Below are positions 1 through 64,000 of a stretch of DNA of 64,000 nucleotides, in pieces. This DNA is from Asticcacaulis machinosus. Its GTDB lineage: Bacteria > Pseudomonadota > Alphaproteobacteria > Caulobacterales > Caulobacteraceae. Within the stretch, counting starts at the first letter, position 1. Every line of letters starts with the position of its first letter. The notes under the pieces are model-generated. The model was not told where the DNA came from. It searched no databases and worked only from the letters and a program-made list of their open reading frames with translations. The DNA is taken from NCBI RefSeq assembly GCF_028550435.1, contig NZ_JAQQKV010000001.1, forward strand, positions 868,001 to 932,000. Reading direction: 5' to 3'. The position numbers were made by a program, and so were the translations under genes.

Positions 1-85
1 TCGCCGCCAAAGGGTTGACCGGTGCCAGAAACTCATAAAGCCGGATCAAATCCTGCTGCGCGGCCTCAGTCCATTCGATAGTCAT
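1..85 (-). CDS. ParE/RelE-like toxin, N-terminal fragment (cut by window edge)
   Basis: Only the first 28 codons are inside the window. The peptide begins MTIEWTEAAQQDLIRLYEF, the usual opening of ParE/RelE-fold toxins (beta strand, then a helix with aromatic and acidic residues). It starts 10 bp after the stop of a ribbon-helix-helix-like gene on the same strand, the normal antitoxin-then-toxin order, so it is probably translated from the same mRNA. ParE-type toxins poison gyrase and RelE-type toxins cut mRNA at the ribosome; this fragment cannot tell them apart. The catalytic C-terminal part lies outside the window. Confidence 0.7.
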   Translation of the reverse strand, partial: MTIEWTEAAQQDLIRLYEFLAPVNPLAA

Positions 86-95
86 GATGCAGGGA

Positions 96-332
96 TTATT
101 CGGGCAAGCCGTCTACCCACGCCTTAATATCGGCATGGCTGACCACACGGCCTTCGTCAACGTCCGTCAAAGCTTCCAGCACCATAGCGTGGCGGCGGGC
201 CTCAAGTTCCACATAAGAGGCCAAGGCCCGTTTAACGATCCATCCCTTGGGACGATCGAGTCTGGCACTGATGTCATCAAGCTGATCCGCCAACTCAACT
301 GGAATATGGGCGGTGACAACACGCGTGTTCAT
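96..332 (-). CDS. ParD/CopG-type ribbon-helix-helix antitoxin
   Basis: A 78-residue protein starting MNTRVVTAHIPVELADQLD, with a short N-terminal strand and then two helices, the pattern of ribbon-helix-helix DNA-binding antitoxins. The C-terminal half is acidic and probably wraps the toxin. An upstream in-frame start exists, but the ATG at 332 has GGAG six bases ahead and starts exactly at the RHH strand, so it is preferred. The toxin gene follows 10 bp downstream. A perfect inverted repeat 36 bp upstream (368-386) is a plausible autorepression site. The RHH fold is recognised from sequence pattern only. Confidence 0.72.
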   Translation of the reverse strand: MNTRVVTAHIPVELADQLDDISARLDRPKGWIVKRALASYVELEARRHAMVLEALTDVDEGRVVSHADIKAWVDGLPE

Positions 333-367
333 GATCAACTCCGCTGAATTTATGAGACACCCTACCA

Positions 368-386
368 TTTAATCAGTTTGATTAAA
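368..386. promoter_or_regulatory. Palindromic operator candidate for the RHH antitoxin
   Basis: A perfect 7-bp inverted repeat, TTTAATC-AGTTT-GATTAAA, lies 36 bp upstream of the antitoxin start. An extra GATTA half-site follows at about 389-393. RHH antitoxins usually bind such short AT-rich repeats as tandem dimers and repress their own operon. That this is the operator is inferred from position. Confidence 0.45.
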
Positions 387-476
387 ATCGATTAGATACG
401 CATTTATCCGCTTTAAGGGTTCACCCTGTCACAAATTTGGTCTTTAATTACCTCAAGCTGACCACAGAGGTGTTGG

Positions 477-1388
477 ATGACATTTGATTTCAAAGCAATC
501 GAAGCGTTTGTAGACCAGTATTCGGCCCATGCCGAACGCCAGATTGCCCACCTGAGCCGTAATGCCGACACCATTATCGAAAAGACGATCATCATCGTCA
601 TAATACTGGCGGTCACCCTCATTATCTCAGGCTGGCTGTCGGGCATGGTGCGCAAGATGGCGCGCCGGCTGTCGCACAACCCTGCCGACCGCACCCTGCC
701 GGAGTTTTTCTCTCAGGTCGTCAACTGGCTGATCATGCTGATTGGTCTGGTAGCCGTTCTGTCCCAGCTTGGGGTACAGACGACCTCGATCATCGCGGTT
801 TTGGGTGCGGCGTCACTGGCGATCGGCCTGGCATTACAAGGCACACTCAGCAATGTCGCTTCAGGCATAATGCTACTGGTCATTAAACCCTATGTTATCG
901 GCGATGTGGTGCGCATCAATGACCTATCCGGCACCGTGTACCGGCTGGGTCTGTTCACCACTGAAATCGTCGATGCCAATAATCTGCGTATCAATATCCC
1001 GAACTCCAAGATATTCTCGGATCAGATCACCAACTTCACCCATAATGGCACGCGCCGGATCGAAATGATGATCGGGGTCGGGTACGATACCGACCTTGAT
1101 CATGCGCTCAAGGTTTTAAAAACCATCGCCGAGAACCACCCGAAAACCCTTGAGGCTCCGGTGAGCTGGACCGGCGTGCGCGGCTTTGCCGATTCATCCG
1201 TGACCTTGAGCCTCCAGACCTGGGTGCAGGCCGGAGATCACTTCCAGACCGAGACCGATCTTTATCTGGCGATCAAAAAAGGCTTTGATGCGGAAGGGAT
1301 CGTCTTCCCCTACCCGCATCAGGTGCAGGTTGATTATGAGCGCGGCCACCCTAAAGCCGCGCTCCTGGAACCTGTTCCAACGGAATAG
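477..1388 (+). CDS. MscS-family small-conductance mechanosensitive channel
   Basis: A 303-residue inner-membrane channel that releases solutes when membrane tension rises after osmotic downshock. Hydrophobic helices lie near residues 36-58, 80-98 and 104-137. The third contains the Gly/Ala-rich pore-lining motif GAASLAIGLALQG (about 110-122), the hallmark of MscS. The beta-rich domain follows (IGDVVRINDLSGTVYRLGLF) and then the alpha/beta cytoplasmic cage. Length is close to E. coli MscS (286 aa). AGAGG six bases before the ATG supports the start. It is convergent with the barrel gene, with one base between the stops. Confidence 0.93.
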   Translation: MTFDFKAIEAFVDQYSAHAERQIAHLSRNADTIIEKTIIIVIILAVTLIISGWLSGMVRKMARRLSHNPADRTLPEFFSQVVNWLIMLIGLVAVLSQLGVQTTSIIAVLGAASLAIGLALQGTLSNVASGIMLLVIKPYVIGDVVRINDLSGTVYRLGLFTTEIVDANNLRINIPNSKIFSDQITNFTHNGTRRIEMMIGVGYDTDLDHALKVLKTIAENHPKTLEAPVSWTGVRGFADSSVTLSLQTWVQAGDHFQTETDLYLAIKKGFDAEGIVFPYPHQVQVDYERGHPKAALLEPVPTE

Positions 1389-1389
1389 A

Positions 1390-2040
1390 TTAGAATTTCA
1401 TACGCAAACCGACGTTGAGCGCCGGGTAGACTTTAAAATCATCCAGTTCGTCTTCTAACCGGCTTTGCTCCTTGGCCAGTTCAGACATGAAGGTGGGATC
1501 CGACGCCAGCGATCCGTTGGATGCCAGCGATACCTTGGCTGCCCCTTGCATAAAGGCTCCGGCCTCAAGGTTCAACTCAACTGGGCCTATGCCCTGACGC
1601 ACACCGAGTCCCAGATAAGGCACGCCTTTGCTGAATTTGGTATTTTGAGTGATCGTGCCAATTTGCGAAGGCGTAAACGTCGTATCACCGATTTCTGTAT
1701 TACCGGTCGGCGTACCTCTCAGATCCAGCTTATTGTCATTGGCATAGTAGCCGCCGGTAACATAAAAGCCGGGAAACACCTTCAAATCGACCTGCGCGCC
1801 GACAGAGCCCAGCTTGAGGTCGCCCTCATATTTAACGCCGTCAAGCGTATCATCATAGCTGTAGTCAAACTTATTGATGATGCCGCGCACCGTGATCAGC
1901 GGATTGACCTCAACCCCCACCTCGGCGCCAAGACCCAGTGTGGACACCCGCGCCCCCACATAATCCAGTTCAACAGCCTGTGCGGCTATGGGTGCGACCG
2001 ACATAACGGCCACAGTCGTTGCCAAAATTTTCAGGTTCAT
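1390..2040 (-). CDS. Outer-membrane beta-barrel protein of unknown role
   Basis: A 216-residue protein with a clear signal peptide (MNLKILATTVAVMSVAPIAAQA, cleavage near residue 22) followed by alternating hydrophobic and polar strands. It ends in the aromatic C-terminus LRMKF, the signal read by the BAM complex. It could be an OmpW-like or other small barrel, but no motif decides this. A loop near residues 175-200 is acidic and Lys/Glu-rich. The ATG at 2040 is chosen over one 33 bp upstream because it begins the signal peptide. Substrate and function are unknown. Confidence 0.7.
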   Translation of the reverse strand: MNLKILATTVAVMSVAPIAAQAVELDYVGARVSTLGLGAEVGVEVNPLITVRGIINKFDYSYDDTLDGVKYEGDLKLGSVGAQVDLKVFPGFYVTGGYYANDNKLDLRGTPTGNTEIGDTTFTPSQIGTITQNTKFSKGVPYLGLGVRQGIGPVELNLEAGAFMQGAAKVSLASNGSLASDPTFMSELAKEQSRLEDELDDFKVYPALNVGLRMKF

Positions 2041-2164
2041 CTCATATCCCCATGGAGCGATCACGCCTGTCATGGGCGCGCACTTATAAGCGATAGGCTT
2101 GAAACCTTAAAAAGAGTTTGCGGGTATCTGTGCTACGTCACAATTTGCCACAGATGTAGTAAAC

Positions 2165-3121
2165 TTAGCTCAGACCGATCTTGCCAATGGCATAGAACCG
2201 CTCGGCGCGCTGGGCCACCAGTTCATCGGCATTGAGGAAGCTCATGGCCTTAAGCTCTTCTTCCAGCACGTTACCGACCGTGCGGATCATCAGTTCCGGG
2301 TCGGAATGGGCGCCACCGGCGGGTTCTTCGATGATGCGGTCAACAATTCCGAATTTCAGCAGATCGGGTGCTGTGATCTTCATGCGGTCGGCGGCATCCT
2401 TAGCGCGTGCGCCGTCTTTCCACAGGATCGAAGCCGCCCCTTCGGGCGAAATCACCGAATAGATAGAGTGTTCAAGGATCAGCACGCGGTTGGCTGCCGC
2501 AATGGCAATGGCCCCGCCGGAGCCGCCCTCGCCGGTCACGGTCGTGATCATCGGCACTTTCAGGGTCAAACCGCGTTCGGTCGAGCGGGCAATGGCCTCA
2601 GCCTGACCGCGTTCTTCGGCGCCAATGCCGGGATAGGCGCCGGCCGTATCAACAAAGGTCAGAACCGGCAAACCAAACTGTTCGGCCATATCCATCAGAC
2701 GCACGGCCTTACGGTAGCCTTCGGGGCGGGCCATGCCGAAATTGTGTTTGAGGCGCGTGGTGGTGTCGTGGCCCTTTTCGTGGCCCATAACGACGACGCT
2801 TTGGCCACGGAACCGGCCCAGACCACCGATGATCGCCTGATCATCGCCGAATTTACGATCACCGCGCAATTCGACGAAATCTTCGATGAGACCGTCAATA
2901 TAGTCGACAAAATGCGGACGCTCAGGGTGGCGGGCTACTTGCGTCTTTTGCCAGGGCTCAAGCTTTGAATAGGCTTCCTTGCGCATCACATGGGCGCGGC
3001 TTCTCAGGGCATCCAGTTCAGGCCCCATGTCCGTACCGCCGCTTTCGGACAGGTTGGACAGTTCTTCGATCTTGGCTTCGAGATCAGCAATCGGACGCTC
3101 GAATTCGAGATAATGACGCAT
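2165..3121 (-). CDS. accA: Acetyl-CoA carboxylase carboxyltransferase subunit alpha
   Basis: A 318-residue AccA, one half of the carboxyltransferase that moves CO2 from biotin-BCCP to acetyl-CoA to make malonyl-CoA for fatty acid synthesis. It opens MRHYLEFERPIADLEAKIEE, as alphaproteobacterial AccA proteins do. The crotonase-type core includes GHEKGHDTTTRLKHNFGM and TVTGEGGSGGAIAI, the oxyanion-forming region. An in-frame codon 15 bp upstream is less likely as start. The gene stands alone: the barrel gene lies downstream and a palindromic repeat element separates it from xerD. Confidence 0.96.
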   Translation of the reverse strand: MRHYLEFERPIADLEAKIEELSNLSESGGTDMGPELDALRSRAHVMRKEAYSKLEPWQKTQVARHPERPHFVDYIDGLIEDFVELRGDRKFGDDQAIIGGLGRFRGQSVVVMGHEKGHDTTTRLKHNFGMARPEGYRKAVRLMDMAEQFGLPVLTFVDTAGAYPGIGAEERGQAEAIARSTERGLTLKVPMITTVTGEGGSGGAIAIAAANRVLILEHSIYSVISPEGAASILWKDGARAKDAADRMKITAPDLLKFGIVDRIIEEPAGGAHSDPELMIRTVGNVLEEELKAMSFLNADELVAQRAERFYAIGKIGLS

Positions 3122-3295
3122 CAGGGAATCCCACAACCACCGGCAAGCGCATCCCCAAAAGTGTGCGCGGTTTTGGGATCAGATGCGCGTAAAGATAAGA
3201 TGGTTGCGGAATCGACCCGCAACCCATGAGCAAATTATAAAGTCTGGCCTTATACAGCAAGCAATCATTCGGGAAAGCCGAAAAATGAGAGAGAT

Positions 3296-3420
3296 CTCCT
3301 CCCTACGTAGTGGGGAGGTGGCGGCAAGCGTAGCGAGGCCGACGGAGGGATAGCTTGTTTTGCGACAAAAATACCCCTCCGCCTCGCAAACTCGGCACCT
3401 CCCCACTACGTAGGGAGGAG
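3296..3420. repeat. 125-bp foldback (MITE/REP-like) element
   Basis: The ends are perfect 25-bp inverted repeats: 3296-3320 begins CTCCTCCCTACGTAG and 3396-3420 is its exact reverse complement. Inner parts also pair imperfectly (GCGAGG and CGGAGGG against CCCTCCG and CCTCGC), so the whole unit can fold into one long hairpin. It fills most of the 303-bp gap between accA and xerD, beginning 174 bp upstream of accA and ending 4 bp beyond the xerD stop. No transposase or coding potential is visible. It could also end xerD transcription. Confidence 0.8.
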
Positions 3421-3424
3421 AAGC

Positions 3425-4324
3425 TTACCGTTTCCCAGATAGCGGATGATGGGTTTCCACCACCTCCCTAAGTCTCTCACCGGCCACATGAGTATAGATC
3501 TGGGTCGTGGAAATGTCCGAATGGCCCAGCAGGGTCTGCACCACCCGTAAATCTGCCCCGCCCTCCAGCAGATGGGTGGCAAAGGCATGGCGCAGAACGT
3601 GCGGCGATACACGCGCCGGGTCAATGCCCGCTCCCACCGCCGCTTCATCCAGCAACTGCCCGACCCGGCGGCGCGTCAGATAGCCATCGCCCCCGCGTGA
3701 CGCAAACAGAAACCCATTCCCTTTGTCTCCTTTGGCCACAAACAGCTCACGCACTTCCAGATAGTCCTTGATCGCCGCCCGCGCCGACGGATTAAGCGGC
3801 ACCAGCCGCTCCACCCCGCCCTTACCCTTAATGATCAGATAGGCCGGGTCTTTCATGACCGCATCGAGCGGCAGGGACACGATCTCAGACACCCGCATAC
3901 CCGACGCATAGGCGATTTCGATCAGGCATTTCAGGCGAATCGCATGGTGCGGGCCTTTCAGTTCGGCCGCCGAAATCAGCGCCTCAACCTCCTCGCGGCT
4001 GATGATTTTAGGCAAAACCTGCGCTTTTTTCGCCGCCGGAATTTTGCGGCTGGGGTCGACCTGAATGAAACTTTCACCGACACAGAAGCGGTAAAACTGC
4101 CGGATGGCCGAGCGTTTTCGCTGTAGCGTGGCCCCCGTCAGGCCCAGCGCATCCAGATGCTCGAAAAACCGTGCCAGATCGCCCTCGTTTAAGGCCAGCA
4201 AGTCATTCTTCGCAAAGGCTTCGAGATCGCCTAAATCCTGCCCGTAGGCCTCCAGCGTGCGCTTAGACGCATTGCGTTCCACCGCCATCATTTGCAAAAA
4301 CTGCTTAACCGGATCACGCTTCAT
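3425..4324 (-). CDS. xerD: Site-specific tyrosine recombinase XerD
   Basis: A 299-residue recombinase that, with XerC, resolves chromosome dimers at dif. The N-terminal SAM-like core-binding domain covers about residues 1-95 and the catalytic domain the rest. Catalytic residues are visible: Arg144 in SGMRVSE, Lys near 167 in IIKGKGG, H242-x-x-R245 in HVLRHAFATH, His268 in LLGHSDISTTQ, and nucleophile Tyr277 in IYTHV. It is divergent from aroK-aroB. XerD rather than XerC is a judgement from overall sequence and location. The ATG at 4324 is preferred over a codon 15 bp upstream. Confidence 0.9.
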   Translation of the reverse strand: MKRDPVKQFLQMMAVERNASKRTLEAYGQDLGDLEAFAKNDLLALNEGDLARFFEHLDALGLTGATLQRKRSAIRQFYRFCVGESFIQVDPSRKIPAAKKAQVLPKIISREEVEALISAAELKGPHHAIRLKCLIEIAYASGMRVSEIVSLPLDAVMKDPAYLIIKGKGGVERLVPLNPSARAAIKDYLEVRELFVAKGDKGNGFLFASRGGDGYLTRRRVGQLLDEAAVGAGIDPARVSPHVLRHAFATHLLEGGADLRVVQTLLGHSDISTTQIYTHVAGERLREVVETHHPLSGKR

Positions 4325-4434
4325 CTCACTCTCCCACATCCCATTGCGGGTGGTTCAGCATAAACACTGGAAAACATCACTAAATATAATGTAAACCCTA
4401 TTATTATGAGCTGTTTTTTTCACCTGTGCCGCCC

Positions 4435-5001
4435 ATGACCGGGCCGTCCGATACTACTGAATATGTCAGGCCGCGCTTTGACCTGCCCAGACCTCTGGTT
4501 CTGGTCGGCCTGATGGGGGTTGGCAAAACCACCGTCGGCCGGCGTCTGGCCGATCATTTTGGCCTGCCCTTCCGCGATGCCGATGAGGAGATTGAGAAGG
4601 CCGCCGGTCAGAGTATTGCCGATATTTTCGCCACCTTGGGTGAACCAGCCTTTCGTGACGGCGAGCACCGCGTTATCGCCCGCCTGGTCGACGAAGGCCC
4701 GCAAGTTCTCGCCACCGGCGGCGGCGCGTTCATGCACCCGCAAACGCGCGACCTGCTCAAGCAAAAGGCGATTGTCGTCTGGCTCAAGACCGATCTTAAG
4801 GTGCTGGCCCGCCGCGTCGCCAACAAACCCCATCGCCCGTTGCTGAAAGACCGCGACCCGATGGAGGTGCTGCGTGAACATGAGAAAAACCGCTATCCCC
4901 ATTATGCCGAGGCCCATCTGACGATTGATACCGGTGATCAGTCTCATGCGAGAAGTGTTGATCTGGTGCTCGAAGCGCTCAAAACCCATCTGGATATCTG
5001 A
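4435..5001 (+). CDS. aroK: Shikimate kinase
   Basis: A 188-residue kinase that phosphorylates shikimate at O-3 in the pathway to chorismate and aromatic amino acids. The Walker A motif GLMGVGKTT lies at about residues 25-33. The shikimate-binding DADEEIE (near 50) and the glycine-rich ATGGGAF follow, and the lid arginines lie in NKPHRPLL. No clear Shine-Dalgarno sequence precedes either the GTG at 4426 or the ATG at 4435; the ATG is chosen. It is followed 5 bp later by aroB, a standard alphaproteobacterial pair. Confidence 0.95.
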
Positions 5002-5006
5002 AGACT

Positions 5007-6131
5007 ATGACCACCATCCCTGTCGCTGGCGGCGATTTCAAACCCTATGACGTGCTGGTCGATACCGGGCTGGTCAGCGATGTGGCGAGCCACGTCTCCC
5101 CATATCTGAAAAACCGGCGCGTCCTGATTGTGTGCGACGCCAATGTCGATGCGCTCCATGCCGATGGCGTTGTGGCGCAATTTGAGGCAGCCGGTTTCAA
5201 GACCTTTAAGACCGTCGTCCCTGCCGGTGAGCAAACCAAGTCCTGGGAAGGGCTTGAGACCGTCACCGATGCCTTTGTTGACGCAGGTCTTGACCGCAAG
5301 GATGTGGTGATTGCCCTGGGTGGCGGCGTGATCGGCGACCTGACCGGTTTTGCGGCCAGCATCTATATGCGCGGCATCGATTTCATCCAGATACCCACCA
5401 CGGTTCTGGCTCAGGTCGATTCCAGCGTCGGCGGCAAGACGGCTATCGACCATCCGCGCGGCAAGAACCTGATCGGCGCGTTCCATCAGCCGCGCAAGGT
5501 TTTGTGTGATCTGGATGTGCTGTCGACCCTGCCGCTGCGTGAGATCAAATGCGGCTATGCCGAAATCATCAAATACGGCCTGCTGGGGGACAAGACGTTT
5601 TTTGAGTGGTTGGAAGTCAATGATCACAAGGTTTTGGCGCTCGATATCGACGCCATTCGCGATGCGGTCGCCCGCTCGGTCGAGATGAAGGCTGAAATCG
5701 TCGCCGCCGATGAGCGCGAAGGCGGCCAGCGTGCCCTGCTCAACCTCGGCCACACCTTCGGCCATGCGCTTGAGGCCGAGGTCGGTTTTGGCGACACCCT
5801 GCTGCACGGTGAAGCGGTGGCGATCGGCATGGCGATGGCGTTCCGTTATTCCGCCCGCGCCGGTCTGTGCCCAAAAGCCGATGCCGACCGCGCTGTGGCC
5901 GCCATCGCGCAATCGGGCCTGCCGACCACGATGGCCGAAATCCGCAATGAGCCCTTTGATGGGATGCGCCTGATCGAGCATATGGGCCACGACAAGAAGG
6001 CCGAAGGCGGCAAACTGGTGTTCGTGCTGGCCCGCGCCATCGGTGACGCCTTCGTGGCCAAGGACGTGCCCGCCGCCGATATCTATGACTTCCTGCTGTC
6101 TGAGGGTGCCGTTAGCCGCATAGAGGCCTGA
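5007..6131 (+). CDS. aroB: 3-dehydroquinate synthase
   Basis: A 374-residue AroB, which converts DAHP to 3-dehydroquinate using NAD+ and a divalent metal in the cytoplasm. NAD-binding [11 protein letters not shown] and the substrate region [18 protein letters not shown] are present. The metal ligands are in the GHTFGHALE and [13 protein letters not shown] segments. The length fits the family. It lies between aroK (5 bp upstream) and the CBS protein gene (2 bp downstream), so the three are probably one operon. Confidence 0.97.
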
Positions 6132-6133
6132 TT

Positions 6134-7411
6134 ATGCTTACCACCCTGCTCGTTCTGGCGCCGATTTTAGTCGGTCTGTTGTTTGTCTCCGCACTGTTTT
6201 CGGCGGGGGAAACCTCGATGACGGCGGCCTCACGCGGGCGGATGCACCAGCTTGAACGCGACGGCGATAAGGCGGCCAAGCGCGTCAACCGCCTGCTGAC
6301 CGATCAGGAAAAGATGATCGGGGCCATATTATTAGGCAACAATCTGATCAATATCGGGGCCTCGGCGCTGACGACCTCGGTGTTGGCCGCCATGTTCCCC
6401 GGCGCTATGGGCATTGCCATCTCGACCGGTGTCATGACCGTGCTTATTCTGGTATTCGGAGAAGTCCTGCCCAAGACTTTGGCCATCACCAAGCCCGATG
6501 ACGTAGCGCGCGGTATGTCGCGGATGGTGTTGTGGGCCGTCTATATCTTCGGCCCTATCGTGCAGGGGGTGCAGTGGTTCGTGCGTAAGACCCTGAAACT
6601 GTTTGGCGTCAACATGTCGATGGAAACCGATGTACTGGCCGCCCATCAGGAAATTCGTGGTGCCATTGAATATCATCACGACGAAGGCTCAGTCGAAAAG
6701 CGCGACCGCAACATGTTCCGCGGGGTGCTTGACCTGTCTGAGTTGGATGTCAGCCAGATCATGGTCCACCGCAAGCAGATATTCATGATTGACGCCGACT
6801 TGGGTATCGAGCGCATCATCGATGAGGCCCTCAAAATCGGCCACACCCGTATTCCGCTTTATCGCGACAATCAGGAAAATATCGTCGGCGTCCTCCATGC
6901 CCGCGACCTGTTTGCCGCCATCACCAAGGCCAGAGGCGATATCTTAAGCCTCGATATCGACGCCATCACCCGTGAGCCGTGGTTCATCCCCGACACCACC
7001 AATCTCAAGAGCCAGTTGAACGCATTCCTGAAGCAAAAACAGCACTTTGCGCTGGTGGTCGATGAATACGGCGCATTGCAGGGCATGGTGACCTTAGAGG
7101 ATATCTTAGAGGAAATCGTCGGCGATATCGAAGACGAACACGACACCGCCCAGACCGGTATCCGTAAGCAGGCCGACGGTTCTCTGATCGTTGACGGTGA
7201 TGTGCCGATCCGCGACCTGAACCGTTTTATGGACTGGGATTTGCCCGATGATGACGCCGTGACCATCGCGGGCCTTGTCATCTATGAGGCCCGCACTATT
7301 CCTCAGCCAGGTCAGGCCTTCATCTTTTTTGACCGCAAATTCCAGATTCTGCGCCGCCAGCGCAACCAGATCACAGCGCTAAAAATCACCCCGATCGTGA
7401 TCGAAGACTAA
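6134..7411 (+). CDS. CNNM/CorC-HlyC family transporter with CBS domains
   Basis: A 425-residue inner-membrane protein. An N-terminal DUF21/CNNM region (about 1-190) has several hydrophobic helices and the family motif FSAGETSMTAASRGR. A CBS pair follows (about 205-325, including SQIMVHRKQIFMID and VDEYGALQGMVTLEDILEE), then a C-terminal CorC_HlyC domain (about 345-425). Relatives act in Mg2+/Co2+ efflux; the haemolysin name is historical. It follows aroB by 2 bp and is very likely co-transcribed with it. The stop codon touches the palindrome at 7411-7457. Confidence 0.9.
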   Translation: MLTTLLVLAPILVGLLFVSALFSAGETSMTAASRGRMHQLERDGDKAAKRVNRLLTDQEKMIGAILLGNNLINIGASALTTSVLAAMFPGAMGIAISTGVMTVLILVFGEVLPKTLAITKPDDVARGMSRMVLWAVYIFGPIVQGVQWFVRKTLKLFGVNMSMETDVLAAHQEIRGAIEYHHDEGSVEKRDRNMFRGVLDLSELDVSQIMVHRKQIFMIDADLGIERIIDEALKIGHTRIPLYRDNQENIVGVLHARDLFAAITKARGDILSLDIDAITREPWFIPDTTNLKSQLNAFLKQKQHFALVVDEYGALQGMVTLEDILEEIVGDIEDEHDTAQTGIRKQADGSLIVDGDVPIRDLNRFMDWDLPDDDAVTIAGLVIYEARTIPQPGQAFIFFDRKFQILRRQRNQITALKITPIVIED

Positions 7412-7457
7412 TCTTTATACCTCCCTGAGCGCTCTACGTTCGGGGAGGTATAAAGAT
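7411..7457. terminator. Shared terminator between convergent genes
   Basis: A perfect 15-bp inverted repeat (ATCTTTATACCTCCC at 7411-7425, its complement at 7443-7457) with a 17-nt spacer sits between two convergent genes. There is no long T tract, so it may be Rho-assisted or a degenerate repeat related to the one at 3296-3420, which shares CCTCCC/GGGAGG arms around ACGT. Confidence 0.6.
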
Positions 7458-7473
7458 AGCTTACCCGCGACAT

Positions 7474-7995
7474 TCAGCGGAACGGCGTAGCGTTTTCCGC
7501 GCGGTACTGGCGCAGCCGGTATATGTCATCCCGAACATAGGCTTCCCAATCAGGAATATTTGCCCACCCATAGTTTGCGTTAAAGTAGCCTTTGGTCGTC
7601 TCAGCATAAGCCGCAATAGTATCATAGCTGAATAACAGGTGATCGTGGTCACCATTGTCAGGATAGTCCCGTAATTCCCATGTCGCCGCCTCATCCATAA
7701 CGGCGTCCATAAATTCCGGCATCCACCACCCTTGATAATAGTACGTCTCACCGGCTAAAGGGTATTTTTGATCATGAAGATCAAAGCGTTCAAAGGTTAC
7801 ATTTCGGCCACTGCGGGCGACGAGACGATGCAACTCAGCGACAGATGCGCGGTTGCTGTCACTCACATATAAGTTGCCGGGGGCCAGCGGCGCCGGAAAC
7901 GGGTCCGCCAAATCGTCCCAATTCATCTCACACTTGATGAGAATGCTCTCTGTCGTGGATTGAACATCCAGAATCTTTATCTTGTGACCCGCCAT
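7474..7995 (-). CDS. Hypothetical protein, small acidic and aromatic-rich
   Basis: A 173-residue protein that I do not recognise. It begins MAGHKIKILDVQSTTESILI, has no signal peptide or membrane helix, and is rich in Trp, Tyr and Asp (for example YYYQGWWMPEFMDAVMDEA). Such composition is common in polymorphic-toxin immunity proteins and in intracellular DUFs, but no specific link can be made. The start lies 4 bp after the stop of the upstream HtrA-like gene on the same strand, so the two may be co-transcribed. Confidence 0.6.
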   Translation of the reverse strand: MAGHKIKILDVQSTTESILIKCEMNWDDLADPFPAPLAPGNLYVSDSNRASVAELHRLVARSGRNVTFERFDLHDQKYPLAGETYYYQGWWMPEFMDAVMDEAATWELRDYPDNGDHDHLLFSYDTIAAYAETTKGYFNANYGWANIPDWEAYVRDDIYRLRQYRAENATPFR

Positions 7996-7999
7996 GCCC

Positions 8000-9454
8000 T
8001 TATGATCTAAACTGAGCCGTCATAGTCTGCCCTTGGCGAACTATGCTGATTTTCCAGGACGCCGGACGGGTATTCAGGATCTGCTCTAACTGAGCGGCCG
8101 ACGTAATCGGCGTGCCGTTGATGTCCTTGATGATATCACCGGGGCGGAAACCGGCGCGGGCGGCATAGACGCGGTTGGATTCAAGACCGTAAACCAGCAC
8201 CCCACGCGGCGCGGCAAAGATGTCTATGCCGGCTTCTTCGGCGACAGCCGGCGACATATTGACGACCTTGGCGCCGTTCAGAGGCACATTGGCCTTGATC
8301 AGGCGCTCATCCTTGGCCGGTGTCGCCGACGGGGCCTGTATCTTCACTTTCAGGCTCTGCGGTTTGCCATCGCGGACAATGTTAAGCTGAGCCGTCTCCC
8401 CCGGATTACGCACACTGAGGCGGTAAGCAATGGCGCGGGCATCATTGACAGGCTGACCATCAACGGCAGTAACCACATCGCCGGTACGCAATCCGGCCTG
8501 ATCGGCGGGGCTGCCCTTATAGATGTCGCTGACCAGCACCCCTTCCGGACGCGCAAGGTTCATAGAACGGGCAATATCAGAAGTGACCGTATCGCCCTTG
8601 GCCCCCAGCCAGGGCCGCACCAGCGTTGATTTCCCGCCAAGTGCGGTATCAACCACCCTGCGCACCATAGCCGACGGAATGGCAAACCCAACCCCCGCTG
8701 ATGAGCCCGACCGCGACAGGATAAAGCTATTAATACCAATCAGGTCACCGTCCATATCGACCAGAGCGCCGCCGGAGTTACCGGGGTTGATGGCGGCATC
8801 GGTTTGAATAAACGCCCCCTCGCCCGGCCCGACATCGGTACGGTCAAGCGCTGAGATAATGCCGTTGGTCACCGTCTGCCCCACCCCAAACGGGTTGCCG
8901 ATCGCCAGCACCAAATCACCGACCTCAAGGTCGCGTCCGTCATCCAGATTGAGCGTGGTGAACTTTTCGCCGCTGGTTTCCAGTTGAAGCACGGCGAGGT
9001 CGGTGCGCTCATCGGCCAGCAGCAGCTTGGCCGGGAACTCACGCCGGTCATTGAGCACGACCATGAACTCCTGCCCGCCCTGAACGACATGGTTATTGGT
9101 CACGACCACGCCGTCGCCGCGCACGATCACACCAGAGCCCAGGGATTGCTCGACCTGCGGGCGCGGATTGACTCCGCCGAACATCTGCCAGAACGGATCG
9201 ACCTGACGGCGGGTGACGCGCTTAGCGTAGACATTGACAACGGCAGGTGCGGTATCGCGCACGACCGGCGCAAAGGACGACTTCATGCCGATGGCGCTGT
9301 CGGGCACCTTGCGGTTGGGTGTGCTGAGCGGTTGCTGATGAAAGCCCGAACCTTCGTAATTATCCTGCGGCTCTGTCTGGCCTGAGCAGGCGCTCATCAG
9401 ACCGGCCATAGTCAGGGCGATAATGGAAGCCGCTTTGCGTAAAGATGTCGTCAT
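8000..9454 (-). CDS. HtrA/DegP-like serine protease, predicted lipoprotein
   Basis: A 484-residue envelope protease that degrades misfolded proteins. Trypsin-like catalytic residues are His in TNNHVV (about 121), Asp in DERTDLAV (about 151) and Ser in NPGNSGGALV (about 226). Two PDZ domains follow (about 295-385 and 405-480, the second beginning near GVLVYGLESN). The N-terminus is a signal peptide ending LMSAC, so it is probably lipid-anchored, unlike soluble E. coli DegP. The start is uncertain: upstream in-frame codons exist, and 9454 is chosen because it opens the signal peptide. Confidence 0.9.
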   Translation of the reverse strand: MTTSLRKAASIIALTMAGLMSACSGQTEPQDNYEGSGFHQQPLSTPNRKVPDSAIGMKSSFAPVVRDTAPAVVNVYAKRVTRRQVDPFWQMFGGVNPRPQVEQSLGSGVIVRGDGVVVTNNHVVQGGQEFMVVLNDRREFPAKLLLADERTDLAVLQLETSGEKFTTLNLDDGRDLEVGDLVLAIGNPFGVGQTVTNGIISALDRTDVGPGEGAFIQTDAAINPGNSGGALVDMDGDLIGINSFILSRSGSSAGVGFAIPSAMVRRVVDTALGGKSTLVRPWLGAKGDTVTSDIARSMNLARPEGVLVSDIYKGSPADQAGLRTGDVVTAVDGQPVNDARAIAYRLSVRNPGETAQLNIVRDGKPQSLKVKIQAPSATPAKDERLIKANVPLNGAKVVNMSPAVAEEAGIDIFAAPRGVLVYGLESNRVYAARAGFRPGDIIKDINGTPITSAAQLEQILNTRPASWKISIVRQGQTMTAQFRS

Positions 9455-9614
9455 GGGTTGGGTCAGGCTCACAAAAGGAACAGTCATCCAATTATGTAGA
9501 GGTCTTTGCGGCGCTATCAAGGCATTGAAAGATACCAAAAGCGCCAGCTACCGATAATGTTGCTCCCCGTGAGGTGACGATGTAGTCTTATATGAGGCAG
9601 CTGTAGGGGGGTAT

Positions 9615-10514
9615 ATGAAGCTTAAGACTGCGATTGCGTTCGTTCGCAAAGGCCAATGGGCACAACTAAAGCATTTGGTGGCTAGTTTATCGCCTGAAGC
9701 GGCTTACGAACTTATAAAGCTCATTTACGCCCAGATTGATATGAAGACTTCATTCGCAGGGCTGGTTGATAGTCCTGACGATGTTTTAGGCAACACCATA
9801 CTAGGCGGCATATTGTTCGGCATCGCACGGCGTCATCGTGGTGGTGGGACTTTCGTTGAGGTTACGCCTGAGAGATTCGCGCGTTACCGCGATGTATTGG
9901 AAGATTCCGAAGCCTGCCTCAGGCAGGCTCTCGATATCGATCGCTCATTCGGACTGGCCGCAGCATTTTTCATGGCCGTTAATATGGATCCTAATGAGGA
10001 CGTCGAACGCGACATTGCCGAGGCACGATTACTTGCCGCCGATAATGTACCGCTATCAGGCTATATGAATTTGTTACTGGCGCGGTGTGAAAAATGGGGT
10101 GGCGATCACGATACCATGTTCCGCATAGGCCGCGCTCACATGAACCCGGACAAACCCAGTTACTATGCCTTGATTACACGGGCACATTGGGAACGGCATT
10201 TTTATTACGCCGCTTTTGACGAAGCTCCCAATGCAGATCGCCTTGCAGAGCGATATTTCCAGCAGCCAGAGGTCATTCGCGACCTTAAAGAAGCTTCGGA
10301 TAGCGTGTTAAGCGCTAATCTGGCTGATCCTGCCGAAATACGCCTCGCCAATGGCTGGCTATTGTTCACCTTTATACGCGCTTGCAAATGGAAACTCGCC
10401 CGCCAACACCTGCAGGCACTTAAGGGCTTTGAAGACCCCAGTATATGGTGGTTTTCTTCCACATCGTTCAGCCGACTGGCGCTATGGGTTCGGTTAAGGG
10501 CGGCTCTGGCCTAA
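9615..10514 (+). CDS. Hypothetical alpha-helical protein (TPR-like)
   Basis: A 299-residue protein without a signal peptide. The sequence is mostly helical, with Ala/Leu/Arg patterns like those of TPR or other helical-repeat proteins (EACLRQALDIDRSFGLAAAF). It contains WERHFYYAAF and a cluster of Trp near the C-terminus. I do not recognise a named family. It has GGGGGG upstream of the ATG and stands alone, divergent from the HtrA gene and convergent with the phosphodiesterase gene. Codon use is less GC-biased than in its neighbours, which hints at an accessory origin. Confidence 0.6.
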   Translation: MKLKTAIAFVRKGQWAQLKHLVASLSPEAAYELIKLIYAQIDMKTSFAGLVDSPDDVLGNTILGGILFGIARRHRGGGTFVEVTPERFARYRDVLEDSEACLRQALDIDRSFGLAAAFFMAVNMDPNEDVERDIAEARLLAADNVPLSGYMNLLLARCEKWGGDHDTMFRIGRAHMNPDKPSYYALITRAHWERHFYYAAFDEAPNADRLAERYFQQPEVIRDLKEASDSVLSANLADPAEIRLANGWLLFTFIRACKWKLARQHLQALKGFEDPSIWWFSSTSFSRLALWVRLRAALA

Positions 10515-10543
10515 CATGTACAGAAGCTCACAAAAATCAGATC

Positions 10544-11803
10544 TCAATGATCGACTTTCAACGCGGGCCTGAACGGCTTTACTGTGCCGTCATAGGGTTC
10601 AGGCTTAAGATCAAGCAGTTCCATGATCAGGCCATAGACATCGACATTATCAAATGTCTTTAACGCCACACCGGATTTAAAGGCCGGGCCGCTGGCGATA
10701 AACACCGCCTGCATTTGGGGATCATAGGGGTCATATCCGTGGCTGCCGCCCTCTGGCTTTGGCATCCAGTTATCGCGTGACGGGGCCACGATGTAACCGC
10801 CGACATCGGCCATGCAGACAATCTTGCGCACGCGGATATGTTTACCGAAATGGTAGCGTGCCGGTATTTTGCCTTTCGGCCAGCAGGTCATGTGCGGTGG
10901 TTTATTGCGGATCAGTATCCGGTTTACCTCCGCCTCATGGCCCGGCTTGGGGTCAAGCAATACAACCTGCCCGCCCGCCACCAGATCATAACTGCCTTCC
11001 GGCAAAACATCGGCGATGCGCACAAACGTTTCGGGCTGGTGTTTGGCCATGCCGTGATCCGATACGATGACGATATTGGCATTAATGCCTCTAGATTTCA
11101 GTCCCTTGATCAGTTGCCCTATCGACTGATCGACATCGGCAAGGGCGGCATTAACCTCATGACTATCCGGCCCAAAATCATGACCTTCATGGTCGACGGT
11201 CGAGTAATAGAGCGTCACCACATCCGGCCGATCTGAGGTCGGCATATCCAGCCATGCCATGACCTGCGTTATACGATCAGGGTGCGGCATTTCCTCATTA
11301 TAGGTCATCCAGTAGCTAGGGCGTACTCCACGAATATCGGCCTCAGACCCCGGCCAGAACATGGTCGCGACCTTAAGGCCCTGCGCCTGCGCCGTAATCC
11401 AGAACGGCTTGCCGCCATCCCACCAGAAGCGATCGGTCACGGCTTCACGGTTCGACAGCCGGAATGTCACGTCCGGCTTACGGGGATCGCGCATAGTGTT
11501 GCCGATAATGCCATGATGGTCAGGCCGCAGCCCCGTCACCAGCGTATAGTGATTGGGAAAGGTCAGGCTGGGGAAACTGGGGCGCATGGCCGCACGCGCC
11601 CCATTATCGGCCAGCTTTTTCAGATTAGGGGTTATGCCACGATCCAGATAGTCCGCGCGAAAGCCATCAATGGATATCAGGATCAGCGGTGCCGGTTTTT
11701 CGATGACCGCTTCAACAGGCACCACAGGCGCCGACGGTTTGGAGACGCACGCCCCCATGCTCACCATAACCAGCGCAATTGCCCCCAAAATCTGTTTACG
11801 CAT
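10544..11803 (-). CDS. Type I phosphodiesterase/nucleotide pyrophosphatase (ENPP-like) lipoprotein
   Basis: A 419-residue alkaline-phosphatase-superfamily enzyme of the ENPP/AP3 group, which hydrolyses phosphodiester or pyrophosphate bonds with two zinc ions. Metal and catalytic motifs are visible: SIDGFRADY (metal Asp), nucleophile Thr in PSLTFPNHYTLVTG, STVDHEGHDFGP, VSDHGM and GSHGYDP. The N-terminus is a signal peptide ending SMGAC, a likely lipobox, so it is probably envelope-anchored. The start at 11803 fits the signal peptide better than one 21 bp upstream. Substrate is unknown. Confidence 0.88.
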   Translation of the reverse strand: MRKQILGAIALVMVSMGACVSKPSAPVVPVEAVIEKPAPLILISIDGFRADYLDRGITPNLKKLADNGARAAMRPSFPSLTFPNHYTLVTGLRPDHHGIIGNTMRDPRKPDVTFRLSNREAVTDRFWWDGGKPFWITAQAQGLKVATMFWPGSEADIRGVRPSYWMTYNEEMPHPDRITQVMAWLDMPTSDRPDVVTLYYSTVDHEGHDFGPDSHEVNAALADVDQSIGQLIKGLKSRGINANIVIVSDHGMAKHQPETFVRIADVLPEGSYDLVAGGQVVLLDPKPGHEAEVNRILIRNKPPHMTCWPKGKIPARYHFGKHIRVRKIVCMADVGGYIVAPSRDNWMPKPEGGSHGYDPYDPQMQAVFIASGPAFKSGVALKTFDNVDVYGLIMELLDLKPEPYDGTVKPFRPALKVDH

Positions 11804-11888
11804 AAAGCACCCGGCATAACCCAACCATCACAACAGACTACATAAAAGATGCGTCAGCGTGGTGACAAGTGGGCACGACATCGACCCA

Positions 11889-11917
11889 TAAAAAAAGCCT
11901 CCGCAACCGCGGAGGCT
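11889..11917 (-). terminator. Intrinsic terminator of the 52-residue peptide gene
   Basis: On the minus strand a GCCTCCGC/GCGGAGGC stem with a four-base loop is followed by a run of six T. It ends the small gene at 11941-12099. Confidence 0.85.
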
Positions 11918-11940
11918 CTTAATATGTCGATGGTGTTCGC

Positions 11941-12099
11941 TTAGTCGCAGGTGCGGATGCGATCCAGAACGTCCAGGTCGGACGCATCGCTAAACGCGGG
12001 TTCATCATGCCCGAAAAGGGTCTCACTCAGCAGCGCTTCCGAAAGAACCGGCGCGCCTGCGGCAGGGGTGTACGCATGGCTTTGTACGTCATTGGACAT
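11941..12099 (-). CDS. Orphan 52-residue acidic peptide
   Basis: A short gene beginning MSNDVQSHAYTPAAGAPVLS and ending DLDVLDRIRTCD. A strong ribosome binding site (AGGAGG, five bases before ATG) and an intrinsic terminator right after the stop mark it as a real, separate transcription unit. There is no signal peptide, no membrane helix, and a single Cys one residue from the end. The length, acidic leader-like body and distinct C-terminal tail resemble a precursor peptide, but no modifying enzyme or exporter gene is nearby, so function is unknown. An inverted repeat (12131-12163) lies in the 5' leader. Confidence 0.65.
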   Translation of the reverse strand: MSNDVQSHAYTPAAGAPVLSEALLSETLFGHDEPAFSDASDLDVLDRIRTCD

Positions 12100-12347
12100 A
12101 GCAACCTCCTGGAATATGGGTGATGTAAAAGTGAAGACTTGACCCCGTGGCCTTAATCTTCACCCAAACCGTAGGGTATAAACCTCAGCAAGAAAAGTCA
12201 CAGTCCTTATGCGGACGATCACAGACGCGTTAACTAAGTAGCAATAAATAATTATGTGATAAAATTAACGCGCTGCACAACCCTCTTACCGCCAGGTTCA
12301 CAGGCTCTGCGCGCTTATGCGGCAATAATTTACGCAAGTGCAAACGT
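12100..12347. other. Intergenic region upstream of the small peptide gene
   Basis: No gene is visible in this interval. It has an AT-rich stretch (about 12235-12270) that could hold a minus-strand promoter for the 52-residue peptide. A 7-bp inverted repeat, GTGAAGA/TCTTCAC (12131-12137 and 12157-12163), would form a hairpin in that gene's leader. Confidence 0.4.
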
Positions 12348-12382
12348 AAAAAAGGCCCTCTGGCAATCCAAAGGGCCTTTTT
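12348..12382 (-). terminator. Terminator after rplQ
   Basis: An AAAAAAGGCCCT/AGGGCCTTTTT stem-loop lies 27 bp beyond the rplQ stop. It has T runs in both orientations and serves as the end of the ribosomal block. Confidence 0.88.
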
Positions 12383-12408
12383 CTAAATTAGTATGAAACG
12401 AGAGGGGA

Positions 12409-12825
12409 TTAAGCCTCTTCGGTCTCAACCGACAATACCGGGCCGGAATCCTTACCCTTTTCGTTTTCGTCACGCTCGACGAATTCGATGATGGCCATAG
12501 CGGCATTGTCGCCGTGACGGAAACCGGCCTTCATGATGCGGATGTAGCCGCCGTTGCGGTCTTTGTAGCGCGGGCCCAGCACTTCGAACAGCTTGCCGAC
12601 CTGAGCCACGTCGCGAACGCGCGAAATGGCGATACGGCGGTCATGCAGGGTGCCCGACTTGGCCAGGGTCACCAGCTTTTCAACGAAGGGACGCAGTTCC
12701 TTGGCCTTCGGCAGGGTGGTGATGATTTGTTCGTGCTTGATGATCGAAGCGGCCATGTTGGCGAACATGGCGGTGCGGTGAGCGGTGGTACGACCGAGTT
12801 TACGGTAACCAGAACCGTGACGCAT
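12409..12825 (-). CDS. rplQ: 50S ribosomal protein L17
   Basis: A 138-residue L17, a large-subunit protein near the exit tunnel. It begins [20 protein letters not shown], as in all bacteria, and has an acidic C-terminal tail typical of alphaproteobacteria. It normally follows rpoA directly; here about 760 bp holding another gene separates them. A candidate promoter at 13008-13036 may let it be transcribed independently. Confidence 0.97.
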
Positions 12826-13007
12826 AATAAAATCTCCAAAAGACCGGCGGCACGCAGCCTGTCCGATCTCCCAAAAACGAGCCCATGATCTAAAGACAAC
12901 GGCCCGAATGGCCCCTGCCCGTCATGAACGTCCAACCGCAAAGTGGCTGGAAATTACCGGGACAAGGTTTTGGTCTTTCCCGATAAGTCTCGCATAGCGA
13001 GGTGTCG

Positions 13008-13036
13008 CTAATGACAAATCAGGCCTTCAAAGTCAA
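13008..13036 (-). promoter_or_regulatory. Candidate promoter for rplQ
   Basis: On the minus strand, TTGACT (13031-13036) and CATTAG (13008-13013) are spaced by 17 bp, about 185 bp upstream of rplQ. The -35 box is good and the -10 box is weak. The rpoA-rplQ separation makes a dedicated promoter plausible. Confidence 0.35.
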
Positions 13037-13057
13037 CCCCCTAACCTGATTAAACCC

Positions 13058-13471
13058 CTAAATGGTATTGTCCGCGGGACTTACATACTGGCCTTGCAGG
13101 GTTTTCTTTAAAAGCGGGCGCGTGAATTCCTCAACAGGGTCAATACTAGGATTGCCGTGATTATATTCTCCAGCATCAAAAGACAGATAAACACTCCAGA
13201 AAAACGGCGAAAGAGTCAGCGTTCCGCTTGGCACTCCGCGATTTAGATCATAAAAAAGCTCAATTATAATGCCGTTACAAAATTCAAAATCACGCTCGCC
13301 TGATAGGAAAAGTTGGGCTAATGCCTCAGCAAGTTGGTCACAAATCACCTGTTGGGCTAACCCTAATTCTCTGCACCATTGATCCCAATCTTGGTCTGTG
13401 AGTTGACCTAAGCCATTCTCAGTCCGGCGGCGGATGAAATCTTCAAATTGAGCAATGGAATACGGCGCCAT
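13058..13471 (-). CDS. Hypothetical protein inserted between rpoA and rplQ
   Basis: A 137-residue protein starting MAPYSIAQFEDFIRRRTENG. It has no signal peptide. It is acidic and aromatic-rich with two segments of likely beta structure (GTLTLSPFFWSVYLSFDAGE). The family is not recognised; size and composition would suit an immunity-type protein, but nothing proves this. Codons are more AT-rich than in the ribosomal genes on both sides. It lies downstream of the rpoA terminator, so it needs its own promoter or read-through. The ATG at 13471 has only a weak ribosome site. Confidence 0.5.
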   Translation of the reverse strand: MAPYSIAQFEDFIRRRTENGLGQLTDQDWDQWCRELGLAQQVICDQLAEALAQLFLSGERDFEFCNGIIIELFYDLNRGVPSGTLTLSPFFWSVYLSFDAGEYNHGNPSIDPVEEFTRPLLKKTLQGQYVSPADNTI

Positions 13472-13492
13472 ATACAATGCCTGACATAGAAA

Positions 13493-13520
13493 AAGCCGGA
13501 CGCAAATTTGCATCCGGCTT
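13493..13520 (-). terminator. Terminator after rpoA
   Basis: On the minus strand an AAGCCGGA/TCCGGCTT stem is followed by TTTTT, 64 bp past the rpoA stop. It separates rpoA from the downstream hypothetical gene. Confidence 0.8.
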
Positions 13521-13535
13521 CCTATATTTAACTTA

Positions 13536-13576
13536 CACTTAAAAGTACACTGAGCAAAGCGAGGGACTTTTAAGTG
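13536..13576. repeat. Short palindromic repeat, copy 1
   Basis: An 11-bp perfect inverted repeat (CACTTAAAAGT/ACTTTTAAGTG) flanks a 19-nt centre. The centre and inner arms match, in reverse complement, the element at 22286-22327: both read AAAGTCC, then TCGCTT, then CTCAGTGTACTTT. It lies just after the rpoA stop. Confidence 0.7.
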
Positions 13577-13583
13577 AGGTCTC

Positions 13584-14600
13584 TTAGATCTGGTCTTCGA
13601 ACTTCTTGGCCAGATCCTCAACGTTCTCAGGCGGCCAGTTCGGCACGTCCATGCCCAGATTCAGGCTCATGGACGACAGAACTTCCTTAATTTCGTTCAG
13701 CGACTTACGACCGAAGTTCGGGGTACGGAGCATTTCCGATTCCGTCTTCTGGATCAGGTCACCGATATAGACGATGTTGTCGTTCTTCAGGCAGTTGGCC
13801 GAACGCACCGAAAGTTCCAGTTCGTCCACCTTCTTGAGCAGAGCCGGGTTGAACGGCAGCTCAGGCTTACCTTCTTCGACGACAGCCGGCTTAGGCTCTT
13901 CAAAGGTGATGAAGATTTGCAGTTGATCCTGAAGGATACGCGCAGCAAAGGCCACGGCATCGATCGGGGTCACAGCGGCGTTGGTTTCAACTTCCATCAC
14001 CAGCTTATCGTAATCAAGCGACTGGCCCTGACGGGTCGGCTCGACGCGGTAAGCAACTTTCTTGACCGGCGAATAGAGCGCATCGACGGCGATCAGGCCA
14101 ATCGGGGCATCTTCCGGACGCAGACGGTCAGCCGGGACATAGCCCTTACCGGTCTGGACGGTGAATTCCATACGCACCGAAGCGCCTTCGTCCAGCGTAC
14201 AGATGACATGGTCAGGGTTCAGAACTTCGATATCGGCGGGGACATCGATCTGACCGGCGGTTACCGGGCCTGCACCAGAGGCGCGTAGCACCATGCGCTT
14301 AGGGCCTTCGGCGTGCATACGCAGCGCCAGTTGCTTGATGTTGAGGATGATATCCACGACATCTTCACGCACGCCTTCGATGGACGAAAACTCGTGAACG
14401 ACACCATCGATCTGAACCGCGGTGACGGCAGCGCCTTGCAGCGAAGAGAGGAGAACACGTCTCAAAGCGTTACCGAGAGTTACCCCGAAACCGCGCTCCA
14501 GCGGCTCCGCGACCAGACGCATCTTGCGCGTGGAATCCACGCCGGACTCGATCTGGGGCTTCTCGGGACGAATTAGCTGTTGCCAGTTTCTTTCGATCAT
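13584..14600 (-). CDS. rpoA: RNA polymerase subunit alpha
   Basis: A 338-residue RpoA, which dimerises to start RNA polymerase assembly and contacts activators and UP elements through its C-terminal domain. The start [15 protein letters not shown] and the dimerisation motif [17 protein letters not shown] are typical. The alpha-CTD shows [14 protein letters not shown] and [10 protein letters not shown]. rpsK is upstream, as is normal for alphaproteobacteria, where rpsD is absent from this operon. The ATG at 14600 is preferred to a start 12 bp upstream. Confidence 0.98.
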
Positions 14601-14678
14601 TGCGTCCCTCAAATTGTGGGAAAGGCCGCCGCTTCGCGATCAAACGAAACGGCGGCTGTTAAATAGAATTAGACGAAA

Positions 14679-15068
14679 TTAAACGCGACGACGCTTCGGC
14701 GGACGGCAGCCGTTATGCGGGATCGGTGTGACGTCACGGATCGTGGTGATCGTGAAGCCTACCGCCTGCAGGGCGCGCAGAGCCGATTCACGGCCCGAAC
14801 CCGGACCGGCAACGCTGACTTCCAGCGTCTTGACGCCATGCTCCATAGCCTTACGGCCTGCGTCTTCAGCGGCAACCTGAGCGGCGTAAGGGGTCGATTT
14901 ACGCGAACCCTTAAAGCCCATGTGGCCAGCCGACGACCACGAAATCGCATTACCCTGCGCGTCCGTGATGGTGATCATGGTGTTGTTGAACGAAGCGTTG
15001 ACATGCGCCACGCCCGAAGTGATGTTTTTGCGTTCGCGCTTTTTAACGCGTGTAGGTTCCTTAGCCAT
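14679..15068 (-). CDS. rpsK: 30S ribosomal protein S11
   Basis: A 129-residue S11 of the 30S platform, which contacts the Shine-Dalgarno helix region of 16S rRNA. Typical segments are [18 protein letters not shown] and the C-terminal [18 protein letters not shown]. It lies between rpsM (16 bp upstream) and rpoA (78 bp downstream). Confidence 0.98.
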
Positions 15069-15084
15069 TGCTCAGCGATCCCGA

Positions 15085-15453
15085 TTACTTCTTCTTGCCA
15101 GCGATAGGTTTCGCCGGACCTTTGCGCGTGCGCGCATTTGTGTGAGTGCGTTGACCACGCACCGGGAGGCCCTTACGGTGACGCAGGCCGCGGTAGCAGG
15201 CCAGGTCCATCAGGCGCTTGATGTTCATCGAGACTTCGCGACGCAGATCGCCTTCGACCAGATAGTCACGGTCGATGGTTTCACGGATCTGCAGCACTTC
15301 GGCATCGGACAGGGTGTTGACGCGGCGCGCATCTTCGATGCCCACCTTTTCAACGATTTCCTTGGCCTTTTGCGGGCCAATGCCATGAATATATTGAAGC
15401 GCGATGAGGACGCGCTTGTTGGTCGGTATATTGACGCCTGCAATACGGGCCAC
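15085..15453 (-). CDS. rpsM: 30S ribosomal protein S13 (GTG start)
   Basis: A 122-residue S13 of the 30S head, which contacts tRNA and the 50S subunit. The usual N-terminus [15 protein letters not shown] is encoded from a GTG codon at 15453, preceded by GAGGAG at seven bases. That start gives the standard family length; a longer reading from upstream would add 13 non-conserved residues. It is the first gene of the rpsM-rpsK-rpoA group. Confidence 0.96.
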
Positions 15454-15809
15454 GTCTAAATCTCCTCGGGGCGCAACCTGACGGCGCGCCAAAAAACGAA
15501 AGGCGACACGTATGCCTATCTGCCCGCCTTTTGTAAAGGGTAGCTGATAAGAATACGCGTGTTATTTTCGCGGAAGCGACCCCTTATAATAAGGAATCAT
15601 CATCCGTCAATGGTTTTTTACTCAAAAGCTTAAGGTTTAAGGCCTTAAGCCGGATGAGCGGCGAAATGGCAGACCAAGACCTGACCCAGAGGTGAAATAT
15701 AGCGGGGCCGCGCCTTTAATCTTGAGTTGAACACCGGCTTTGGGGTGAAAATTCAAAACCGGTAAAGTGTCTCTCAGGCCTTCTAAGGGAGCCTGAAAGG
15801 AATCTGGTG
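15454..15809. other. Intergenic region between adk and rpsM
   Basis: No gene is supported here; rpmJ is not found. Two inverted repeats are visible: GCTTAAGG/CCTTAAGC (15628-15635 and 15643-15650), and CTCAGGC/GCCTGA arms near 15773-15797, the latter just after the adk stop and a possible terminator. The promoter of rpsM should lie within this interval. Confidence 0.5.
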
Positions 15810-16370
15810 TTAAGCGAGTGCCGACTCGATACGGGCGGCGACCTCTTCCATTGAGCCCATGCCCTCAACCTCAGCAAGCTTACCTTGCGCGGCATAGAAG
15901 GGCAAAAGCGGCGCGGTCTCAGCATTATACTTGGCCAGACGCTCCTTATAAACTTCGGGGTTGTCGTCGGAGCGGCCCTGCTCGGCAAAGCGTGTCTCGA
16001 TCCGGTCAATCAGCGCCGCTTCATCAACATTCAGGCGCACGACCTTATCGATCTGCGTACCACGCTCGGCCAGCATGGCGTCAAGCGCCTGCGCCTGGGC
16101 CACAGTGCGCGGAAAGCCATCAAAGATCGCCCCACCGGCGGCTTCGGCTTCCGGCAGACGTTCACGGATCAGGGCGATGACGATTTCATCCGCCACATAG
16201 CCGCCGCTGGCCAGAATATCCTTGACCTTGAGGCCCAATTCGCTTTCGGCAGCAATAGCGGCCCTCAGCATATCGCCGGTCGACAGTTGCACCATGTTGC
16301 GGGCAACGACCAGACGCTTGGCCTGAGTGCCTTTACCGGCCGCAGGCGGCCCGAAAAGTATTATGTTCAT
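15810..16370 (-). CDS. adk: Adenylate kinase
   Basis: A 186-residue enzyme that interconverts ATP+AMP and 2 ADP. The P-loop GPPAAGKGTQ is at residues 7-16, the AMP-binding STGDMLR near 31, and FDGFPRTVAQAQ near 82. The LID is the short form without the zinc-finger insertion, as in many alphaproteobacteria. Its ATG overlaps the secY stop as ATGA, so the two are translationally coupled. Confidence 0.97.
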   Translation of the reverse strand: MNIILFGPPAAGKGTQAKRLVVARNMVQLSTGDMLRAAIAAESELGLKVKDILASGGYVADEIVIALIRERLPEAEAAGGAIFDGFPRTVAQAQALDAMLAERGTQIDKVVRLNVDEAALIDRIETRFAEQGRSDDNPEVYKERLAKYNAETAPLLPFYAAQGKLAEVEGMGSMEEVAARIESALA

Positions 16371-17737
16371 CGGGCTCCCCCGCGGAGTCTTGGCGCTCCG
16401 CCCTTCATTTTTGATTTCTTGATCAGGCCATCATACTGATGGGCCAGAAGATGCGACTGGATTTGCGCGACCGTATCCATCGTCACCGACACCACGATCA
16501 GGATCGACGTGCCGCCAAAATAGAAGCTGTTGCCAAGGCTGGAGATCAAAAGCTCCGGCAGCAAACAGACGATGGTGATATAGGCCGCACCAATCACGGT
16601 AATGCGCGTCAGAACGAAATCCAGATATTCTGCCGTGCGCTTGCCCGGACGGATACCCGGCAGAAAGCCGCCGTATTTACGCAGGTTCTCAGCGGTTTCG
16701 TCCGGATTGAACACCAGCGAGGTGTACAGGAAACAGAAAAAGATAATCAAGGCCGCATAGATAGCCATGAACAGCGGTTGACCATGCGTCAGTTGCGTCG
16801 TCACCGCCGGCAGCCAGCCCAGCCATGACGGCATGGCCTCGGGGTTGGAGCCGGCAAATTGCAGGATCGTAGTTGGCAGCAGCAGCAGCGACGAGGCAAA
16901 GATCGGCGGAATAACACCGGCCGTATTGACCTTCAGCGGCATGAACGAGGTATCGCCGCCCATAATACGGTTACCGACCTGACGCTTAGGGTACTGCACC
17001 AGAAGACGGCGCTGGGCGCGCTCCATGAACACGATAAACACGATCGTGGCAATCAGCACAGCCACGACCAGCAGCAGCACCAGTGGCGCGATCTGGCCTT
17101 CTTTGGCCAGAGCCAGAAGCTGGGCAATGGTCGACGGCAGAACCGCGACAATGCCGGTAAAGATGATCATCGACGAGCCGTTACCAACACCGCGCGCGGT
17201 GATCTGCTCACCCAGCCACATCAGGAACATGGTGCCGCCGGTCAGCGTCGTCACGGTCGAAATCAGGAAGAACGGTCCCGGATTGAGCGCCAGCCCCGAC
17301 GCCTGCATCCCTGCGGCGATCGAGAACGACTGAACGATGGCCAGAACCAGCGTCAGATAGCGGGTGTACTGGTTAAGCTGCTTGCGGCCCGCCTCTCCGC
17401 CTTCCTTGCGCAGCTTTTCCCACGGCCCGTAGATCGAGCCCATGAGTTGCACAATGATCGACGCCGAGATGTAGGGCATGATGTTCAGCGCGAACACAGC
17501 CATACGTTCCACGGCGCCGCCGGAGAACATATTGAACATGCCCAAAATACCCTGAGACTGCCCCGAAAAGGCGCGGTCAAAGGCGGCCATATCAATGCCC
17601 GGCACCGGTACATAGGTGCCCAGACGGCAGATAATCAGCGCGCCCAGCGTGAAAAGAAGACGCTTATGGAGCTCCGTTGCCTTGGCAAAGGCGCCGAAAT
17701 TCATATTCGCAGCAAGTTGTTCAGCAGCCGATGCCAT
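16367..17737 (-). CDS. secY: Protein translocase subunit SecY
   Basis: A 456-residue channel of the Sec translocon in the inner membrane. Ten hydrophobic helices are visible. Typical segments are YVPVPGIDMAAF after the first helix, IMPYISASIIVQL, and the C-terminal cytoplasmic loop FNPDETAENLRKYGGFLPG. The ATG at 17737 (MASAAEQ) is used; a TTG one codon earlier is less likely. It lies between rplO and adk, as is usual in the class. Confidence 0.98.
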   Translation of the reverse strand: MASAAEQLAANMNFGAFAKATELHKRLLFTLGALIICRLGTYVPVPGIDMAAFDRAFSGQSQGILGMFNMFSGGAVERMAVFALNIMPYISASIIVQLMGSIYGPWEKLRKEGGEAGRKQLNQYTRYLTLVLAIVQSFSIAAGMQASGLALNPGPFFLISTVTTLTGGTMFLMWLGEQITARGVGNGSSMIIFTGIVAVLPSTIAQLLALAKEGQIAPLVLLLVVAVLIATIVFIVFMERAQRRLLVQYPKRQVGNRIMGGDTSFMPLKVNTAGVIPPIFASSLLLLPTTILQFAGSNPEAMPSWLGWLPAVTTQLTHGQPLFMAIYAALIIFFCFLYTSLVFNPDETAENLRKYGGFLPGIRPGKRTAEYLDFVLTRITVIGAAYITIVCLLPELLISSLGNSFYFGGTSILIVVSVTMDTVAQIQSHLLAHQYDGLIKKSKMKGGAPRLRGGAR

Positions 17738-17893
17738 CAACTATCCTTAAAAATCAGAAAGTCCCCAATTGAATCTGATCATTCAGACTCACGACCTCCG
17801 GCAGATATAGGCGGGTGAGCACCAAACGCCAATAGGCAGGGTTAATCAAAGCCCCCTGCCCCTTGGCCGGATGACGCATCACCCGTGGATAAC

Positions 17894-18376
17894 TTACTCA
17901 GCCGACTTCTTGGCCGGACGAGTTTGGGTAAGCGTGCCACCGGCAGCTTCAACGGCCTTCACGGCCCCTGCGGTCGCCGAATAGACGTTCAGGGTAACCT
18001 TGGACTTCAGCTCGCCTTCGCCCAGCAGACGCACGCCATCAAGCTCACGACGGATAACGCCCGCAGCTTTCAGTACAGCACCGGTGATCTCAGCCTTGGC
18101 ATCAATCTTACCGGCATCAATGGCTTCTTGCAGGCGCCACAGGTTAACTTCAGCGAACTTCAGCGCGAACGGGTTGTTGAAACCGCGCTTAGGCATACGC
18201 ATGTAAAGCGGCATCTGACCGCCTTCAAAGCCCAGCAGCGAAACGCCCGAACGGGACTTCTGGCCCTTCACACCGCGACCGGCGGTCTTGCCCTTACCGG
18301 AGCCGGGGCCGCGGCCTACGCGCATACGGCCCTTTGTGGAGCCTTCGTTGTCGCGGATTTCGTTCAGTTTTGTCAT
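17894..18376 (-). CDS. rplO: 50S ribosomal protein L15
   Basis: A 160-residue L15, which joins late in 50S assembly. The glycine/arginine-rich N-terminus ([18 protein letters not shown], then [14 protein letters not shown]) and [17 protein letters not shown] are diagnostic. The chosen ATG at 18376 starts the conserved N-terminus. Unlike the usual arrangement, a 230-bp gap with a repeat and a terminator-like hairpin separates it from rpmD upstream. Confidence 0.97.
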
Positions 18377-18429
18377 TTTATGCCTCATATCTGAATGCGC
18401 CCGCACGTTGCGGACTCGGCGTTGATGTA

Positions 18430-18562
18430 GTTCCCTCTCCCCGCTTGCGGGGAGAGGGTTAGGGTGAGGGGCAAACCTTTATGAGGGGCAAAACCTGTAT
18501 GTAAGAGGCCCCTCATCCGGTTCTTCGAACCACCTTCTCCCCGCAAGCGGGGAGAAGGAAGC
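18430..18562. repeat. Intergenic palindromic repeat with two GC-rich hairpins
   Basis: Two hairpins, CCCTCTCCCCGC/GCGGGGAGAGGG at 18433-18458 and CCTTCTCCCCGC/GCGGGGAGAAGG at about 18533-18558, are themselves related in inverted orientation. Inside them are GTGAGGGGC and GCCCCTCA. This layout matches a widespread class of alphaproteobacterial intergenic repeats known from other genomes. It lies between rpmD and rplO. Confidence 0.8.
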
Positions 18563-18576
18563 TTCTATAAATAGCA

Positions 18577-18604
18577 AAATGCCCGGAGTTTCCTCCGGGC
18601 ATTT
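18577..18604 (-). terminator. Terminator-like hairpin after rpmD
   Basis: An AAATGCCCGGAG/CTCCGGGCATTT stem of 12 bp with a 4-base loop starts 2 bp beyond the rpmD stop. On the minus strand it is followed by a mixed AT stretch rather than a pure T run, so termination may be partial. Confidence 0.6.
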
Positions 18605-18606
18605 GT

Positions 18607-18783
18607 TTAGTCGACGATTTCAACCAGGTGAGCCACCTTGGCGATCATGCCGCGAACCGAAGGCGTATCTTCCAGAGTGGAGACACGGCCCATCTTGTTC
18701 AGGCCCAGACCGGCGAGCGTTGCGCGCTGATCTTTGGTACGGCGGATGGGCGAACCCGTCTGCTTGACTTTGACTTGTGCCAT
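18607..18783 (-). CDS. rpmD: 50S ribosomal protein L30
   Basis: A 58-residue L30 beginning [20 protein letters not shown]. The motif [20 protein letters not shown] is typical of bacterial L30. The ATG at 18783 lies 5 bp after the rpsE stop, so the two are co-transcribed. A hairpin follows directly. Confidence 0.96.
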
Positions 18784-18788
18784 GATGA

Positions 18789-19364
18789 TTAGCCCTCAAT
18801 CGCTTCCGGCGACGAAGCGCCGTCATTACGGCGCGTCAGGATGTCGCCAACCTTCTTGCCGCGCTTGGAGGCGATCTGACGGGGCGAAGACTGCACCTTC
18901 AGCGCTTCAAACGTGGCGCGCACCATGTTGTAAGGGTTCGAAGACCCAAGCGACTTGCCGACCACGTCGGAAACGCCCAGGGTTTCAAGCACCGCACGCA
19001 TCGGACCACCCGCGATCACGCCGGTGCCCGGAGGGGCCGCGCGAAGCTGGATCTTACCGGCGCCCCAACGGCCGTAGCCATCGTGGTGCAGGGTGCGGGA
19101 TTCACGAAGCGGCACGCGAACGAGCGACTTCTTGGCTTCTTCGGTAGCCTTGCGGATAGCTTCCGGCACTTCACGGGCCTTACCGTGACCGTAGCCAACG
19201 CGGCCTTTTTGGTCACCAACGACCATCAGAGCGGCGAACGAGAAACGACGACCACCCTTAACAGTAGCGGCGACGCGGTTGATGGCGACGAGCTTTTCAA
19301 CGAACTCCGAAGGTTCTTCGGTGCGTTCGCGACGCTCATTGCGGTTTTCGCTAGGACGAGCCAT
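18789..19364 (-). CDS. rpsE: 30S ribosomal protein S5
   Basis: A 191-residue S5, important for decoding accuracy. The double-stranded RNA-binding N-terminal domain has [20 protein letters not shown] and the C-terminal domain has [18 protein letters not shown]- and C-terminal charged extensions are typical of alphaproteobacteria. It lies 11 bp after rplR. Confidence 0.98.
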
Positions 19365-19375
19365 GAACGTACCCC

Positions 19376-19729
19376 TTAGAAGTTGAGACCGGCTTCGCGC
19401 GCGGCATCTGCCAACGCCTTCACCCGGCCATGATAAATGTAACCACCACGGTCAAAGACGACGTCCTTGATACCGGCTTCGATGGCACGCTGGGCAACCA
19501 GCTTACCAACTTCAGTGGCGGCGGAGGCGTCCGAACCACGCTTAGCCGACGCTTCGAGGGACGAGGCCGCCACGACGGTCACGCCCTTCAGATCGTCGAT
19601 GATCTGAGCGTAGATGTTTTTATCCGAACGGAACACCGACAAACGCGGGCGGCCGTTGGAGAGCTTCTTGAGGCGCGTACGATTACGTTGCGCGCGACGA
19701 GCCAATTGTTCACGAGGAGACAGAGCCAT
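19376..19729 (-). CDS. rplR: 50S ribosomal protein L18
   Basis: A 117-residue L18 that binds 5S rRNA with L5 and L25. The N-terminal basic region and [20 protein letters not shown], plus [20 protein letters not shown], are typical. It starts 3 bp after rplF ends. Confidence 0.97.
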
Positions 19730-19732
19730 GAC

Positions 19733-20266
19733 TTACTTCTTCTTGCCTTCCTTGCGGCGAACCTTTTCGCCGGCATAACGAACACCCTTGGCCTTGTAGG
19801 GCTCAGGCGGACGAATTTTGCGGATCTTGGCGGCCAGTTCACCGACGACTTGCTTGTCGATGCCCTGGATCTTGATTTCCGTTTGCTTTGGCACAACGAA
19901 GGTGACGCCGGTAGGCGCCGGCACTTCGACCGGATGCGAGAAGCCGAGTTGCAGCTCAAGCGCCGTACCCTTCATGGCCGCGCGGTAACCCACGCCAACC
20001 AGTTCAAGGTTCTGCTCGAAGCCTTCAGTCACGCCCTTCACCATATTGGCGATCAGGGTGCGGCTGAGGCCCCACATTGACTTGTGACGCTTCGTATCAC
20101 CACGAGGCGCTACGGTGATTTCGTCAGCTTCGTATTTGACTTCGATTTCTTCAACGACGGTCCAGGCCAGTTGCCCCTTGGGGCCCTTGACCGAGATGTC
20201 CTGCCCGTTGAGCGTAACGGTTACGCCCTTCGCGACAGCAATAGCTTTTTTACCAATCCGAGACAT
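19733..20266 (-). CDS. rplF: 50S ribosomal protein L6
   Basis: A 177-residue L6 near the sarcin-ricin loop of 23S rRNA. The N-terminus [19 protein letters not shown] and the C-terminal [18 protein letters not shown] are diagnostic. It lies 25 bp after rpsH. Confidence 0.98.
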
Positions 20267-20291
20267 GGTCTTAATTTCCTATCAGCCGGCC

Positions 20292-20690
20292 TTAGTAGAC
20301 GCGGCAGAGGACTTCGCCGCCGACGTTATTGTCGCGGGCTGCGTTGTCAGACATGACGCCCTTAGGCGTGGACAGGATCGAGATACCGAGGCCGTTCTTG
20401 ATAGGCTTCAGATCTTTGATCGACGAATAGACGCGACGGCCAGGCTTTGACACGCGGGCAATTTCCGCGATGACCGGCTCACCGTCGAAGTACTTCAGTT
20501 CAATCTGGAACTGAGGAAACTCGCCAGGAACTTCCAGAAGCTCGTAGCCGCGGATATAGCCCTCGTCCTTAAGGACGTCGAGCACGCGACCGCGCAGCTT
20601 GGAGGCCGGGGTCAGAACGCTGGAACGCTTACGCATGGCCGCATTCTTGATACGAGCGATCATATCGCTCAGAGGATCGTTAACGAACAT
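20292..20690 (-). CDS. rpsH: 30S ribosomal protein S8
   Basis: A 132-residue S8 that binds helix 21 of 16S rRNA and in E. coli represses the spc operon. It begins [20 protein letters not shown] and ends with the motif [20 protein letters not shown]. Autoregulation here is not shown by the sequence. Confidence 0.98.
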
Positions 20691-20704
20691 ATTTCAATCC
20701 TCCC

Positions 20705-21010
20705 TTACCAGCTTGACTTGGTCAGACCGGGGACTTGTCCCTGGTTACCAAGCTCACGCAAAGCGATACGGCTCATCTTAAGCTTACGATAGAAAGCTCT
20801 CGGACGACCGGTGACTTCGCAGCGGTTACGAACGCGGTTAGGCGCCGAGTTGCGGGGCAACTTGGCCAGTTTCAGACGGGCTTCGAAGCGTTCTTCCAGC
20901 GGAAGGGACTCATCGACAGCGATCGCTTTGAGGGCTTCGCGCTTGGCGGCATATTGAGCCACCAGCTTCTTGACCATCTCATTGCGGTTGATTGCGCTTT
21001 TCTTTGCCAT
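20705..21010 (-). CDS. rpsN: 30S ribosomal protein S14
   Basis: A 101-residue S14 of the long, zinc-free type (no CXXC pair). The start [16 protein letters not shown] at 21010 fits the family; a longer frame upstream overlaps rplE and is not conserved. The C-terminus [20 protein letters not shown] is typical. Confidence 0.97.
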
Positions 21011-21027
21011 GATATCTTTCTCCCCGC

Positions 21028-21585
21028 TTACGACGTGAACGGGAACTGGAAGTGCTTCAGGAGAGCCTTGGCTTCCTTGTCGCTCTTCGCCGTGGTGCAG
21101 ACAACGATGTCCATGCCCCACATCTGATCAATTTGGTCGTAGTTGATTTCCGGAAACACGATGTGTTCCTTCAGGCCCATAGCATAGTTGCCACGACCGT
21201 CGAAGGAGTTACCGTTCAGACCGCGAAAATCCTTCACGCGCGGCAGCGCGATCGTGATCAGACGGTCGAGGAATTCATACATGCGATCCTTGCGCAGGGT
21301 CACCTTGGCGCCGATCACCATACCTTCGCGCAGCTTGAAGCCGGCGATGGATTGACGGGCCTTGGTTTCAGCAGGTTTTTGACCGGTGATGGCAGCCAGA
21401 TCCTTGATCGCAGCCTTAACCTTCTTGGAGTCAGCCACAGCCTCGCCGATACCCATGTTCACGACAATCTTGTCGAGCTTGGGAACCTGCATTTCGTTGG
21501 TGTAGCCGAATTCAGCCTTAAGCGCATCGCGGATGGTGCCGGTGTAGACCGACTTCAGACGCGGAATGTATTTTTCATCAGCCAT
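21028..21585 (-). CDS. rplE: 50S ribosomal protein L5
   Basis: A 185-residue L5 of the central protuberance, which binds 5S rRNA. It shows [19 protein letters not shown] and the C-terminal [20 protein letters not shown]. The ATG at 21585 overlaps the end of rplX by 8 bp, which suggests translational coupling. A longer in-frame reading upstream is inside rplX and is rejected. Confidence 0.97.
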
Positions 21586-21895
21586 TGATGACCTCACCGG
21601 ACTTCTTGGCGACGCGCACCTTCTTGTCACCATCGATCTTGAAACCAACGCGGGTCGGCTTGCCAGACTTAGGGTCAACGTGAGCGACGTTCGAAACGTG
21701 GATAGCAGCTTCTTTATTGACGATGCCACCCTGCGGGTTCGTCTGGCTGGCACGGGTGTGGCGTTGAACCACAGCAATGCCCTGCACGACGACGCGGTTT
21801 TCTTCGGTCAGAACCTTGAGAACCTTGCCTTGACGGCCCTTGTCCTTACCGGTCAACACAACAACAGTGTCGTTTTTCTTAATCTTCGCAGCCAT
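21578..21895 (-). CDS. rplX: 50S ribosomal protein L24
   Basis: A 105-residue L24, an early 50S assembly protein. The KOW motif is clear ([20 protein letters not shown]), followed by [18 protein letters not shown]. One base separates it from rplN. Confidence 0.98.
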
Positions 21896-21896
21896 A

Positions 21897-22265
21897 TCAG
21901 ATCACCTCCGGAGCCAGCGAAATGATCTTCATGTGGTTCTTGGCGCGCAATTCGCGCGGAACCGGGCCGAAGATACGCGTGCCAACAGGCTCGGACGACT
22001 TATTGACGATCACGGCCGCATTGGTGTCGAAACGGATCACCGATCCGTCTTTACGCTGGATGTCTTTCGCGGTGCGAACGACGATGGCGCGCAGCACATC
22101 CCCCTTCTTAACGCGACCACGCGGAATGGCTTCCTTAACGGAAACCACGATCAGGTCACCCACCGAGGCGTAGCGGCGCTTAGAGCCACCCAACACCTTG
22201 ATGCACATGACCCGGCGTGCGCCGGAATTATCGGCAACATCCAGGTTAGTTTGCATCTGAATCAT
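21897..22265 (-). CDS. rplN: 50S ribosomal protein L14
   Basis: A 122-residue L14 at the subunit interface. It begins [20 protein letters not shown], the standard N-terminus, so the ATG at 22265 is used instead of a codon 6 bp upstream. It is the first gene of the spc-type operon, with a 312-bp leader region separating it from rpsQ. Confidence 0.98.
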
Positions 22266-22285
22266 GTTCAAACTTCCTTGAGACT

Positions 22286-22327
22286 CAAACCAAAGTCCTT
22301 CGCTTGCGCTCAGTGTACTTTGGTTTG
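22286..22327. repeat. Short palindromic repeat, copy 2
   Basis: A perfect 11-bp inverted repeat (CAAACCAAAGT/ACTTTGGTTTG) around a 20-nt centre, 21 bp upstream of rplN. Its core, AAAGTCC-TCGCTTGCG-CTCAGTGTACTTT with small differences, matches the reverse complement of the element at 13536-13576. It would form a hairpin in the rplN leader. Confidence 0.7.
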
Positions 22328-22481
22328 CAACGATATGGACAGGTTAAGGCTCGGGACGGCCCGTCGCCATAACCTGAATTTCTTTTTCGGCAGGTTTTGC
22401 GGCCAAAGCAGACCACAACGCTATACCGACAAATATTCGCGGAATGTGGCATAAGCCTCATTCCGCGTTAGAAGTAAACTC

Positions 22482-22516
22482 AAAAATGCTCGAAGAACCG
22501 CTTCGAGAGCATTTTT
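22482..22516. terminator. Bidirectional terminator between S10 and spc operons
   Basis: AAAAATGCT pairs with AGCATTTTT and an inner CGAAG/CTTCG stem continues the hairpin past a two-base bulge. T runs exist on both strands. It probably ends the S10 operon after rpsQ. Confidence 0.7.
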
Positions 22517-22577
22517 TCGGGATTGACCCGCCAAAAACGTATTGAAAGCATAGCTTTCAAACTTTTTGGCGAAGCCA

Positions 22578-22814
22578 CTATGCTTCTTTAGGAAGCACTT
22601 CCCAGGTCTTCAGCTTCGACTTAGGCGCACATTCAATGATGCGTGCCGTTTCGCCAGCCTTGTAGGTGTTAGCTTCGTCGTGGGCGTGGTAGCGCTTCGA
22701 TACGCGAACCGTCTTTTTCAAGAGCGGATGCAGAACGGTGCGCTCAACCTTCACAACGATGGTCTTGTCGCCCTTATCGGAAACAACCAGACCTTCCAGA
22801 ATACGCTTGGGCAT
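22578..22814 (-). CDS. rpsQ: 30S ribosomal protein S17
   Basis: A 78-residue S17, a primary 16S-binding protein. It begins [20 protein letters not shown] and contains [20 protein letters not shown], both diagnostic. It is the last gene of the S10 group, 9 bp after rpmC. Confidence 0.98.
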
Positions 22815-22823
22815 GGTCTCTCC

Positions 22824-23015
22824 TTAGGCCTTTTGGGCCGTCAAAAGGGTCTTGATGCGGGCGATGTCCTTACGAACCTCGTCCACACGGTGAGTCTTTT
22901 CCATCTGGCCGGTAGCCTTCTGGAAACGCAGGTTGAATTGCTCTTTCTTCAGATTGAGCAGTTCTTCGTGCAATTGGTCAGGGGTCTTGCCCCGCAGGTC
23001 AGCAATCTTGGTCAT
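22824..23015 (-). CDS. rpmC: 50S ribosomal protein L29
   Basis: A 63-residue helical hairpin protein at the exit tunnel. It begins [19 protein letters not shown] and includes [16 protein letters not shown]. The ATG at 23015 follows rplP by 4 bp; an upstream in-frame start inside rplP is rejected. Confidence 0.97.
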
Positions 23016-23019
23016 GATC

Positions 23020-23463
23020 CTACTCCGCAGCCTCGGCGACCGGCGCAATGCCGGCGTCAAGGCGGGTCACGACGCGGGTACGAACCGGCAGCTTAGCCGC
23101 GCCGAGGCGCAGAGCTTCGCGAGCGATATCGTCCGGCACGCCGTCGATTTCAAACAGAATGCGACCCGGAGCCACGCGGGCGGCCCAGTAATCCACCGCA
23201 CCCTTACCTTTACCCATACGGACTTCGGCAGGCTTACCCGTGACCGGCAGGTCAGGGAAAATACGGATCCAAACGCGGCCTTGACGCTTCATTTGGCGGG
23301 TGATCGCACGACGGGCAGCTTCGATTTGACGAGCTGTCAGGCGCTCAGGCTCGACCGTCTTCAGGCCATACGAACCAAAGTTCAGCGTATAGCCGCCTTT
23401 GGCGTTACCATGAATCCGGCCCTTAAAAGCCTTGCGGTATTTGGTACGCTTAGGGAGCAACAT
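23020..23463 (-). CDS. rplP: 50S ribosomal protein L16
   Basis: A 147-residue L16 at the A-site side of the 50S. It begins [20 protein letters not shown] and includes [19 protein letters not shown], the expected core. It starts 5 bp after rpsC. Confidence 0.98.
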
Positions 23464-23468
23464 GGCTC

Positions 23469-24224
23469 TTAAGCCTCCTTCTGGTTACGGTCGCGGCGAG
23501 GACCACGGTTGTTACGCTCACCGCGTTCCGGACGCTCGTTCGACGACGGGCCGGATGCTTCCAGAGCCCAACGCTTGTCCTGAGCCATCGGATCGTGCTC
23601 AAGGACTTCGCCCTTGAAGATCCACACCTTGATACCAATGATACCATAGGTGGTCAGGGCTTCGGCGAAACCAAAGTCGATGTCAGCACGCAGGGTGTGC
23701 AAAGGCACGCGGCCTTCACGGTACCATTCCATACGCGCGATTTCAGCACCACCGAGGCGGCCCGAAAGGTTCATACGGATGCCCTTGGCGCCCAGACGCA
23801 TGGCCGACTGGATCGAACGCTTCATGGCGCGGCGGAAAGCCACACGGCGCTCAAGCTGCTGAGCGATAGACTCGGCAACCAGTTGGGCGTCGACTTCGGG
23901 CTTGCGCACTTCGACCAGGTTCAGGAACACTTCGCCTTCGGTGAGGACGGCGATGTCCTTACGCAGCTTATCGATGTCCTGGCCTTTTTTACCGATCACG
24001 ACGCCCGGACGGGCAGCGTAGATGGTGATGCGGCACTTCTTGTGAGGACGCTCGATGATGATGCGCGACACGCCGGCAGCGTTCAGCTTTTCCTTCAGTT
24101 CCTTACGGATCTTCAGGTCCTGGTGAAGCAGCTTGGCATATTCCTGACGGGCCGCAAACCAGCGCGAGTCCCAGGTACGGTTGACGCCGAGGCGCAGACC
24201 GATCGGATTAACTTTCTGACCCAT
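23469..24224 (-). CDS. rpsC: 30S ribosomal protein S3
   Basis: A 251-residue S3 at the mRNA entry channel. It begins [20 protein letters not shown]; the KH domain contains [19 protein letters not shown] basic and acidic C-terminal tail ([18 protein letters not shown]) is longer than in E. coli. Its ATG overlaps the rplV stop by one base. Confidence 0.98.
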
Positions 24225-24619
24225 TACGCAGCCCCTTTAGCAGCTTCGGCACCGAATTCGCGAACCACGATCGTGATTTCCGAAAACGGCTTGAGGATAC
24301 GCGACGAACGGCCGCGGGCACGTGAAGCGAAACGCTTCATGACAATGCCCTTACCCACATAGGCCTGAGCGACAAACAGGTTGTCGATGTCCAGGTTGTG
24401 GTTGTTTTCGGCATTGGAGATGGCCGAATACAAAGCCTTACGAACGTCTTTAGCGATGCGCTTGTGGCTGAATTCCAGTTCGTTGAGGGCGCGTTGCACC
24501 TTCAGACCACGAATGGATTGAGCGACCAGATTAAGCTTACGCGGGCTGATGCGCACCGAAACCAGCTTGACGCGGGCTTCGTTGGCTTCAACGCGGCGAG
24601 GATTTTTTGTCTGAGACAT
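24224..24619 (-). CDS. rplV: 50S ribosomal protein L22
   Basis: A 131-residue L22 whose loop lines the exit tunnel. It contains [20 protein letters not shown] and the tunnel hairpin region [21 protein letters not shown] short N-terminal extension precedes the core. It lies 2 bp after rpsS. Confidence 0.98.
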
Positions 24620-24621
24620 AA

Positions 24622-24900
24622 TTACTTCCTCTTCGCCTTCTTGTCAGCGGCGTGACCGGGGAAGTTCCGCGTAGGCGAAAATTCACCGAGCTTCATGCCG
24701 ACCATGTCTTCCGACACGATCACCGGCACATGCTTCTGACCATTATAAACGCCGATCGTCAGCCCAATGAACTGGGGCATGATGACCGAGCGACGCGACC
24801 AGGTCTTGATGACCTCTTTGCGACCGGAACTCTGCGCGGCGTCAGCCTTCTTAAGAAGGTGACCATCCACGAAAGGACCTTTCCATACGGAGCGTGCCAT
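24622..24900 (-). CDS. rpsS: 30S ribosomal protein S19
   Basis: A 92-residue S19 that pairs with S13 in the 30S head. It begins [20 protein letters not shown] and includes [18 protein letters not shown] and the [19 protein letters not shown] end. It lies 3 bp after rplB. Confidence 0.98.
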
Positions 24901-24903
24901 GGA

Positions 24904-25740
24904 TTAGCGAGCCTTCTTAACGTGACGCGAGCGGATGATGAACTTATCCGTCGCTTTGTTGGTACGAGTCTTACGACCCTTGGTGGGCTTGCCCCAAGGT
25001 GTCACAGGGTTACGACCACCGGAGGTACGGCCTTCACCACCACCGTGCGGGTGGTCGATCGGGTTCATGGCGACACCGCGGACGTGTGGACGGCGGCCCT
25101 TATGGACAGCGCGACCGGCCTTGCCGAGGTTTTCGTTCATGTGGTCCTGGTTGGACACAGCGCCGACGGTAGCCATGCAGCTATCCAGCACCATGCGCAG
25201 TTCGCCCGAACCCAGACGAATCTGAGCGTAACCGGCGTCGCGACCGACAAGCTGAGCATAGGCACCGGCGGAGCGGGCCAACTGACCGCCCTTAAGCGGC
25301 TTCAGCTCAACATTGTGAATGATCGTCCCGATCGGCAGGCTGCGCAGCGGCGCGGCATTACCGGGCTTCACGTCAACCTTTTCAGAGGCGATGATCTGGT
25401 CACCAGCCTTGAGGCGCTGCGGGGCCAGAATGTAAGCCTTTTCGCCATCTTCATAATTGATGAGAGCGATGAAAGCCGTACGGTTCGGATCGTATTCCAG
25501 ACGCTCAACCGTGCCCACCACATCAAACTTGCGACGCTTGAAGTCGATGATGCGGTACAGGCGCTTGGCACCGCCGCCGCGGAAGCGGACAGCGATACGG
25601 CCACCGGCACCACGACCGCCGGACTTGGTCAAACCTTCGACCAGCGACTTTTCGGGGCGACCCTTGTGCAGTTCCGAACGGTCAACCAGAACCAGTTGAC
25701 GACGGCCGGCGGAGGTCGGATTATATTGCTTTAAAGCCAT
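24904..25740 (-). CDS. rplB: 50S ribosomal protein L2
   Basis: A 278-residue L2, needed for subunit joining and peptidyl transfer. It begins [20 protein letters not shown] and contains the conserved histidine region [20 protein letters not shown] near the C-terminus. It lies 15 bp after rplW. Confidence 0.98.
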
Positions 25741-25755
25741 TGCTCAAACCTCTCC

Positions 25756-26052
25756 TTACAAGCCGGTGGTGATGTCGATGGATTGGCCCTCTTCGAGGGT
25801 GACAATCGCCTTCTTGACATCGTTGCGGCGGCCCTTGATGCCCTTGAAGCGCTTGGTCTTGCCCTTCTGGACGATCGTGTTGACCTTGGTGACCTTCACG
25901 CCGTAAAGCGCTTCAACCGCCGAGGCGACTTCGTCCTTGGAGGAGTCCAGCGCCACCTTGAAGACAACCTTGTTCTGCTCGGACAGCAGAGTGGCCTTTT
26001 CGGTGATGTGCGGCGACAGGAGAACGTCGTAATTGCGAATAGTAGCAGCCAT
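25756..26052 (-). CDS. rplW: 50S ribosomal protein L23
   Basis: A 98-residue L23 at the tunnel exit, the docking site for trigger factor and SRP. It includes [20 protein letters not shown] and [20 protein letters not shown]. It follows rplD by 3 bp. Confidence 0.98.
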
Positions 26053-26055
26053 CTC

Positions 26056-26688
26056 TTAAGCTCCCACTGCAAAGCGTGCTTCGATGGCTTCGACCGCAGA
26101 CTTGGTCAGAACCAGCTTTTCACGACGCAGAATGTCATAGACATTGAGACCGGCGTTCGGCAGCACATCGATATTCGGGATGTTGCGCGAAGCCAGAGCG
26201 AAGTTGGTATCGACTTCAGGGCCCGCGATAAACAGCGCGTTCTTGAGGCCGAGCTTCTCAAAAGATGCCAGCAGGCTTTGAGTCTTCGGCGCATCGACAA
26301 TCGCCTGATCAAGAATGATCAGCGAGCCGGACTTTGCCTTCGACGACAGAGCGTGACGCAGGCCGAGCGCACGAACCTTCTTAGGCAGGTCAAACGCATG
26401 CGAGCGAACGACCGGACCGAAAGCGCGCGAACCGCCGACGAACTGAGGCGCACGACGTGAGCCGTGACGAGCGCCGCCGGAGCCTTTTTGCTTGTACATC
26501 TTCTTACCCGTACGAGAATTTTCGTTGCGGGTCTGAACCTTGTGCGTACCGGCGCGGCGCTTGGCCAACTGCCAGTTCACGACGCGGGCCAGGATGTCAG
26601 AGCGGATGTCTTCCAGACCGAAAACGGTATCCGAAAGCTCCAGCTCGCCAGCCTTACCAGCATCAAGATTGGTAACTTGGATTTTCAT
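26056..26688 (-). CDS. rplD: 50S ribosomal protein L4
   Basis: A 210-residue L4; in E. coli it also represses the S10 operon through its leader. It contains the tunnel loop [20 protein letters not shown] and [20 protein letters not shown]. Two bases separate it from rplC. See the S10 leader element at 27899-27939. Confidence 0.98.
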
Positions 26689-26690
26689 AA

Positions 26691-27434
26691 TTATTCAGCT
26701 CCCTCTTCTGCAGCAGGAGCCTCAGCCGGAGCTTCGTTTGCAGCGACCGGAGCGGCAGCTACAGACTTGATACCAGCAGGGAACGGCAGACCTTGCGGAG
26801 CGGCCTTCTTCACGGCGTCACGGATCTTAACGAAAGACCCTTCCGAACCGGGAACAGCACCGCGAATATAAAGAAGGCCACGCTCAGCATCGACGCGAAC
26901 CACTTCAAGGTTCAGGGTCGTGACGGTTTCAACACCGTAGTGACCGGCCATCTTCTTACCTGGGAAGGTACGGCCCGGATCCTGACGCTGACCCGTTGAA
27001 CCGTGCGCCCGGTGAGACACCGACACACCGTGAGTTGCGCGCATACCACCGAAGTTCCAGCGCTTCATGGCGCCGGCAAAGCCCTTACCGATGGTCGTGC
27101 CCTGAATGTCGACTTTCTGACCTTCAACGAAGTGGTCAGCCGACAACTCAGCCCCGACGTCGACAAGCGCGTCTTCGGAAACACGGAACTCAGCGAGGAT
27201 CGCCTTGGGCTCAACCTGAGCCTTGGCGAAGCGCTCACGCTCCGGCTTCGTGGTGTTCTTGGCTTTCGCAGATCCAGCACCGAGCTGGAGCGCGACATAG
27301 CCGTCCCGATCCTTAGTACGCTGCGCCACAACCTGGCAGCCCTCTAGGGAGAGAACGGTCACTGGCACATGGACGCCATCGTTATCGAAATAACGCGTCA
27401 TGCCCAGCTTTTTGGCAATCAAGCCCGTCCGCAT
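26691..27434 (-). CDS. rplC: 50S ribosomal protein L3
   Basis: A 247-residue L3 with an Ala/Glu-rich C-terminal extension ([13 protein letters not shown]) beyond the usual end. It begins [20 protein letters not shown] and contains the loop [20 protein letters not shown] near the peptidyl-transferase centre. The ATG at 27434 is used; a TTG two codons upstream is less likely. Confidence 0.98.
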
Positions 27435-27445
27435 GGTCAATATCC

Positions 27446-27754
27446 TCAGATCTTAATCTCGACATCGACACCCGCCGACAGGTCGAGCTTCATGAGCGCG
27501 TCCACGGTCTGAGGAGTCGGATCGACGATGTCGAGCACACGCTTGTGCGTGCGAATTTCAAACTGTTCGCGGGACTTCTTATCGACGTGCGGCGAACGGT
27601 TTACGGTGAAACGCTCAATGAGCGTAGGCAGGGGAATAGGTCCCCGAACGGTAGCGCCCGTTCTCTTGGCCGTATTTACGATTTCACGTGTGGAATGATC
27701 CAGCACGCGATGATCGAAGGCCTTGAGTCTGATGCGGATATTCTGACGATCCAT
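27446..27754 (-). CDS. rpsJ: 30S ribosomal protein S10
   Basis: A 102-residue S10, which also serves as NusE in antitermination. It begins [20 protein letters not shown] and includes [20 protein letters not shown]. It is the first gene of the block; tuf and fusA are not next to it. Confidence 0.98.
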
Positions 27755-27898
27755 ATCGCTCGTATTCCAATAAAAGAGCTTGCGGGTTTAACGCGTGCAG
27801 TGAACCATTTCAAAGACCAACTCAGGCTCTAAAAAAGAGACTGAACGCATATTCCGCAACTACCACCCTCACCCACCAGTTTCCTGACAGATGAAAGC

Positions 27899-27939
27899 AA
27901 AAAAACAGACACCGTTTCGAGCCCTACGGTATAAGGCTC
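27899..27939 (-). promoter_or_regulatory. Attenuator-like element in the S10 operon leader
   Basis: On the minus strand GAGCC pairs with GGCTC, or ACCGT (inside that loop) pairs with ACGGT, followed after five bases by seven T. The two stems exclude each other, the arrangement of an attenuator. It lies about 150 bp before rpsJ and downstream of a candidate promoter (28026-28054). Confidence 0.35.
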
Positions 27940-28025
27940 AATTCCGTGCCTGAACGTTTGATTTGCGAACCGCGTCTGACACCTCAATCACTTGAGGCAC
28001 CACAGCCGATCCAACAGAGGTCGCG

Positions 28026-28054
28026 CTTATGCCCAAGGATTCCCTCCCCGTCAA
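28026..28054 (-). promoter_or_regulatory. Candidate promoter for the S10 operon
   Basis: On the minus strand TTGACG (28049-28054) and CATAAG (28026-28031) are 17 bp apart. The -35 box is close to the Caulobacter housekeeping consensus; the -10 box is only fair. Confidence 0.35.
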
Positions 28055-28287
28055 GGCCTGATGTCGGAAAAATCCAAAAACAATAAGGGGAAACGCGTTT
28101 CCGGAGCGTCTTGGTTTACCCCCGCACCGGACGCGGCCTTTGACATCACCCGATGCACCCCACAGATGATCAATCTTGATCAATAGCTGATTGCAGTTGA
28201 CGGCTCCACCAAAGCGGGCATTATGTACCGCAATAAACCGGCGCCGCATTGAAGCCGCCAACAGGGACTACATTCAGGGGGACAGTC

Positions 28288-29856
28288 ATGTCATTGAAAT
28301 CTACCGCCGCCACAGGTGCGTTTATCGCGCGTACACTCATTATAAGTGCAGGCCTTATCCTGCCTGCGTCTGTTTTCGCACAAACGACGACACCGACGCC
28401 CGCAGCAGAAGCGCCTTCTGAAACGACCGTAACTGTCGAAGGCAAGCTAAAACCTAAAACAGCCGAACGCGCCCTGAGGCTAAACCCCAGAACGGCCAGT
28501 TCCTGTAATTTCATGTCCTCAGGCATGGGCAATTCCGAGACCTACCTCATTCAGGACTATATCGCGGCCACCACCGGCAACTCCAGCCCCGAAGCTATGG
28601 CCTCCGCCGGTGTCACCTATAATGACGATGGCACGATCTCTCAGGGTGACGGCAACACCTATTTCCGCGAAAACAGCCCTTATGGTGACGCCTCAACATC
28701 GTCCAATGCGGCAGCCGGTTTCATGAACCGATTTGATGGCAGCCAATCAACTGAATCGAATATTGCGGCCTATTGTTCACCCGGCGATCTGGCCTACACG
28801 GCCGGGCGCGCTCATATCGCCCGCCGCGATAAGACCCTGCCCGAAGCCTATGCCCTGTTTGATGCCAAGAAATACCCCGAAGCGCTGGAGATGGCGAAAA
28901 AATCCTACGCCAAGCTGACCGATTCCGAAGGCGGGGTCGAAGCCTCCCTGATGATCGGCAAGATCTATGTTTACGGCCTGCACGGCACTGCCGATGTCCC
29001 CGAAGGCTTGAAGTGGCTGGAGCGCGCCGCGGGCAGCCGCTTTGACATCACCCAACAGATGCCCGCCTTTGATCCGAAATACCCCGAAGACAGCCTCACC
29101 CCCATAAGCGAAGCCGCCGTTCTGATGGCCAAGGTCTATATGGTCGGTTTGGGCGTGCCGAAAAACCCGAAAGAGGCCCGCAAGTGGTTTGAGCGCGCCA
29201 ACTATGTCGGCTATGTCCCGGCGGCCAAGACTTTGGGTGACATCTATTATTATGGCTATGACACGCCCAAGGATGTCAAAAAGGCTGTCGAATATTATAC
29301 GCAGGCGGCAAAGCTTGGCTTCACGCCGGCGCAGTATTCGCTGGCGGAAATCTATTACTACGGCGACGACGGCACCAATGCCGACGTTAAAACCGCCGTC
29401 GCCTGGTATTATGAGGCGTCCAGACAAAGCCATGCCGGTGCGCTCCATGCCGTGGCCCGCGCCTATGATGCTGGCGAAGGCGTGGCCGCCGACCCGAACA
29501 AGGCGCTGGTCTATTATAAAGAGGCCGCCCTTGCCGGTAATGCCGATGCCCAGAACGCTATGGGCACCTATTTCTATCAGGGCGGGCAGATCGCCAAGGA
29601 TGATGTGTCGGCGCGTAAATGGTTCGAAGCTGCCGCCCGTCAGGGCCAGGATGAGGCCATGTTTAACCTCGCCGTCATGATGATGAAGGGCGAAGGCGGT
29701 GACAAAGATCCGGTCATGGCCTGGGTATGGTTCCGCCTGGCTCAGGCTAAAGGCCACGAAAACGCCAAAGCCGCCCTCACCGCACTGGAAAAACGCATGA
29801 CCGATGCCGATAAGGCGCAGGCTCTGGCGATCCTGTCGCCACCGGCAAAGTCTTAA
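28288..29856 (+). CDS. Secreted Sel1-repeat protein, paralog 1
   Basis: A 522-residue protein with a signal peptide (about 1-32, ending LPASVFAQ). A low-complexity stretch follows, then a region with two Cys (SSCNFMSSG and AAYCSPGDLAYTAGRAHI), and then about eight Sel1-type helical repeats from about residue 185 to the end (for example ARKWFERANYVGYVPAAKTL). Sel1 repeats usually scaffold protein interactions; in the envelope they are linked to stress or cell-wall functions. The ATG at 28288 is set by GGGGGA and the signal peptide. The next gene, 28 bp on, encodes a close paralog. Confidence 0.82.
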   Translation: MSLKSTAATGAFIARTLIISAGLILPASVFAQTTTPTPAAEAPSETTVTVEGKLKPKTAERALRLNPRTASSCNFMSSGMGNSETYLIQDYIAATTGNSSPEAMASAGVTYNDDGTISQGDGNTYFRENSPYGDASTSSNAAAGFMNRFDGSQSTESNIAAYCSPGDLAYTAGRAHIARRDKTLPEAYALFDAKKYPEALEMAKKSYAKLTDSEGGVEASLMIGKIYVYGLHGTADVPEGLKWLERAAGSRFDITQQMPAFDPKYPEDSLTPISEAAVLMAKVYMVGLGVPKNPKEARKWFERANYVGYVPAAKTLGDIYYYGYDTPKDVKKAVEYYTQAAKLGFTPAQYSLAEIYYYGDDGTNADVKTAVAWYYEASRQSHAGALHAVARAYDAGEGVAADPNKALVYYKEAALAGNADAQNAMGTYFYQGGQIAKDDVSARKWFEAAARQGQDEAMFNLAVMMMKGEGGDKDPVMAWVWFRLAQAKGHENAKAALTALEKRMTDADKAQALAILSPPAKS

Positions 29857-29884
29857 ACGCATCAACGATAACGGGAGGGGAAAA

Positions 29885-31336
29885 ATGAAAACGATCAACA
29901 AGAGCCATACCCGCGTGCTTATGCTCGCGGCAGCGGTTGCATGTCCGCATAGTGGAGCAATTGCACAGACTGAGCCCGCTCAAAAACCAGCCCCGGAGGC
30001 ATCCAAACCTGCAAATGCAGAAGAAGGTGATATCACCACCGTAACGGTATTTGGGAAACTCACCCCACCAACAGATTCCCTGACGATTGATGTAAGCTCC
30101 GCTTCATCTTGTGGCTTTATGTCATCTACCGGCTCCGGATATGACGGATATGCTCGACGATTTATCCGTGACGACAGTGGCGATTACAAATTTAGCGCTC
30201 GAAGCCCTTACGGTGATGCCTCACGTGATGACAATGGTGACCGTGCAGCAGAGGGCCTTGGCTTTGGTGGCGGTCGTAGAAGCGTTGGCGGATGCGGCCC
30301 TGCGGACTTTGGTTTTGCCTCCGGACGCGCCCAAATCAGAGCCCGCGACACCACTATGCGTGAGGCGGTCGATCTGTACAACGCCGGAAGATACTCAGAA
30401 TCTCTGGCGATGTTCAAAAAATCGTACAGCAAGATAGGGTATCATGAAGCCGCACTCATGATTGCCAAAATGCACCTTTATGGTGTGGGTACGGAAAAGA
30501 ATGTTCCCGAAGCCATAAAGTGGTATGAAAAACTGGCACTGCAACCCAACCGGTCAGGCCGTAAGAGCATCTCAACTTACATGACGCCTATGGTCGAAGC
30601 CTCCATGACCCTGGCGAAAATATATCTGATCGGTTTTGACGTCCCAAAGGATTCAAAGGCCGCTCGGAAATGGTTCGACCGCGCCTATGATGTCGGCTAT
30701 GCCCCTGCAGGAAAAACTTTGGGCGACATATATTATTTTGGCTACGACACACCACGCGATCTGGCCAAGGCCGTGAAGCACTATACGGAAGCCGCTCAGC
30801 ATGGCTATGCCCCTGCCCAATATGCGCTGGCTAATATTTTGTATTCCGGTGAAGAGACCATCAAAGCCAATCCGAAGATGGCGCTGGACTGGTACTGGCA
30901 TGCGTCCAAACAAAAGCACCCCGGCGCGACCTATGCCGTGGCGCGGGCCTATGATCTGGGCGAAAACGTCAAGGCCGATCCCGACCGCGCTTTGAGCCTC
31001 TATAAGGAAGCCGCCATCGGGGGCGACGGTGACGCTCAGAATGCCCTGGGCACCTATTTCTACAATGGGCAGATACTGCCAAAGGATCAGACCACCGCCC
31101 GTAAGTGGTTTGAGGCCGCCGCTGTACGCGGTCAGGCCGATGGTATGTTCAATCTGGCGGTCATGATGATGAAGGGCGAAGGTGGCGATACCGACCGCAC
31201 CAAGGCCTATGCGTGGCTGACCTTGGCGCAGAAAGCCGGTCATCCCAACGCCGAAGCGGTGCTCAAAATTCTGGAGGGCCGGATGACACCGGCTGAAAAA
31301 GCCGCCGCTGACGCCCTGCTGGCGCCGCAAACCTGA
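29885..31336 (+). CDS. Secreted Sel1-repeat protein, paralog 2
   Basis: A 483-residue protein with the same plan as its upstream neighbour: signal peptide (about 1-28, ending GAIAQ), a two-Cys domain (SSCGFMSS and GGCGPADFGFASGRAQI) with a shared SPYGDAS motif, then Sel1 repeats (ARKWFDRAYDVGYAPAGKTL). Long stretches match paralog 1, which points to tandem duplication followed by divergence. GGGAGGGG ahead of the ATG at 29885 fixes the start. The role is unknown. Confidence 0.82.
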   Translation: MKTINKSHTRVLMLAAAVACPHSGAIAQTEPAQKPAPEASKPANAEEGDITTVTVFGKLTPPTDSLTIDVSSASSCGFMSSTGSGYDGYARRFIRDDSGDYKFSARSPYGDASRDDNGDRAAEGLGFGGGRRSVGGCGPADFGFASGRAQIRARDTTMREAVDLYNAGRYSESLAMFKKSYSKIGYHEAALMIAKMHLYGVGTEKNVPEAIKWYEKLALQPNRSGRKSISTYMTPMVEASMTLAKIYLIGFDVPKDSKAARKWFDRAYDVGYAPAGKTLGDIYYFGYDTPRDLAKAVKHYTEAAQHGYAPAQYALANILYSGEETIKANPKMALDWYWHASKQKHPGATYAVARAYDLGENVKADPDRALSLYKEAAIGGDGDAQNALGTYFYNGQILPKDQTTARKWFEAAAVRGQADGMFNLAVMMMKGEGGDTDRTKAYAWLTLAQKAGHPNAEAVLKILEGRMTPAEKAAADALLAPQT

Positions 31337-31345
31337 GATTTGGCC

Positions 31346-32215
31346 TTAGCCGAACAGACCGCCCTTATCCTGTCGGTCTTCGTCCTGTTCCGGGCCGAAG
31401 GCCGACAGGAGCTGGGTCTGGAACAGCAGGCCCTTATCGCCGGTGTCCGAGCCAAACATCATGTCGAGCAACGCCTGATTGGCATCAACCCGCTGGGCCC
31501 GCGCCACCAGAAACCCATTCAGGTTTTCCTCAATTGCATCAGGCTGTGCATCGGGCATGGTCACCACCCCGCCCGCTTTGCTGGTCAGATTGGCCATGAC
31601 TTCAGCGACCGTGGCCGCCCGCCCCTGTTTGTAGAATATCGAGCGATTGGCCGCCGCCGCCTGCGGGAACATAGATGCGGCCGAAGCACCGGGGCGGCTG
31701 TCATGGGCCTGCATCAGTTGCGCCGCCCCCGCTGGCCCCAGAAAGTGCGCGGCATATAGCTCACCCGCCGACGGATTACGGCCTGTGCGGCCTTTGAGAT
31801 AAGCGGCATTGCCCGCCGTTAGTTCCGCGCCCATGGTCGAGGCGGCTGTGGCGTCATAGCGCAGGCCCAAAACCTGCTTGCGGGCGGCGGCATCCGGCAC
31901 GCTGTAGCGGCCGTTGGCGTTCCTGACGATCTGATTGGCATAGGCCCCGTAGCCGTGCTTGGCGCCGTGGCTTTTGACGGTCGCCAGCCAGGTTTGCTCG
32001 ATAAACTGAAACAGGCCCGCCGCCGATGAGGTCGGGGCTTTGGCGCGCGGATTAAGCGAGCTTTCGCGCTGGGCGGTCTTGACCAGATAGCTGAAATCCA
32101 CGCCAGTTGTCTGCGAAGCCCGTTGCAGGGCCTGCATAACCGGATTGGTGCTGGTCTTGCCCTGTGCTTGGGCCGCAGCTTCACCGCCGGATGTGGGAAT
32201 CGAACCGAATTTCAT
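31346..32215 (-). CDS. Lytic transglycosylase-like (SLT domain) protein
   Basis: A 289-residue protein with an SLT-type fold near residues 30-90: catalytic Glu in AQRESSLNP, followed by SSAAGLFQFIEQTWL. Such enzymes cleave peptidoglycan glycan strands. A long C-terminal region with conserved AAHFLGPAGA follows. No signal peptide is visible; the protein begins MKFGSIPTSGG, so export may follow another route, as for some flagellar or pilus-linked transglycosylases. It is convergent with the Sel1 gene and 35 bp downstream of the oxidase gene. Confidence 0.78.
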   Translation of the reverse strand: MKFGSIPTSGGEAAAQAQGKTSTNPVMQALQRASQTTGVDFSYLVKTAQRESSLNPRAKAPTSSAAGLFQFIEQTWLATVKSHGAKHGYGAYANQIVRNANGRYSVPDAAARKQVLGLRYDATAASTMGAELTAGNAAYLKGRTGRNPSAGELYAAHFLGPAGAAQLMQAHDSRPGASAASMFPQAAAANRSIFYKQGRAATVAEVMANLTSKAGGVVTMPDAQPDAIEENLNGFLVARAQRVDANQALLDMMFGSDTGDKGLLFQTQLLSAFGPEQDEDRQDKGGLFG

Positions 32216-32250
32216 ACGGCAAATTTTGCCGGTTTATAGTTAACAGGAAA

Positions 32251-33339
32251 TTAACCAAACCTGTTCGGATCATATACCCCGGCATCGTCCGGCAAAATTA
32301 CACCGGTCATCCCCGCAATAATCACCTCAGCGGCATAGGGCCCATAGATCCAGCCATTGCGGCGCATGGCTGTGGCCACCCATACGCCAGACGCCGCGTC
32401 CTGACCGATGAGCGGCCAGTGATCGGGACTGGCAGCCCGCACTCCTACCCGCGCCACCGCAGCGTCATCAACCGCGGGCATAAGGCCGGACGTGAATTTC
32501 AGCGACTTATCTTTTAAGGACGCGACCGCGCTATCTTCGATATCCACATCGCCGCGTCCGCTTTGCATGGTCGCGCCGAATTTCGACAGGCCATCATAGA
32601 AAACAAAATAGCCCCACGGTGAGCGCACCATACGCCCCGCCAGCACCGGATCGGATTTGCGCGTCATGTCCAGCAAATGGCCCTTAATGGGCGTCAGGGC
32701 CGACAGCGACGGCACCTCAGCGCCAAAGCGAGCCGAGCCATAGCCCGCGCACACCACGACATGACCGGCGCTCAAACGTTCCTCTCCCGCCAGCACCACC
32801 TCATGGGCGGCGACCTTAAGGACATTGGCATCACGCCATTGCCCGCCGCGCTCAAGGAACAGGTATTTGAGATAGCCCAGCACCGGCTCCGGCGAAATGA
32901 CCCAGTCACCGGAAAGTTCGATACCCTGAAACGGTGCGTCATAACCAATCGCCCCTAAGGCGGGCTCAGTCATCAGCTTAGGCCGCGCCCCCATGTCGGT
33001 GAAGCGTTTCAGCATATCCTCAGCCGATGGCCCCGGTTGCCATAACCATACGCCAGGTTGCGCCATTTCAAGCACGGCGGTCAGCCCAATGCCGTCCGCA
33101 AAAGCGGTCCAGGATTTCTGCGCCGTCGCATAGCGGGCAAAGCTTAAGGTTGGATCGGCCTCGGTCATGGCCTCCAACGCCGGCGCCACCATCCCCGCCG
33201 ACATGGCTGAGGTCGTGGCCGTTACATCGTCTTTGGCCACAATCGTCGCCGACAGCCCAAGATCGAGAGCGCGCAGCCCCACGCACAGCCCCACTATGCC
33301 GCCGCCGATGATGATTACGCTATAGGGTGATGCTGTCAT
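32251..33339 (-). CDS. FAD-dependent amine/amino-acid oxidase (DAO family)
   Basis: A 362-residue flavoprotein. The N-terminal dinucleotide motif GGGIVGLCVGLRALD lies near residues 12-26. The FAD and substrate core includes ATTSAMSAGMVAPA. The C-terminal GVRAASPDHWPLIGQ and a final GPYAAEVI are typical of glycine oxidase/D-amino-acid dehydrogenase relatives. The substrate cannot be told; ThiO-type glycine oxidase is one option, but no thiamine genes are nearby. Confidence 0.8.
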   Translation of the reverse strand: MTASPYSVIIIGGGIVGLCVGLRALDLGLSATIVAKDDVTATTSAMSAGMVAPALEAMTEADPTLSFARYATAQKSWTAFADGIGLTAVLEMAQPGVWLWQPGPSAEDMLKRFTDMGARPKLMTEPALGAIGYDAPFQGIELSGDWVISPEPVLGYLKYLFLERGGQWRDANVLKVAAHEVVLAGEERLSAGHVVVCAGYGSARFGAEVPSLSALTPIKGHLLDMTRKSDPVLAGRMVRSPWGYFVFYDGLSKFGATMQSGRGDVDIEDSAVASLKDKSLKFTSGLMPAVDDAAVARVGVRAASPDHWPLIGQDAASGVWVATAMRRNGWIYGPYAAEVIIAGMTGVILPDDAGVYDPNRFG

Positions 33340-33447
33340 CGCATATCCGCCTCAACTTAAGCCGCCTGTTTAGACGCAAAGCCATAAGCTTCGCCACAAA
33401 AGATTGGCGAACTGCGGCATTATGACCATTTGAGGAAATATTAGTGA

Positions 33448-33523
33448 TGGTACCGTCTGCTGGTTTCGAACCAGCTACCTCCAGAGCCACAATCTGGCGC
33501 TCTACCAAGTGAGCTAAGACGGC
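33448..33523 (-). tRNA. tRNA-His (GTG), with encoded CCA and no G-1
   Basis: The minus strand folds into a cloverleaf. The acceptor stem is GCCGTCT/AGACGGT. The anticodon stem CCAGA/TCTGG encloses the loop TTGTGGC with anticodon GTG. The T-loop is GGTTCGAAACC. The 3' end is A73 followed by an encoded CCA. The base at -1 is T and the discriminator is A73, so the usual G-1:C73 pair of tRNA-His is not encoded, as known for one alphaproteobacterial clade. Confidence 0.94.
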
Positions 33524-33654
33524 ATATCATCAGTGCATAAGTCATAAGACTTATGATCAGGGCGCTGTCTCTAACCGAGGCCGCGCCCGTGATCAAGTGC
33601 GAAGTTAAGCCAAACCCACAATTATGCCCAGCAAAGACTTAAACACGATCAGGA

Positions 33655-34410
33655 TCAGTTATAGCCCTTGGACTTGATATAGGCCTCTAGCTGGTTGATA
33701 CGGGTCTCATCCGACGGGTGGGTCGACAGGAACTGCGGCTGGGCCCCTCCGGTGCGTTGCGCGGCCATATTGCGCCACAAGGCAATCGATTCAGACGGCT
33801 TGTACCCGGCCTTGGCCATCAGATCGACACCGATTTTATCGGCTTCAAGCTCATGCTGGCGCGAGAACGGCAGGATAACGCCCAGTTGCGCGCCGATACC
33901 GCCATAGCTTGAGATCACCTGCTGAGTGCGGCCAGACGTAGCCCCTGCGGCCACCTGAATACCGACCGAGGTCGCCACCTGCTGCGAGTAACGCTCGGCG
34001 GCGTGCTGAGCGATGTTGTGACCGGTTTCATGACCCAGCACCGCCGCCAGTTGGTCATCGTTCTTGACGACCTTGAACAGGCCGGAATTGACCCCGACCT
34101 TATTGCCCGGAATGACAAAGGCATTGGGTTGCGGGTTATCGAACACCACATATTCCCATGATTGCCCCGACAGGCCCGCAGCCTGAACGATACGCGCTCC
34201 AACGGTTTTGACCCGGCGGTTCATCTCAGGATCGGTCGAGATTTTTGAGGTCTTGAGCGTTTCCTGCCAGGCCGCCATCGCCGGTGCCGCCAGTTGGTCA
34301 TTATCCACCAGCAATAACTGCGACCGCCCAAGGGTTTCATTGGTGGTACAAGCCGCAACAGACACCAGCGCAATGGCCGCTATACCTGCGATTAAATGCT
34401 TTGAATTCAT
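33655..34410 (-). CDS. M48-family metalloprotease, lipoprotein
   Basis: A 251-residue zinc protease. The HEXXH motif is in GHETGHNIAQHAAERY, and a downstream Glu in HELEADKIGVDLMAKAGY completes the zinc site. The N-terminus (MNSKHLIAGIAAIALVS) ends VAAC, a likely lipobox, so it is probably attached to the outer membrane, as in the BepA/LoiP group that clears faulty outer-membrane proteins. An upstream GTG (34422) is possible; the ATG fits the signal peptide. Confidence 0.9.
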   Translation of the reverse strand: MNSKHLIAGIAAIALVSVAACTTNETLGRSQLLLVDNDQLAAPAMAAWQETLKTSKISTDPEMNRRVKTVGARIVQAAGLSGQSWEYVVFDNPQPNAFVIPGNKVGVNSGLFKVVKNDDQLAAVLGHETGHNIAQHAAERYSQQVATSVGIQVAAGATSGRTQQVISSYGGIGAQLGVILPFSRQHELEADKIGVDLMAKAGYKPSESIALWRNMAAQRTGGAQPQFLSTHPSDETRINQLEAYIKSKGYN

Positions 34411-34501
34411 GAGCGATGTCACCTGATGCCTGTTCCAGTTTTCACGAACTATCGCCCAGCCCGTATTAAATTACAATCAGGCAATCTCACCATCTGGCTC
34501 A

Positions 34502-35254
34502 TCATTTAGCCGCGGGTGGCTTCCAGTCGAAACCGAATGATATCTCACCTTCCGATGGAATCAAAAGTGTCGGGCCACCAAAAACGACCAGCCCCCTATC
34601 CTCAAACAAGGTTTGCGCCGAAGCACCTAACCCTGTTCCCTTTGGCTTTTCACTCGTCACGGTACAATGCGTTATGTCTCCGACGGTCTCTGACTCAGCA
34701 ACCTTATAGGCACACCGCAATTTTATATGCGCGCTCTTTTGGCTGCCTTTGGGGTAATAGTCATCTGCATTAGTGCCAGCCTTAAAGCCAATAGTCTCAC
34801 TTTCAGGCCGAAGTGGCCCTCCTTGCAACACCCATCTGTATCGCAAGGTTATGCGTCCGGCTTGCAAGCTTTCACCGTACTGTGTCCTCACTCGTCCGTA
34901 GCGGTGTATAATATCTTCCGTGGCTTTACCAAAGCCCATGCCTGCAGGATATTCTTCAAGCGTCCGGCAGCTTTTTATAGAACTCGTAGTTTCCCCGGAC
35001 GGAGGGGCATCAAAATCACATTCAATGCGCGCGACACCAGACTGTTCGGCGTCCAAAGCCTTAGCAGGATAATGCTTTAATGCCTCCGTTCCGCTTGGAT
35101 ATCTGGCCCAAACGAGGGGCTGCTCTGACGGGGCGGACGCAGGGTTTACCGACGCCACCGTATCATCCTGCGCTTCGCCAACGCCCGCCGTTATCAGGCT
35201 GATGATAAATCCCGCCACTAATGTTGCGCTACGGCCCACACTTCTGTTGATCAT
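34502..35254 (-). CDS. Periplasmic protein with two TonB-like C-terminal domains, copy B
   Basis: A 250-residue protein with a signal peptide (about 1-28), then two tandem domains of the type seen at the C-terminus of the TonB proteins encoded upstream. The first has RYPSGTEALKHYPAKALD and PAGMGFGKATEDI; the second has the shorter DDYYPKGSQKSAHI and PKGTGLGASAQTL. There is no proline-rich spacer and no retained membrane anchor. The second ATG (35254) is used, since GAGGG sits six bases ahead; 35260 is an alternative. It follows the sister gene by 17 bp. Confidence 0.68.
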   Translation of the reverse strand: MINRSVGRSATLVAGFIISLITAGVGEAQDDTVASVNPASAPSEQPLVWARYPSGTEALKHYPAKALDAEQSGVARIECDFDAPPSGETTSSIKSCRTLEEYPAGMGFGKATEDIIHRYGRVRTQYGESLQAGRITLRYRWVLQGGPLRPESETIGFKAGTNADDYYPKGSQKSAHIKLRCAYKVAESETVGDITHCTVTSEKPKGTGLGASAQTLFEDRGLVVFGGPTLLIPSEGEISFGFDWKPPAAK

Positions 35255-35271
35255 CCCCATCCCTCACGTTA

Positions 35272-36018
35272 CTAATCGAATTCGCCTGTTTCCGGCAGGT
35301 ACCACAGGAAAAACACCGGAAATCCCCCCTCGCGTTTATCTGTATCTATGCCGGTGGAATAGATGCGGGTTTTGGCCTCAAACAACTTGCGGGTTGCCTC
35401 TCCAAAGCCTTTGTTCTTCGGGAACTCACGCACCACGTCACAGCCGGTGACTTCGTCCTTTCCGCCCTCGCTTTTCCACTTGCACCACAGGCTGACGATC
35501 CCCGCCGTATCCCCGGTCATCAAGGCCGCAGGATAGTATGGCTGCGCGTCGGCCAGGGTCGGCTTTATGATGATCATACCGTCAACTATGCCATCACCTT
35601 CCAGCGTCCAGTGATAGCGGATTTTTATGGTCCGCTTTTCCGGCGGCAGCTTTGCGGTCTTTTCCAGATCGACCGTCCCATAAACCATCAGCAGCCGACG
35701 GGTAGCGTCGCCAAAACCATAGCCGTCCGGTGCTTCTTTAAGAATATCACAGTTCGTAATACGGCCTTTTTCGTCCCACCGGCACTCTAGGGTCGCGCTG
35801 CCGGGGACTTCCTGATCAAGCGCCGTATCCGGATAATAATCCAAGGCCTGATCGCCGGTCGGGTAGGTTTTCCAGAAAACCGGCGGCGGCGGGATTTCGG
35901 GGATTTTGTTAAATTCAGGACGCTCAGTCGGTGGCGTCTGAGCGGGTGAGGCTCCGTAACCAACGGACGCCACCCCGCAGGTTATCACCGCGACCGTAAC
36001 TAAAAATCGTAACCCCAT
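35272..36018 (-). CDS. Periplasmic protein with two TonB-like C-terminal domains, copy A
   Basis: A 248-residue protein with a signal peptide (about 1-23) and a short Pro-rich linker (IPEIPPPPVF). The first TonB_C-like domain is about residues 50-145 (TYPTGDQALDYYPDTALD, GYGFGDATRRLL) and the second about 150-245 (PYYPAALMTGDTAG, KGFGEATRKLF). Each domain keeps the paired Cys of the family. It has no membrane anchor, so it cannot couple to ExbBD like a normal TonB. It is the first gene of a two-gene unit after the terminator at 36074-36105. Confidence 0.7.
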   Translation of the reverse strand: MGLRFLVTVAVITCGVASVGYGASPAQTPPTERPEFNKIPEIPPPPVFWKTYPTGDQALDYYPDTALDQEVPGSATLECRWDEKGRITNCDILKEAPDGYGFGDATRRLLMVYGTVDLEKTAKLPPEKRTIKIRYHWTLEGDGIVDGMIIIKPTLADAQPYYPAALMTGDTAGIVSLWCKWKSEGGKDEVTGCDVVREFPKNKGFGEATRKLFEAKTRIYSTGIDTDKREGGFPVFFLWYLPETGEFD

Positions 36019-36073
36019 AACGCCCCCTGCCACTACAGTTTCATAATACCGTGGCGAGGTTGTAAGGCAATAA

Positions 36074-36105
36074 AAAACACCCTGAGACGAAACTCAGGGT
36101 GTTTT
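36074..36105 (-). terminator. Terminator after the second tonB
   Basis: An AAAACACCCTGAG/CTCAGGGTGTTTT stem of 13 bp with a 6-base loop lies 18 bp beyond the stop of the gene at 36123-36833, with T runs on both strands. Confidence 0.85.
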
Positions 36106-36122
36106 CAGTGTATCAGGAATTT

Positions 36123-36833
36123 TTAGTCGAGTGACCAGCGATAACGGATCTTCATCTTATCGCCGTCGCGTAAGGCACCATTGGCCGTCTGCGGTTTGGC
36201 GCGGGCATGTTTGACCATTAAGTCTGCTGTTGCCTGACCGAAGCCGTAACGGGCCGGATTTTCGGACAGAACCGAACAGGCCGTGATTTTACCTGACGCA
36301 TTGAATGTGCATTCCACCAACGCCTCCCCTTCGATTTCCTGATCCAGAGCCCGTGCGGGGTAATAATTCAGCGCCGCCTCCCCCGTCGGATAGCTGGCCC
36401 ATTGCGCCTTGACATAAGGGCTTGTCGCCGGCTGCGAGGATGTCCCCGCAGTTTCAGTGGGTGTGCCCGTCGCGATCGTCGCGGGCGGCGATGTCGTCAC
36501 CACCGGGCCCGCATCAACCGGTGACGGCTCCACCGGTATCGGCGGCGGCGCCAGCGGGGTTATAGGCGACTTATGAAGATCAATGGGTGGTGATTTCGGT
36601 GCTTGGGTCGGCGGTGGCGGTGGGGTAAACCTGATCATAACGCCGTCATTAATATGCACTGGGGGCGGCGGCGGCAGTTCAATCATCTGAAAATTCTGAT
36701 TGATCAGATAGGCCGCAATCCCCGCATGCAGCAGGGCCGCAACGCCCAGCCCGGCCAAAACGGACGGCGATAACCGGCGATGAGCGGTCGTTGCAAACAG
36801 CGGATGATAAACATTATGCGCCACTTCGGACAT
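36123..36833 (-). CDS. TonB-like energy transducer, second copy
   Basis: A 236-residue protein with a cytoplasmic start, one transmembrane helix (about 25-45, GLGVAALLHAGIAAYLI), a Pro-rich periplasmic spacer (about 50-130) and a TonB C-terminal domain (about 140-236: SYPTGEAALNYYPARALDQE, RYGFGQATADL). It has the same plan as the tonB next to exbBD but a shorter spacer. Terminators lie on both sides, so it is probably transcribed alone. It may serve a different set of receptors. Confidence 0.82.
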   Translation of the reverse strand: MSEVAHNVYHPLFATTAHRRLSPSVLAGLGVAALLHAGIAAYLINQNFQMIELPPPPPVHINDGVMIRFTPPPPPTQAPKSPPIDLHKSPITPLAPPPIPVEPSPVDAGPVVTTSPPATIATGTPTETAGTSSQPATSPYVKAQWASYPTGEAALNYYPARALDQEIEGEALVECTFNASGKITACSVLSENPARYGFGQATADLMVKHARAKPQTANGALRDGDKMKIRYRWSLD

Positions 36834-37133
36834 GATGAACCCCTGTGAAAGGTCGTGACGCCCTCCGGTCGGTTGCGTCTGTCATGCCACATATCTGGGC
36901 CACCGGCATTAAGCGCAGTCAGCCCGAAAGGCCAAAATATCAAGCGGCTTTGGCCACGACATCGTGACACACAAAAGCTCATGAACCCTAAGAACGACAG
37001 GACTTATGGTTGTTGCGCCTCCCCAATCTGACGCTGGGGAAAGCAGCATCAGAATACCGCAGAATTTTGCGTCTCAAAGTCAATAAACTGTGATCACAAA
37101 AACTCGCGCCCTGCACGAACCGCGTTGACATAG
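36834..37133. other. Intergenic region between two tonB genes
   Basis: No gene is seen. It must hold the promoter of the tonB copy at 36123-36833. A minus-strand reading frame of 92 codons overlapping that gene's start lacks support and is not called. Confidence 0.4.
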
Positions 37134-37168
37134 AAAAACACCCCGCAGTCGCCTGCGGGGTGTTTTTT
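37134..37168 (-). terminator. Terminator of the exbB-exbD-tonB operon
   Basis: A CACCCCGCAG/CTGCGGGGTG stem with a 4-base loop has A and T runs on both sides (six or more bases each). It lies 18 bp past the tonB stop. Confidence 0.9.
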
Positions 37169-37186
37169 TAGCGGGTATCAGGTGGA

Positions 37187-37906
37187 TTAGTTCAAGGTCC
37201 ACTTATAGCGGATCTTAATCTTGTCACCTTCTTGGATTACGCCATCAGAAGTCTGCGGTTTAGCACGGGCATAGCGTACCAGAACTTTAACCGTAGCCTC
37301 ACCAAACCGATAACCGGCTGGCTTTTCGCTGATGACCGTACAGCCTGTAACCTTACCACTACTGGCCAGAGTACATTCAACCGTAGCCTCCCCTTCCACT
37401 TCACCGTCCAAAGCGCGTGGTGGGTAGAAGTTCAGCGAAGTTTCGCTGTTAGGATAGCTGGCCCATTCCGCTTTCACGTAACGCGGTCCAGCGGGAACCA
37501 CAGGTGCAGGCGGCGGTGGCGGTCCGGGGATGACCTGAGGGGGGCCCTCATATTCAACCCGGTCTTCCTTCTTGGTCGGCTCGATCCGGATAGGTTCCGG
37601 TGCCGGTACATCCGTTACCACCGGCTCACGAATCTGGAGCTTAGGTGGCGGCGGCGGCAGATCGGGCGGCGGTGGCGGAGGCGGTGGAGGCGGCGGCGGA
37701 GGTGGCAAAAGCTCCTCCAGCGTCGTATCTATCTTCTCATCCACATACTGGACTTCTTTGATCTCGAACCTTTCTTTGTAGATATAGTAACCGAGAGCAA
37801 CGTGGAATACGGCGGCAACACCGACACCGATAAAGATAGCACCCTTGTTCTTGTTAGGGGGCGGATCCAGAATCGGGTCGCGGCGTCTGTGGGGGGTCTC
37901 TTCCAT
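37187..37906 (-). CDS. tonB: Energy transducer TonB of the exbBD operon
   Basis: A 239-residue TonB that passes proton-motive-force energy from ExbBD to outer-membrane receptors. It has a short cytoplasmic N-terminus, one helix (about 24-43, AIFIGVGVAAVFHVALGYYI), a strongly proline-rich spacer (a run of 14 Pro near residue 70) and the C-terminal receptor-contacting domain (SYPNSETSLNFYPPRALDGE, GYRFGEATVKVLV). The start at 37906 lies 16 bp after exbD; a longer upstream frame overlaps exbD. Cys in the C-terminal domain (VECTLASSGKVTGCTV) are conserved among the four copies. Confidence 0.9.
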   Translation of the reverse strand: MEETPHRRRDPILDPPPNKNKGAIFIGVGVAAVFHVALGYYIYKERFEIKEVQYVDEKIDTTLEELLPPPPPPPPPPPPPPDLPPPPPKLQIREPVVTDVPAPEPIRIEPTKKEDRVEYEGPPQVIPGPPPPPAPVVPAGPRYVKAEWASYPNSETSLNFYPPRALDGEVEGEATVECTLASSGKVTGCTVISEKPAGYRFGEATVKVLVRYARAKPQTSDGVIQEGDKIKIRYKWTLN

Positions 37907-37922
37907 AGTGTCTGGGCCCTCC

Positions 37923-38357
37923 TTACTTGTTACCGTCTTCGCCGACCAGAGCCACACTGTAGAAACCACTGTCCTGCAATGCGTTCATGACTTCCATGAA
38001 GGTGCCGTAGCGAACCTTCTTGTCAGCACGAATAAAGATACGCTCTTCGTCGGGATTACGCTTACCAATCAGACGCTTCAGATCTGCACCTAAGCCATCG
38101 ACTGATGTGGGACCGTCACCGATAAACAGATCACCATCAGCCTGGATGGAGATGAATACCGGTTTGGGCGGGTTTTCTTGCGGTGGGGCGACGGCTGTTG
38201 GCATTTGAACTTCTACCGACACAGTGGCCATTGGGGCGGCCACCATGAAGATAATCAAAAGCACCAGCATGATGTCGACGAACGGCGTAACGTTAATTTC
38301 GCTGTTCTGCTCGATATGAAACTTCGAGCCGCCGCCACCTGATAGCTTGGCTCCCAT
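37923..38357 (-). CDS. exbD: Biopolymer transport protein ExbD
   Basis: A 144-residue protein with a single N-terminal helix (about 24-42) containing the essential Asp in VTPFVDIMLVLLIIFM, the proton-path residue shared by ExbD/TolR/MotB. A periplasmic domain follows. It lies between exbB (5 bp upstream) and tonB. Assignment to ExbD rather than TolR rests on the neighbours; no tol-pal genes are nearby. Confidence 0.92.
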   Translation of the reverse strand: MGAKLSGGGGSKFHIEQNSEINVTPFVDIMLVLLIIFMVAAPMATVSVEVQMPTAVAPPQENPPKPVFISIQADGDLFIGDGPTSVDGLGADLKRLIGKRNPDEERIFIRADKKVRYGTFMEVMNALQDSGFYSVALVGEDGNK

Positions 38358-38362
38358 CTAAA

Positions 38363-39238
38363 TTACGCCCCTTTGTCGAGTTGACGCGACAGCGTATTCA
38401 TCAGTTCCGAAACAAATTGCTCCGAACGGGTGCCGTAAGCAGCGATCATGGTGTTGAAGATGTTGTACATGGCAACGGCCGGAATAGCGGCGGCCAGACC
38501 GATACCGGTCGCCAGAAGGGCTTCAGCGATACCCGGAGCCACAACAGCCAGGTTGGTGGTGTTGGTGTTCGCGATACCGATGAAGGAGTTCATGATCCCG
38601 TAAACCGTACCGAACAGACCGATGAATGGCCCAAGCGACCCGGTCGAAGCGAGGAAGGTCAAGCCACCCGACAGGCGCTTGGACAGACCGGCCTGAACGG
38701 CGTTGATCGAGGACGACGCGCGGTGCAGGGTCGAGTCGCGGTGTTCACCGGAGATCGACAGGCCAGCGGACTTGGAGATCTGAATTTCTTCGGTCGCCAC
38801 AGCGGCCATGTCGGCCATCGGGTTACCGGCAAATTCGTCAGACACCGAAACGCGGTTGATGTCAGCGATCGAGCGAGCGCCGCGGAAAGCTTCGAGGTAG
38901 TTGTTCGACGCTTTGTTCAGGCTGCTGAATTCGATCATCTTCACGACCAGGATAATCCAGGACAGAACCGACATCAGCACGAGGCCGATCATCACGACCT
39001 TAACGACCGGCACGGCCATCATGAACATGGTAGCAACGGTCAGTTCACCGTGACCTGCTTCGGCCGGGGCCGCAGCGTCTTCAGCAGGCTCAGCCGCAGG
39101 GGCTTCAGCAGCAGCGGCAGGCGCCGCTTCAGCAGCCGGGGTTGCCGGAGCGGCAGCCGCCAGACCGGGGACGCTCATGAACAGTGCAGCCGCACCGAGC
39201 AGAGCAATGAGAGGGTTGTGTTTCTTGTGTTCGAGCAT
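38363..39238 (-). CDS. exbB: Biopolymer transport protein ExbB (MotA/TolQ/ExbB family)
   Basis: A 291-residue inner-membrane protein. It has an N-terminal signal-like helix and an Ala/Pro/Glu-rich periplasmic stretch (about 28-65), as in ExbB proteins of several Gram-negatives. Three helices follow: about 68-100, then the family pair with GSLGPFIGLFGTVYGIMNSF and LLATGIGLAAAIPAVAMYNI. It assembles a pentamer around ExbD. First gene of the exbB-exbD-tonB operon. Confidence 0.94.
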   Translation of the reverse strand: MLEHKKHNPLIALLGAAALFMSVPGLAAAAPATPAAEAAPAAAAEAPAAEPAEDAAAPAEAGHGELTVATMFMMAVPVVKVVMIGLVLMSVLSWIILVVKMIEFSSLNKASNNYLEAFRGARSIADINRVSVSDEFAGNPMADMAAVATEEIQISKSAGLSISGEHRDSTLHRASSSINAVQAGLSKRLSGGLTFLASTGSLGPFIGLFGTVYGIMNSFIGIANTNTTNLAVVAPGIAEALLATGIGLAAAIPAVAMYNIFNTMIAAYGTRSEQFVSELMNTLSRQLDKGA

Positions 39239-39919
39239 TTTTCGCCAATTCCTGAATTAGGACATTACCCGTAACGGGCTGACCAAGGACTAAAGGGGGA
39301 AGCGTTTACCCCGTGTTAAAACCTAAATTCCCCTCAAAAAAAGCCGGACCTTTTGGCCCGTCTTTGCCCTTTTGGGGAATCTTCTTGTGATACAAACACC
39401 CATACCGAGTTCTGAACGCTCTGTCAGGGGCCGTTATGCACACACAATCCAAGCCATTATGGATCATAAAGATTCAAATGGCGATCACTTTGTTACTCCC
39501 AACGAAGTGATTTGTGACTAAAAAAGCCGCGCCAGCGCTAAACGTCAAGGTGCCTGACAGGACTTTTTAAGGCTTAACCCCGTGTATCGTCAGGATAAAC
39601 ACATAAGGAAATTATAAAAGCTCAACCTTGTCCGCACCTTAACCAAAATGTGGCTAATGAAATTATTTTAATGTGCATTTGACTTTTTTTCGCATTGGCA
39701 CTGTCACCTGCACGGTTACACTCCCAGAAGGCGAGTTTGCAACGACTGTTACCGCTAACGCGTGAGTCGGACACAACTCATCAAACGACACAAATGTGTT
39801 ACAAATGAGCGGTTTGTGAGGCGGATACCATTTTATGAGCCGCCACGCCCAATTCAACAGACGGCGGAAAACGGCTGACGGTGCATCCTTATAGGCAAGA
39901 CGACCTTAGGAACCCCCTT
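39239..39919. other. 681-bp divergent intergenic region
   Basis: No gene is supported. It separates exbB (minus) from the galactanase gene (plus) and carries both promoters. A terminator-like hairpin on the minus strand lies at 39336-39362, about 100 bp ahead of exbB. The rest is AT-rich, and the plus-strand gene has AGGA nine bases before ATG. Confidence 0.5.
39336..39362 (-). terminator. Terminator-like hairpin in the exbB leader
   Basis: On the minus strand GACGGGCC-AAAA-GGTCCGGC (one mismatch, one wobble) is followed directly by seven T. It looks like an intrinsic terminator but is upstream of exbB, so it may be an attenuator or end a small RNA from further upstream. Confidence 0.5.
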
Positions 39920-41284
39920 ATGCAATTTGTGAAATCCGCCCTACCCGCTGTGTTAAGCGGCCTAATCGCGCTCGAAGGCACCCCCGCACTATCCCGCGAT
40001 TACTATTTCGGTTCTGATCTGTCCTACGTCAATGAGATGGAAGACTGCGGCGCCACCTATCGCCGGGGAGACAAACCCGAAGATATCTATGGCATATTCA
40101 AATCTTCCGGCGCCAATCTGGTGCGGTTGCGGCTGTGGAACGATCCGAAGTGGACGCCCTATTCCAATCTGGCCGATGTGACCAAGGCCATGCGCCGGGC
40201 CAAGGCAGCCGGTTTGCCGGTTCTGCTCGATTTCCATTATTCCGACGACTGGGCCGACGGCGACAAGCAACTCGTGCCCGCGGCGTGGGCGCCCCTTAAC
40301 CTCGATCAGCAGGTCGAGGCACTTTATAACTTCACCTATGACACCCTGATGACCCTGCACGCGCAGGGGCTGATGCCGGATCAGGTGCAGGTCGGCAATG
40401 AGACCAATGGCGAGATGATGGGCTCGGTGACCTGGAAACAGGGCGATCCGCATAAGCCGACCAACTGGGAGCGCAATGCCCGCCTGTTCAATGCCGGCAT
40501 CAAGGCCGTGAAAGCCGCGGGCGAAAAGGCCGGTAAGACACCCCGCATAATGCTGCACATCGCCCAGCCGGAAAATGTCGAAAGCTGGTTCCTCAACGCC
40601 ACCAAGGCGGGGATTACCGGTTACGATCTGATCGGCATCAGCTACTATAAGAAATGGTCGAAGATGGACATGGCGGGCTTAGGCGCCGTCATCAACCGCG
40701 TACGTCATACCTATCCGGACAAGGATATTGTGGTCGTCGAAACCGCCTACCCCTTCACCGACAAACACCTTGATACCAACGTCAATCTGATGGGGGAGGA
40801 TTCAACCTTTGCGGCCTATGGTTTTTCACCGCAAGGTCAGGCCCGCTATCTGCACGACCTGATGCAGTTGACTCTCGATAATGGCGGGGTCGGTGTCGTC
40901 TACTGGGAACCGGCGTGGGTGTCGACCAAGTGCAAGACCCGCTGGGGCGGCGGCTCGAACTGGGAAAACGCCGCCTTCTTCGATTTCGACGGCAAGGCCC
41001 TGCCCGCACTCGACTGGCCCAAAGCGGCCTATGTCTATCCGGTTGAATTGACATTCCGGGTCAAGGATACGGGACAAAGCGCCATGTATCTGAGCGGCGA
41101 TTTCACCGGCGGTCTGGCCGTACCGATGATCCGGCGCGACGGTTATTTCCGTTATTCGAGTTGGCTGCGACCGGGAAGCGTTATACTGGCTGGGGTTGCG
41201 ACCACGCCGGACGCGCTGAAAGACGCCCCGGCTCAGGAAATCAAGGTGCCCCCAAAAGCGGCCGCCCTGATTTTGTCAGAATAG
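39920..41284 (+). CDS. Arabinogalactan endo-beta-1,4-galactanase (GH53)
   Basis: A 454-residue secreted glycosidase with a signal peptide (about 1-28, ending TPALS). The GH53 barrel shows the acid/base Glu in QVQVGNETNGEM and the nucleophile Glu in DIVVVETAYPF, plus the family motif LRLWNDPKW and LLDFHYSDDWADGDKQ. It hydrolyses beta-1,4-galactan to galacto-oligosaccharides. A roughly 85-residue C-terminal extension (TFRVKDTGQSAMYLSGDFTG) resembles a beta-sandwich module. It heads the galactan locus. Confidence 0.9.
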   Translation: MQFVKSALPAVLSGLIALEGTPALSRDYYFGSDLSYVNEMEDCGATYRRGDKPEDIYGIFKSSGANLVRLRLWNDPKWTPYSNLADVTKAMRRAKAAGLPVLLDFHYSDDWADGDKQLVPAAWAPLNLDQQVEALYNFTYDTLMTLHAQGLMPDQVQVGNETNGEMMGSVTWKQGDPHKPTNWERNARLFNAGIKAVKAAGEKAGKTPRIMLHIAQPENVESWFLNATKAGITGYDLIGISYYKKWSKMDMAGLGAVINRVRHTYPDKDIVVVETAYPFTDKHLDTNVNLMGEDSTFAAYGFSPQGQARYLHDLMQLTLDNGGVGVVYWEPAWVSTKCKTRWGGGSNWENAAFFDFDGKALPALDWPKAAYVYPVELTFRVKDTGQSAMYLSGDFTGGLAVPMIRRDGYFRYSSWLRPGSVILAGVATTPDALKDAPAQEIKVPPKAAALILSE

Positions 41285-41529
41285 TTTCCGACTTAGTAGT
41301 TTGCGGCCCACAAGCCACACCCCAACAATTATCATACAAATATATAGCCAAAGGCAGAGACCTGTGATTAGCTGCCCTCAAATGCCCGCATCAGACGGTC
41401 ATGTGAGGGAAGCGTCATGGTTATGCCTGCACAAAACCGAAATCCGGTAAAAAAAATCACATCGCCACCGGCGGAAAATGCCCGTTCGTGCATCTTATAC
41501 CACATGGCCACATTTTTGGAGCGCAGGTC

Positions 41530-42114
41530 ATGACCGCTCGGTCTGGAATGTGCACCAAGCATCTGGCTTTTGTCGGCAGCCAAATTCTGCCGCATGAGGC
41601 GGGGTTGCGGCAGTGGCTCACGCGCGCAGGTTTATCCGCCAGCGAGCGTGACGATCTGGTGCAGGAAGTTTATTATCGCCTGCTGCGTCAGACGAGTTTT
41701 GACCATATCGAAGACCCGCGGGCCTATATGTACCGGACGGCCCGCAACATTATGCTGGAACAGATCAGAAAGAACCGGGTAGTGTCGATTACGACCGTGC
41801 AGAATATCGATGAACTGGGCAGTATCGACATCGCCCCGTCACCTGAGCAGGCTGTGTCTGCGCGGCGCGAACTGGCACGCGTCATGGGCTTTATCGAGGC
41901 CCTGCCCGCCAGATGCCGCGCGGTGTTTGAACTGCGCAAGGTTCACGGCCTGTCGCAGGCCGAAACCGCACGGCGATTGTCTTTGAGCGAGAATATCATC
42001 GAAAAAGAAACCGCTAAAGGCTTGTCGCTGATCCTCAAGCGTGTGGCCGAGGATAACCCGCCGCCTGCCGACATTGTGCCGGCACCTACCCGGAATGCGC
42101 ATGTCAACTATTGA
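41530..42114 (+). CDS. ECF-type RNA polymerase sigma factor (FecI-like)
   Basis: A 194-residue sigma factor. Region 2 has ERDDLVQEVYYRLLRQ and DPRAYMYRTARNIMLEQIR; region 4 has LPARCRAVFELRKVHGLSQAETARRL, the usual -35-binding helix-turn-helix, in two halves. FecI-type factors drive outer-membrane receptor genes. The start at 41530 (MTARSG) is chosen because GGAG lies ahead and region 2 begins soon after; a longer upstream start is possible. It overlaps the following fecR-like gene by 14 bp. Confidence 0.9.
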   Translation: MTARSGMCTKHLAFVGSQILPHEAGLRQWLTRAGLSASERDDLVQEVYYRLLRQTSFDHIEDPRAYMYRTARNIMLEQIRKNRVVSITTVQNIDELGSIDIAPSPEQAVSARRELARVMGFIEALPARCRAVFELRKVHGLSQAETARRLSLSENIIEKETAKGLSLILKRVAEDNPPPADIVPAPTRNAHVNY

Positions 42115-43081
42115 CGACATTGCGGCACAGTGGGTAGCCCGCCAAGCTTCGACCCAATGGGATAACGAGGCTCAGGCGCAGCTTGATGACTGGCTGATGG
42201 CTGATGTCCGCCATCAGGGCGCGCACTTTCGGGCGCAGGCGGCGTGGCTGATGCTGGACCGCGCCAGTGTTATGGGCGCAGGTGGCTCTGTGCCTGAGGT
42301 GCCGGAATTCAATGATACCCCGTTCGTCGTGACCCTGGCCCCTCACCCGCCGCTGACCAGACGCCGGATACTCACGACCCTGGGCGGAGGTGCCGTGGCC
42401 GCATCACTGACGGTGGGGCTGGGGCTGGCCTATGCGCTCAAAGACCGCGTAAATTTGACGACCGAAGTGGGTGAATTGCGCAAGATCCCGTTGAAAGACC
42501 GCAGCATTGCCAGTGTCAACACCGACAGCCGACTTGAGATCGACCTCAAAACCAGCCAGCGCGACATCAGGCTGATCCGGGGAGAAGCGTGGTTTGATGT
42601 CGCCAAAGACAAGACCCGCCCCTTTGTGGTCGCCGCAGGAAATGTCCGGGTGCGCGCGGTGGGTACGGCCTTTAGCGTCCGCAAATTTGATCACGGTGCC
42701 GAAGTGCTGGTTACCGAAGGCGTGGTCGAAGTCTGGAACACCAATACCGACACCGCCCCTGCGCGTCTCACCGCCGGAACCCGCACCTTTGCACCCGATG
42801 CCGCAGCCCTAAAGACGGTCGAGTTCCGCCCCGACGCGGTTGACCGGGCGCTGGCCTGGCGTGAGGGACAGATCGCCCTTGACAATGACACCCTGCAAAC
42901 GGCGGTGAACGAGTTCAATCGCTATAACAGCCAGAAGATCAGGCTGGCCGACCCCGCCCTGAATGATGCCCGTCTGGTCGGCTGGTTCCGGACGGATCAA
43001 CCGGAAACCTTTGCCCGCGCGGTGCATGGCGCGCTCAATGTCACCGTCAACATCCGGAACGATGAAATCATTATCGGTTAA
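42101..43081 (+). CDS. FecR-like anti-sigma/sigma-regulator membrane protein
   Basis: A 326-residue inner-membrane regulator. The cytoplasmic N-terminal DUF4880-like part (about 1-80, DDIAAQWVARQASTQWDNEA) binds the sigma factor. One transmembrane helix follows (about 95-117, ILTTLGGGAVAASLTVGLGL). The periplasmic FecR domain (about 130-235, IASVNTDSRLEIDLKTSQRD) ends in a region (YNSQKIRLADP) that would contact the receptor signalling domain. It pairs with the ECF factor it overlaps and with the receptor 159 bp downstream. Confidence 0.92.
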   Translation: MSTIDDIAAQWVARQASTQWDNEAQAQLDDWLMADVRHQGAHFRAQAAWLMLDRASVMGAGGSVPEVPEFNDTPFVVTLAPHPPLTRRRILTTLGGGAVAASLTVGLGLAYALKDRVNLTTEVGELRKIPLKDRSIASVNTDSRLEIDLKTSQRDIRLIRGEAWFDVAKDKTRPFVVAAGNVRVRAVGTAFSVRKFDHGAEVLVTEGVVEVWNTNTDTAPARLTAGTRTFAPDAAALKTVEFRPDAVDRALAWREGQIALDNDTLQTAVNEFNRYNSQKIRLADPALNDARLVGWFRTDQPETFARAVHGALNVTVNIRNDEIIIG

Positions 43082-43240
43082 AAACCCATTCGTATGATAA
43101 TTTTTGCAGGCCTGGCGGCGGAAATTTTGCGCAGGTTCATCCTTAACTACAGGGAGGGATGAAGCCCTACACAACGGCTTCGTCTGCAAAATCGCCACAC
43201 TCTGTCCCAGGGTGCTGGCACATAAAAGTGGGAACACCAT

Positions 43241-46186
43241 ATGAGCCATCTTTTCGGGCCTTCACGGCTGGCCTTAGCCGTCGCCCTGTCCACATTTGCG
43301 GGCTTTGTGCCTGCGATCGCGCCGGCCTTTGCCGAAACACAGGCCCCTGCTGCGGCCAGCAAAGCTTTCTCCATTCCGGAACAGTCCGCCGCCAAAGCCG
43401 TGCAAAGCTTTGCCCGTCAGGCCGACCTGCAAATTCTGGCGACCGCCGCCGACCTTGAGGGCGTGCGCACCAATCCGGTCGAAGGCACGTTTGCAGTCAA
43501 TACCGCGCTGGAAAAACTGGTCGCGGGCACCGGTCTGGTGGTTAAATCCAATGATGGCAAAGCCGCCGTGCTGGTCAAGGCTTCCGCCCCCAGCGCCGAA
43601 CGCGTGGCCGGAACGGCTCAGGCGACCGCTCAGGCCGAGGCCGATGCCCCTGTCGAAGAAGTCACCGTCGTCGGCATCCGCAAATCCCTGCGTGACGCCA
43701 TCGGCCAGAAGCGCGCCAGTTCGGGCGTCGCTGAATTTATCTCGGCCAAGGAAATCGGCGTCCTGCCCGATGTGACCATTGCCGAATCTCTGGCCCGCCT
43801 GCCGGGCGTCAACACCTCACGCGACCGCGGCAATGACAGTCAGGCCGCCATCCGCGGCATCGGCCCGCGCATGGTGCTTGGCACCGTCAATGGCCGCGAA
43901 GTGGCGACGTCTGAGCCCGACCGTAACGTCCGCTGGGAAATCTATCCGTCCGAAGTGGTCGCCGGTGCCGCTGTTTACAAATCCTCCGAAGCCCGCCTGC
44001 TGTCGGGCGGCATTTCCGGCACGGTTGATATCCAGACCATCCGTCCCCTGTCCTATTCCGGCCCTGAGTTCGTCACCCGCGCCGGTGGCGTCTATTATGA
44101 CGGCGGCGCGGAATTTCCGGGCTATGACGGTCTGGGCTGGCGTGCGTCCGGTTCGTGGGTGAAAAAGGTCAATGACCAATTCGCCTTTGTTATCGGCCTG
44201 ACCGGCCAGAACCAGAAGAACGGCTATGAAAGCTTCCGCGGCTGGGGCTTTAATGATGACAGCATCCGCCCCGGCAATTCGACCGGCTCGATCGTAACCG
44301 GCGGCCCGAAGGTGCCGACCCCGTGGGGTGCGGGCGCCGAAGCCAAATATCTTGATTCCGACCGCTATTCGGCCTCATTCGGGGCACAATACCGTCCGAA
44401 TGCCAATTTCGAGCTGACCTATGACCTGCTCTATTCCAAGTACAAGATCAAGGAAGACCAAAATCAGGCCTGGTACGGCGGTAACAACTGGGGCAACTGG
44501 GCCGGCGGCAATATCAACAGTTACACCAATCCGGTAATCGTCGATGGCGATCTGATCGGGGCGACCACCGCCTGGTCGGAAATCACCGCCGTCGTTGCCC
44601 GCTATGAGGAAGACAAGTCCCTGCTGGTCACCGGCCTGAACGGCAAGTGGACCTATGACAAATGGACGGTGTCGGCCGATCTGTCCTATTCCAGCGCCGA
44701 ACGCAGCAACCTGTGGCGCTCGGTTCAGATGAACGCCTATCCGGCCAGCATGACCTGGCTGCTGACCGAAGATCCGTCGATCACGGTGACCCAGCAGCCG
44801 GAGACCTTAAGCTTCGCACCTGAGTTTGGCGAAGCCACCCCCGGCCGCGTCGAAGATGAACTGACCGCCGGTCAGCTCGATTTCAAGCGTGAGTTCAGCG
44901 GCGACTTCTGGACTGAGCTTATGTTCGGGGCACGCTATGCCGATCGCACCAAGCAGGAAGCCAGCGGCTATGGCCAGTATCCGGCACCTTTATCCGTGAC
45001 CATCGCGGGGTCTTCGCTTCAGGCCTATAAGTTCAACAACTTCAACATTCCGTCGATGCTGAACGGCGATTTCGACAGCCTGTTGCAAACCGCCTATGGC
45101 GCCAATGCGGTCAATCCCGATCCGGAGAGCCTGAAGTTTAACTCTGAGGTCAGTGAAAAGGTGTGGGAAGCCTATGTACAGGCCAATTTCGAGAGCACCT
45201 TTATCGACGCGCCGGTCAGCGGCAATATCGGCCTTCGCGTAGTCGATGTCGACAGCCAAAGTGCGGGTGAATCCCGCTCCGGCGGCGGCTGGTTCCAGAA
45301 CCCCGACAGCTCCTGGACCGAGTACCCGCTGGTCGTCACCACGGCTGAGGGCGGCGTAAGCTACACCAAGGTTTTGCCGTCGGCTTCGGCCAAGATCGAG
45401 ATCATCAGTGGCGGCTTCCTCAAGCTGGGGGCGGCCCGCGTCATCTCCCGTGCCCCGATGAACGAGCTTAAGGCCAACCGCAGCCTGTCACCGGTCGCAC
45501 CCTATACCGGCTCGGCGGGCAATCCCTACCTTAAGCCGTTCGAAGCCGATCAACTCGACATCGCCTATGAATACTACTTCCGTCCGGACTCTCTGTTTGC
45601 CGTGTCGGGCTACCATAAGAACGTCAAGAACTATGTCGGCTATGACCAGCGTTCCGAGACCATCATGGGTCGCCCCTATGTCCTGACCTCACCGGTCAAT
45701 TCGGATAAGGGCGGCTATATCTCAGGCGTCGAATTCACCTTCCAGACGCCATTTGATACGCTGTTCAATGTGTCGTGGATGGAAAAATTCGGCATTTACT
45801 CGAACCTCGCCCTCGTCAACTCCAACATCAAGGAAATGGTGCCGGACAGCGATCCTCTGCCGATGAACGGCGTGGCCGACACGACCGCCATTCTGGATCT
45901 GTGGTATTCGGACGCCAAGTTCGAAGCCCGTCTGGGTGCCAAGTATCACTCCGAATATACCGCCATCCTGGGTTGGGATTCGACCAATCTGGTGCGCGTC
46001 CTGCCGGAAACCACGCTTGATTTCTCGGCCGGTTATAATGTCAATGACAAGATAGCTCTGCGCTTCCAGGCGGGCAATCTGCTCGATACGCCGATGAAGA
46101 TCTATACGGACTATAAGCGTAACCGCGTCGGCGACATGAGCTATTACGGACGGCGCTTCCTGTTCGATGTAACCTATAAGTTCTGA
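43241..46186 (+). CDS. TonB-dependent receptor with N-terminal signalling domain
   Basis: A 981-residue outer-membrane receptor. It has a signal peptide (about 1-31), an N-terminal STN signalling domain (about 40-110, FSIPEQSAAKAVQSFARQAD), a TonB box region (EEVTVVGIRKSLRDAIGQKR), a plug domain with LPGVNTSRDRGNDSQAAIRG, and a 22-strand barrel ending RRFLFDVTYKF. It is the Xanthomonas/Caulobacter carbohydrate type. The STN domain fits control by the ECF/FecR pair upstream. Substrate is inferred to be a galactan fragment from neighbours only. Confidence 0.92.
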   Translation: MSHLFGPSRLALAVALSTFAGFVPAIAPAFAETQAPAAASKAFSIPEQSAAKAVQSFARQADLQILATAADLEGVRTNPVEGTFAVNTALEKLVAGTGLVVKSNDGKAAVLVKASAPSAERVAGTAQATAQAEADAPVEEVTVVGIRKSLRDAIGQKRASSGVAEFISAKEIGVLPDVTIAESLARLPGVNTSRDRGNDSQAAIRGIGPRMVLGTVNGREVATSEPDRNVRWEIYPSEVVAGAAVYKSSEARLLSGGISGTVDIQTIRPLSYSGPEFVTRAGGVYYDGGAEFPGYDGLGWRASGSWVKKVNDQFAFVIGLTGQNQKNGYESFRGWGFNDDSIRPGNSTGSIVTGGPKVPTPWGAGAEAKYLDSDRYSASFGAQYRPNANFELTYDLLYSKYKIKEDQNQAWYGGNNWGNWAGGNINSYTNPVIVDGDLIGATTAWSEITAVVARYEEDKSLLVTGLNGKWTYDKWTVSADLSYSSAERSNLWRSVQMNAYPASMTWLLTEDPSITVTQQPETLSFAPEFGEATPGRVEDELTAGQLDFKREFSGDFWTELMFGARYADRTKQEASGYGQYPAPLSVTIAGSSLQAYKFNNFNIPSMLNGDFDSLLQTAYGANAVNPDPESLKFNSEVSEKVWEAYVQANFESTFIDAPVSGNIGLRVVDVDSQSAGESRSGGGWFQNPDSSWTEYPLVVTTAEGGVSYTKVLPSASAKIEIISGGFLKLGAARVISRAPMNELKANRSLSPVAPYTGSAGNPYLKPFEADQLDIAYEYYFRPDSLFAVSGYHKNVKNYVGYDQRSETIMGRPYVLTSPVNSDKGGYISGVEFTFQTPFDTLFNVSWMEKFGIYSNLALVNSNIKEMVPDSDPLPMNGVADTTAILDLWYSDAKFEARLGAKYHSEYTAILGWDSTNLVRVLPETTLDFSAGYNVNDKIALRFQAGNLLDTPMKIYTDYKRNRVGDMSYYGRRFLFDVTYKF

Positions 46187-46218
46187 GCGTAAAGACTAAA
46201 ACGGGGGAAAGACTGACC

Positions 46219-46250
46219 GCCGGGTTTTCGCTTGAAAGCCCGGCTTTTTT
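46219..46250 (+). terminator. Terminator after the signalling receptor
   Basis: A GCCGGGTTTTC/GAAAGCCCGGC stem (11 bp, one wobble) with a GCTT loop is followed by six T. It lies 33 bp past the receptor stop. Confidence 0.93.
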
Positions 46251-46291
46251 ATTTGTAAGATAATTCCAACGAAAAACGAGGAAACCCAGTG

Positions 46292-48820
46292 ATGTCCGAT
46301 CTGAACCGCCGCCACCTTCTGCAAAGCGCTGCCGTCACAGGGGCGGCCCTCAGCACCAGTTTGGGTGCGAGCCTAAGCGCCGGTTCGGCTCTGGCCGCCC
46401 CAAAAACACCGGCAAAGACCGTTGATATGGCGGACTTTTTTCCGCAGGATGATCTGACGCCGCGCGAACGGACTTTGCTGGATTTCGACTGGAAATTCCA
46501 TTTCGGTCACGCCAGCGACATCTATAAGGATTTTCGGTATGGGGCGGCTCAGGCCACCCATGCCAAGCAAGGCGCCAACGTCGCCTCATGCCTTGGGGCC
46601 GATTATGATGACAGCAAATGGCGCAGCCTGAACCTGCCCCATGACTGGGCAGTGGAGCTGCCGTTCAATCCCCACGCCGATTATATTCCGGAAACGGTGC
46701 GTGAGCATCACCCGCCGTCGGATCACGGCTATAAGCCGATTGGTCGCGACTTCCCCGAAACCTCGATCGGCTGGTATCGCAAGATCGTGCCGGTATCGAC
46801 AGCGGATAAGGGCAAGCGGTTATGGATCGAATTTGACGGTATCTTCCGTAATGCCCTGATTATCTTCAACGGCTTTATCCTTAAGCGCCACGAAAGCGGC
46901 TACACCTCGTTCAATGTCGATATCACCGACTTCATCAATACCGACGATAAGCCCAATGTGCTGGTTGTGCGCGTCGATGCCACCGAAGGCGAAGGCTGGT
47001 TCTACGAAGGGGCTGGCATCTACCGCCACGTCTGGCTGGTTAAAACCAATCCCGTCCATATCCCGCAATGGGGCGTGTGGGTGCGTGGTAGCGCCGACGG
47101 CAAGGTCTCCGTTTCAGTCACCATCGCCAACACCTCCGCCGAAAAAGCTGACGTTAAATATGTTATTACCGCCTATGATGCTGACGGCAAGGTGGTTGTG
47201 ACCGAAGACCATGTTCTGGATTATGCCCTGCTGGCCGGTGACCGCCGTGACAGCACGATCTTCACTCAGGTGCCCGCGCCGCGCCTGTGGTCGATCGAGG
47301 CCCCTCACCTCTATCGGCTGGAAACGAAGCTGTTCGTCGGCAGCCAGCATATCGACACCCATGTCATCTATTTCGGCCTGCGCGATATTAAATTCGATGC
47401 CGAAAAAGGCTTTTTCCTCAATGGGAAACACGTCAAACTTAAAGGGACAAATAACCATCAGGATCACGCCGGTGTCGGCAGCGCCATACCTGATGCCCTG
47501 AACCTGTGGCGGTTGCAGCAGCTTAAGGACATGGGCAACAACGCCTATCGCTGCTCGCACAATCCACCGACGCCTGAGGTGCTGATGGCCTGCGACCGGC
47601 TGGGCATTGTGGTCATCGATGAGACGCGCAAGATGTCGTCGTCCGAAGAGGGCCTCTATCAGCTTGAAGCCATGATCGTGCGTGACCGCAACCACTCGTC
47701 GGTCATCGCCTGGTCGATCTGCAACGAGGAGCCCCTGCAAGGGACCGAGCGCGGCATCGAAGTGGCCAAGACCATGAAGGCCCTGTGCAAGCGCCTTGAT
47801 CCGACCCGTCCGGTGACGGCAGCGCTCGATAACTCCTACGGCAAGGGCATTACCTCGGTCGTCGATGTGCTGGGCTTTAACTACCGTCACCATCTGATGG
47901 AACAGTTCCACGCCGACTATCCGCATATTCCGATTCTGGGCTCTGAGACCGGCTCGACGGTTTCAACCCGCGGCGAATATGTCACCGATGCGTCGAAATC
48001 CTTTGTGCGCGCCTATGACACCGAACATCCGTGGTGGGCCTCAACCGCCGAAGCCTATTGGCCGCTGTTCGACGAAAAGTCGTTCATCGCCGGCGGCTTT
48101 ATCTGGACCGGCTTTGACTATCGCGGGGAGCCGACACCCTATAACCGCTGGCCTGCCATTTCATCACAATTCGGGATTCTGGACACCTGCGGCTTCCCGA
48201 AGGACAACTATTACTACTACCGCGCCTGGTGGAAGTCTGAGCCGCTTCTGCACCTGTTCCCGCACTGGAACTGGGAAGGCAAAGAGGGGGAGAAAATTCC
48301 GGTTTGGGTGCATTCCAACCTTGATGAGGTCGAACTGTTTGTGAATGGCAAGTCGGCGGGTAAAAAGCCGGTCGTCAAAAACCGCCACCTTGAATGGGAC
48401 GTCGCCTATCAGCCGGGCAAGATTCAGGCCTTTGGCTATAAGGGCGGCAAGGTGGTGATGAAGCAGACCCGCGAAACGGCAGGCCCTGCGGCCAAACTGG
48501 TGCTCACCGCCGATCGCACGACGCTCAAAGGCGATGGCCGCGATGTGGCGATCCTCAAGGTTGAGGCGTTCGACGCCAAGGGCCGTCCGGTGCCTAAGGC
48601 CGACCATCTGGTCACATTCGAGATCACCGGCCCCGCCAGCGTTATTGGCGTCGGCAACGGCAATCCGGTCAGCCATGAGGCCGATAAGGCCTCCCAGCGC
48701 AAGCTTTTCAACGGTCTGGCGCAGGCGATCGTGCAAACTGATCGAACGGCGGGCCGCATCACAGTCAGGGCCATCAGTGACGGCCTTAAAAGCGGGCTGG
48801 TTACCCTCACATCGGGCTGA
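46292..48820 (+). CDS. GH2-family beta-galactosidase, Tat signal
   Basis: An 842-residue glycosidase. The N-terminal MSDLNRRHLLQSAAVTGAAL is a twin-arginine export signal. A jelly-roll and Ig-like region is followed by the TIM barrel, with the acid/base Glu in WSICNEEPLQG (near 478) and the nucleophile Glu in ILGSETGSTVS (near 550). C-terminal Ig-like/bacterial domains follow (KVVVTEDHVLDYAL before and ATRTTLKGDGRDVAIL-type repeats after). Likely substrates are galacto-oligosaccharides. An upstream GTG (46289) is possible. Confidence 0.9.
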   Translation: MSDLNRRHLLQSAAVTGAALSTSLGASLSAGSALAAPKTPAKTVDMADFFPQDDLTPRERTLLDFDWKFHFGHASDIYKDFRYGAAQATHAKQGANVASCLGADYDDSKWRSLNLPHDWAVELPFNPHADYIPETVREHHPPSDHGYKPIGRDFPETSIGWYRKIVPVSTADKGKRLWIEFDGIFRNALIIFNGFILKRHESGYTSFNVDITDFINTDDKPNVLVVRVDATEGEGWFYEGAGIYRHVWLVKTNPVHIPQWGVWVRGSADGKVSVSVTIANTSAEKADVKYVITAYDADGKVVVTEDHVLDYALLAGDRRDSTIFTQVPAPRLWSIEAPHLYRLETKLFVGSQHIDTHVIYFGLRDIKFDAEKGFFLNGKHVKLKGTNNHQDHAGVGSAIPDALNLWRLQQLKDMGNNAYRCSHNPPTPEVLMACDRLGIVVIDETRKMSSSEEGLYQLEAMIVRDRNHSSVIAWSICNEEPLQGTERGIEVAKTMKALCKRLDPTRPVTAALDNSYGKGITSVVDVLGFNYRHHLMEQFHADYPHIPILGSETGSTVSTRGEYVTDASKSFVRAYDTEHPWWASTAEAYWPLFDEKSFIAGGFIWTGFDYRGEPTPYNRWPAISSQFGILDTCGFPKDNYYYYRAWWKSEPLLHLFPHWNWEGKEGEKIPVWVHSNLDEVELFVNGKSAGKKPVVKNRHLEWDVAYQPGKIQAFGYKGGKVVMKQTRETAGPAAKLVLTADRTTLKGDGRDVAILKVEAFDAKGRPVPKADHLVTFEITGPASVIGVGNGNPVSHEADKASQRKLFNGLAQAIVQTDRTAGRITVRAISDGLKSGLVTLTSG

Positions 48821-48881
48821 TCGTAACATAACTGTCAAACAGGGCGGGTAAGGCAAGGTACGTCTTAAAAGGATTGTACCC

Positions 48882-50249
48882 ATGCGCTTACCTGTAACCC
48901 TCACCTCCATTCTGGCTCTGCTGGCAGTCACGGCTACCGCAGAACCTGCGCGTCAATGGCTGGCCGGGGATCACCATGTCCACAGCCGCTTTTCGGGCAA
49001 GGTTAAGGACGGGCAGTATGTGCTGGGCACGGACGGCATCTATACCATCCCGAAAAACGCCGAGATGGCGCAGACATATGGGCTGAAATGGTTTGTCTCG
49101 ACCGATCATGGCGGGCTTGGCCTGTCGCAGTTACACTATGACCAGACCTGGCCTGAGGTGGTCGAGGCGCGCAAGGCCACACCGGAACTGATTATATTTT
49201 ACGGTATGGAATTCGATACGCCGGGCGGGGATCATTCGTCGATTATCCTGCCGGTTGGGCCCGATGAGCGTGAGACCCTGCGCCGTCTGGAACACAGCTA
49301 TTCCGCTCATGAAGTTGATGATCCGGGCCGTGATACGACTGAACATATGTTGAAAGCCCTGCGCGATATGGACAGCCTAAGCCCTAAGCCACTGGTTTTT
49401 GCACACCATCCGTCGCGCTCAGCCAAGGGCATTGACCAATATCATGGACATACGCCGTGGGAACTCAGGGCCTGGCATGACACCGCCCCAAGCGTCGCCG
49501 TCGGCATGGAAGGCGCGCCGGGCCATCAAGGCACGTCGCTGAAAGTCACGCACAGTCCTCGTAAGCGCGGCTACTACGTCAATTCACCAACTTACGGCGG
49601 TTTTGACATCATGACAGCCAAGGTCGGCGGGATGTGGGATTCGTTTCTGGGCGAAGGCCGCCGGTTCTGGATCACTGCCACGTCGGATTCTCACCGTAAT
49701 GTCGCAGATGGCGGCGAGGACTTCTGGCCGGGTCAGTATGCCAAGACCTATGTGTGGGCGAAGCCTGATCAGTCAGACATCATTGACGGCCTGAGACACG
49801 GGCGGATATTCGTCGCCACCGGCGACCTGATTAGCGAACTGGATATGGAGATTGCGGGCGCTCACAATGGCGGCACGGCTCAGGTCAAGGCTGGACATAC
49901 CGTGACCCTCAACGTCCGCCTGCGCGATCCGGCGGGTCCTAATGCCAATGGCGACCGGCCGGAGCTAAAACGCGTCGATGTGATCATGGGCGATATCACC
50001 GGCAAGAGCGATATCAAGGCCGATACCAACCCGACCACCCGCGTGGTCAAACGCTTTGGCCCCGCCGACTGGACGCGCGACGGTGAGATCATCACGCTTT
50101 CCTATTCATTCAAAGTCGAACGTGACGGCTATGTCCGTCTGCGTGGCACTTCGACCAACGAGATGGAACCTGAAGCTGATCCTTTGGGCGAAAACCCGTG
50201 GCCGGATCTGTGGTTTTATTCTAACCCGGTGTTTGTTAAAGCCAAATAA
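48882..50249 (+). CDS. Secreted PHP-domain phosphoesterase
   Basis: A 455-residue protein with a short signal peptide (about 1-20, ending VTATAEP) and PHP-type metal motifs: GDHHVHSRFSG (near 30), VSTDHGGLGL, EFDTPGGDHSS, FAHHPSRS and TATSDSHRN. PHP enzymes are metal-dependent phosphoesterases. The C-terminal part (about 340-455) is a beta-sandwich-like region. It follows the GH2 gene by 61 bp and may share its transcript. A role in removing phosphate groups from a sugar substrate is inferred. Confidence 0.75.
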   Translation: MRLPVTLTSILALLAVTATAEPARQWLAGDHHVHSRFSGKVKDGQYVLGTDGIYTIPKNAEMAQTYGLKWFVSTDHGGLGLSQLHYDQTWPEVVEARKATPELIIFYGMEFDTPGGDHSSIILPVGPDERETLRRLEHSYSAHEVDDPGRDTTEHMLKALRDMDSLSPKPLVFAHHPSRSAKGIDQYHGHTPWELRAWHDTAPSVAVGMEGAPGHQGTSLKVTHSPRKRGYYVNSPTYGGFDIMTAKVGGMWDSFLGEGRRFWITATSDSHRNVADGGEDFWPGQYAKTYVWAKPDQSDIIDGLRHGRIFVATGDLISELDMEIAGAHNGGTAQVKAGHTVTLNVRLRDPAGPNANGDRPELKRVDVIMGDITGKSDIKADTNPTTRVVKRFGPADWTRDGEIITLSYSFKVERDGYVRLRGTSTNEMEPEADPLGENPWPDLWFYSNPVFVKAK

Positions 50250-50284
50250 AAACACCCCCGAAGTCTGAACTTCGGGGGTGTTTC
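50250..50284. terminator. Shared terminator between convergent genes
   Basis: An AACACCCCCGAAG/CTTCGGGGGTGTT stem with a 6-base loop has A and T runs on both sides. It serves both the PHP gene (plus) and the receptor gene (minus). Confidence 0.92.
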
Positions 50285-50345
50285 TTATATATATTCCATC
50301 CCAAAATATTTTGGCCAACGGCCAATAACTTTGGGGTGAGCTCAA

Positions 50346-53114
50346 TTAAAACGTCATGCTCACGCCGACAAACACCGTCTTGCCGGATGTGGTGGTGTTC
50401 CACAGACGCTTGGCGCCTTGCTGACCAAAGCCGTTATAGAAGCTGTTGACCTGCTCTTCACGCTCATCGGTCAGGTTGACCCCATCAACCGTCAGGCGAA
50501 TACGTGGTGTGATCTGCCAGAAGGCCGCCGCATCGACATAGGTGGTCGAGTTAAAGCTGCCGCCATCGATGGTGTAGTCCGAGCGGAAGTTCTCGGAGAT
50601 ACGCGCGCCCCAAGTCGAGGTTTCATAATAGATCGTCAGGTTGTGATTGACGTCCGACATGCCATAGAGGGAGCCTTCGACGAACTGGCCACGGATCAGG
50701 TTTTCCGTCTCCGATTTGACAAAGGTCATGTTAGCGATGGCACCGAAGTTATTAAACGGCGCCGACAGGAAGAAAAAGTCAGTCTGCGCGTTCAGTTCAA
50801 GCCCGGTCAGCTTGGCGTCTTTCAGGTTCACGGGACGGGTGTATTCGTTCACCGTGGTCGTACCCACAACGCCGGCCACCAGATTTTCCGGCAAGCCGGT
50901 CGAGGCGTAGCTAACATTGTTGAGGGTGCGGTTGATGATGAAACCGTCGATCTTCTTATGGAAGACACCGGCGGTCAACATGCCGACCCGGCCAAAGTAC
51001 CACTCACCTGACAGGTCAAACTCATCCGAGGTATAGGGGTCGAGGTTCGGATTGCCCGCAGAGACCTTCACATAACCGTTTTCTTCGCTGACCGAGCCCT
51101 GCATGGCATAGGCGCTCAGGCCCGGACGGTTGAGGTTTTGCGAAACCGCGGTACGTATCTGGAAGCTGTCGGACAGTTCCAATACGGCGTTGAACGACGG
51201 CAGGAAGCCGGAATAGTTCTTCTTCACCTGCACAGCAGTCACGACAGCCGGCAAGGTAGCCGACGGTTTGACGCTCATGAAACCGTCCGAGGTCAGCTCG
51301 GTTTCATAGGCACGAACCCCGACGTTTCCGCGCATGTGCTTACCGAAAAAGTCGCCGTTCCAGTCCATTTGACCGTATGCCGCCGTGGTATCTTCCTTGA
51401 CGGTATAGTTCGACGGCTTTTGCAAAGTGACGCTGCGAGTGATGCCATAGTGCTTCAGCGCCTTGTCCCAGTCAACGATGATCCAATCCTGATCGTCGTG
51501 CTTATCGAAGACGATGGCATAGGCATTGACCTTGTTGTCCGGCCCGGTGCCCCAGGTACCTTTTTCCCACTCGGTCTTTTTGACGTCATCATTGGTGTAC
51601 TGGCTGCCGCTGTTCGAGAAGCTGCGGTACGATATACCACCTTTGTAGGTCAGGTAGTCGTTCTGAACGAAGGTCGCGTTGATTTCGGCATTTTCCAGTT
51701 CGGTCGTCTGATAGGTCGAAGAGAAATCGATTTCGTGGGCACGGTAGTTGTTGGCGTCGGTCGTGTCCCACTTATAGGTGTTGTGCGCGTCAGACGTGCC
51801 CCAGTATTCGGTGATGAGGCCACCGAAAGCTTCGGTATAGAACTTGTCCGAGATCGGCAAATCGTAGTCCGAGGTTTCCTTGCCGATATGACCGTCGATC
51901 GTCAGTTGATCAGACACCTGCCATTGGCCGGTCAGCACTACCTGATTGAAGGTGTTCTCGGCTTCCTGGCGACGGGTTTCGGTGGCGAAAACCGTGTGGG
52001 CCGCGTCAACATAGTTGACTGAGTTATATTGATCATAGCGAATCGAATTCAGCGACGGTGCCGGAGCGACCAGATTGCCGGAGTGCGGCGTTGACGCACC
52101 AAGAACTGACGATGAGCCCAGCGACGCACGGGTCGCCAGATGGTTTTCGCTGCGGTTATTGGTGAACTTGCCATAAAGCGCATCCAGCGTCAGGGTGACG
52201 TTTTCAACCGGACGCCATTGGAAGGCCGAGGTGATGCCAAGACGCTCCTGCTCGGAACCCCATACCGACAAACGGTTACCGCGCTGGAAAATAAGTTCAC
52301 CGTTCATGGCCTTGGCCTGATCGGCAGCGCTGAGGTTGGTCACGTTATTGGCAGGCGCCCTGATGGTAGCCGCACCATAGGTGTTGTAGCCCTGCTCTTC
52401 GGTGTCGCGCTTGCCGTAAGCGACCGATATCAGTGCGCCAAACTTGTTGTCCCAGTTATAGGAAAACTGAGCGGCGGAACGGGGCTGGAAATCCTTGGTG
52501 GCGGAGTTTGTACCGCCCTGAAACGAAACCGCGCCCTTAAAGCCCGTGGCGTAATCGAAGGGTTTAGCGGTATAAAGACCGACGGTGCCGGCCATGCCGC
52601 CTTCGTCCTGCTCGGCCGAGAACGACTTGCGCACTTCAACCTTTTTAAACAGGTCAGACGCAAACAGGTTGAAATCGAAGGCCCGGTCGCGTGAGGTCTG
52701 ACCGCGGCTGTCCATCGGCGAGTCAACATTGCCCAGCACTTCCATGCCGTTCAGCTGCACGCGGGTGAAATCCGGCCCAAGACCACGCAAAGACACCCGA
52801 CGGCCTTCGCCGCCTTCACGGTTGATCGCGACGCCCGGCAGGCGTTGCAGCGATTCCGCCAGGTTCAGGTCCGGGAACTTGGCCATGTCTTCGGCGACGA
52901 TGGTTTCCGAAGTGATGTTGGCGGTCTTCTTGGCCTGACGGGCCGCGCCCATCGACTTACGGAAGCCGCGCACGACCACTTCCTGAACATCGCTGTCATT
53001 GGTCTGGACGGCAGCCTCAGACGCGTCCTGAGCATGGGCGGCACCGCCGACCAGCGAGAAGGCCAGGACGCTGAGCGCCGCACCCGACCACAAAGACAAA
53101 TTCAATTTAGACAT
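50346..53114 (-). CDS. TonB-dependent receptor without signalling domain
   Basis: A 922-residue outer-membrane receptor. It has a signal peptide (about 1-29, ending AAHAQ), a TonB box region (VQEVVVRGFRKSMGAARQAK), a plug with LPGVAINREGGEGRRVSLRG, and a long barrel ending TVFVGVSMTF. No STN domain is present, so it is not directly coupled to the ECF/FecR pair. The ATG at 53114 is chosen for GGAG seven bases ahead and the signal peptide; upstream in-frame codons are in the leader. It is divergent from the PI-PLC-like gene. Confidence 0.92.
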   Translation of the reverse strand: MSKLNLSLWSGAALSVLAFSLVGGAAHAQDASEAAVQTNDSDVQEVVVRGFRKSMGAARQAKKTANITSETIVAEDMAKFPDLNLAESLQRLPGVAINREGGEGRRVSLRGLGPDFTRVQLNGMEVLGNVDSPMDSRGQTSRDRAFDFNLFASDLFKKVEVRKSFSAEQDEGGMAGTVGLYTAKPFDYATGFKGAVSFQGGTNSATKDFQPRSAAQFSYNWDNKFGALISVAYGKRDTEEQGYNTYGAATIRAPANNVTNLSAADQAKAMNGELIFQRGNRLSVWGSEQERLGITSAFQWRPVENVTLTLDALYGKFTNNRSENHLATRASLGSSSVLGASTPHSGNLVAPAPSLNSIRYDQYNSVNYVDAAHTVFATETRRQEAENTFNQVVLTGQWQVSDQLTIDGHIGKETSDYDLPISDKFYTEAFGGLITEYWGTSDAHNTYKWDTTDANNYRAHEIDFSSTYQTTELENAEINATFVQNDYLTYKGGISYRSFSNSGSQYTNDDVKKTEWEKGTWGTGPDNKVNAYAIVFDKHDDQDWIIVDWDKALKHYGITRSVTLQKPSNYTVKEDTTAAYGQMDWNGDFFGKHMRGNVGVRAYETELTSDGFMSVKPSATLPAVVTAVQVKKNYSGFLPSFNAVLELSDSFQIRTAVSQNLNRPGLSAYAMQGSVSEENGYVKVSAGNPNLDPYTSDEFDLSGEWYFGRVGMLTAGVFHKKIDGFIINRTLNNVSYASTGLPENLVAGVVGTTTVNEYTRPVNLKDAKLTGLELNAQTDFFFLSAPFNNFGAIANMTFVKSETENLIRGQFVEGSLYGMSDVNHNLTIYYETSTWGARISENFRSDYTIDGGSFNSTTYVDAAAFWQITPRIRLTVDGVNLTDEREEQVNSFYNGFGQQGAKRLWNTTTSGKTVFVGVSMTF

Positions 53115-53319
53115 GTAAGGCTCCATTATGCCGCCTTCATAGGGAGGAACGGCGTATGGAGCGCCCGTTATGGCTAAATTGTGAACGGGATTTTGCGAAT
53201 TTGTTGCAGAAATGTGAATTACGATATTACCCAATGATATCGCACTTAGATTTGCGTATTTGTCATGTAACCGTGGTACGGCGGACACATACCAATTTGC
53301 AGCCTGCACGAGTTGAACC

Positions 53320-54396
53320 ATGCGTCGCCACTTTATAACACTGTTCTTTTACTGCCTTGCTACATCAGCGATAGCGCAGAATTTAGAACCTTCCGCAACG
53401 TCAGATTTGCACATGAACGACCTGCAAGCGATTGGTACGCACAACAGCTACAAAATTGCCATACCACCGGCGGAGTTGGCTGTGATTGCCACCCACTCCG
53501 AAGCCGGTGCGCGGTCGCTCGACTACGGACATCTGCCGCTAAAGGATCAGCTTGATCTGGGCATGCGCCAGCTTGAGATCGACGTTTTGTATGATCCCAA
53601 CGGTGGGCGATATAGCCACCCTCTCCTGCCCCGCCTGAGCGGCGTCGCCTATGACGCGACCGGCATGGACCGCCCCGGCTATAAGGTGCTGCACATGCCG
53701 GACGCCGATGTGCGCAGCCATTGTGCGACCTTCGTGCAGTGTCTGCAACAGATCAAAGTCTGGTCAGACACCCACCCAGACCATGTACCGATCCTGATCA
53801 TGATGAACGCCAAGGATGGCAAATCAACCGTGGACGGCGGCACCGATGCCCTCAGTTATGACGCGGCCGCCTTTGAGGCGCTCGATACTGAGATCCGTTC
53901 GGTGTTCGGGCCAGATAAGCTGATCACACCCGACGAAGTGCGCGGCGATCACAAAACCCTGCGTGAAGGGGTAATGGCTGGCGGCTGGCCTTCACTCAAT
54001 GCCACACGCGGTAAGGTGTTCTTCGCGCTCGATGAAGGCCCGAGCAAGGTCGCGGTCTATATGCGCGGCCATACCTCACTCGAAGGGCTGCCGGTGTTTG
54101 TCAATTCGGTCAGTGAAAGCGCCGATCATGCTGCCTATTTCACCCTGAACGATCCGGTAAAGCAGTTCGACCGTATTCAGGCCGCGGTCAGATCAGGCTT
54201 TATCGTCCGCACCCGCGCTGACGATTCCACTACCGAAGCCCGCACGAATGATACGAGCCGGTTCGAGATGGCGCTAAAATCCGGCGCTCAGTACATCTCG
54301 ACCGACTACCCGACGCCACGCCCTGAGTTCAGTCCCTATAAGGTCGCTCTGCCGGATGGAGTCGCAGCCCGTACTAATCCAGTCACAAAGCCTTAA
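53320..54396 (+). CDS. PI-PLC-like phosphodiesterase, secreted
   Basis: A 358-residue protein with a signal peptide (about 1-19, ending ATSAIAQ) and the catalytic pattern of the calcium-dependent PI-PLC/GDPD superfamily: the first His in IGTHNSYKIA, then QLEIDVLYDPNGG with acidic metal ligands, and a second His-containing region (YKVLHMPDAD). It cleaves phosphodiester bonds of a lipid or other head group. The 3' end overlaps the convergent gene by 14 bp. It shares a 205-bp divergent promoter region with the receptor gene. Confidence 0.8.
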   Translation: MRRHFITLFFYCLATSAIAQNLEPSATSDLHMNDLQAIGTHNSYKIAIPPAELAVIATHSEAGARSLDYGHLPLKDQLDLGMRQLEIDVLYDPNGGRYSHPLLPRLSGVAYDATGMDRPGYKVLHMPDADVRSHCATFVQCLQQIKVWSDTHPDHVPILIMMNAKDGKSTVDGGTDALSYDAAAFEALDTEIRSVFGPDKLITPDEVRGDHKTLREGVMAGGWPSLNATRGKVFFALDEGPSKVAVYMRGHTSLEGLPVFVNSVSESADHAAYFTLNDPVKQFDRIQAAVRSGFIVRTRADDSTTEARTNDTSRFEMALKSGAQYISTDYPTPRPEFSPYKVALPDGVAARTNPVTKP

Positions 54397-55102
54397 AAAG
54401 TCGCTGCGCCCACAGATCAACTCCCGCAGGATCGCTGATAAGATCCTGACGGATTTCGATCATGATGGCTGGGGTCCCGCGATCATCGCCGTGGATAGGG
54501 ATGCCATAGTCTTCGTCACGGCTGGTCTGGTACGGCACATTGGCCCCAAGGATCAGACCGGGTTCGCGCAAGCGTTCAAGCACCGTCTCACCATAGGTTT
54601 GGGCCTTATCGAACAGCACACCGCCATGCCATTGGCGCGCCTCACCATGATAGACCGGCGTAAAGCTATGGATGCTGACGATACGGGTGGGTTGCCCCTT
54701 AGCTTGTCGCTCATTAAGATGAGCCGCGACCTGATCATGAAACGGCGCAAATATGGTTTCGATCCGGTGGGCACGCTCCGCCTTATCAATATTGATATTC
54801 CCCGGTATATCGGTCGCTTCTGAGCGCGTGACGATGCTGTTTGGGCTTTCCAGCGGACGGTTCAGATCGATCAACAGCCGCGAATAACCGCCCAGAAATG
54901 CCGGCGTGCCCAACATATCCGACAACCTGCGCGTCACCTCGGCCGCGCCAATATCCCAGGCAATATGGCGCTGAAGATCAGCCTCAGAGAGGCCCAAACT
55001 GTTGTAATGCTGAGGGATATGGTTGGAGGCATGTTCACACAGCAGCACAATCTCGCTTGTGCCACCCTCGCCTCTCACCTCTATCGGATCAATATGTATC
55101 AC
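54383..55102 (-). CDS. N-formylglutamate amidohydrolase-like protein
   Basis: A 239-residue protein of the N-formylglutamate amidohydrolase fold: CEHASNHIPQHY near 22, the DIGAAEV and LIDLNRPLESPNSI motifs, and IRQDLISDPAG near the C-terminus. It begins with a GTG that overlaps the upstream stop (GTGA), so translation is coupled to the transglutaminase gene. Classic enzymes act in histidine degradation, but no hut genes are here; it may act on other N-formyl or acyl amides. Confidence 0.78.
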   Translation of the reverse strand: MIHIDPIEVRGEGGTSEIVLLCEHASNHIPQHYNSLGLSEADLQRHIAWDIGAAEVTRRLSDMLGTPAFLGGYSRLLIDLNRPLESPNSIVTRSEATDIPGNINIDKAERAHRIETIFAPFHDQVAAHLNERQAKGQPTRIVSIHSFTPVYHGEARQWHGGVLFDKAQTYGETVLERLREPGLILGANVPYQTSRDEDYGIPIHGDDRGTPAIMIEIRQDLISDPAGVDLWAQRLFKAL

Positions 55103-55911
55103 GCATATTCCGCCTCTTCGGTGACGACTTCAAACCGACTTAGGACACCCGGCCCGAATTGGGTAGATATAGCCACATCCGTCGCATCCCGTCCAATCGC
55201 CATCAGGATGCGTCCGACGCGTGGGGTATTGTGACGGGCATCGGCTGTGTACCAGTGCCCGCCCAAAAAGACTTCAAACCAGCCGGAAAAATCCATCGGG
55301 GCCGGTACCGGATCAACCTTGATATCGCCCAGATAGCCGGTGCAATAGCGCGCCGGAATATTCAGGCACCGGCACAGGGTCAGGGCCAGATGAGCAAAGT
55401 CGCGGCACACCCCGACCTTTTGCTGATAGGCCTCGAAAGCGCTGCGGGTACGGTCGGCCAGTTGGTAATCAAAGCGGATATGGTCATGGCAGAAATCCAG
55501 TACCGCCTGCACCCGCGGCCAGCCGGGGACGACATGACCAAACAGATTCCAGGCGATGTCCCCCAGCTTATCGGTTTCGCAATAGCGCGACCCCAAAAGA
55601 TAGAGCAAAACCTCATCGGGCAGGTCGCGGATGTCGTGCTGAACCGCCTCTAGCGGCACATAGTCAGGCCGACCAGTGTCATGGATGATAAACTCGCTCG
55701 ATACGGTCATAGGCCCGGCCGGCGCAGTAACTCGCGTACAGACATTACCAAAACTATCGAGATAGTCCCACGTCTCAACATTGGGTGAAAACACCACATC
55801 CTGCGGAGTCAAAAGATCGGCCCGCCGCGACGGATGAATGTTCAGACACAGCAGCATCGGCGTCGGCTGCGGGCATTCATAGGTCAGCACATAACCAGCC
55901 TTGATTTTCAT
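55099..55911 (-). CDS. Transglutaminase-like cysteine protease, second copy
   Basis: A 270-residue protein of the transglutaminase-like superfamily. The catalytic Cys is in QKVGVCRDFAHLAL, followed by CRCLNIPARYCTGYLG, and the His/Asp part is in GHWYTADARHNTP. The N-terminal part is a beta-rich region (MKIKAGYVLTYECPQPTPML). It lies 2 bp after the first transglutaminase gene and is likely in the same operon. Confidence 0.85.
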   Translation of the reverse strand: MKIKAGYVLTYECPQPTPMLLCLNIHPSRRADLLTPQDVVFSPNVETWDYLDSFGNVCTRVTAPAGPMTVSSEFIIHDTGRPDYVPLEAVQHDIRDLPDEVLLYLLGSRYCETDKLGDIAWNLFGHVVPGWPRVQAVLDFCHDHIRFDYQLADRTRSAFEAYQQKVGVCRDFAHLALTLCRCLNIPARYCTGYLGDIKVDPVPAPMDFSGWFEVFLGGHWYTADARHNTPRVGRILMAIGRDATDVAISTQFGPGVLSRFEVVTEEAEYA

Positions 55912-55913
55912 GA

Positions 55914-56819
55914 CTATCCTTCAGGTCGTGGGTCAGGGTCTGCGCCGTCACTCAGCGTCGTAACGTTAACCTGAACGTCCATACCTAAAAAATCCATGCG
56001 GGTTCCGGTGTGGGTTCCCCATAAAGGAATAGCCTGACGCGGGGTGCGGGTCACCCCAACCCGGATCAAGTCACGATTGCCGATAATGCCGTTGGTAGGA
56101 TCAAACTCGACCCAACCCGCGCCCGGCAAATAGACCTGAACCCAGGCGTGGGTTGCCCCACCGCCCAGCAGTTCCGCACCATCGCGCGTCGGCACATAGA
56201 TGTAGCCGGTCACAAAACGCGCCGCAAAGCCCAGCGACCGGACGGCTTCCATCATCAAAAGCGCATAGTCGCGGCAGGTGCCGCTCAGACTATAGAGCGT
56301 CATTTCCGGCGTCTGGGTGCCGGGATTGGTGCGCCGCGCATAGTTGAAATCGTCATGAATGGCGTGGGTCATGGCCTCGAGCAGGCCCGCCGTATTGGTC
56401 GGGCCATTCGGATTGATGAATTTGCGTGCCCAGGCCTCGGTCATGCCGCCGTCGCTATATTGCCGCTGCATCGACGGCATCAGATCGGGAATATCCTCTT
56501 CGTCATACTCGAATGGCCAGTGCCGTGCACCATCTTCGGTGCGGTAGTGCAGCCCGATCAGCGGCGAGTGTTCCAGCACCACCGCCGTTTCAAAGCGCAG
56601 GTGATCAGAGGTCTCCCCAAAACGCGCCACGGCAATCGAATTATTAAAGGCGTCATGCACCCAGAACAGATCGCTCGGCACGGGCGAAATGCTTAAAGAC
56701 GACGAAATCAGGCGCTGATCATGGCTGATGCGTGGCCGGAACATCAGGCGATGTTCACCAAATCCGATCGGGCGGCGATAATTATACTGGGTGACGTGAT
56801 GCACCCTAAGCCGGGTCAT
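55914..56819 (-). CDS. Transglutaminase-like cysteine protease, first copy
   Basis: A 301-residue protein with the bacterial N-terminal transglutaminase-like domain (MTRLRVHHVTQYNYRRPIGF). The catalytic Cys is in SLSGTCRDYALLMMEAVRSL, and the His and Asp in GATHAWVQVYLPGAGWVEFD. Relatives often sit with an ATP-grasp and an alpha-E protein; those partners are absent here. It leads a three-gene operon with the second copy and the amidohydrolase-like gene. Confidence 0.87.
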   Translation of the reverse strand: MTRLRVHHVTQYNYRRPIGFGEHRLMFRPRISHDQRLISSSLSISPVPSDLFWVHDAFNNSIAVARFGETSDHLRFETAVVLEHSPLIGLHYRTEDGARHWPFEYDEEDIPDLMPSMQRQYSDGGMTEAWARKFINPNGPTNTAGLLEAMTHAIHDDFNYARRTNPGTQTPEMTLYSLSGTCRDYALLMMEAVRSLGFAARFVTGYIYVPTRDGAELLGGGATHAWVQVYLPGAGWVEFDPTNGIIGNRDLIRVGVTRTPRQAIPLWGTHTGTRMDFLGMDVQVNVTTLSDGADPDPRPEG

Positions 56820-56865
56820 GGTGCGTCTCCATTATCTGTGAGACGCACTATACACCCGTCACAGG

Positions 56866-58518
56866 TCAGTGATAACGATAAAGCCTGACCTTCTGGATCG
56901 AGAAGCGGTCCGGCGGAAAGCGGATATGGCGGCCCTGATGGGTCTGGTCGCCGTTCAGCCAGCGCCCGTCTTTCCAGACGCCGTTCTCATAGCTGCCCTC
57001 AATGGCCTGCTCAATGCCGATACGGTAGCCGGAGTTTGCCGCCGCGTCGGCAAAGGTCAGAGTCACCCCCGATCCGGCCATCAGGAACTCATCGCCGCCC
57101 AGATGGATGATCAGCCCGCCGTGCGAGGCGATGTCCTGCTTGTCTTTCGGCGTCCACGGATCAACCATGGTCGCTTTGAAGCTATAGCCACCCAGATCAA
57201 AGGTGCGCGGCGCTTCATCGACCACGCCCTTAATGTCGACGGGGGCCTTAAAACCGCGCATTTTGCCCTTGCCCTGATGGGCCAGCATGACCGGCGTCAG
57301 TTGATGCAGAACGCTATAGGCCTGCGTCAGACGGTTGGTGGCGGGATTGGGCAGGTCCTCAATCGAAAACGGTGAAAAGCCCATCGCGTCGTGCTCACCA
57401 AACACATAAAAGGCATTGCCGCCCGCTTCGGATTTTCCGGCCTGATTGGCTTCGGGCACAAATAACGGATTGTCATGGCGCTTGAACTTGTCGGCCCAGC
57501 CAACAAAATCCGGCCAGTAGCTGTCGATGGCCAGTACATCGATGTCAGGCCCCGCCGCCTTCCAGACATCAAACAGATGCGGCAATGGGCCGGCGCTGGG
57601 GTACTCACCCGGCTTTTTATCGGGATGATTAAGCGCGGCATTGACATACATCGGCAGCGGATAGGCCGCCTTGCCAGCACGCGTCAGTTCATTGGCAAAG
57701 GTGGCAAAGCCCCAGGCCTGAAACACTTCCTGCCCTTCGGTTCCGCTCCCGAACACCTCGGCCCAGGTGCCTTTGGTCTTAAAACCATTGGCGGCCCACA
57801 GATCGCGCAGAAACGGATTGAGTCGCCCTTTGTTCGCCGCCATATATTTTATCAGTTGGGCCGGCACGGCTTTGCGATACGCGGCTTCGGCTTGCGGGCT
57901 GTAGTCGCGCACCACCGGCAACATGCCGATCTCGTTTTCGACCTGCACCATGATGACGGTGTGGTCAGTATCGGCCGTTTTCAGATGCCCCAGCAAGGCC
58001 GCAAACGCCGCCTTATCCGCCGCCAGAGTGTCCGGGTCGTAGGGGCTTAAAATTTCCTGCGCCACTTTCCTGTCGTCTTCGGCGCGGTCATAGGTCTTAT
58101 AATCGCGCTTCACATAAGCCGGCACATAGGTCGACATGGAATTTTTCCACGCCCCGAACCACAGGATCACGATCTTTATATTCTGTTCTCTGGCCTGCGC
58201 GATCATGGCATCGACCACTTTGAAATCGTAGCGGCCTTTTTCGGGTTCGATCTGATCCCATTCGACCGGCGCCAGTATGGTGTTGACGCCAATGGCTTTC
58301 AGGGCTGACCAGTGGGTTTTCAGGTGCTCAGGGTCAGAGGCCGTCGAATTGCCCAGCTCGCCGCCGATCATCAGGAACGGTTTATCATCCACGATCAATT
58401 GCGTGGCTGACCCTTGCGGTTTCAGATGCGGCACCTCTGCGCCCACAGCCGGACCGCTAAGCGCGATCAGGCTTGCGGCCATAAACCAGTACAGTGATTT
58501 TCTATAAGACGGTGTCAT
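56866..58518 (-). CDS. GH35/GH42-like beta-galactosidase, secreted
   Basis: A 550-residue glycosidase with a signal peptide (about 1-26, ending GPAVGAE). A TIM barrel carries the acid/base Glu in [12 protein letters not shown] and a likely nucleophile Glu in [12 protein letters not shown]-terminal beta domain (DUF5597-type) follows. Related proteins act on beta-galactosides. The ATG at 58518 is preferred over a TTG six bases upstream. A LacI-type palindrome lies 72 bp ahead. Confidence 0.86.
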
Positions 58519-58589
58519 TGGCAATGTCCCTGTTTTTTGCCGCTAACTTGTCATACCAGTTGCAGCTTTTTGTCAGACCTTTGTATTGG

Positions 58590-58601
58590 GTTAGCGCTAA
58601 C
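58590..58601. promoter_or_regulatory. LacI-family operator candidate
   Basis: A perfect 12-bp palindrome, GTTAGCGCTAAC, 72 bp upstream of the GH35/GH42-like gene (minus) and 135 bp upstream of the DUF6152-like gene (plus). LacI/GalR-type repressors in Caulobacter bind closely similar sequences (from memory, the xylose operator). No LacI-family gene is in the window. Confidence 0.55.
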
Positions 58602-58735
58602 ATCGCAACTCTAAAAAAGTATGGGCCGTAATTTTCGCTCCCGCCTTAACCAAACTCATGGATTTCTTACGGGCCATCAGGCACACTCGTATAAGGAGAA
58701 TCGCTGCTGCGAATGAAACCTGCACAGGGAATAAC

Positions 58736-59137
58736 ATGATCCGCGCTCTGCCGCTTAGATACTGGCTGTTCGGGGCCGCCGCCCTTGCGATCGTGGCGGT
58801 ATGGACTCTGATGCCGGCTCAGGCCCATCATGGCTGGTCGTGGGCGGAGGCCGAACAAAGCCGCCTGACCGGCAAGGTTGAGAAAATCTCTATGGCCCCG
58901 CCTCATCCGGTTTTACACGTCAAAGCGGCCGATGGCGTGCTGTGGCAAATCGACCTTGGCAATCCTACCCAGACCGAGCGTTCTGGCTTTACCGACACTA
59001 CCGCCAAGGTTGGCGATGACATCAGCATTTTAGGCAACCGCTCGCTCGATAAGGACAAGATGCACATGAAGGCCGTGCGCATCACCCTTGGCGACCAAAA
59101 CTACGACATGTATCCGGAACGCCTTAAGGCGCATTAG
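58736..59137 (+). CDS. Small periplasmic protein, DUF6152-like
   Basis: A 133-residue protein with an N-terminal signal or anchor (about 1-31, ending MPAQAHHGWSW). The rest has an OB-like beta pattern: GKVEKISMAPPHPVLHVKAA, then WQIDLGNPTQTERSGF, and NRSLDKDKMHMKAVRITLGD. Proteins like this occur in the envelope of many proteobacteria; the function is unknown. It is divergent from the glycosidase gene and shares its palindrome region. Confidence 0.7.
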   Translation: MIRALPLRYWLFGAAALAIVAVWTLMPAQAHHGWSWAEAEQSRLTGKVEKISMAPPHPVLHVKAADGVLWQIDLGNPTQTERSGFTDTTAKVGDDISILGNRSLDKDKMHMKAVRITLGDQNYDMYPERLKAH

Positions 59138-59139
59138 GG

Positions 59140-60399
59140 TTACTCGACCCAGTCGGCTGTCATCCGGCGCGAGGCCGCAAAGAATAATCCGGCGGCGATC
59201 AAATAAAATAACAGCCCGGTCAGGAAGGCATATTTCATTGAATCTTCGCCGTACTGCGGACGCAGATAATCCGACATAAAGCCAAAAAACCACGTCCCTA
59301 CCGCAATACCGATCAGATTGTTGATCAGCAAAAACAGCGACGACATCATGGTGCGGGAAGCGGCAGGCCCCAGATGCTGAACCGCCGTGATCACCGGCCC
59401 CATCCATACCAGCCCCAGGGCCTGCGGAACCACCAGCAGGATAAATACCCACACCGGCGCCGTCGCATTAACCCCCAGCGCATAGAGCGGTACGCAGATC
59501 AGTAAGGCCACCGCCGGTATCAGCGGATAGGCCGCCCGTGATGTCTGCCCCAGCCGGTCGCCCAGAAGCCCCCCAAGCGTCATCCCCGCCATGCCACCGA
59601 TCAGCAGGAGTGCCGCCAGAAACCATGATCGCGACACCAAATCCATTTCTAATGACCGCGCCAAAAAGGTCGGCAGCCAGTACATAAAGCCGTAGCCGGT
59701 CATGGAGGTAAACGCTGCCCCCAGCGACAGCAGCCAGAAACCGGGCTTTGCTGCGGCCAGTTTAGCGGTTGCTACAAATCCCATCGGCTTTTCAGCCTTA
59801 ACCGCCAAATCCATCCCACCTCTGCGCGGGTCTTTGACCATCAGGCGAAATACCGGCGCAAACACAATACCCGCCAACCCAACCACGATAAATGCAAAGC
59901 GCCAGTCAACCTGCTGCGCCAAAAGCCCGCCAAACAGCACACCCGCTGCCGAGCCAATCGGGATGCCAAAGGCAAAAATCGCCAGAGCCCGCGCCCGTTG
60001 CTTTGGCGGGAAATAGTCGGAAATCAGACTATAGGCCGGAGCCACGCCCCCCGCTTCGCCCACACCAACCCCGACACGCGCCAGAAACAACTGACCAAAG
60101 TTCCCCGCCAGACCGCACAGGGCCGTAAAACCCGACCACAGCGCCAAGGCCCCGGTCATGATCCAGACCCGTGAAAACCGGTCAGCCAGCCAGGCTACCG
60201 GCACCGCCAGAGTGGTATAGAGCAAGGCAAAGGCCAGCCCCCCCATCAGCCCCAGTTGGGTATCGCTGAGGCCCAGTTCTTCGGCAATCGGGTCTTTGAG
60301 AATGCTGATGATCTGCCGGTCGAGAAAATTAAGCGCATAGACGACCACCAGCAAAGCCAGCGCCACATAGCGGCCTTTTGGGGCGGCAGGTTCGGTCAT
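59140..60399 (-). CDS. MFS transporter, spinster/hexuronate-like
   Basis: A 419-residue 12-helix inner-membrane carrier. The first helix region LNFLDRQIISILKDPIAEEL and the loop motif LADRFSRVWI identify the major facilitator family; GVGEAGGVAPAYSLISDYFP is typical of the alphaproteobacterial spinster-like group. Substrates of relatives range from sugars to lipids; here a sugar or sugar acid is a guess from neighbours. It ends 2 bp from the DUF6152-like stop. Confidence 0.8.
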   Translation of the reverse strand: MTEPAAPKGRYVALALLVVVYALNFLDRQIISILKDPIAEELGLSDTQLGLMGGLAFALLYTTLAVPVAWLADRFSRVWIMTGALALWSGFTALCGLAGNFGQLFLARVGVGVGEAGGVAPAYSLISDYFPPKQRARALAIFAFGIPIGSAAGVLFGGLLAQQVDWRFAFIVVGLAGIVFAPVFRLMVKDPRRGGMDLAVKAEKPMGFVATAKLAAAKPGFWLLSLGAAFTSMTGYGFMYWLPTFLARSLEMDLVSRSWFLAALLLIGGMAGMTLGGLLGDRLGQTSRAAYPLIPAVALLICVPLYALGVNATAPVWVFILLVVPQALGLVWMGPVITAVQHLGPAASRTMMSSLFLLINNLIGIAVGTWFFGFMSDYLRPQYGEDSMKYAFLTGLLFYLIAAGLFFAASRRMTADWVE

Positions 60400-60413
60400 G
60401 GATGGCGTCCTTC

Positions 60414-60445
60414 AAAAAAGCCCGCACCTGAGCATCAGGTGCGGG
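60414..60445 (-). terminator. Terminator between the two MFS genes
   Basis: A GCCCGCACCTGA/TCAGGTGCGGGC stem with a 3-base loop, followed on the minus strand by six T, lies 27 bp past the end of the upstream MFS gene. Confidence 0.92.
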
Positions 60446-60471
60446 CCGTGGCCTATCTATTTCAAACGCCG

Positions 60472-62151
60472 TTACTGATCAATGTCGCGCTTAAAGGTTT
60501 CCGGCAGGAACAACAGCCCGATGATGACGGTGCCGACCGCCACCACAATCGGATACCACAGGCCGTAATAGATATTGCCGGTCGCCGCCACCATCGCAAA
60601 GGCCGTGGTCGGCAGGAAGCCACCAAACCAGCCATTGCCGATATGATAGGGCAGCGACATGGAGGTGTAGCGGATCTTGGACGGGAACAGTTCGACCAGT
60701 AACGCCGCAATCGGCCCGTAGACCATAGTCACCAGAAACACGAGGTAGAACAGGATACCCACTACCAGCGGCTTATTCATCTGGGTCGTATCCGCCTTGG
60801 CCGGGTAGCCTGCAGCCGTCAGCGCGCCTTTCAGATCCGCCTGATAGGTAGCGATGGCGGCTTTTTTAGCGTCGCCGGAAAGGGATGCCGGATCAGGTGC
60901 TGTAAAGGTCTGATCGCCGACCTTCACGCTGGCGACCGTGCCCGCCGGCGCTTCGACATTGGTATAGCTGATACCGCTCTTGGCCAGATAGGTCTTGGCG
61001 ATATCGCAGCTTTGGACATCAAACTTGTTCTTGCCGACCGGATCGAACTGAAAGGAACAGTCGTCCTTGTGGGCCGTGACCGTTACCGGCGCACTGACCT
61101 GTGCCGCCGCAAGTGCCGGATTGGCCGCATCGGTCAACAGCTTGAAGGTCGGAAAATAGGTCGCTGCCGCCAGCGCACAGCCGAACAGGATGATCGGTTT
61201 ACGCCCGATCTTATCCGATAGCCAGCCAAAGAACACAAAGAACGGCGTGGCCAGCGCGAGCGAAATCGCAATCAGAATATTGGCCGTCGCCCCATCGACC
61301 ATCAGGGTTTTCTCTAGGAAAAACAACGCATAGAACTGACCGGTGTACCACACCACGCCCTGCCCTGCGACCGCTCCCAGAAGGGCGATAATCACCCATT
61401 TCAGATTGCCCCATTTGCCGAAGGCTTCGGTCAGCGGCGCTTTTGAGGTCTTACCCTCATCCTTCATTTTCTGGAAGACCGGGCTCTCATTGAGTTGCAT
61501 CCGGATCCACAGGGACACCATCAAGAGCAGGATCGAAACGATGAACGGCAAACGCCAGCCCCAGTCTTTGAACGCCTCTTCGCCAATGACCGTGCGTGTG
61601 CCGATCACCACCAGCAAGGCGGCAAACAGGCCCATAGTCGCCGTCGTCTGAATCCAGGACGTATAGAGCCCGCGCTTATTATTGGGCGCATGTTCGGCCA
61701 CGTAGGTCGCCGCCCCGCCGTATTCGCCGCCCAGCGCCAGCCCCTGAATCAGGCGCAAACCCACCAGAATAATCGGTGCAGCCACGCCAATCGAGGCATA
61801 GGATGGCAGCAAACCGACCGCAAAGGTCGACAGCCCCATCAGGCCCATCGTCACCAGAAACGTGTTCTTGCGCCCGACAAGATCACCGATACGCCCGAAC
61901 ACCAGCGCCCCGAACGGTCGCACGGCAAAGCCGGCCGCAAACGCCGCCAGCGCAAAAATAAAGCCGGTTGTTTCATTCACGCCCGAAAAGAACTGAACGG
62001 AAATATAGGTGGCCAGCAGGCCATAAAGGTAAAAATCGTACCATTCAAACACCGTCCCCAACGACGATGCGGCGATGACCAGTTTTTCGTTCTGGGTCGC
62101 TTTATGGTGCTTAGGCGCAGTTTCCCCTGCGGTTGCCCCTGGACTTGCCAT
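60472..62151 (-). CDS. MFS transporter (metabolite:H+ symporter type) with periplasmic insertion
   Basis: A 559-residue carrier. The first helix region has SSLGTVFEWYDFYLYGLLAT, and the loop GRIGDLVGRKNTF is the MFS A-motif; GLALGGEYGGAATYVAEHAP is typical of the MHS group. An insert of about 110 residues (roughly 350-455) between two late helices has two Cys (HKDDCSFQF and VQSCDIAKTY) and probably forms a periplasmic domain. Length exceeds the usual 430-450. The ATG at 62151 is used. SMP-30 follows upstream on the same strand. Confidence 0.85.
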   Translation of the reverse strand: MASPGATAGETAPKHHKATQNEKLVIAASSLGTVFEWYDFYLYGLLATYISVQFFSGVNETTGFIFALAAFAAGFAVRPFGALVFGRIGDLVGRKNTFLVTMGLMGLSTFAVGLLPSYASIGVAAPIILVGLRLIQGLALGGEYGGAATYVAEHAPNNKRGLYTSWIQTTATMGLFAALLVVIGTRTVIGEEAFKDWGWRLPFIVSILLLMVSLWIRMQLNESPVFQKMKDEGKTSKAPLTEAFGKWGNLKWVIIALLGAVAGQGVVWYTGQFYALFFLEKTLMVDGATANILIAISLALATPFFVFFGWLSDKIGRKPIILFGCALAAATYFPTFKLLTDAANPALAAAQVSAPVTVTAHKDDCSFQFDPVGKNKFDVQSCDIAKTYLAKSGISYTNVEAPAGTVASVKVGDQTFTAPDPASLSGDAKKAAIATYQADLKGALTAAGYPAKADTTQMNKPLVVGILFYLVFLVTMVYGPIAALLVELFPSKIRYTSMSLPYHIGNGWFGGFLPTTAFAMVAATGNIYYGLWYPIVVAVGTVIIGLLFLPETFKRDIDQ

Positions 62152-62247
62152 GCAATCTGTACTCCCTGATGTGGCATTTTCTTATTGCGCGCAGGTTTGA
62201 CTGACTATCCGGATTGGTCAAGCCTTTGTTTGCCTTTAGGGAAAGGA

Positions 62248-63183
62248 TTATACCGAGTTCGCGCCACGGGTATTGACATAAAGGCTGAACAGCGACTGCC
62301 CGGCCACCATGAACAGGCGGTTCTTGGCCCTCCCCCCAAAGCAGAGATTGGCGCAGCGGTTGGGCAGATGGATGTGGCCGATCGCCGCGCCGTCCGGCGC
62401 AAACACGCGCACCCCGTTCAGGCCCGCGCCGCCGCCCCAGCCGCACCACAGATTGCCGTCCACATCGCAGCGAAAACCATCCGGCGCGCCCTCACCACAA
62501 TCAACAAACACCCGGCCATTCGTCAGCGTCTGCCCATCGGTCGCGACGTCATAGACACGGATGCGTTTAGGCTTTGCGTTAGATTCAGCGATATAGAGCC
62601 TTGTTTCATCGGGTGAAAAGCAGATCCCGTTCGGATGATCTATATCGGCAGCTACCACCATCGCCTCACCTGTGGCCGGATCAAGGCGATAGACATTCGT
62701 CGGCAGCTCAGGCGTCGCGCGATGGCCCTCATAATCACCGCCGATCCCAAAGGTCGGGTCAGTGAACCAGATCGAATTATCAGACTTGACCGTCACATCA
62801 TTGGGCGAATTGAGCCGCTTGCCCTCAAAGCGATCGATCAGGGTCGTGATTGTACCGTCATATTCAGTGCGCGTGACGCTGCGGGTGCCGTGCTGGCACG
62901 AAATCAGTCGCCCCTGCCGGTCGCGTGTGTGGCCGTTGGTGTAATCAGACGGTTTACGAAAATGGGTAACGCCCCCCGTTTCTTCATCCCAGCGCAACAT
63001 TCGGTTGTTGGGGATATCACTCCACAGCAGAAAGCGCCCATCGCCAAACCACACCGGCCCCTCACCCCAGCGTGTGCCGTCATTAAGCTTTTCGACCGCA
63101 CTTAAGCTCAGGCGATAGCGCTCAAAGCGCGCATCGAGGATTTCAATCGACGGGTCGGGATAAATTTCGCTGGGCTGCCACAT
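62248..63183 (-). CDS. SMP-30/gluconolactonase-like lactonase
   Basis: A 311-residue six-bladed beta-propeller enzyme. The metal ligands typical of the family are visible: Glu in RWGEGPVWFGDG, Asn in RLNSPNDVTVKSDN, and Asp/Asn in ADIDHPNGICFSPDETRLYI and RCDVDGNLWCGWGGG. It opens sugar lactones to the acid, as in oxidative galactose or xylose pathways. It is the first gene of the two-gene unit with the MFS carrier 96 bp downstream. No signal peptide is seen. Confidence 0.87.
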   Translation of the reverse strand: MWQPSEIYPDPSIEILDARFERYRLSLSAVEKLNDGTRWGEGPVWFGDGRFLLWSDIPNNRMLRWDEETGGVTHFRKPSDYTNGHTRDRQGRLISCQHGTRSVTRTEYDGTITTLIDRFEGKRLNSPNDVTVKSDNSIWFTDPTFGIGGDYEGHRATPELPTNVYRLDPATGEAMVVAADIDHPNGICFSPDETRLYIAESNAKPKRIRVYDVATDGQTLTNGRVFVDCGEGAPDGFRCDVDGNLWCGWGGGAGLNGVRVFAPDGAAIGHIHLPNRCANLCFGGRAKNRLFMVAGQSLFSLYVNTRGANSV

Positions 63184-63288
63184 GAATCGTTTCTCACTTT
63201 AAATCTGTGCCGTTTGTACGGCAGAGGCGGCCCCTTGCCCACCCCGCGGCAAAAGGTTAATACTAACCTTAGACGGGGGCAATCAATC

Positions 63289-63783
63289 ATGGACAGCGGT
63301 CAAGATACGGAGTTCACGCGCATATTGCGTGAGACTCAAACCCGCATCAGCCATTCCCAGCACGCCCATTGGGAAGCCACCCAGACCTTTGAATCCCTGG
63401 CACGCACATTGATGTTGTTTAACCTGATCGGCGGCTTTGTGGTGTCGCTGCTGGCGGCTATGCCGATCGTGGTGCCCAACCTCTATGAAACCCACAAAGA
63501 CGCCGTGAGTATTCTTTTGTTTGCCTTGGGCGGGCTGGTCTCGGTGACCTCTATCCTCCAGGCGAGCTTACGCTGGTCGGAGCGATCGCAGCAGCATCTG
63601 AATGCCGCCAACGCCTATACCAGCCTGCGCCGCCAGCTTGAGATCGTAACATTACAATCGCGCACCGAGGCGGGGCTCAGCGACCTGATTGCCAAACTGG
63701 CCGACCTGTCCGAAACCGCGCCGGCCGTGCCGCAGAACATCTGGAACCGTGCGATTAAAAAAGCAGCGCATAAACTTAAATGA
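63289..63783 (+). CDS. SLATT-like two-helix membrane protein
   Basis: A 164-residue protein with a soluble N-terminal helix (HSQHAHWEATQTFESLART), two hydrophobic helices (about 45-65 and 75-95), and then a long amphipathic segment with SERSQQHLNAANAYTSLRRQ, the layout of SLATT-type proteins. Those act as membrane effectors in nucleotide-signalling defence systems or as stand-alone membrane proteins. No nucleotidyltransferase gene is nearby. GGGGGC lies ahead of the ATG at 63289. Confidence 0.55.
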   Translation: MDSGQDTEFTRILRETQTRISHSQHAHWEATQTFESLARTLMLFNLIGGFVVSLLAAMPIVVPNLYETHKDAVSILLFALGGLVSVTSILQASLRWSERSQQHLNAANAYTSLRRQLEIVTLQSRTEAGLSDLIAKLADLSETAPAVPQNIWNRAIKKAAHKLK

Positions 63784-63789
63784 TTGGTA

Positions 63790-63915
63790 TCAGGTGATTA
63801 GCCGCTTCTTCAAGAACGCCAGAACCAGAATTTCTTCCGGCGTCAGGTGCTCATATTTACGCGCCAGAGTTATGTTGATTTCATGGTTGATTTGCTTGAT
63901 CAGGCTGCCATCCAT
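63790..63915 (-). CDS. Short 41-residue ORF overlapping the edge gene
   Basis: Reads MDGSLIKQINHEINITLARK then a Leu-rich helix ending KKRLIT. Its start overlaps the end of the gene at the right edge by 16 bases in another frame, so coupled translation is possible. No family is recognised. The helical, basic sequence could be a tiny regulatory protein or chance; overlap and lack of a clear ribosome site keep confidence low. Confidence 0.35.
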   Translation of the reverse strand: MDGSLIKQINHEINITLARKYEHLTPEEILVLAFLKKRLIT

Positions 63916-64000
63916 ATACCCGCCGCATATTTTCGTTCCGCCTCAGTAAGTAAAGCTGATATTTCTACCGCTTTTATCTCGACCAAGCGATTAGCCTCAC
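63900..64000 (-). CDS. C-terminal fragment of a gene cut by the window edge
   Basis: The last 32 codons are visible on the minus strand, ending RLVEIKAVEISALLTEAERK then YAAGIWMAA. It is probably helical. The family cannot be named from this fragment. Confidence 0.5.
   Translation of the reverse strand, partial: EANRLVEIKAVEISALLTEAERKYAAGIWMAA

Follow-up and report, generated by a model that had tools for sequence, protein, structure and literature searches.

The window (the whole stretch of 64,000 nucleotides of Asticcacaulis machinosus that was analysed) contains a Ton locus in which exbB, exbD and two anchored tonB genes are followed by two genes, here genes 3 and 4, whose products combine a signal-peptide-like start with two domains resembling the C-terminal domain (CTD) of TonB. 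TonB is an anchored arm working on receptor plugs. The best explanation for genes 3 and 4, to which we give a probability of about one half, is that they encode non-energised derivatives of the TonB CTD that would capture extended peptides without driving uptake. We favour it because each protein has two CTD-like folds in which the Cys pair and strand β3 are kept, while a second hydrophobic segment and a long Pro-rich arm are missing, an Arg is lost and the distribution is patchy.

The order exbB-exbD-tonB followed on one strand by three more genes with TonB_C-type domains, as the earlier note described it, was confirmed for the six genes, which lie on the minus strand (Table 1). The start of tonB1 was set at the ATG giving MEETPHRR..., the product start common to relatives. 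Both tonB1 and tonB2 display an anchor, a Pro-rich linker, a CTD above cut-off, linkage to exbBD and the Arg of the YPxRA motif (YPPRA and YPARA). Each of the two tonB genes is followed by a terminator-like hairpin, which suggests that genes 3 and 4 form a transcription unit apart from the Ton genes. The pattern scanner for terminators does not give the first hairpin as a minus-strand site, nor does it give the second, and the promoter and terminator pattern scan was at chance (4 promoter-like sites vs 4.0 expected, 7 terminator-like sites vs 6.8).

Table 1. Features of the Ton locus and its neighbour (positions in the window)
Feature	Position	Strand	Characteristics
exbB	38363..39238	-	Pfam MotA_ExbB 6e-27
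exbD	37923..38357	-	Pfam ExbD 5e-30
tonB1	37187..37906	-	hydrophobic anchor, long Pro-rich linker, one TonB_C (Pfam 1e-8)
intrinsic-terminator-like hairpin 3' of tonB1	37132..37176	-	-27.1 kcal/mol, z -6.4, 0/200 shuffles
tonB2	36123..36833	-	hydrophobic anchor, Pro-rich linker, one TonB_C (Pfam 1.7e-7)
intrinsic-terminator-like hairpin 3' of tonB2	36060..36106	-	-21.6 kcal/mol, z -6.7, 0/200 shuffles
tandem gene 3	35272..36018	-	signal-peptide-like start, two TonB-CTD domains
tandem gene 4	34502..35254	-	signal-peptide-like start, two TonB-CTD domains, the second the most diverged
M48 metallopeptidase	33655..34422	-	Pfam Peptidase_M48 1.5e-42; by synteny, neighbour kept in most of the genus

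Pfam TonB_C matches tonB1, tonB2 and gene 3, in the last only at domain 1 (29.7 bits, curated cut-off 24.6); domain 2 of gene 3 gave no Pfam TonB_C match, and gene 4 gave no match in Pfam or NCBIfam, even at E 10. An HMM built from 80 domains of other genera only recognized all four domains, with E values of 8.9e-20 and 1.2e-10 in gene 3 and 6.4e-14 and 1.4e-5 in gene 4, the best E among 2000 residue-shuffled copies being 8.5. That each small gene repeats the domain, as proposed earlier, was borne out by this profile and by AlphaFold, which predicted two domains per protein with the TonB CTD order of helix and strands. Mean pLDDT was 77.6 for each protein, with unordered N-termini; per ten-residue block it ranged from 83 to 97 (domain 1) and 64 to 94 (domain 2) in gene 3, and from 78 to 96 and 72 to 96 in gene 4, the second domains having just two aligned rows as input. 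The best Foldseek matches, at probability 1.00 and with the matched domain not specified, were the E. coli TonB CTD (1xx3 and 1u07), FusB and the BtuB:TonB complex. The hydrophobic alternation of β3 is kept in all four domains, as is the Cys pair; the FGxAT motif, claimed together with the latter, is kept in all but domain 2 of gene 4, which has LGASA instead. From models and sequence, the products of genes 3 and 4 are predicted to adopt the TonB C-terminal domain fold.

The only hydrophobic segment that hydropathy detected in either protein is its short N-terminal start, where an AxA-like site was found by eye; from the first domain onward, no 19-residue window has a mean hydropathy of at least 1.6. 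Both products thus look secreted and without a transmembrane anchor, as had been suggested. The D-box located after the TonB anchor is reported to bind ExbD (PMC10907165); its pattern is missing in genes 3 and 4, but was likewise missed behind the anchors of tonB1 and tonB2. The supposed absence of a Pro-rich spacer holds for the long arm, which counts 35 Pro among 105 residues in tonB1 and 27 among 100 in tonB2, but gene 3 keeps a short Pro-containing stretch of 31 residues with 9 Pro before domain 1; the corresponding region of gene 4 is 20 residues long, 3 of them Pro.

From the alignment of the motif and the familiar numbering, we take the Arg column of YPxRA to be E. coli Arg166. The residue is present in 85 of 89 anchored TonBs, mostly exbBD-linked TonB1/2, and in 9 of 97 secreted domains; none of the four domains of genes 3 and 4 has it. 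The figure for secreted domains joins a first count (6/66), which covered 9 loci from a set of 20 plus earlier loci, with a later one of the 32 rows omitted from it (one anchored TonB with the Arg and 31 secreted domains, three of them with it). P15, both Cys, E47 and P49 are found at 85-100% in the 66 secreted domains, Cys conservation being partly built in, since the search profile itself holds the pair. Secreted domains keep the β3 pattern and the Cys pair and mostly miss the Arg. The Arg is also missing in three short TM-anchored proteins of 184 aa (0/3) and in three M56-fused domains (0/3); it may therefore mark exbBD-linked TonBs rather than anchoring. Its loss is phylogenetically non-independent: the two supported independent pairs nearly always go in the expected direction, and are too few for significance. 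In E. coli TonB, the proposed target of Arg166 is Glu56 in the plug of FhuA (PMC6118199).

Genes 3 and 4 resemble the TonB energy transducers (E. coli TonB, FusB; PF03544 CTD) in the CTD-like fold, the YP and G motifs and strand β3, and differ from them in carrying two CTDs and in lacking a TM anchor, a long Pro-rich arm and the plug-contact Arg. Several TonB_C domains in one protein also occur in M56 (BlaR1/MecR1-like) proteins with C-terminal TonB_C, whose membrane peptidase part is missing from genes 3 and 4; one such M56 protein (locus L154), with three TonB_C domains by the other-genera profile and one by Pfam, is followed by two secreted-looking genes of three domains. MecR1-TonB fusions were reportedly described by Chu et al. 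in 2007. Riemerella TbfA is, like genes 3 and 4, a TonB paralogue; it is unlinked to exbBD, does not support hemin uptake and is not described as secreted or tandem (PMC5109031). The earlier note knew of no system of secreted double TonB_C proteins, and none was found in the titles and abstract openings of the open-access papers returned by literature searches.

Secreted-looking proteins with two to five CTDs occur in 7 of 20 sampled genomes of other Caulobacteraceae genera. They share with genes 3 and 4 the hydrophobic start, tandem Cys-pair CTDs and the frequent lack of the Arg; unlike the window pair, which stands apart in the 132-row tree, their domains mostly cluster by position. Grouping the pair with them in one clade lowers lnL by 39.9 and is disfavoured, yet with an AU p of 0.065 it is not rejected at 0.05. 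When the 132 rows were reduced to 85 for this test, both second domains being excluded as long branches, a single clade (99/95) held all Asticcacaulis rows and both first domains of the pair, so the pair appears to be of local origin. The search for a named tandem homologue in a plasmid collection gave no match, and one scan of genome contigs found tonB1 relatives only.

At this locus the tandem pair is present in none of 24 Asticcacaulis relatives, so the four-gene order including the pair was rejected as a conserved system. Two close relatives carry a probable deletion scar of the second gene of the pair. Absence in the 24 relatives and scars in two of them would also fit duplicates without a lasting role. 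Other extra TonB_C genes lie downstream in 8 of the 24, and secreted single-domain proteins are present in five.

A serious rival for this pair, possible if unlikely, is that genes 3 and 4 are lineage-specific exported CTD copies that diverge fast and are being lost. Besides absence and scars, it draws on the second domains, whose branches are long (2.16 and 2.27 in the 132-row tree), and on the GC3 of gene 4, the lowest at 0.51 vs 0.57-0.73 in eleven other compared window genes. Against it, both reading frames run uninterrupted for about 250 codons, all four domains keep the Cys pair and the folds are mostly confident, secreted multi-CTD proteins appear repeatedly elsewhere in the family, and the secreted single-domain paralogues of the genus look constrained from their sequences, with dN/dS of 0.15 in one pair, whose dS of 2.2 is close to saturation, and 0.30 in another; a third is saturated. 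For the tandem genes themselves substitutions are saturated and give no value.

The earlier note had proposed that a double CTD could compete for TonB boxes. On this reading, secreted domains would bind those of the many TonB-dependent receptors (TBDRs) of this genome without energising them, and the Ton system would be tuned or capped. The kept fold and β3 pattern and the adjoining exbBD-tonB1-tonB2 are in its favour, as is the excess of Plug matches in the genome, 72 in all, over matches to PF03544, which number six and include three from elsewhere in the genome. Over-expression of TbfA inhibited hemin uptake in Riemerella, though the competition proposed in that study is for ExbB-ExbD and not for receptors (PMC5109031). 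However, the Arg166 equivalent is missing in all four domains and the pair is missing at the locus in the 24 relatives, despite 32-85 Plug matches in the 23 counted. Moreover, given genome size, the number of TonB_C copies shows no relation to that of TBDRs in two genome sets not chosen for copy number (partial correlation 0.05, p 0.83, n=24; -0.26, p 0.27, n=20). Negative values obtained with 8 genomes (-0.90 for the 8; -0.40, p 0.033, for 28; -0.40, p 0.0038, for all 52) were set aside because these 8 had been picked for high TonB_C number. Competition thus received no positive support and we consider it unlikely; since β3 is kept, TonB boxes could still be bound.

That one double CTD bridges two receptors, or recycles TonB, likewise found no positive support and is highly improbable: two domains per protein with β3 alternation in all would suit it, but the linker between them is short, domain number is not fixed at two (one in the secreted proteins of the five relatives, two to five in other genera) and the Arg proposed to engage the plug is missing.

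In the non-energised peptide capture that we favour, the products of genes 3 and 4 would be exported to the periplasm, where a disulphide is predicted within each Cys pair-bearing domain. Each protein would act as a two-headed binder, capturing extended peptide strands by β-augmentation on β3, and strand binding would be uncoupled from ExbBD. The strands could come from TonB boxes, from outer-membrane proteins in the unfolded state, from substrates of the M48 peptidase encoded next door or from other periplasmic proteins; we would guess that the partner is not the receptor plug.

More speculatively, and at rather long odds, Caulobacteraceae might possess a class of secreted, bead-on-a-string TonB CTDs with one to five domains, probably evolved more than once, that kept the strand-capturing edge and shed motor coupling and the plug-opening Arg. 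Such soluble proteins would act as a buffer for exposed strands, TonB boxes or others, in cells with tens of receptors per few Ton motors; C. crescentus is reported to have 66 TBDRs vs two ExbD orthologues (PMC12864828). If so, secreted multi-copy CTDs that have lost the arm, the anchor and the plug-contact Arg would uncouple the binding of strands from the exertion of force and provide a natural test of the role of Arg166. They could also be relevant to the way in which oligotrophs share a few Ton motors among tens of receptors. Should the partner be something other than a receptor, the CTD would have been reused as a periplasmic peptide binder.

In the minus-strand gene order of the locus (table), all members of the cluster described in the earlier note, exbB-exbD-tonB followed on one strand by three more genes of TonB_C type, are present. 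T-tailed hairpins lie 3′ of tonB1 and of tonB2 (z −6.4 and −6.7, respectively; 0/200 shuffles in each case) and, by the chosen starts, 17 bases separate genes 3 and 4, so that these two tandem genes are probably transcribed as a separate unit, which may include the M48 gene. A pattern scan of the window gave no promoter call above chance. In two Sel1-repeat proteins of the window, TTVTV[E/F]GK follows a short low-complexity segment behind a signal-peptide-like start and resembles the TonB box region of TonB-dependent receptors (TBDRs) also encoded in the window (EEVTVVGIRK, QEVVVRGFRK). All 10/10 copies of these proteins, from five close species, carry the motif, and no other species had the pair within the locus stretches compared.

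Features of the window, in minus-strand gene order where applicable, and of loci (L) from other Caulobacteraceae genomes
Feature	Position	Strand	Description
exbB	38363-39238	−	
exbD	37923-38357	−	
tonB1	37187-37906	−	
tonB2	36123-36833	−	
gene 3	35272-36018	−	tandem gene
gene 4	34502-35254	−	tandem gene
M48 peptidase	33655-34422	−	
DAO-type oxidoreductase		−	
SLT-domain protein		−	
Sel1-repeat protein	28249-29856	+	
Sel1-repeat protein	29804-31336	+	
L154	5284-9903		M56 (BlaR1-type) peptidase carrying three TonB_C domains at its C-terminus, then two secreted-looking three-domain genes
L153	6350-10438		four adjoining genes with four-base overlaps, each a three-domain TonB_C protein with hydrophobic start
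L097	8837-9154		Brevundimonas diminuta 470-4; 105-aa TonB_C-like protein between tonB1 and M48; lipobox-like start (by eye)

The products of genes 3 and 4 have a short hydrophobic start with an AxA-like site (by eye) and two domains each that resemble the TonB C-terminal domain (CTD). Pfam assigns TonB_C to tonB1, tonB2 and domain 1 of gene 3, and has no match in gene 4. The HMM check suggested in the earlier note, carried out with a profile built from 80 domains, all of other genera, bore out two domains per protein, with E-values of 8.9e-20 and 1.2e-10 in gene 3 and of 6.4e-14 and 1.4e-5 in gene 4, the best value among 2000 shuffled proteins being 8.5. AlphaFold2 models contain two folded domains in each protein (mean pLDDT 77.6 for both), from an input of 22 aligned rows whose depth lies on the first domains, the second ones having two rows. 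The top Foldseek matches of both models are solved TonB CTDs at probability 1.00, the best E-values being 1.3e-3 and 4.1e-3, none below 0.001, in an output that does not state which domain was matched.

Residues were compared at columns conserved in at least 75% of 89 anchored TonBs, set against 66 secreted domains. The latter keep P15 and P49 (62/66 each), C31 and C42 (66/66 each) and E47 (56/66), and the hydrophobic alternation of β3, which forms the pairing with the TonB box (PMC11658791), is retained in all five sets compared. The Arg of YPxRA, in contrast, is present in 85/89 anchored TonBs and only 6/66 secreted domains, and in none of the four window tandem domains; secreted rows outside the first count have it in 3/31, giving 9/97 in total. 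S46, L91 and G75 also fall, from 73, 69 and 87 of 89 to 18, 13 and 39 of 66. The Arg, found in all four printed alignments to solved TonBs, corresponds by YPxRA alignment to E. coli TonB Arg166, a residue that PMC6118199 describes as highly conserved and whose proposed target is Glu56 in the plug of FhuA. The anchored set consisted mostly of exbBD-linked TonB1/2, and the Arg is absent too in short TM-anchored proteins (0/3) and M56-fused domains (0/3). The Fisher p of 8e-31 greatly overstates the contrast, since the tree holds only two supported independent pairs.

Of 149 Caulobacteraceae genomes sampled evenly, 148 contain the Cys-pair TonB_C domain, with up to at least 27 matches per genome (at most 35 candidates scored in each). 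Open frames with two or more domains were found in 7 of 20 genomes outside Asticcacaulis drawn from the 149 by handle number (G061, G101, G116, G126, G131, G136, G146), in 2/25 Asticcacaulis genomes (the window genome, G000, and G008, with a partial second domain) and in 8/8 genomes picked for high copy number, whose loci, picked for the purpose, yielded 28 frames of 2 to 5 domains. With the window pair included there are 30 frames, one of which is an M56 fusion; 26 of the 30 have a hydrophobic segment (mean hydropathy at least 1.3) before the first domain, as judged from uncurated start codons, and 29/30 are free of segments of hydropathy 1.6 or more after the start of that domain. Among ten proteins tested with Pfam, the highest number of TonB_C stretches confirmed was four, in a single protein. 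A four-domain query matched 10 of 241 genomes of the class, three of them Caulobacteraceae, a weak test of absence with few candidates scored per genome. The two three-domain genes at L154 look as if the periplasmic part of the M56 peptidase had been set free. The L153 run adjoins a polA-like gene (by eye). Proteins at L165, L166 and L167 have two TonB_C domains with long other stretches between and after them, the last two adjoining a gyrB-like gene (by eye).

The four window tandem domains group together (88/82) in a 132-domain tree, within an unresolved region next to Asticcacaulis tonB1 and tonB2 domains, and tandem domains of other genera fall mostly in clades by position within the protein. 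With long second domains omitted (85 rows), the Asticcacaulis rows all fall into a single clade (99/95), and forcing the window first domains together with other tandems costs 39.9 lnL (AU p 0.065). From both trees and the AU result, secreted forms with tandem domains probably had more than one origin.

The window genome (3.77 Mb) has Asticcacaulis endophyticus and Asticcacaulis sp. UBA2476 among its close relatives. Two TonB_C matches lie at the locus beside exbBD or M48 in 24/24 Asticcacaulis relatives, once contig breaks (at the locus in G001 and G023, inside tonB1 in G004) and interrupted frames (tonB1 of G006, exbB of G012 and of G018; loci L042, L048, L054) are taken into account. These frame defects, and a short tonB2 frame in G018, are real or assembly errors; no M48 gene was called at the locus of G020. 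The conserved gene order for which the earlier note had proposed a check does not extend to the tandem pair, present at the locus in 0/24 relatives. Downstream of M48, 8/24 carry extra TonB_C-like genes, encoding secreted-looking single-domain proteins in five (G005, G011, G015, G017, G023) and a short TM-anchored protein of 184 aa in three (G001, G006, G010). The tonB2-M48 spacing is short in G002, G004, G012 and G013. The spacers of G002 and G004 each contain a stretch of 87 aligned bases that matches the 5′ end of gene 4 at 62 and 61% identity, respectively (0/1000 dinucleotide shuffles score as high); that of G012 has no significant match to it (548/1000 shuffles as good) and by eye holds part of the G002 stretch, of which G013 has no trace by eye. 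We read this as loss of the pair by deletion in relatives, in which case it would be dispensable.

Decay of the window pair is a serious rival, less so for the family. The pair, at 32% identity, is too diverged for dN/dS; between Asticcacaulis species, secreted single-domain paralogues gave 0.15 (dS 2.2) and 0.30, a third pair being saturated, next to 0.14-0.17 in the 184-aa anchored group, 0.06-0.12 in tonB1 pairs and 0.15-0.23 in tonB2 pairs. Competition for TonB boxes is possible but gained no positive support from the analysis; TonB_C number did not follow TBDR number, counted by Plug matches, given genome size, either in 24 Asticcacaulis genomes (G004 left out; partial 0.05, p 0.83) or in the sample of 20 from outside the genus (partial −0.26, p 0.27). 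The earlier note knew of no described system of this kind, and secreted or tandem TonB CTD proteins were the subject of none of the papers listed in searches of open-access literature, nor are they described in passages of PMC8262864, PMC13367063 and PMC3602595 or in the abstract of PMC8597729. The proteins of genes 3 and 4 look like TonB CTDs from which the transducer has been taken away, being without anchor, arm and plug Arg, and their most likely role would be to bind strands as secreted proteins.
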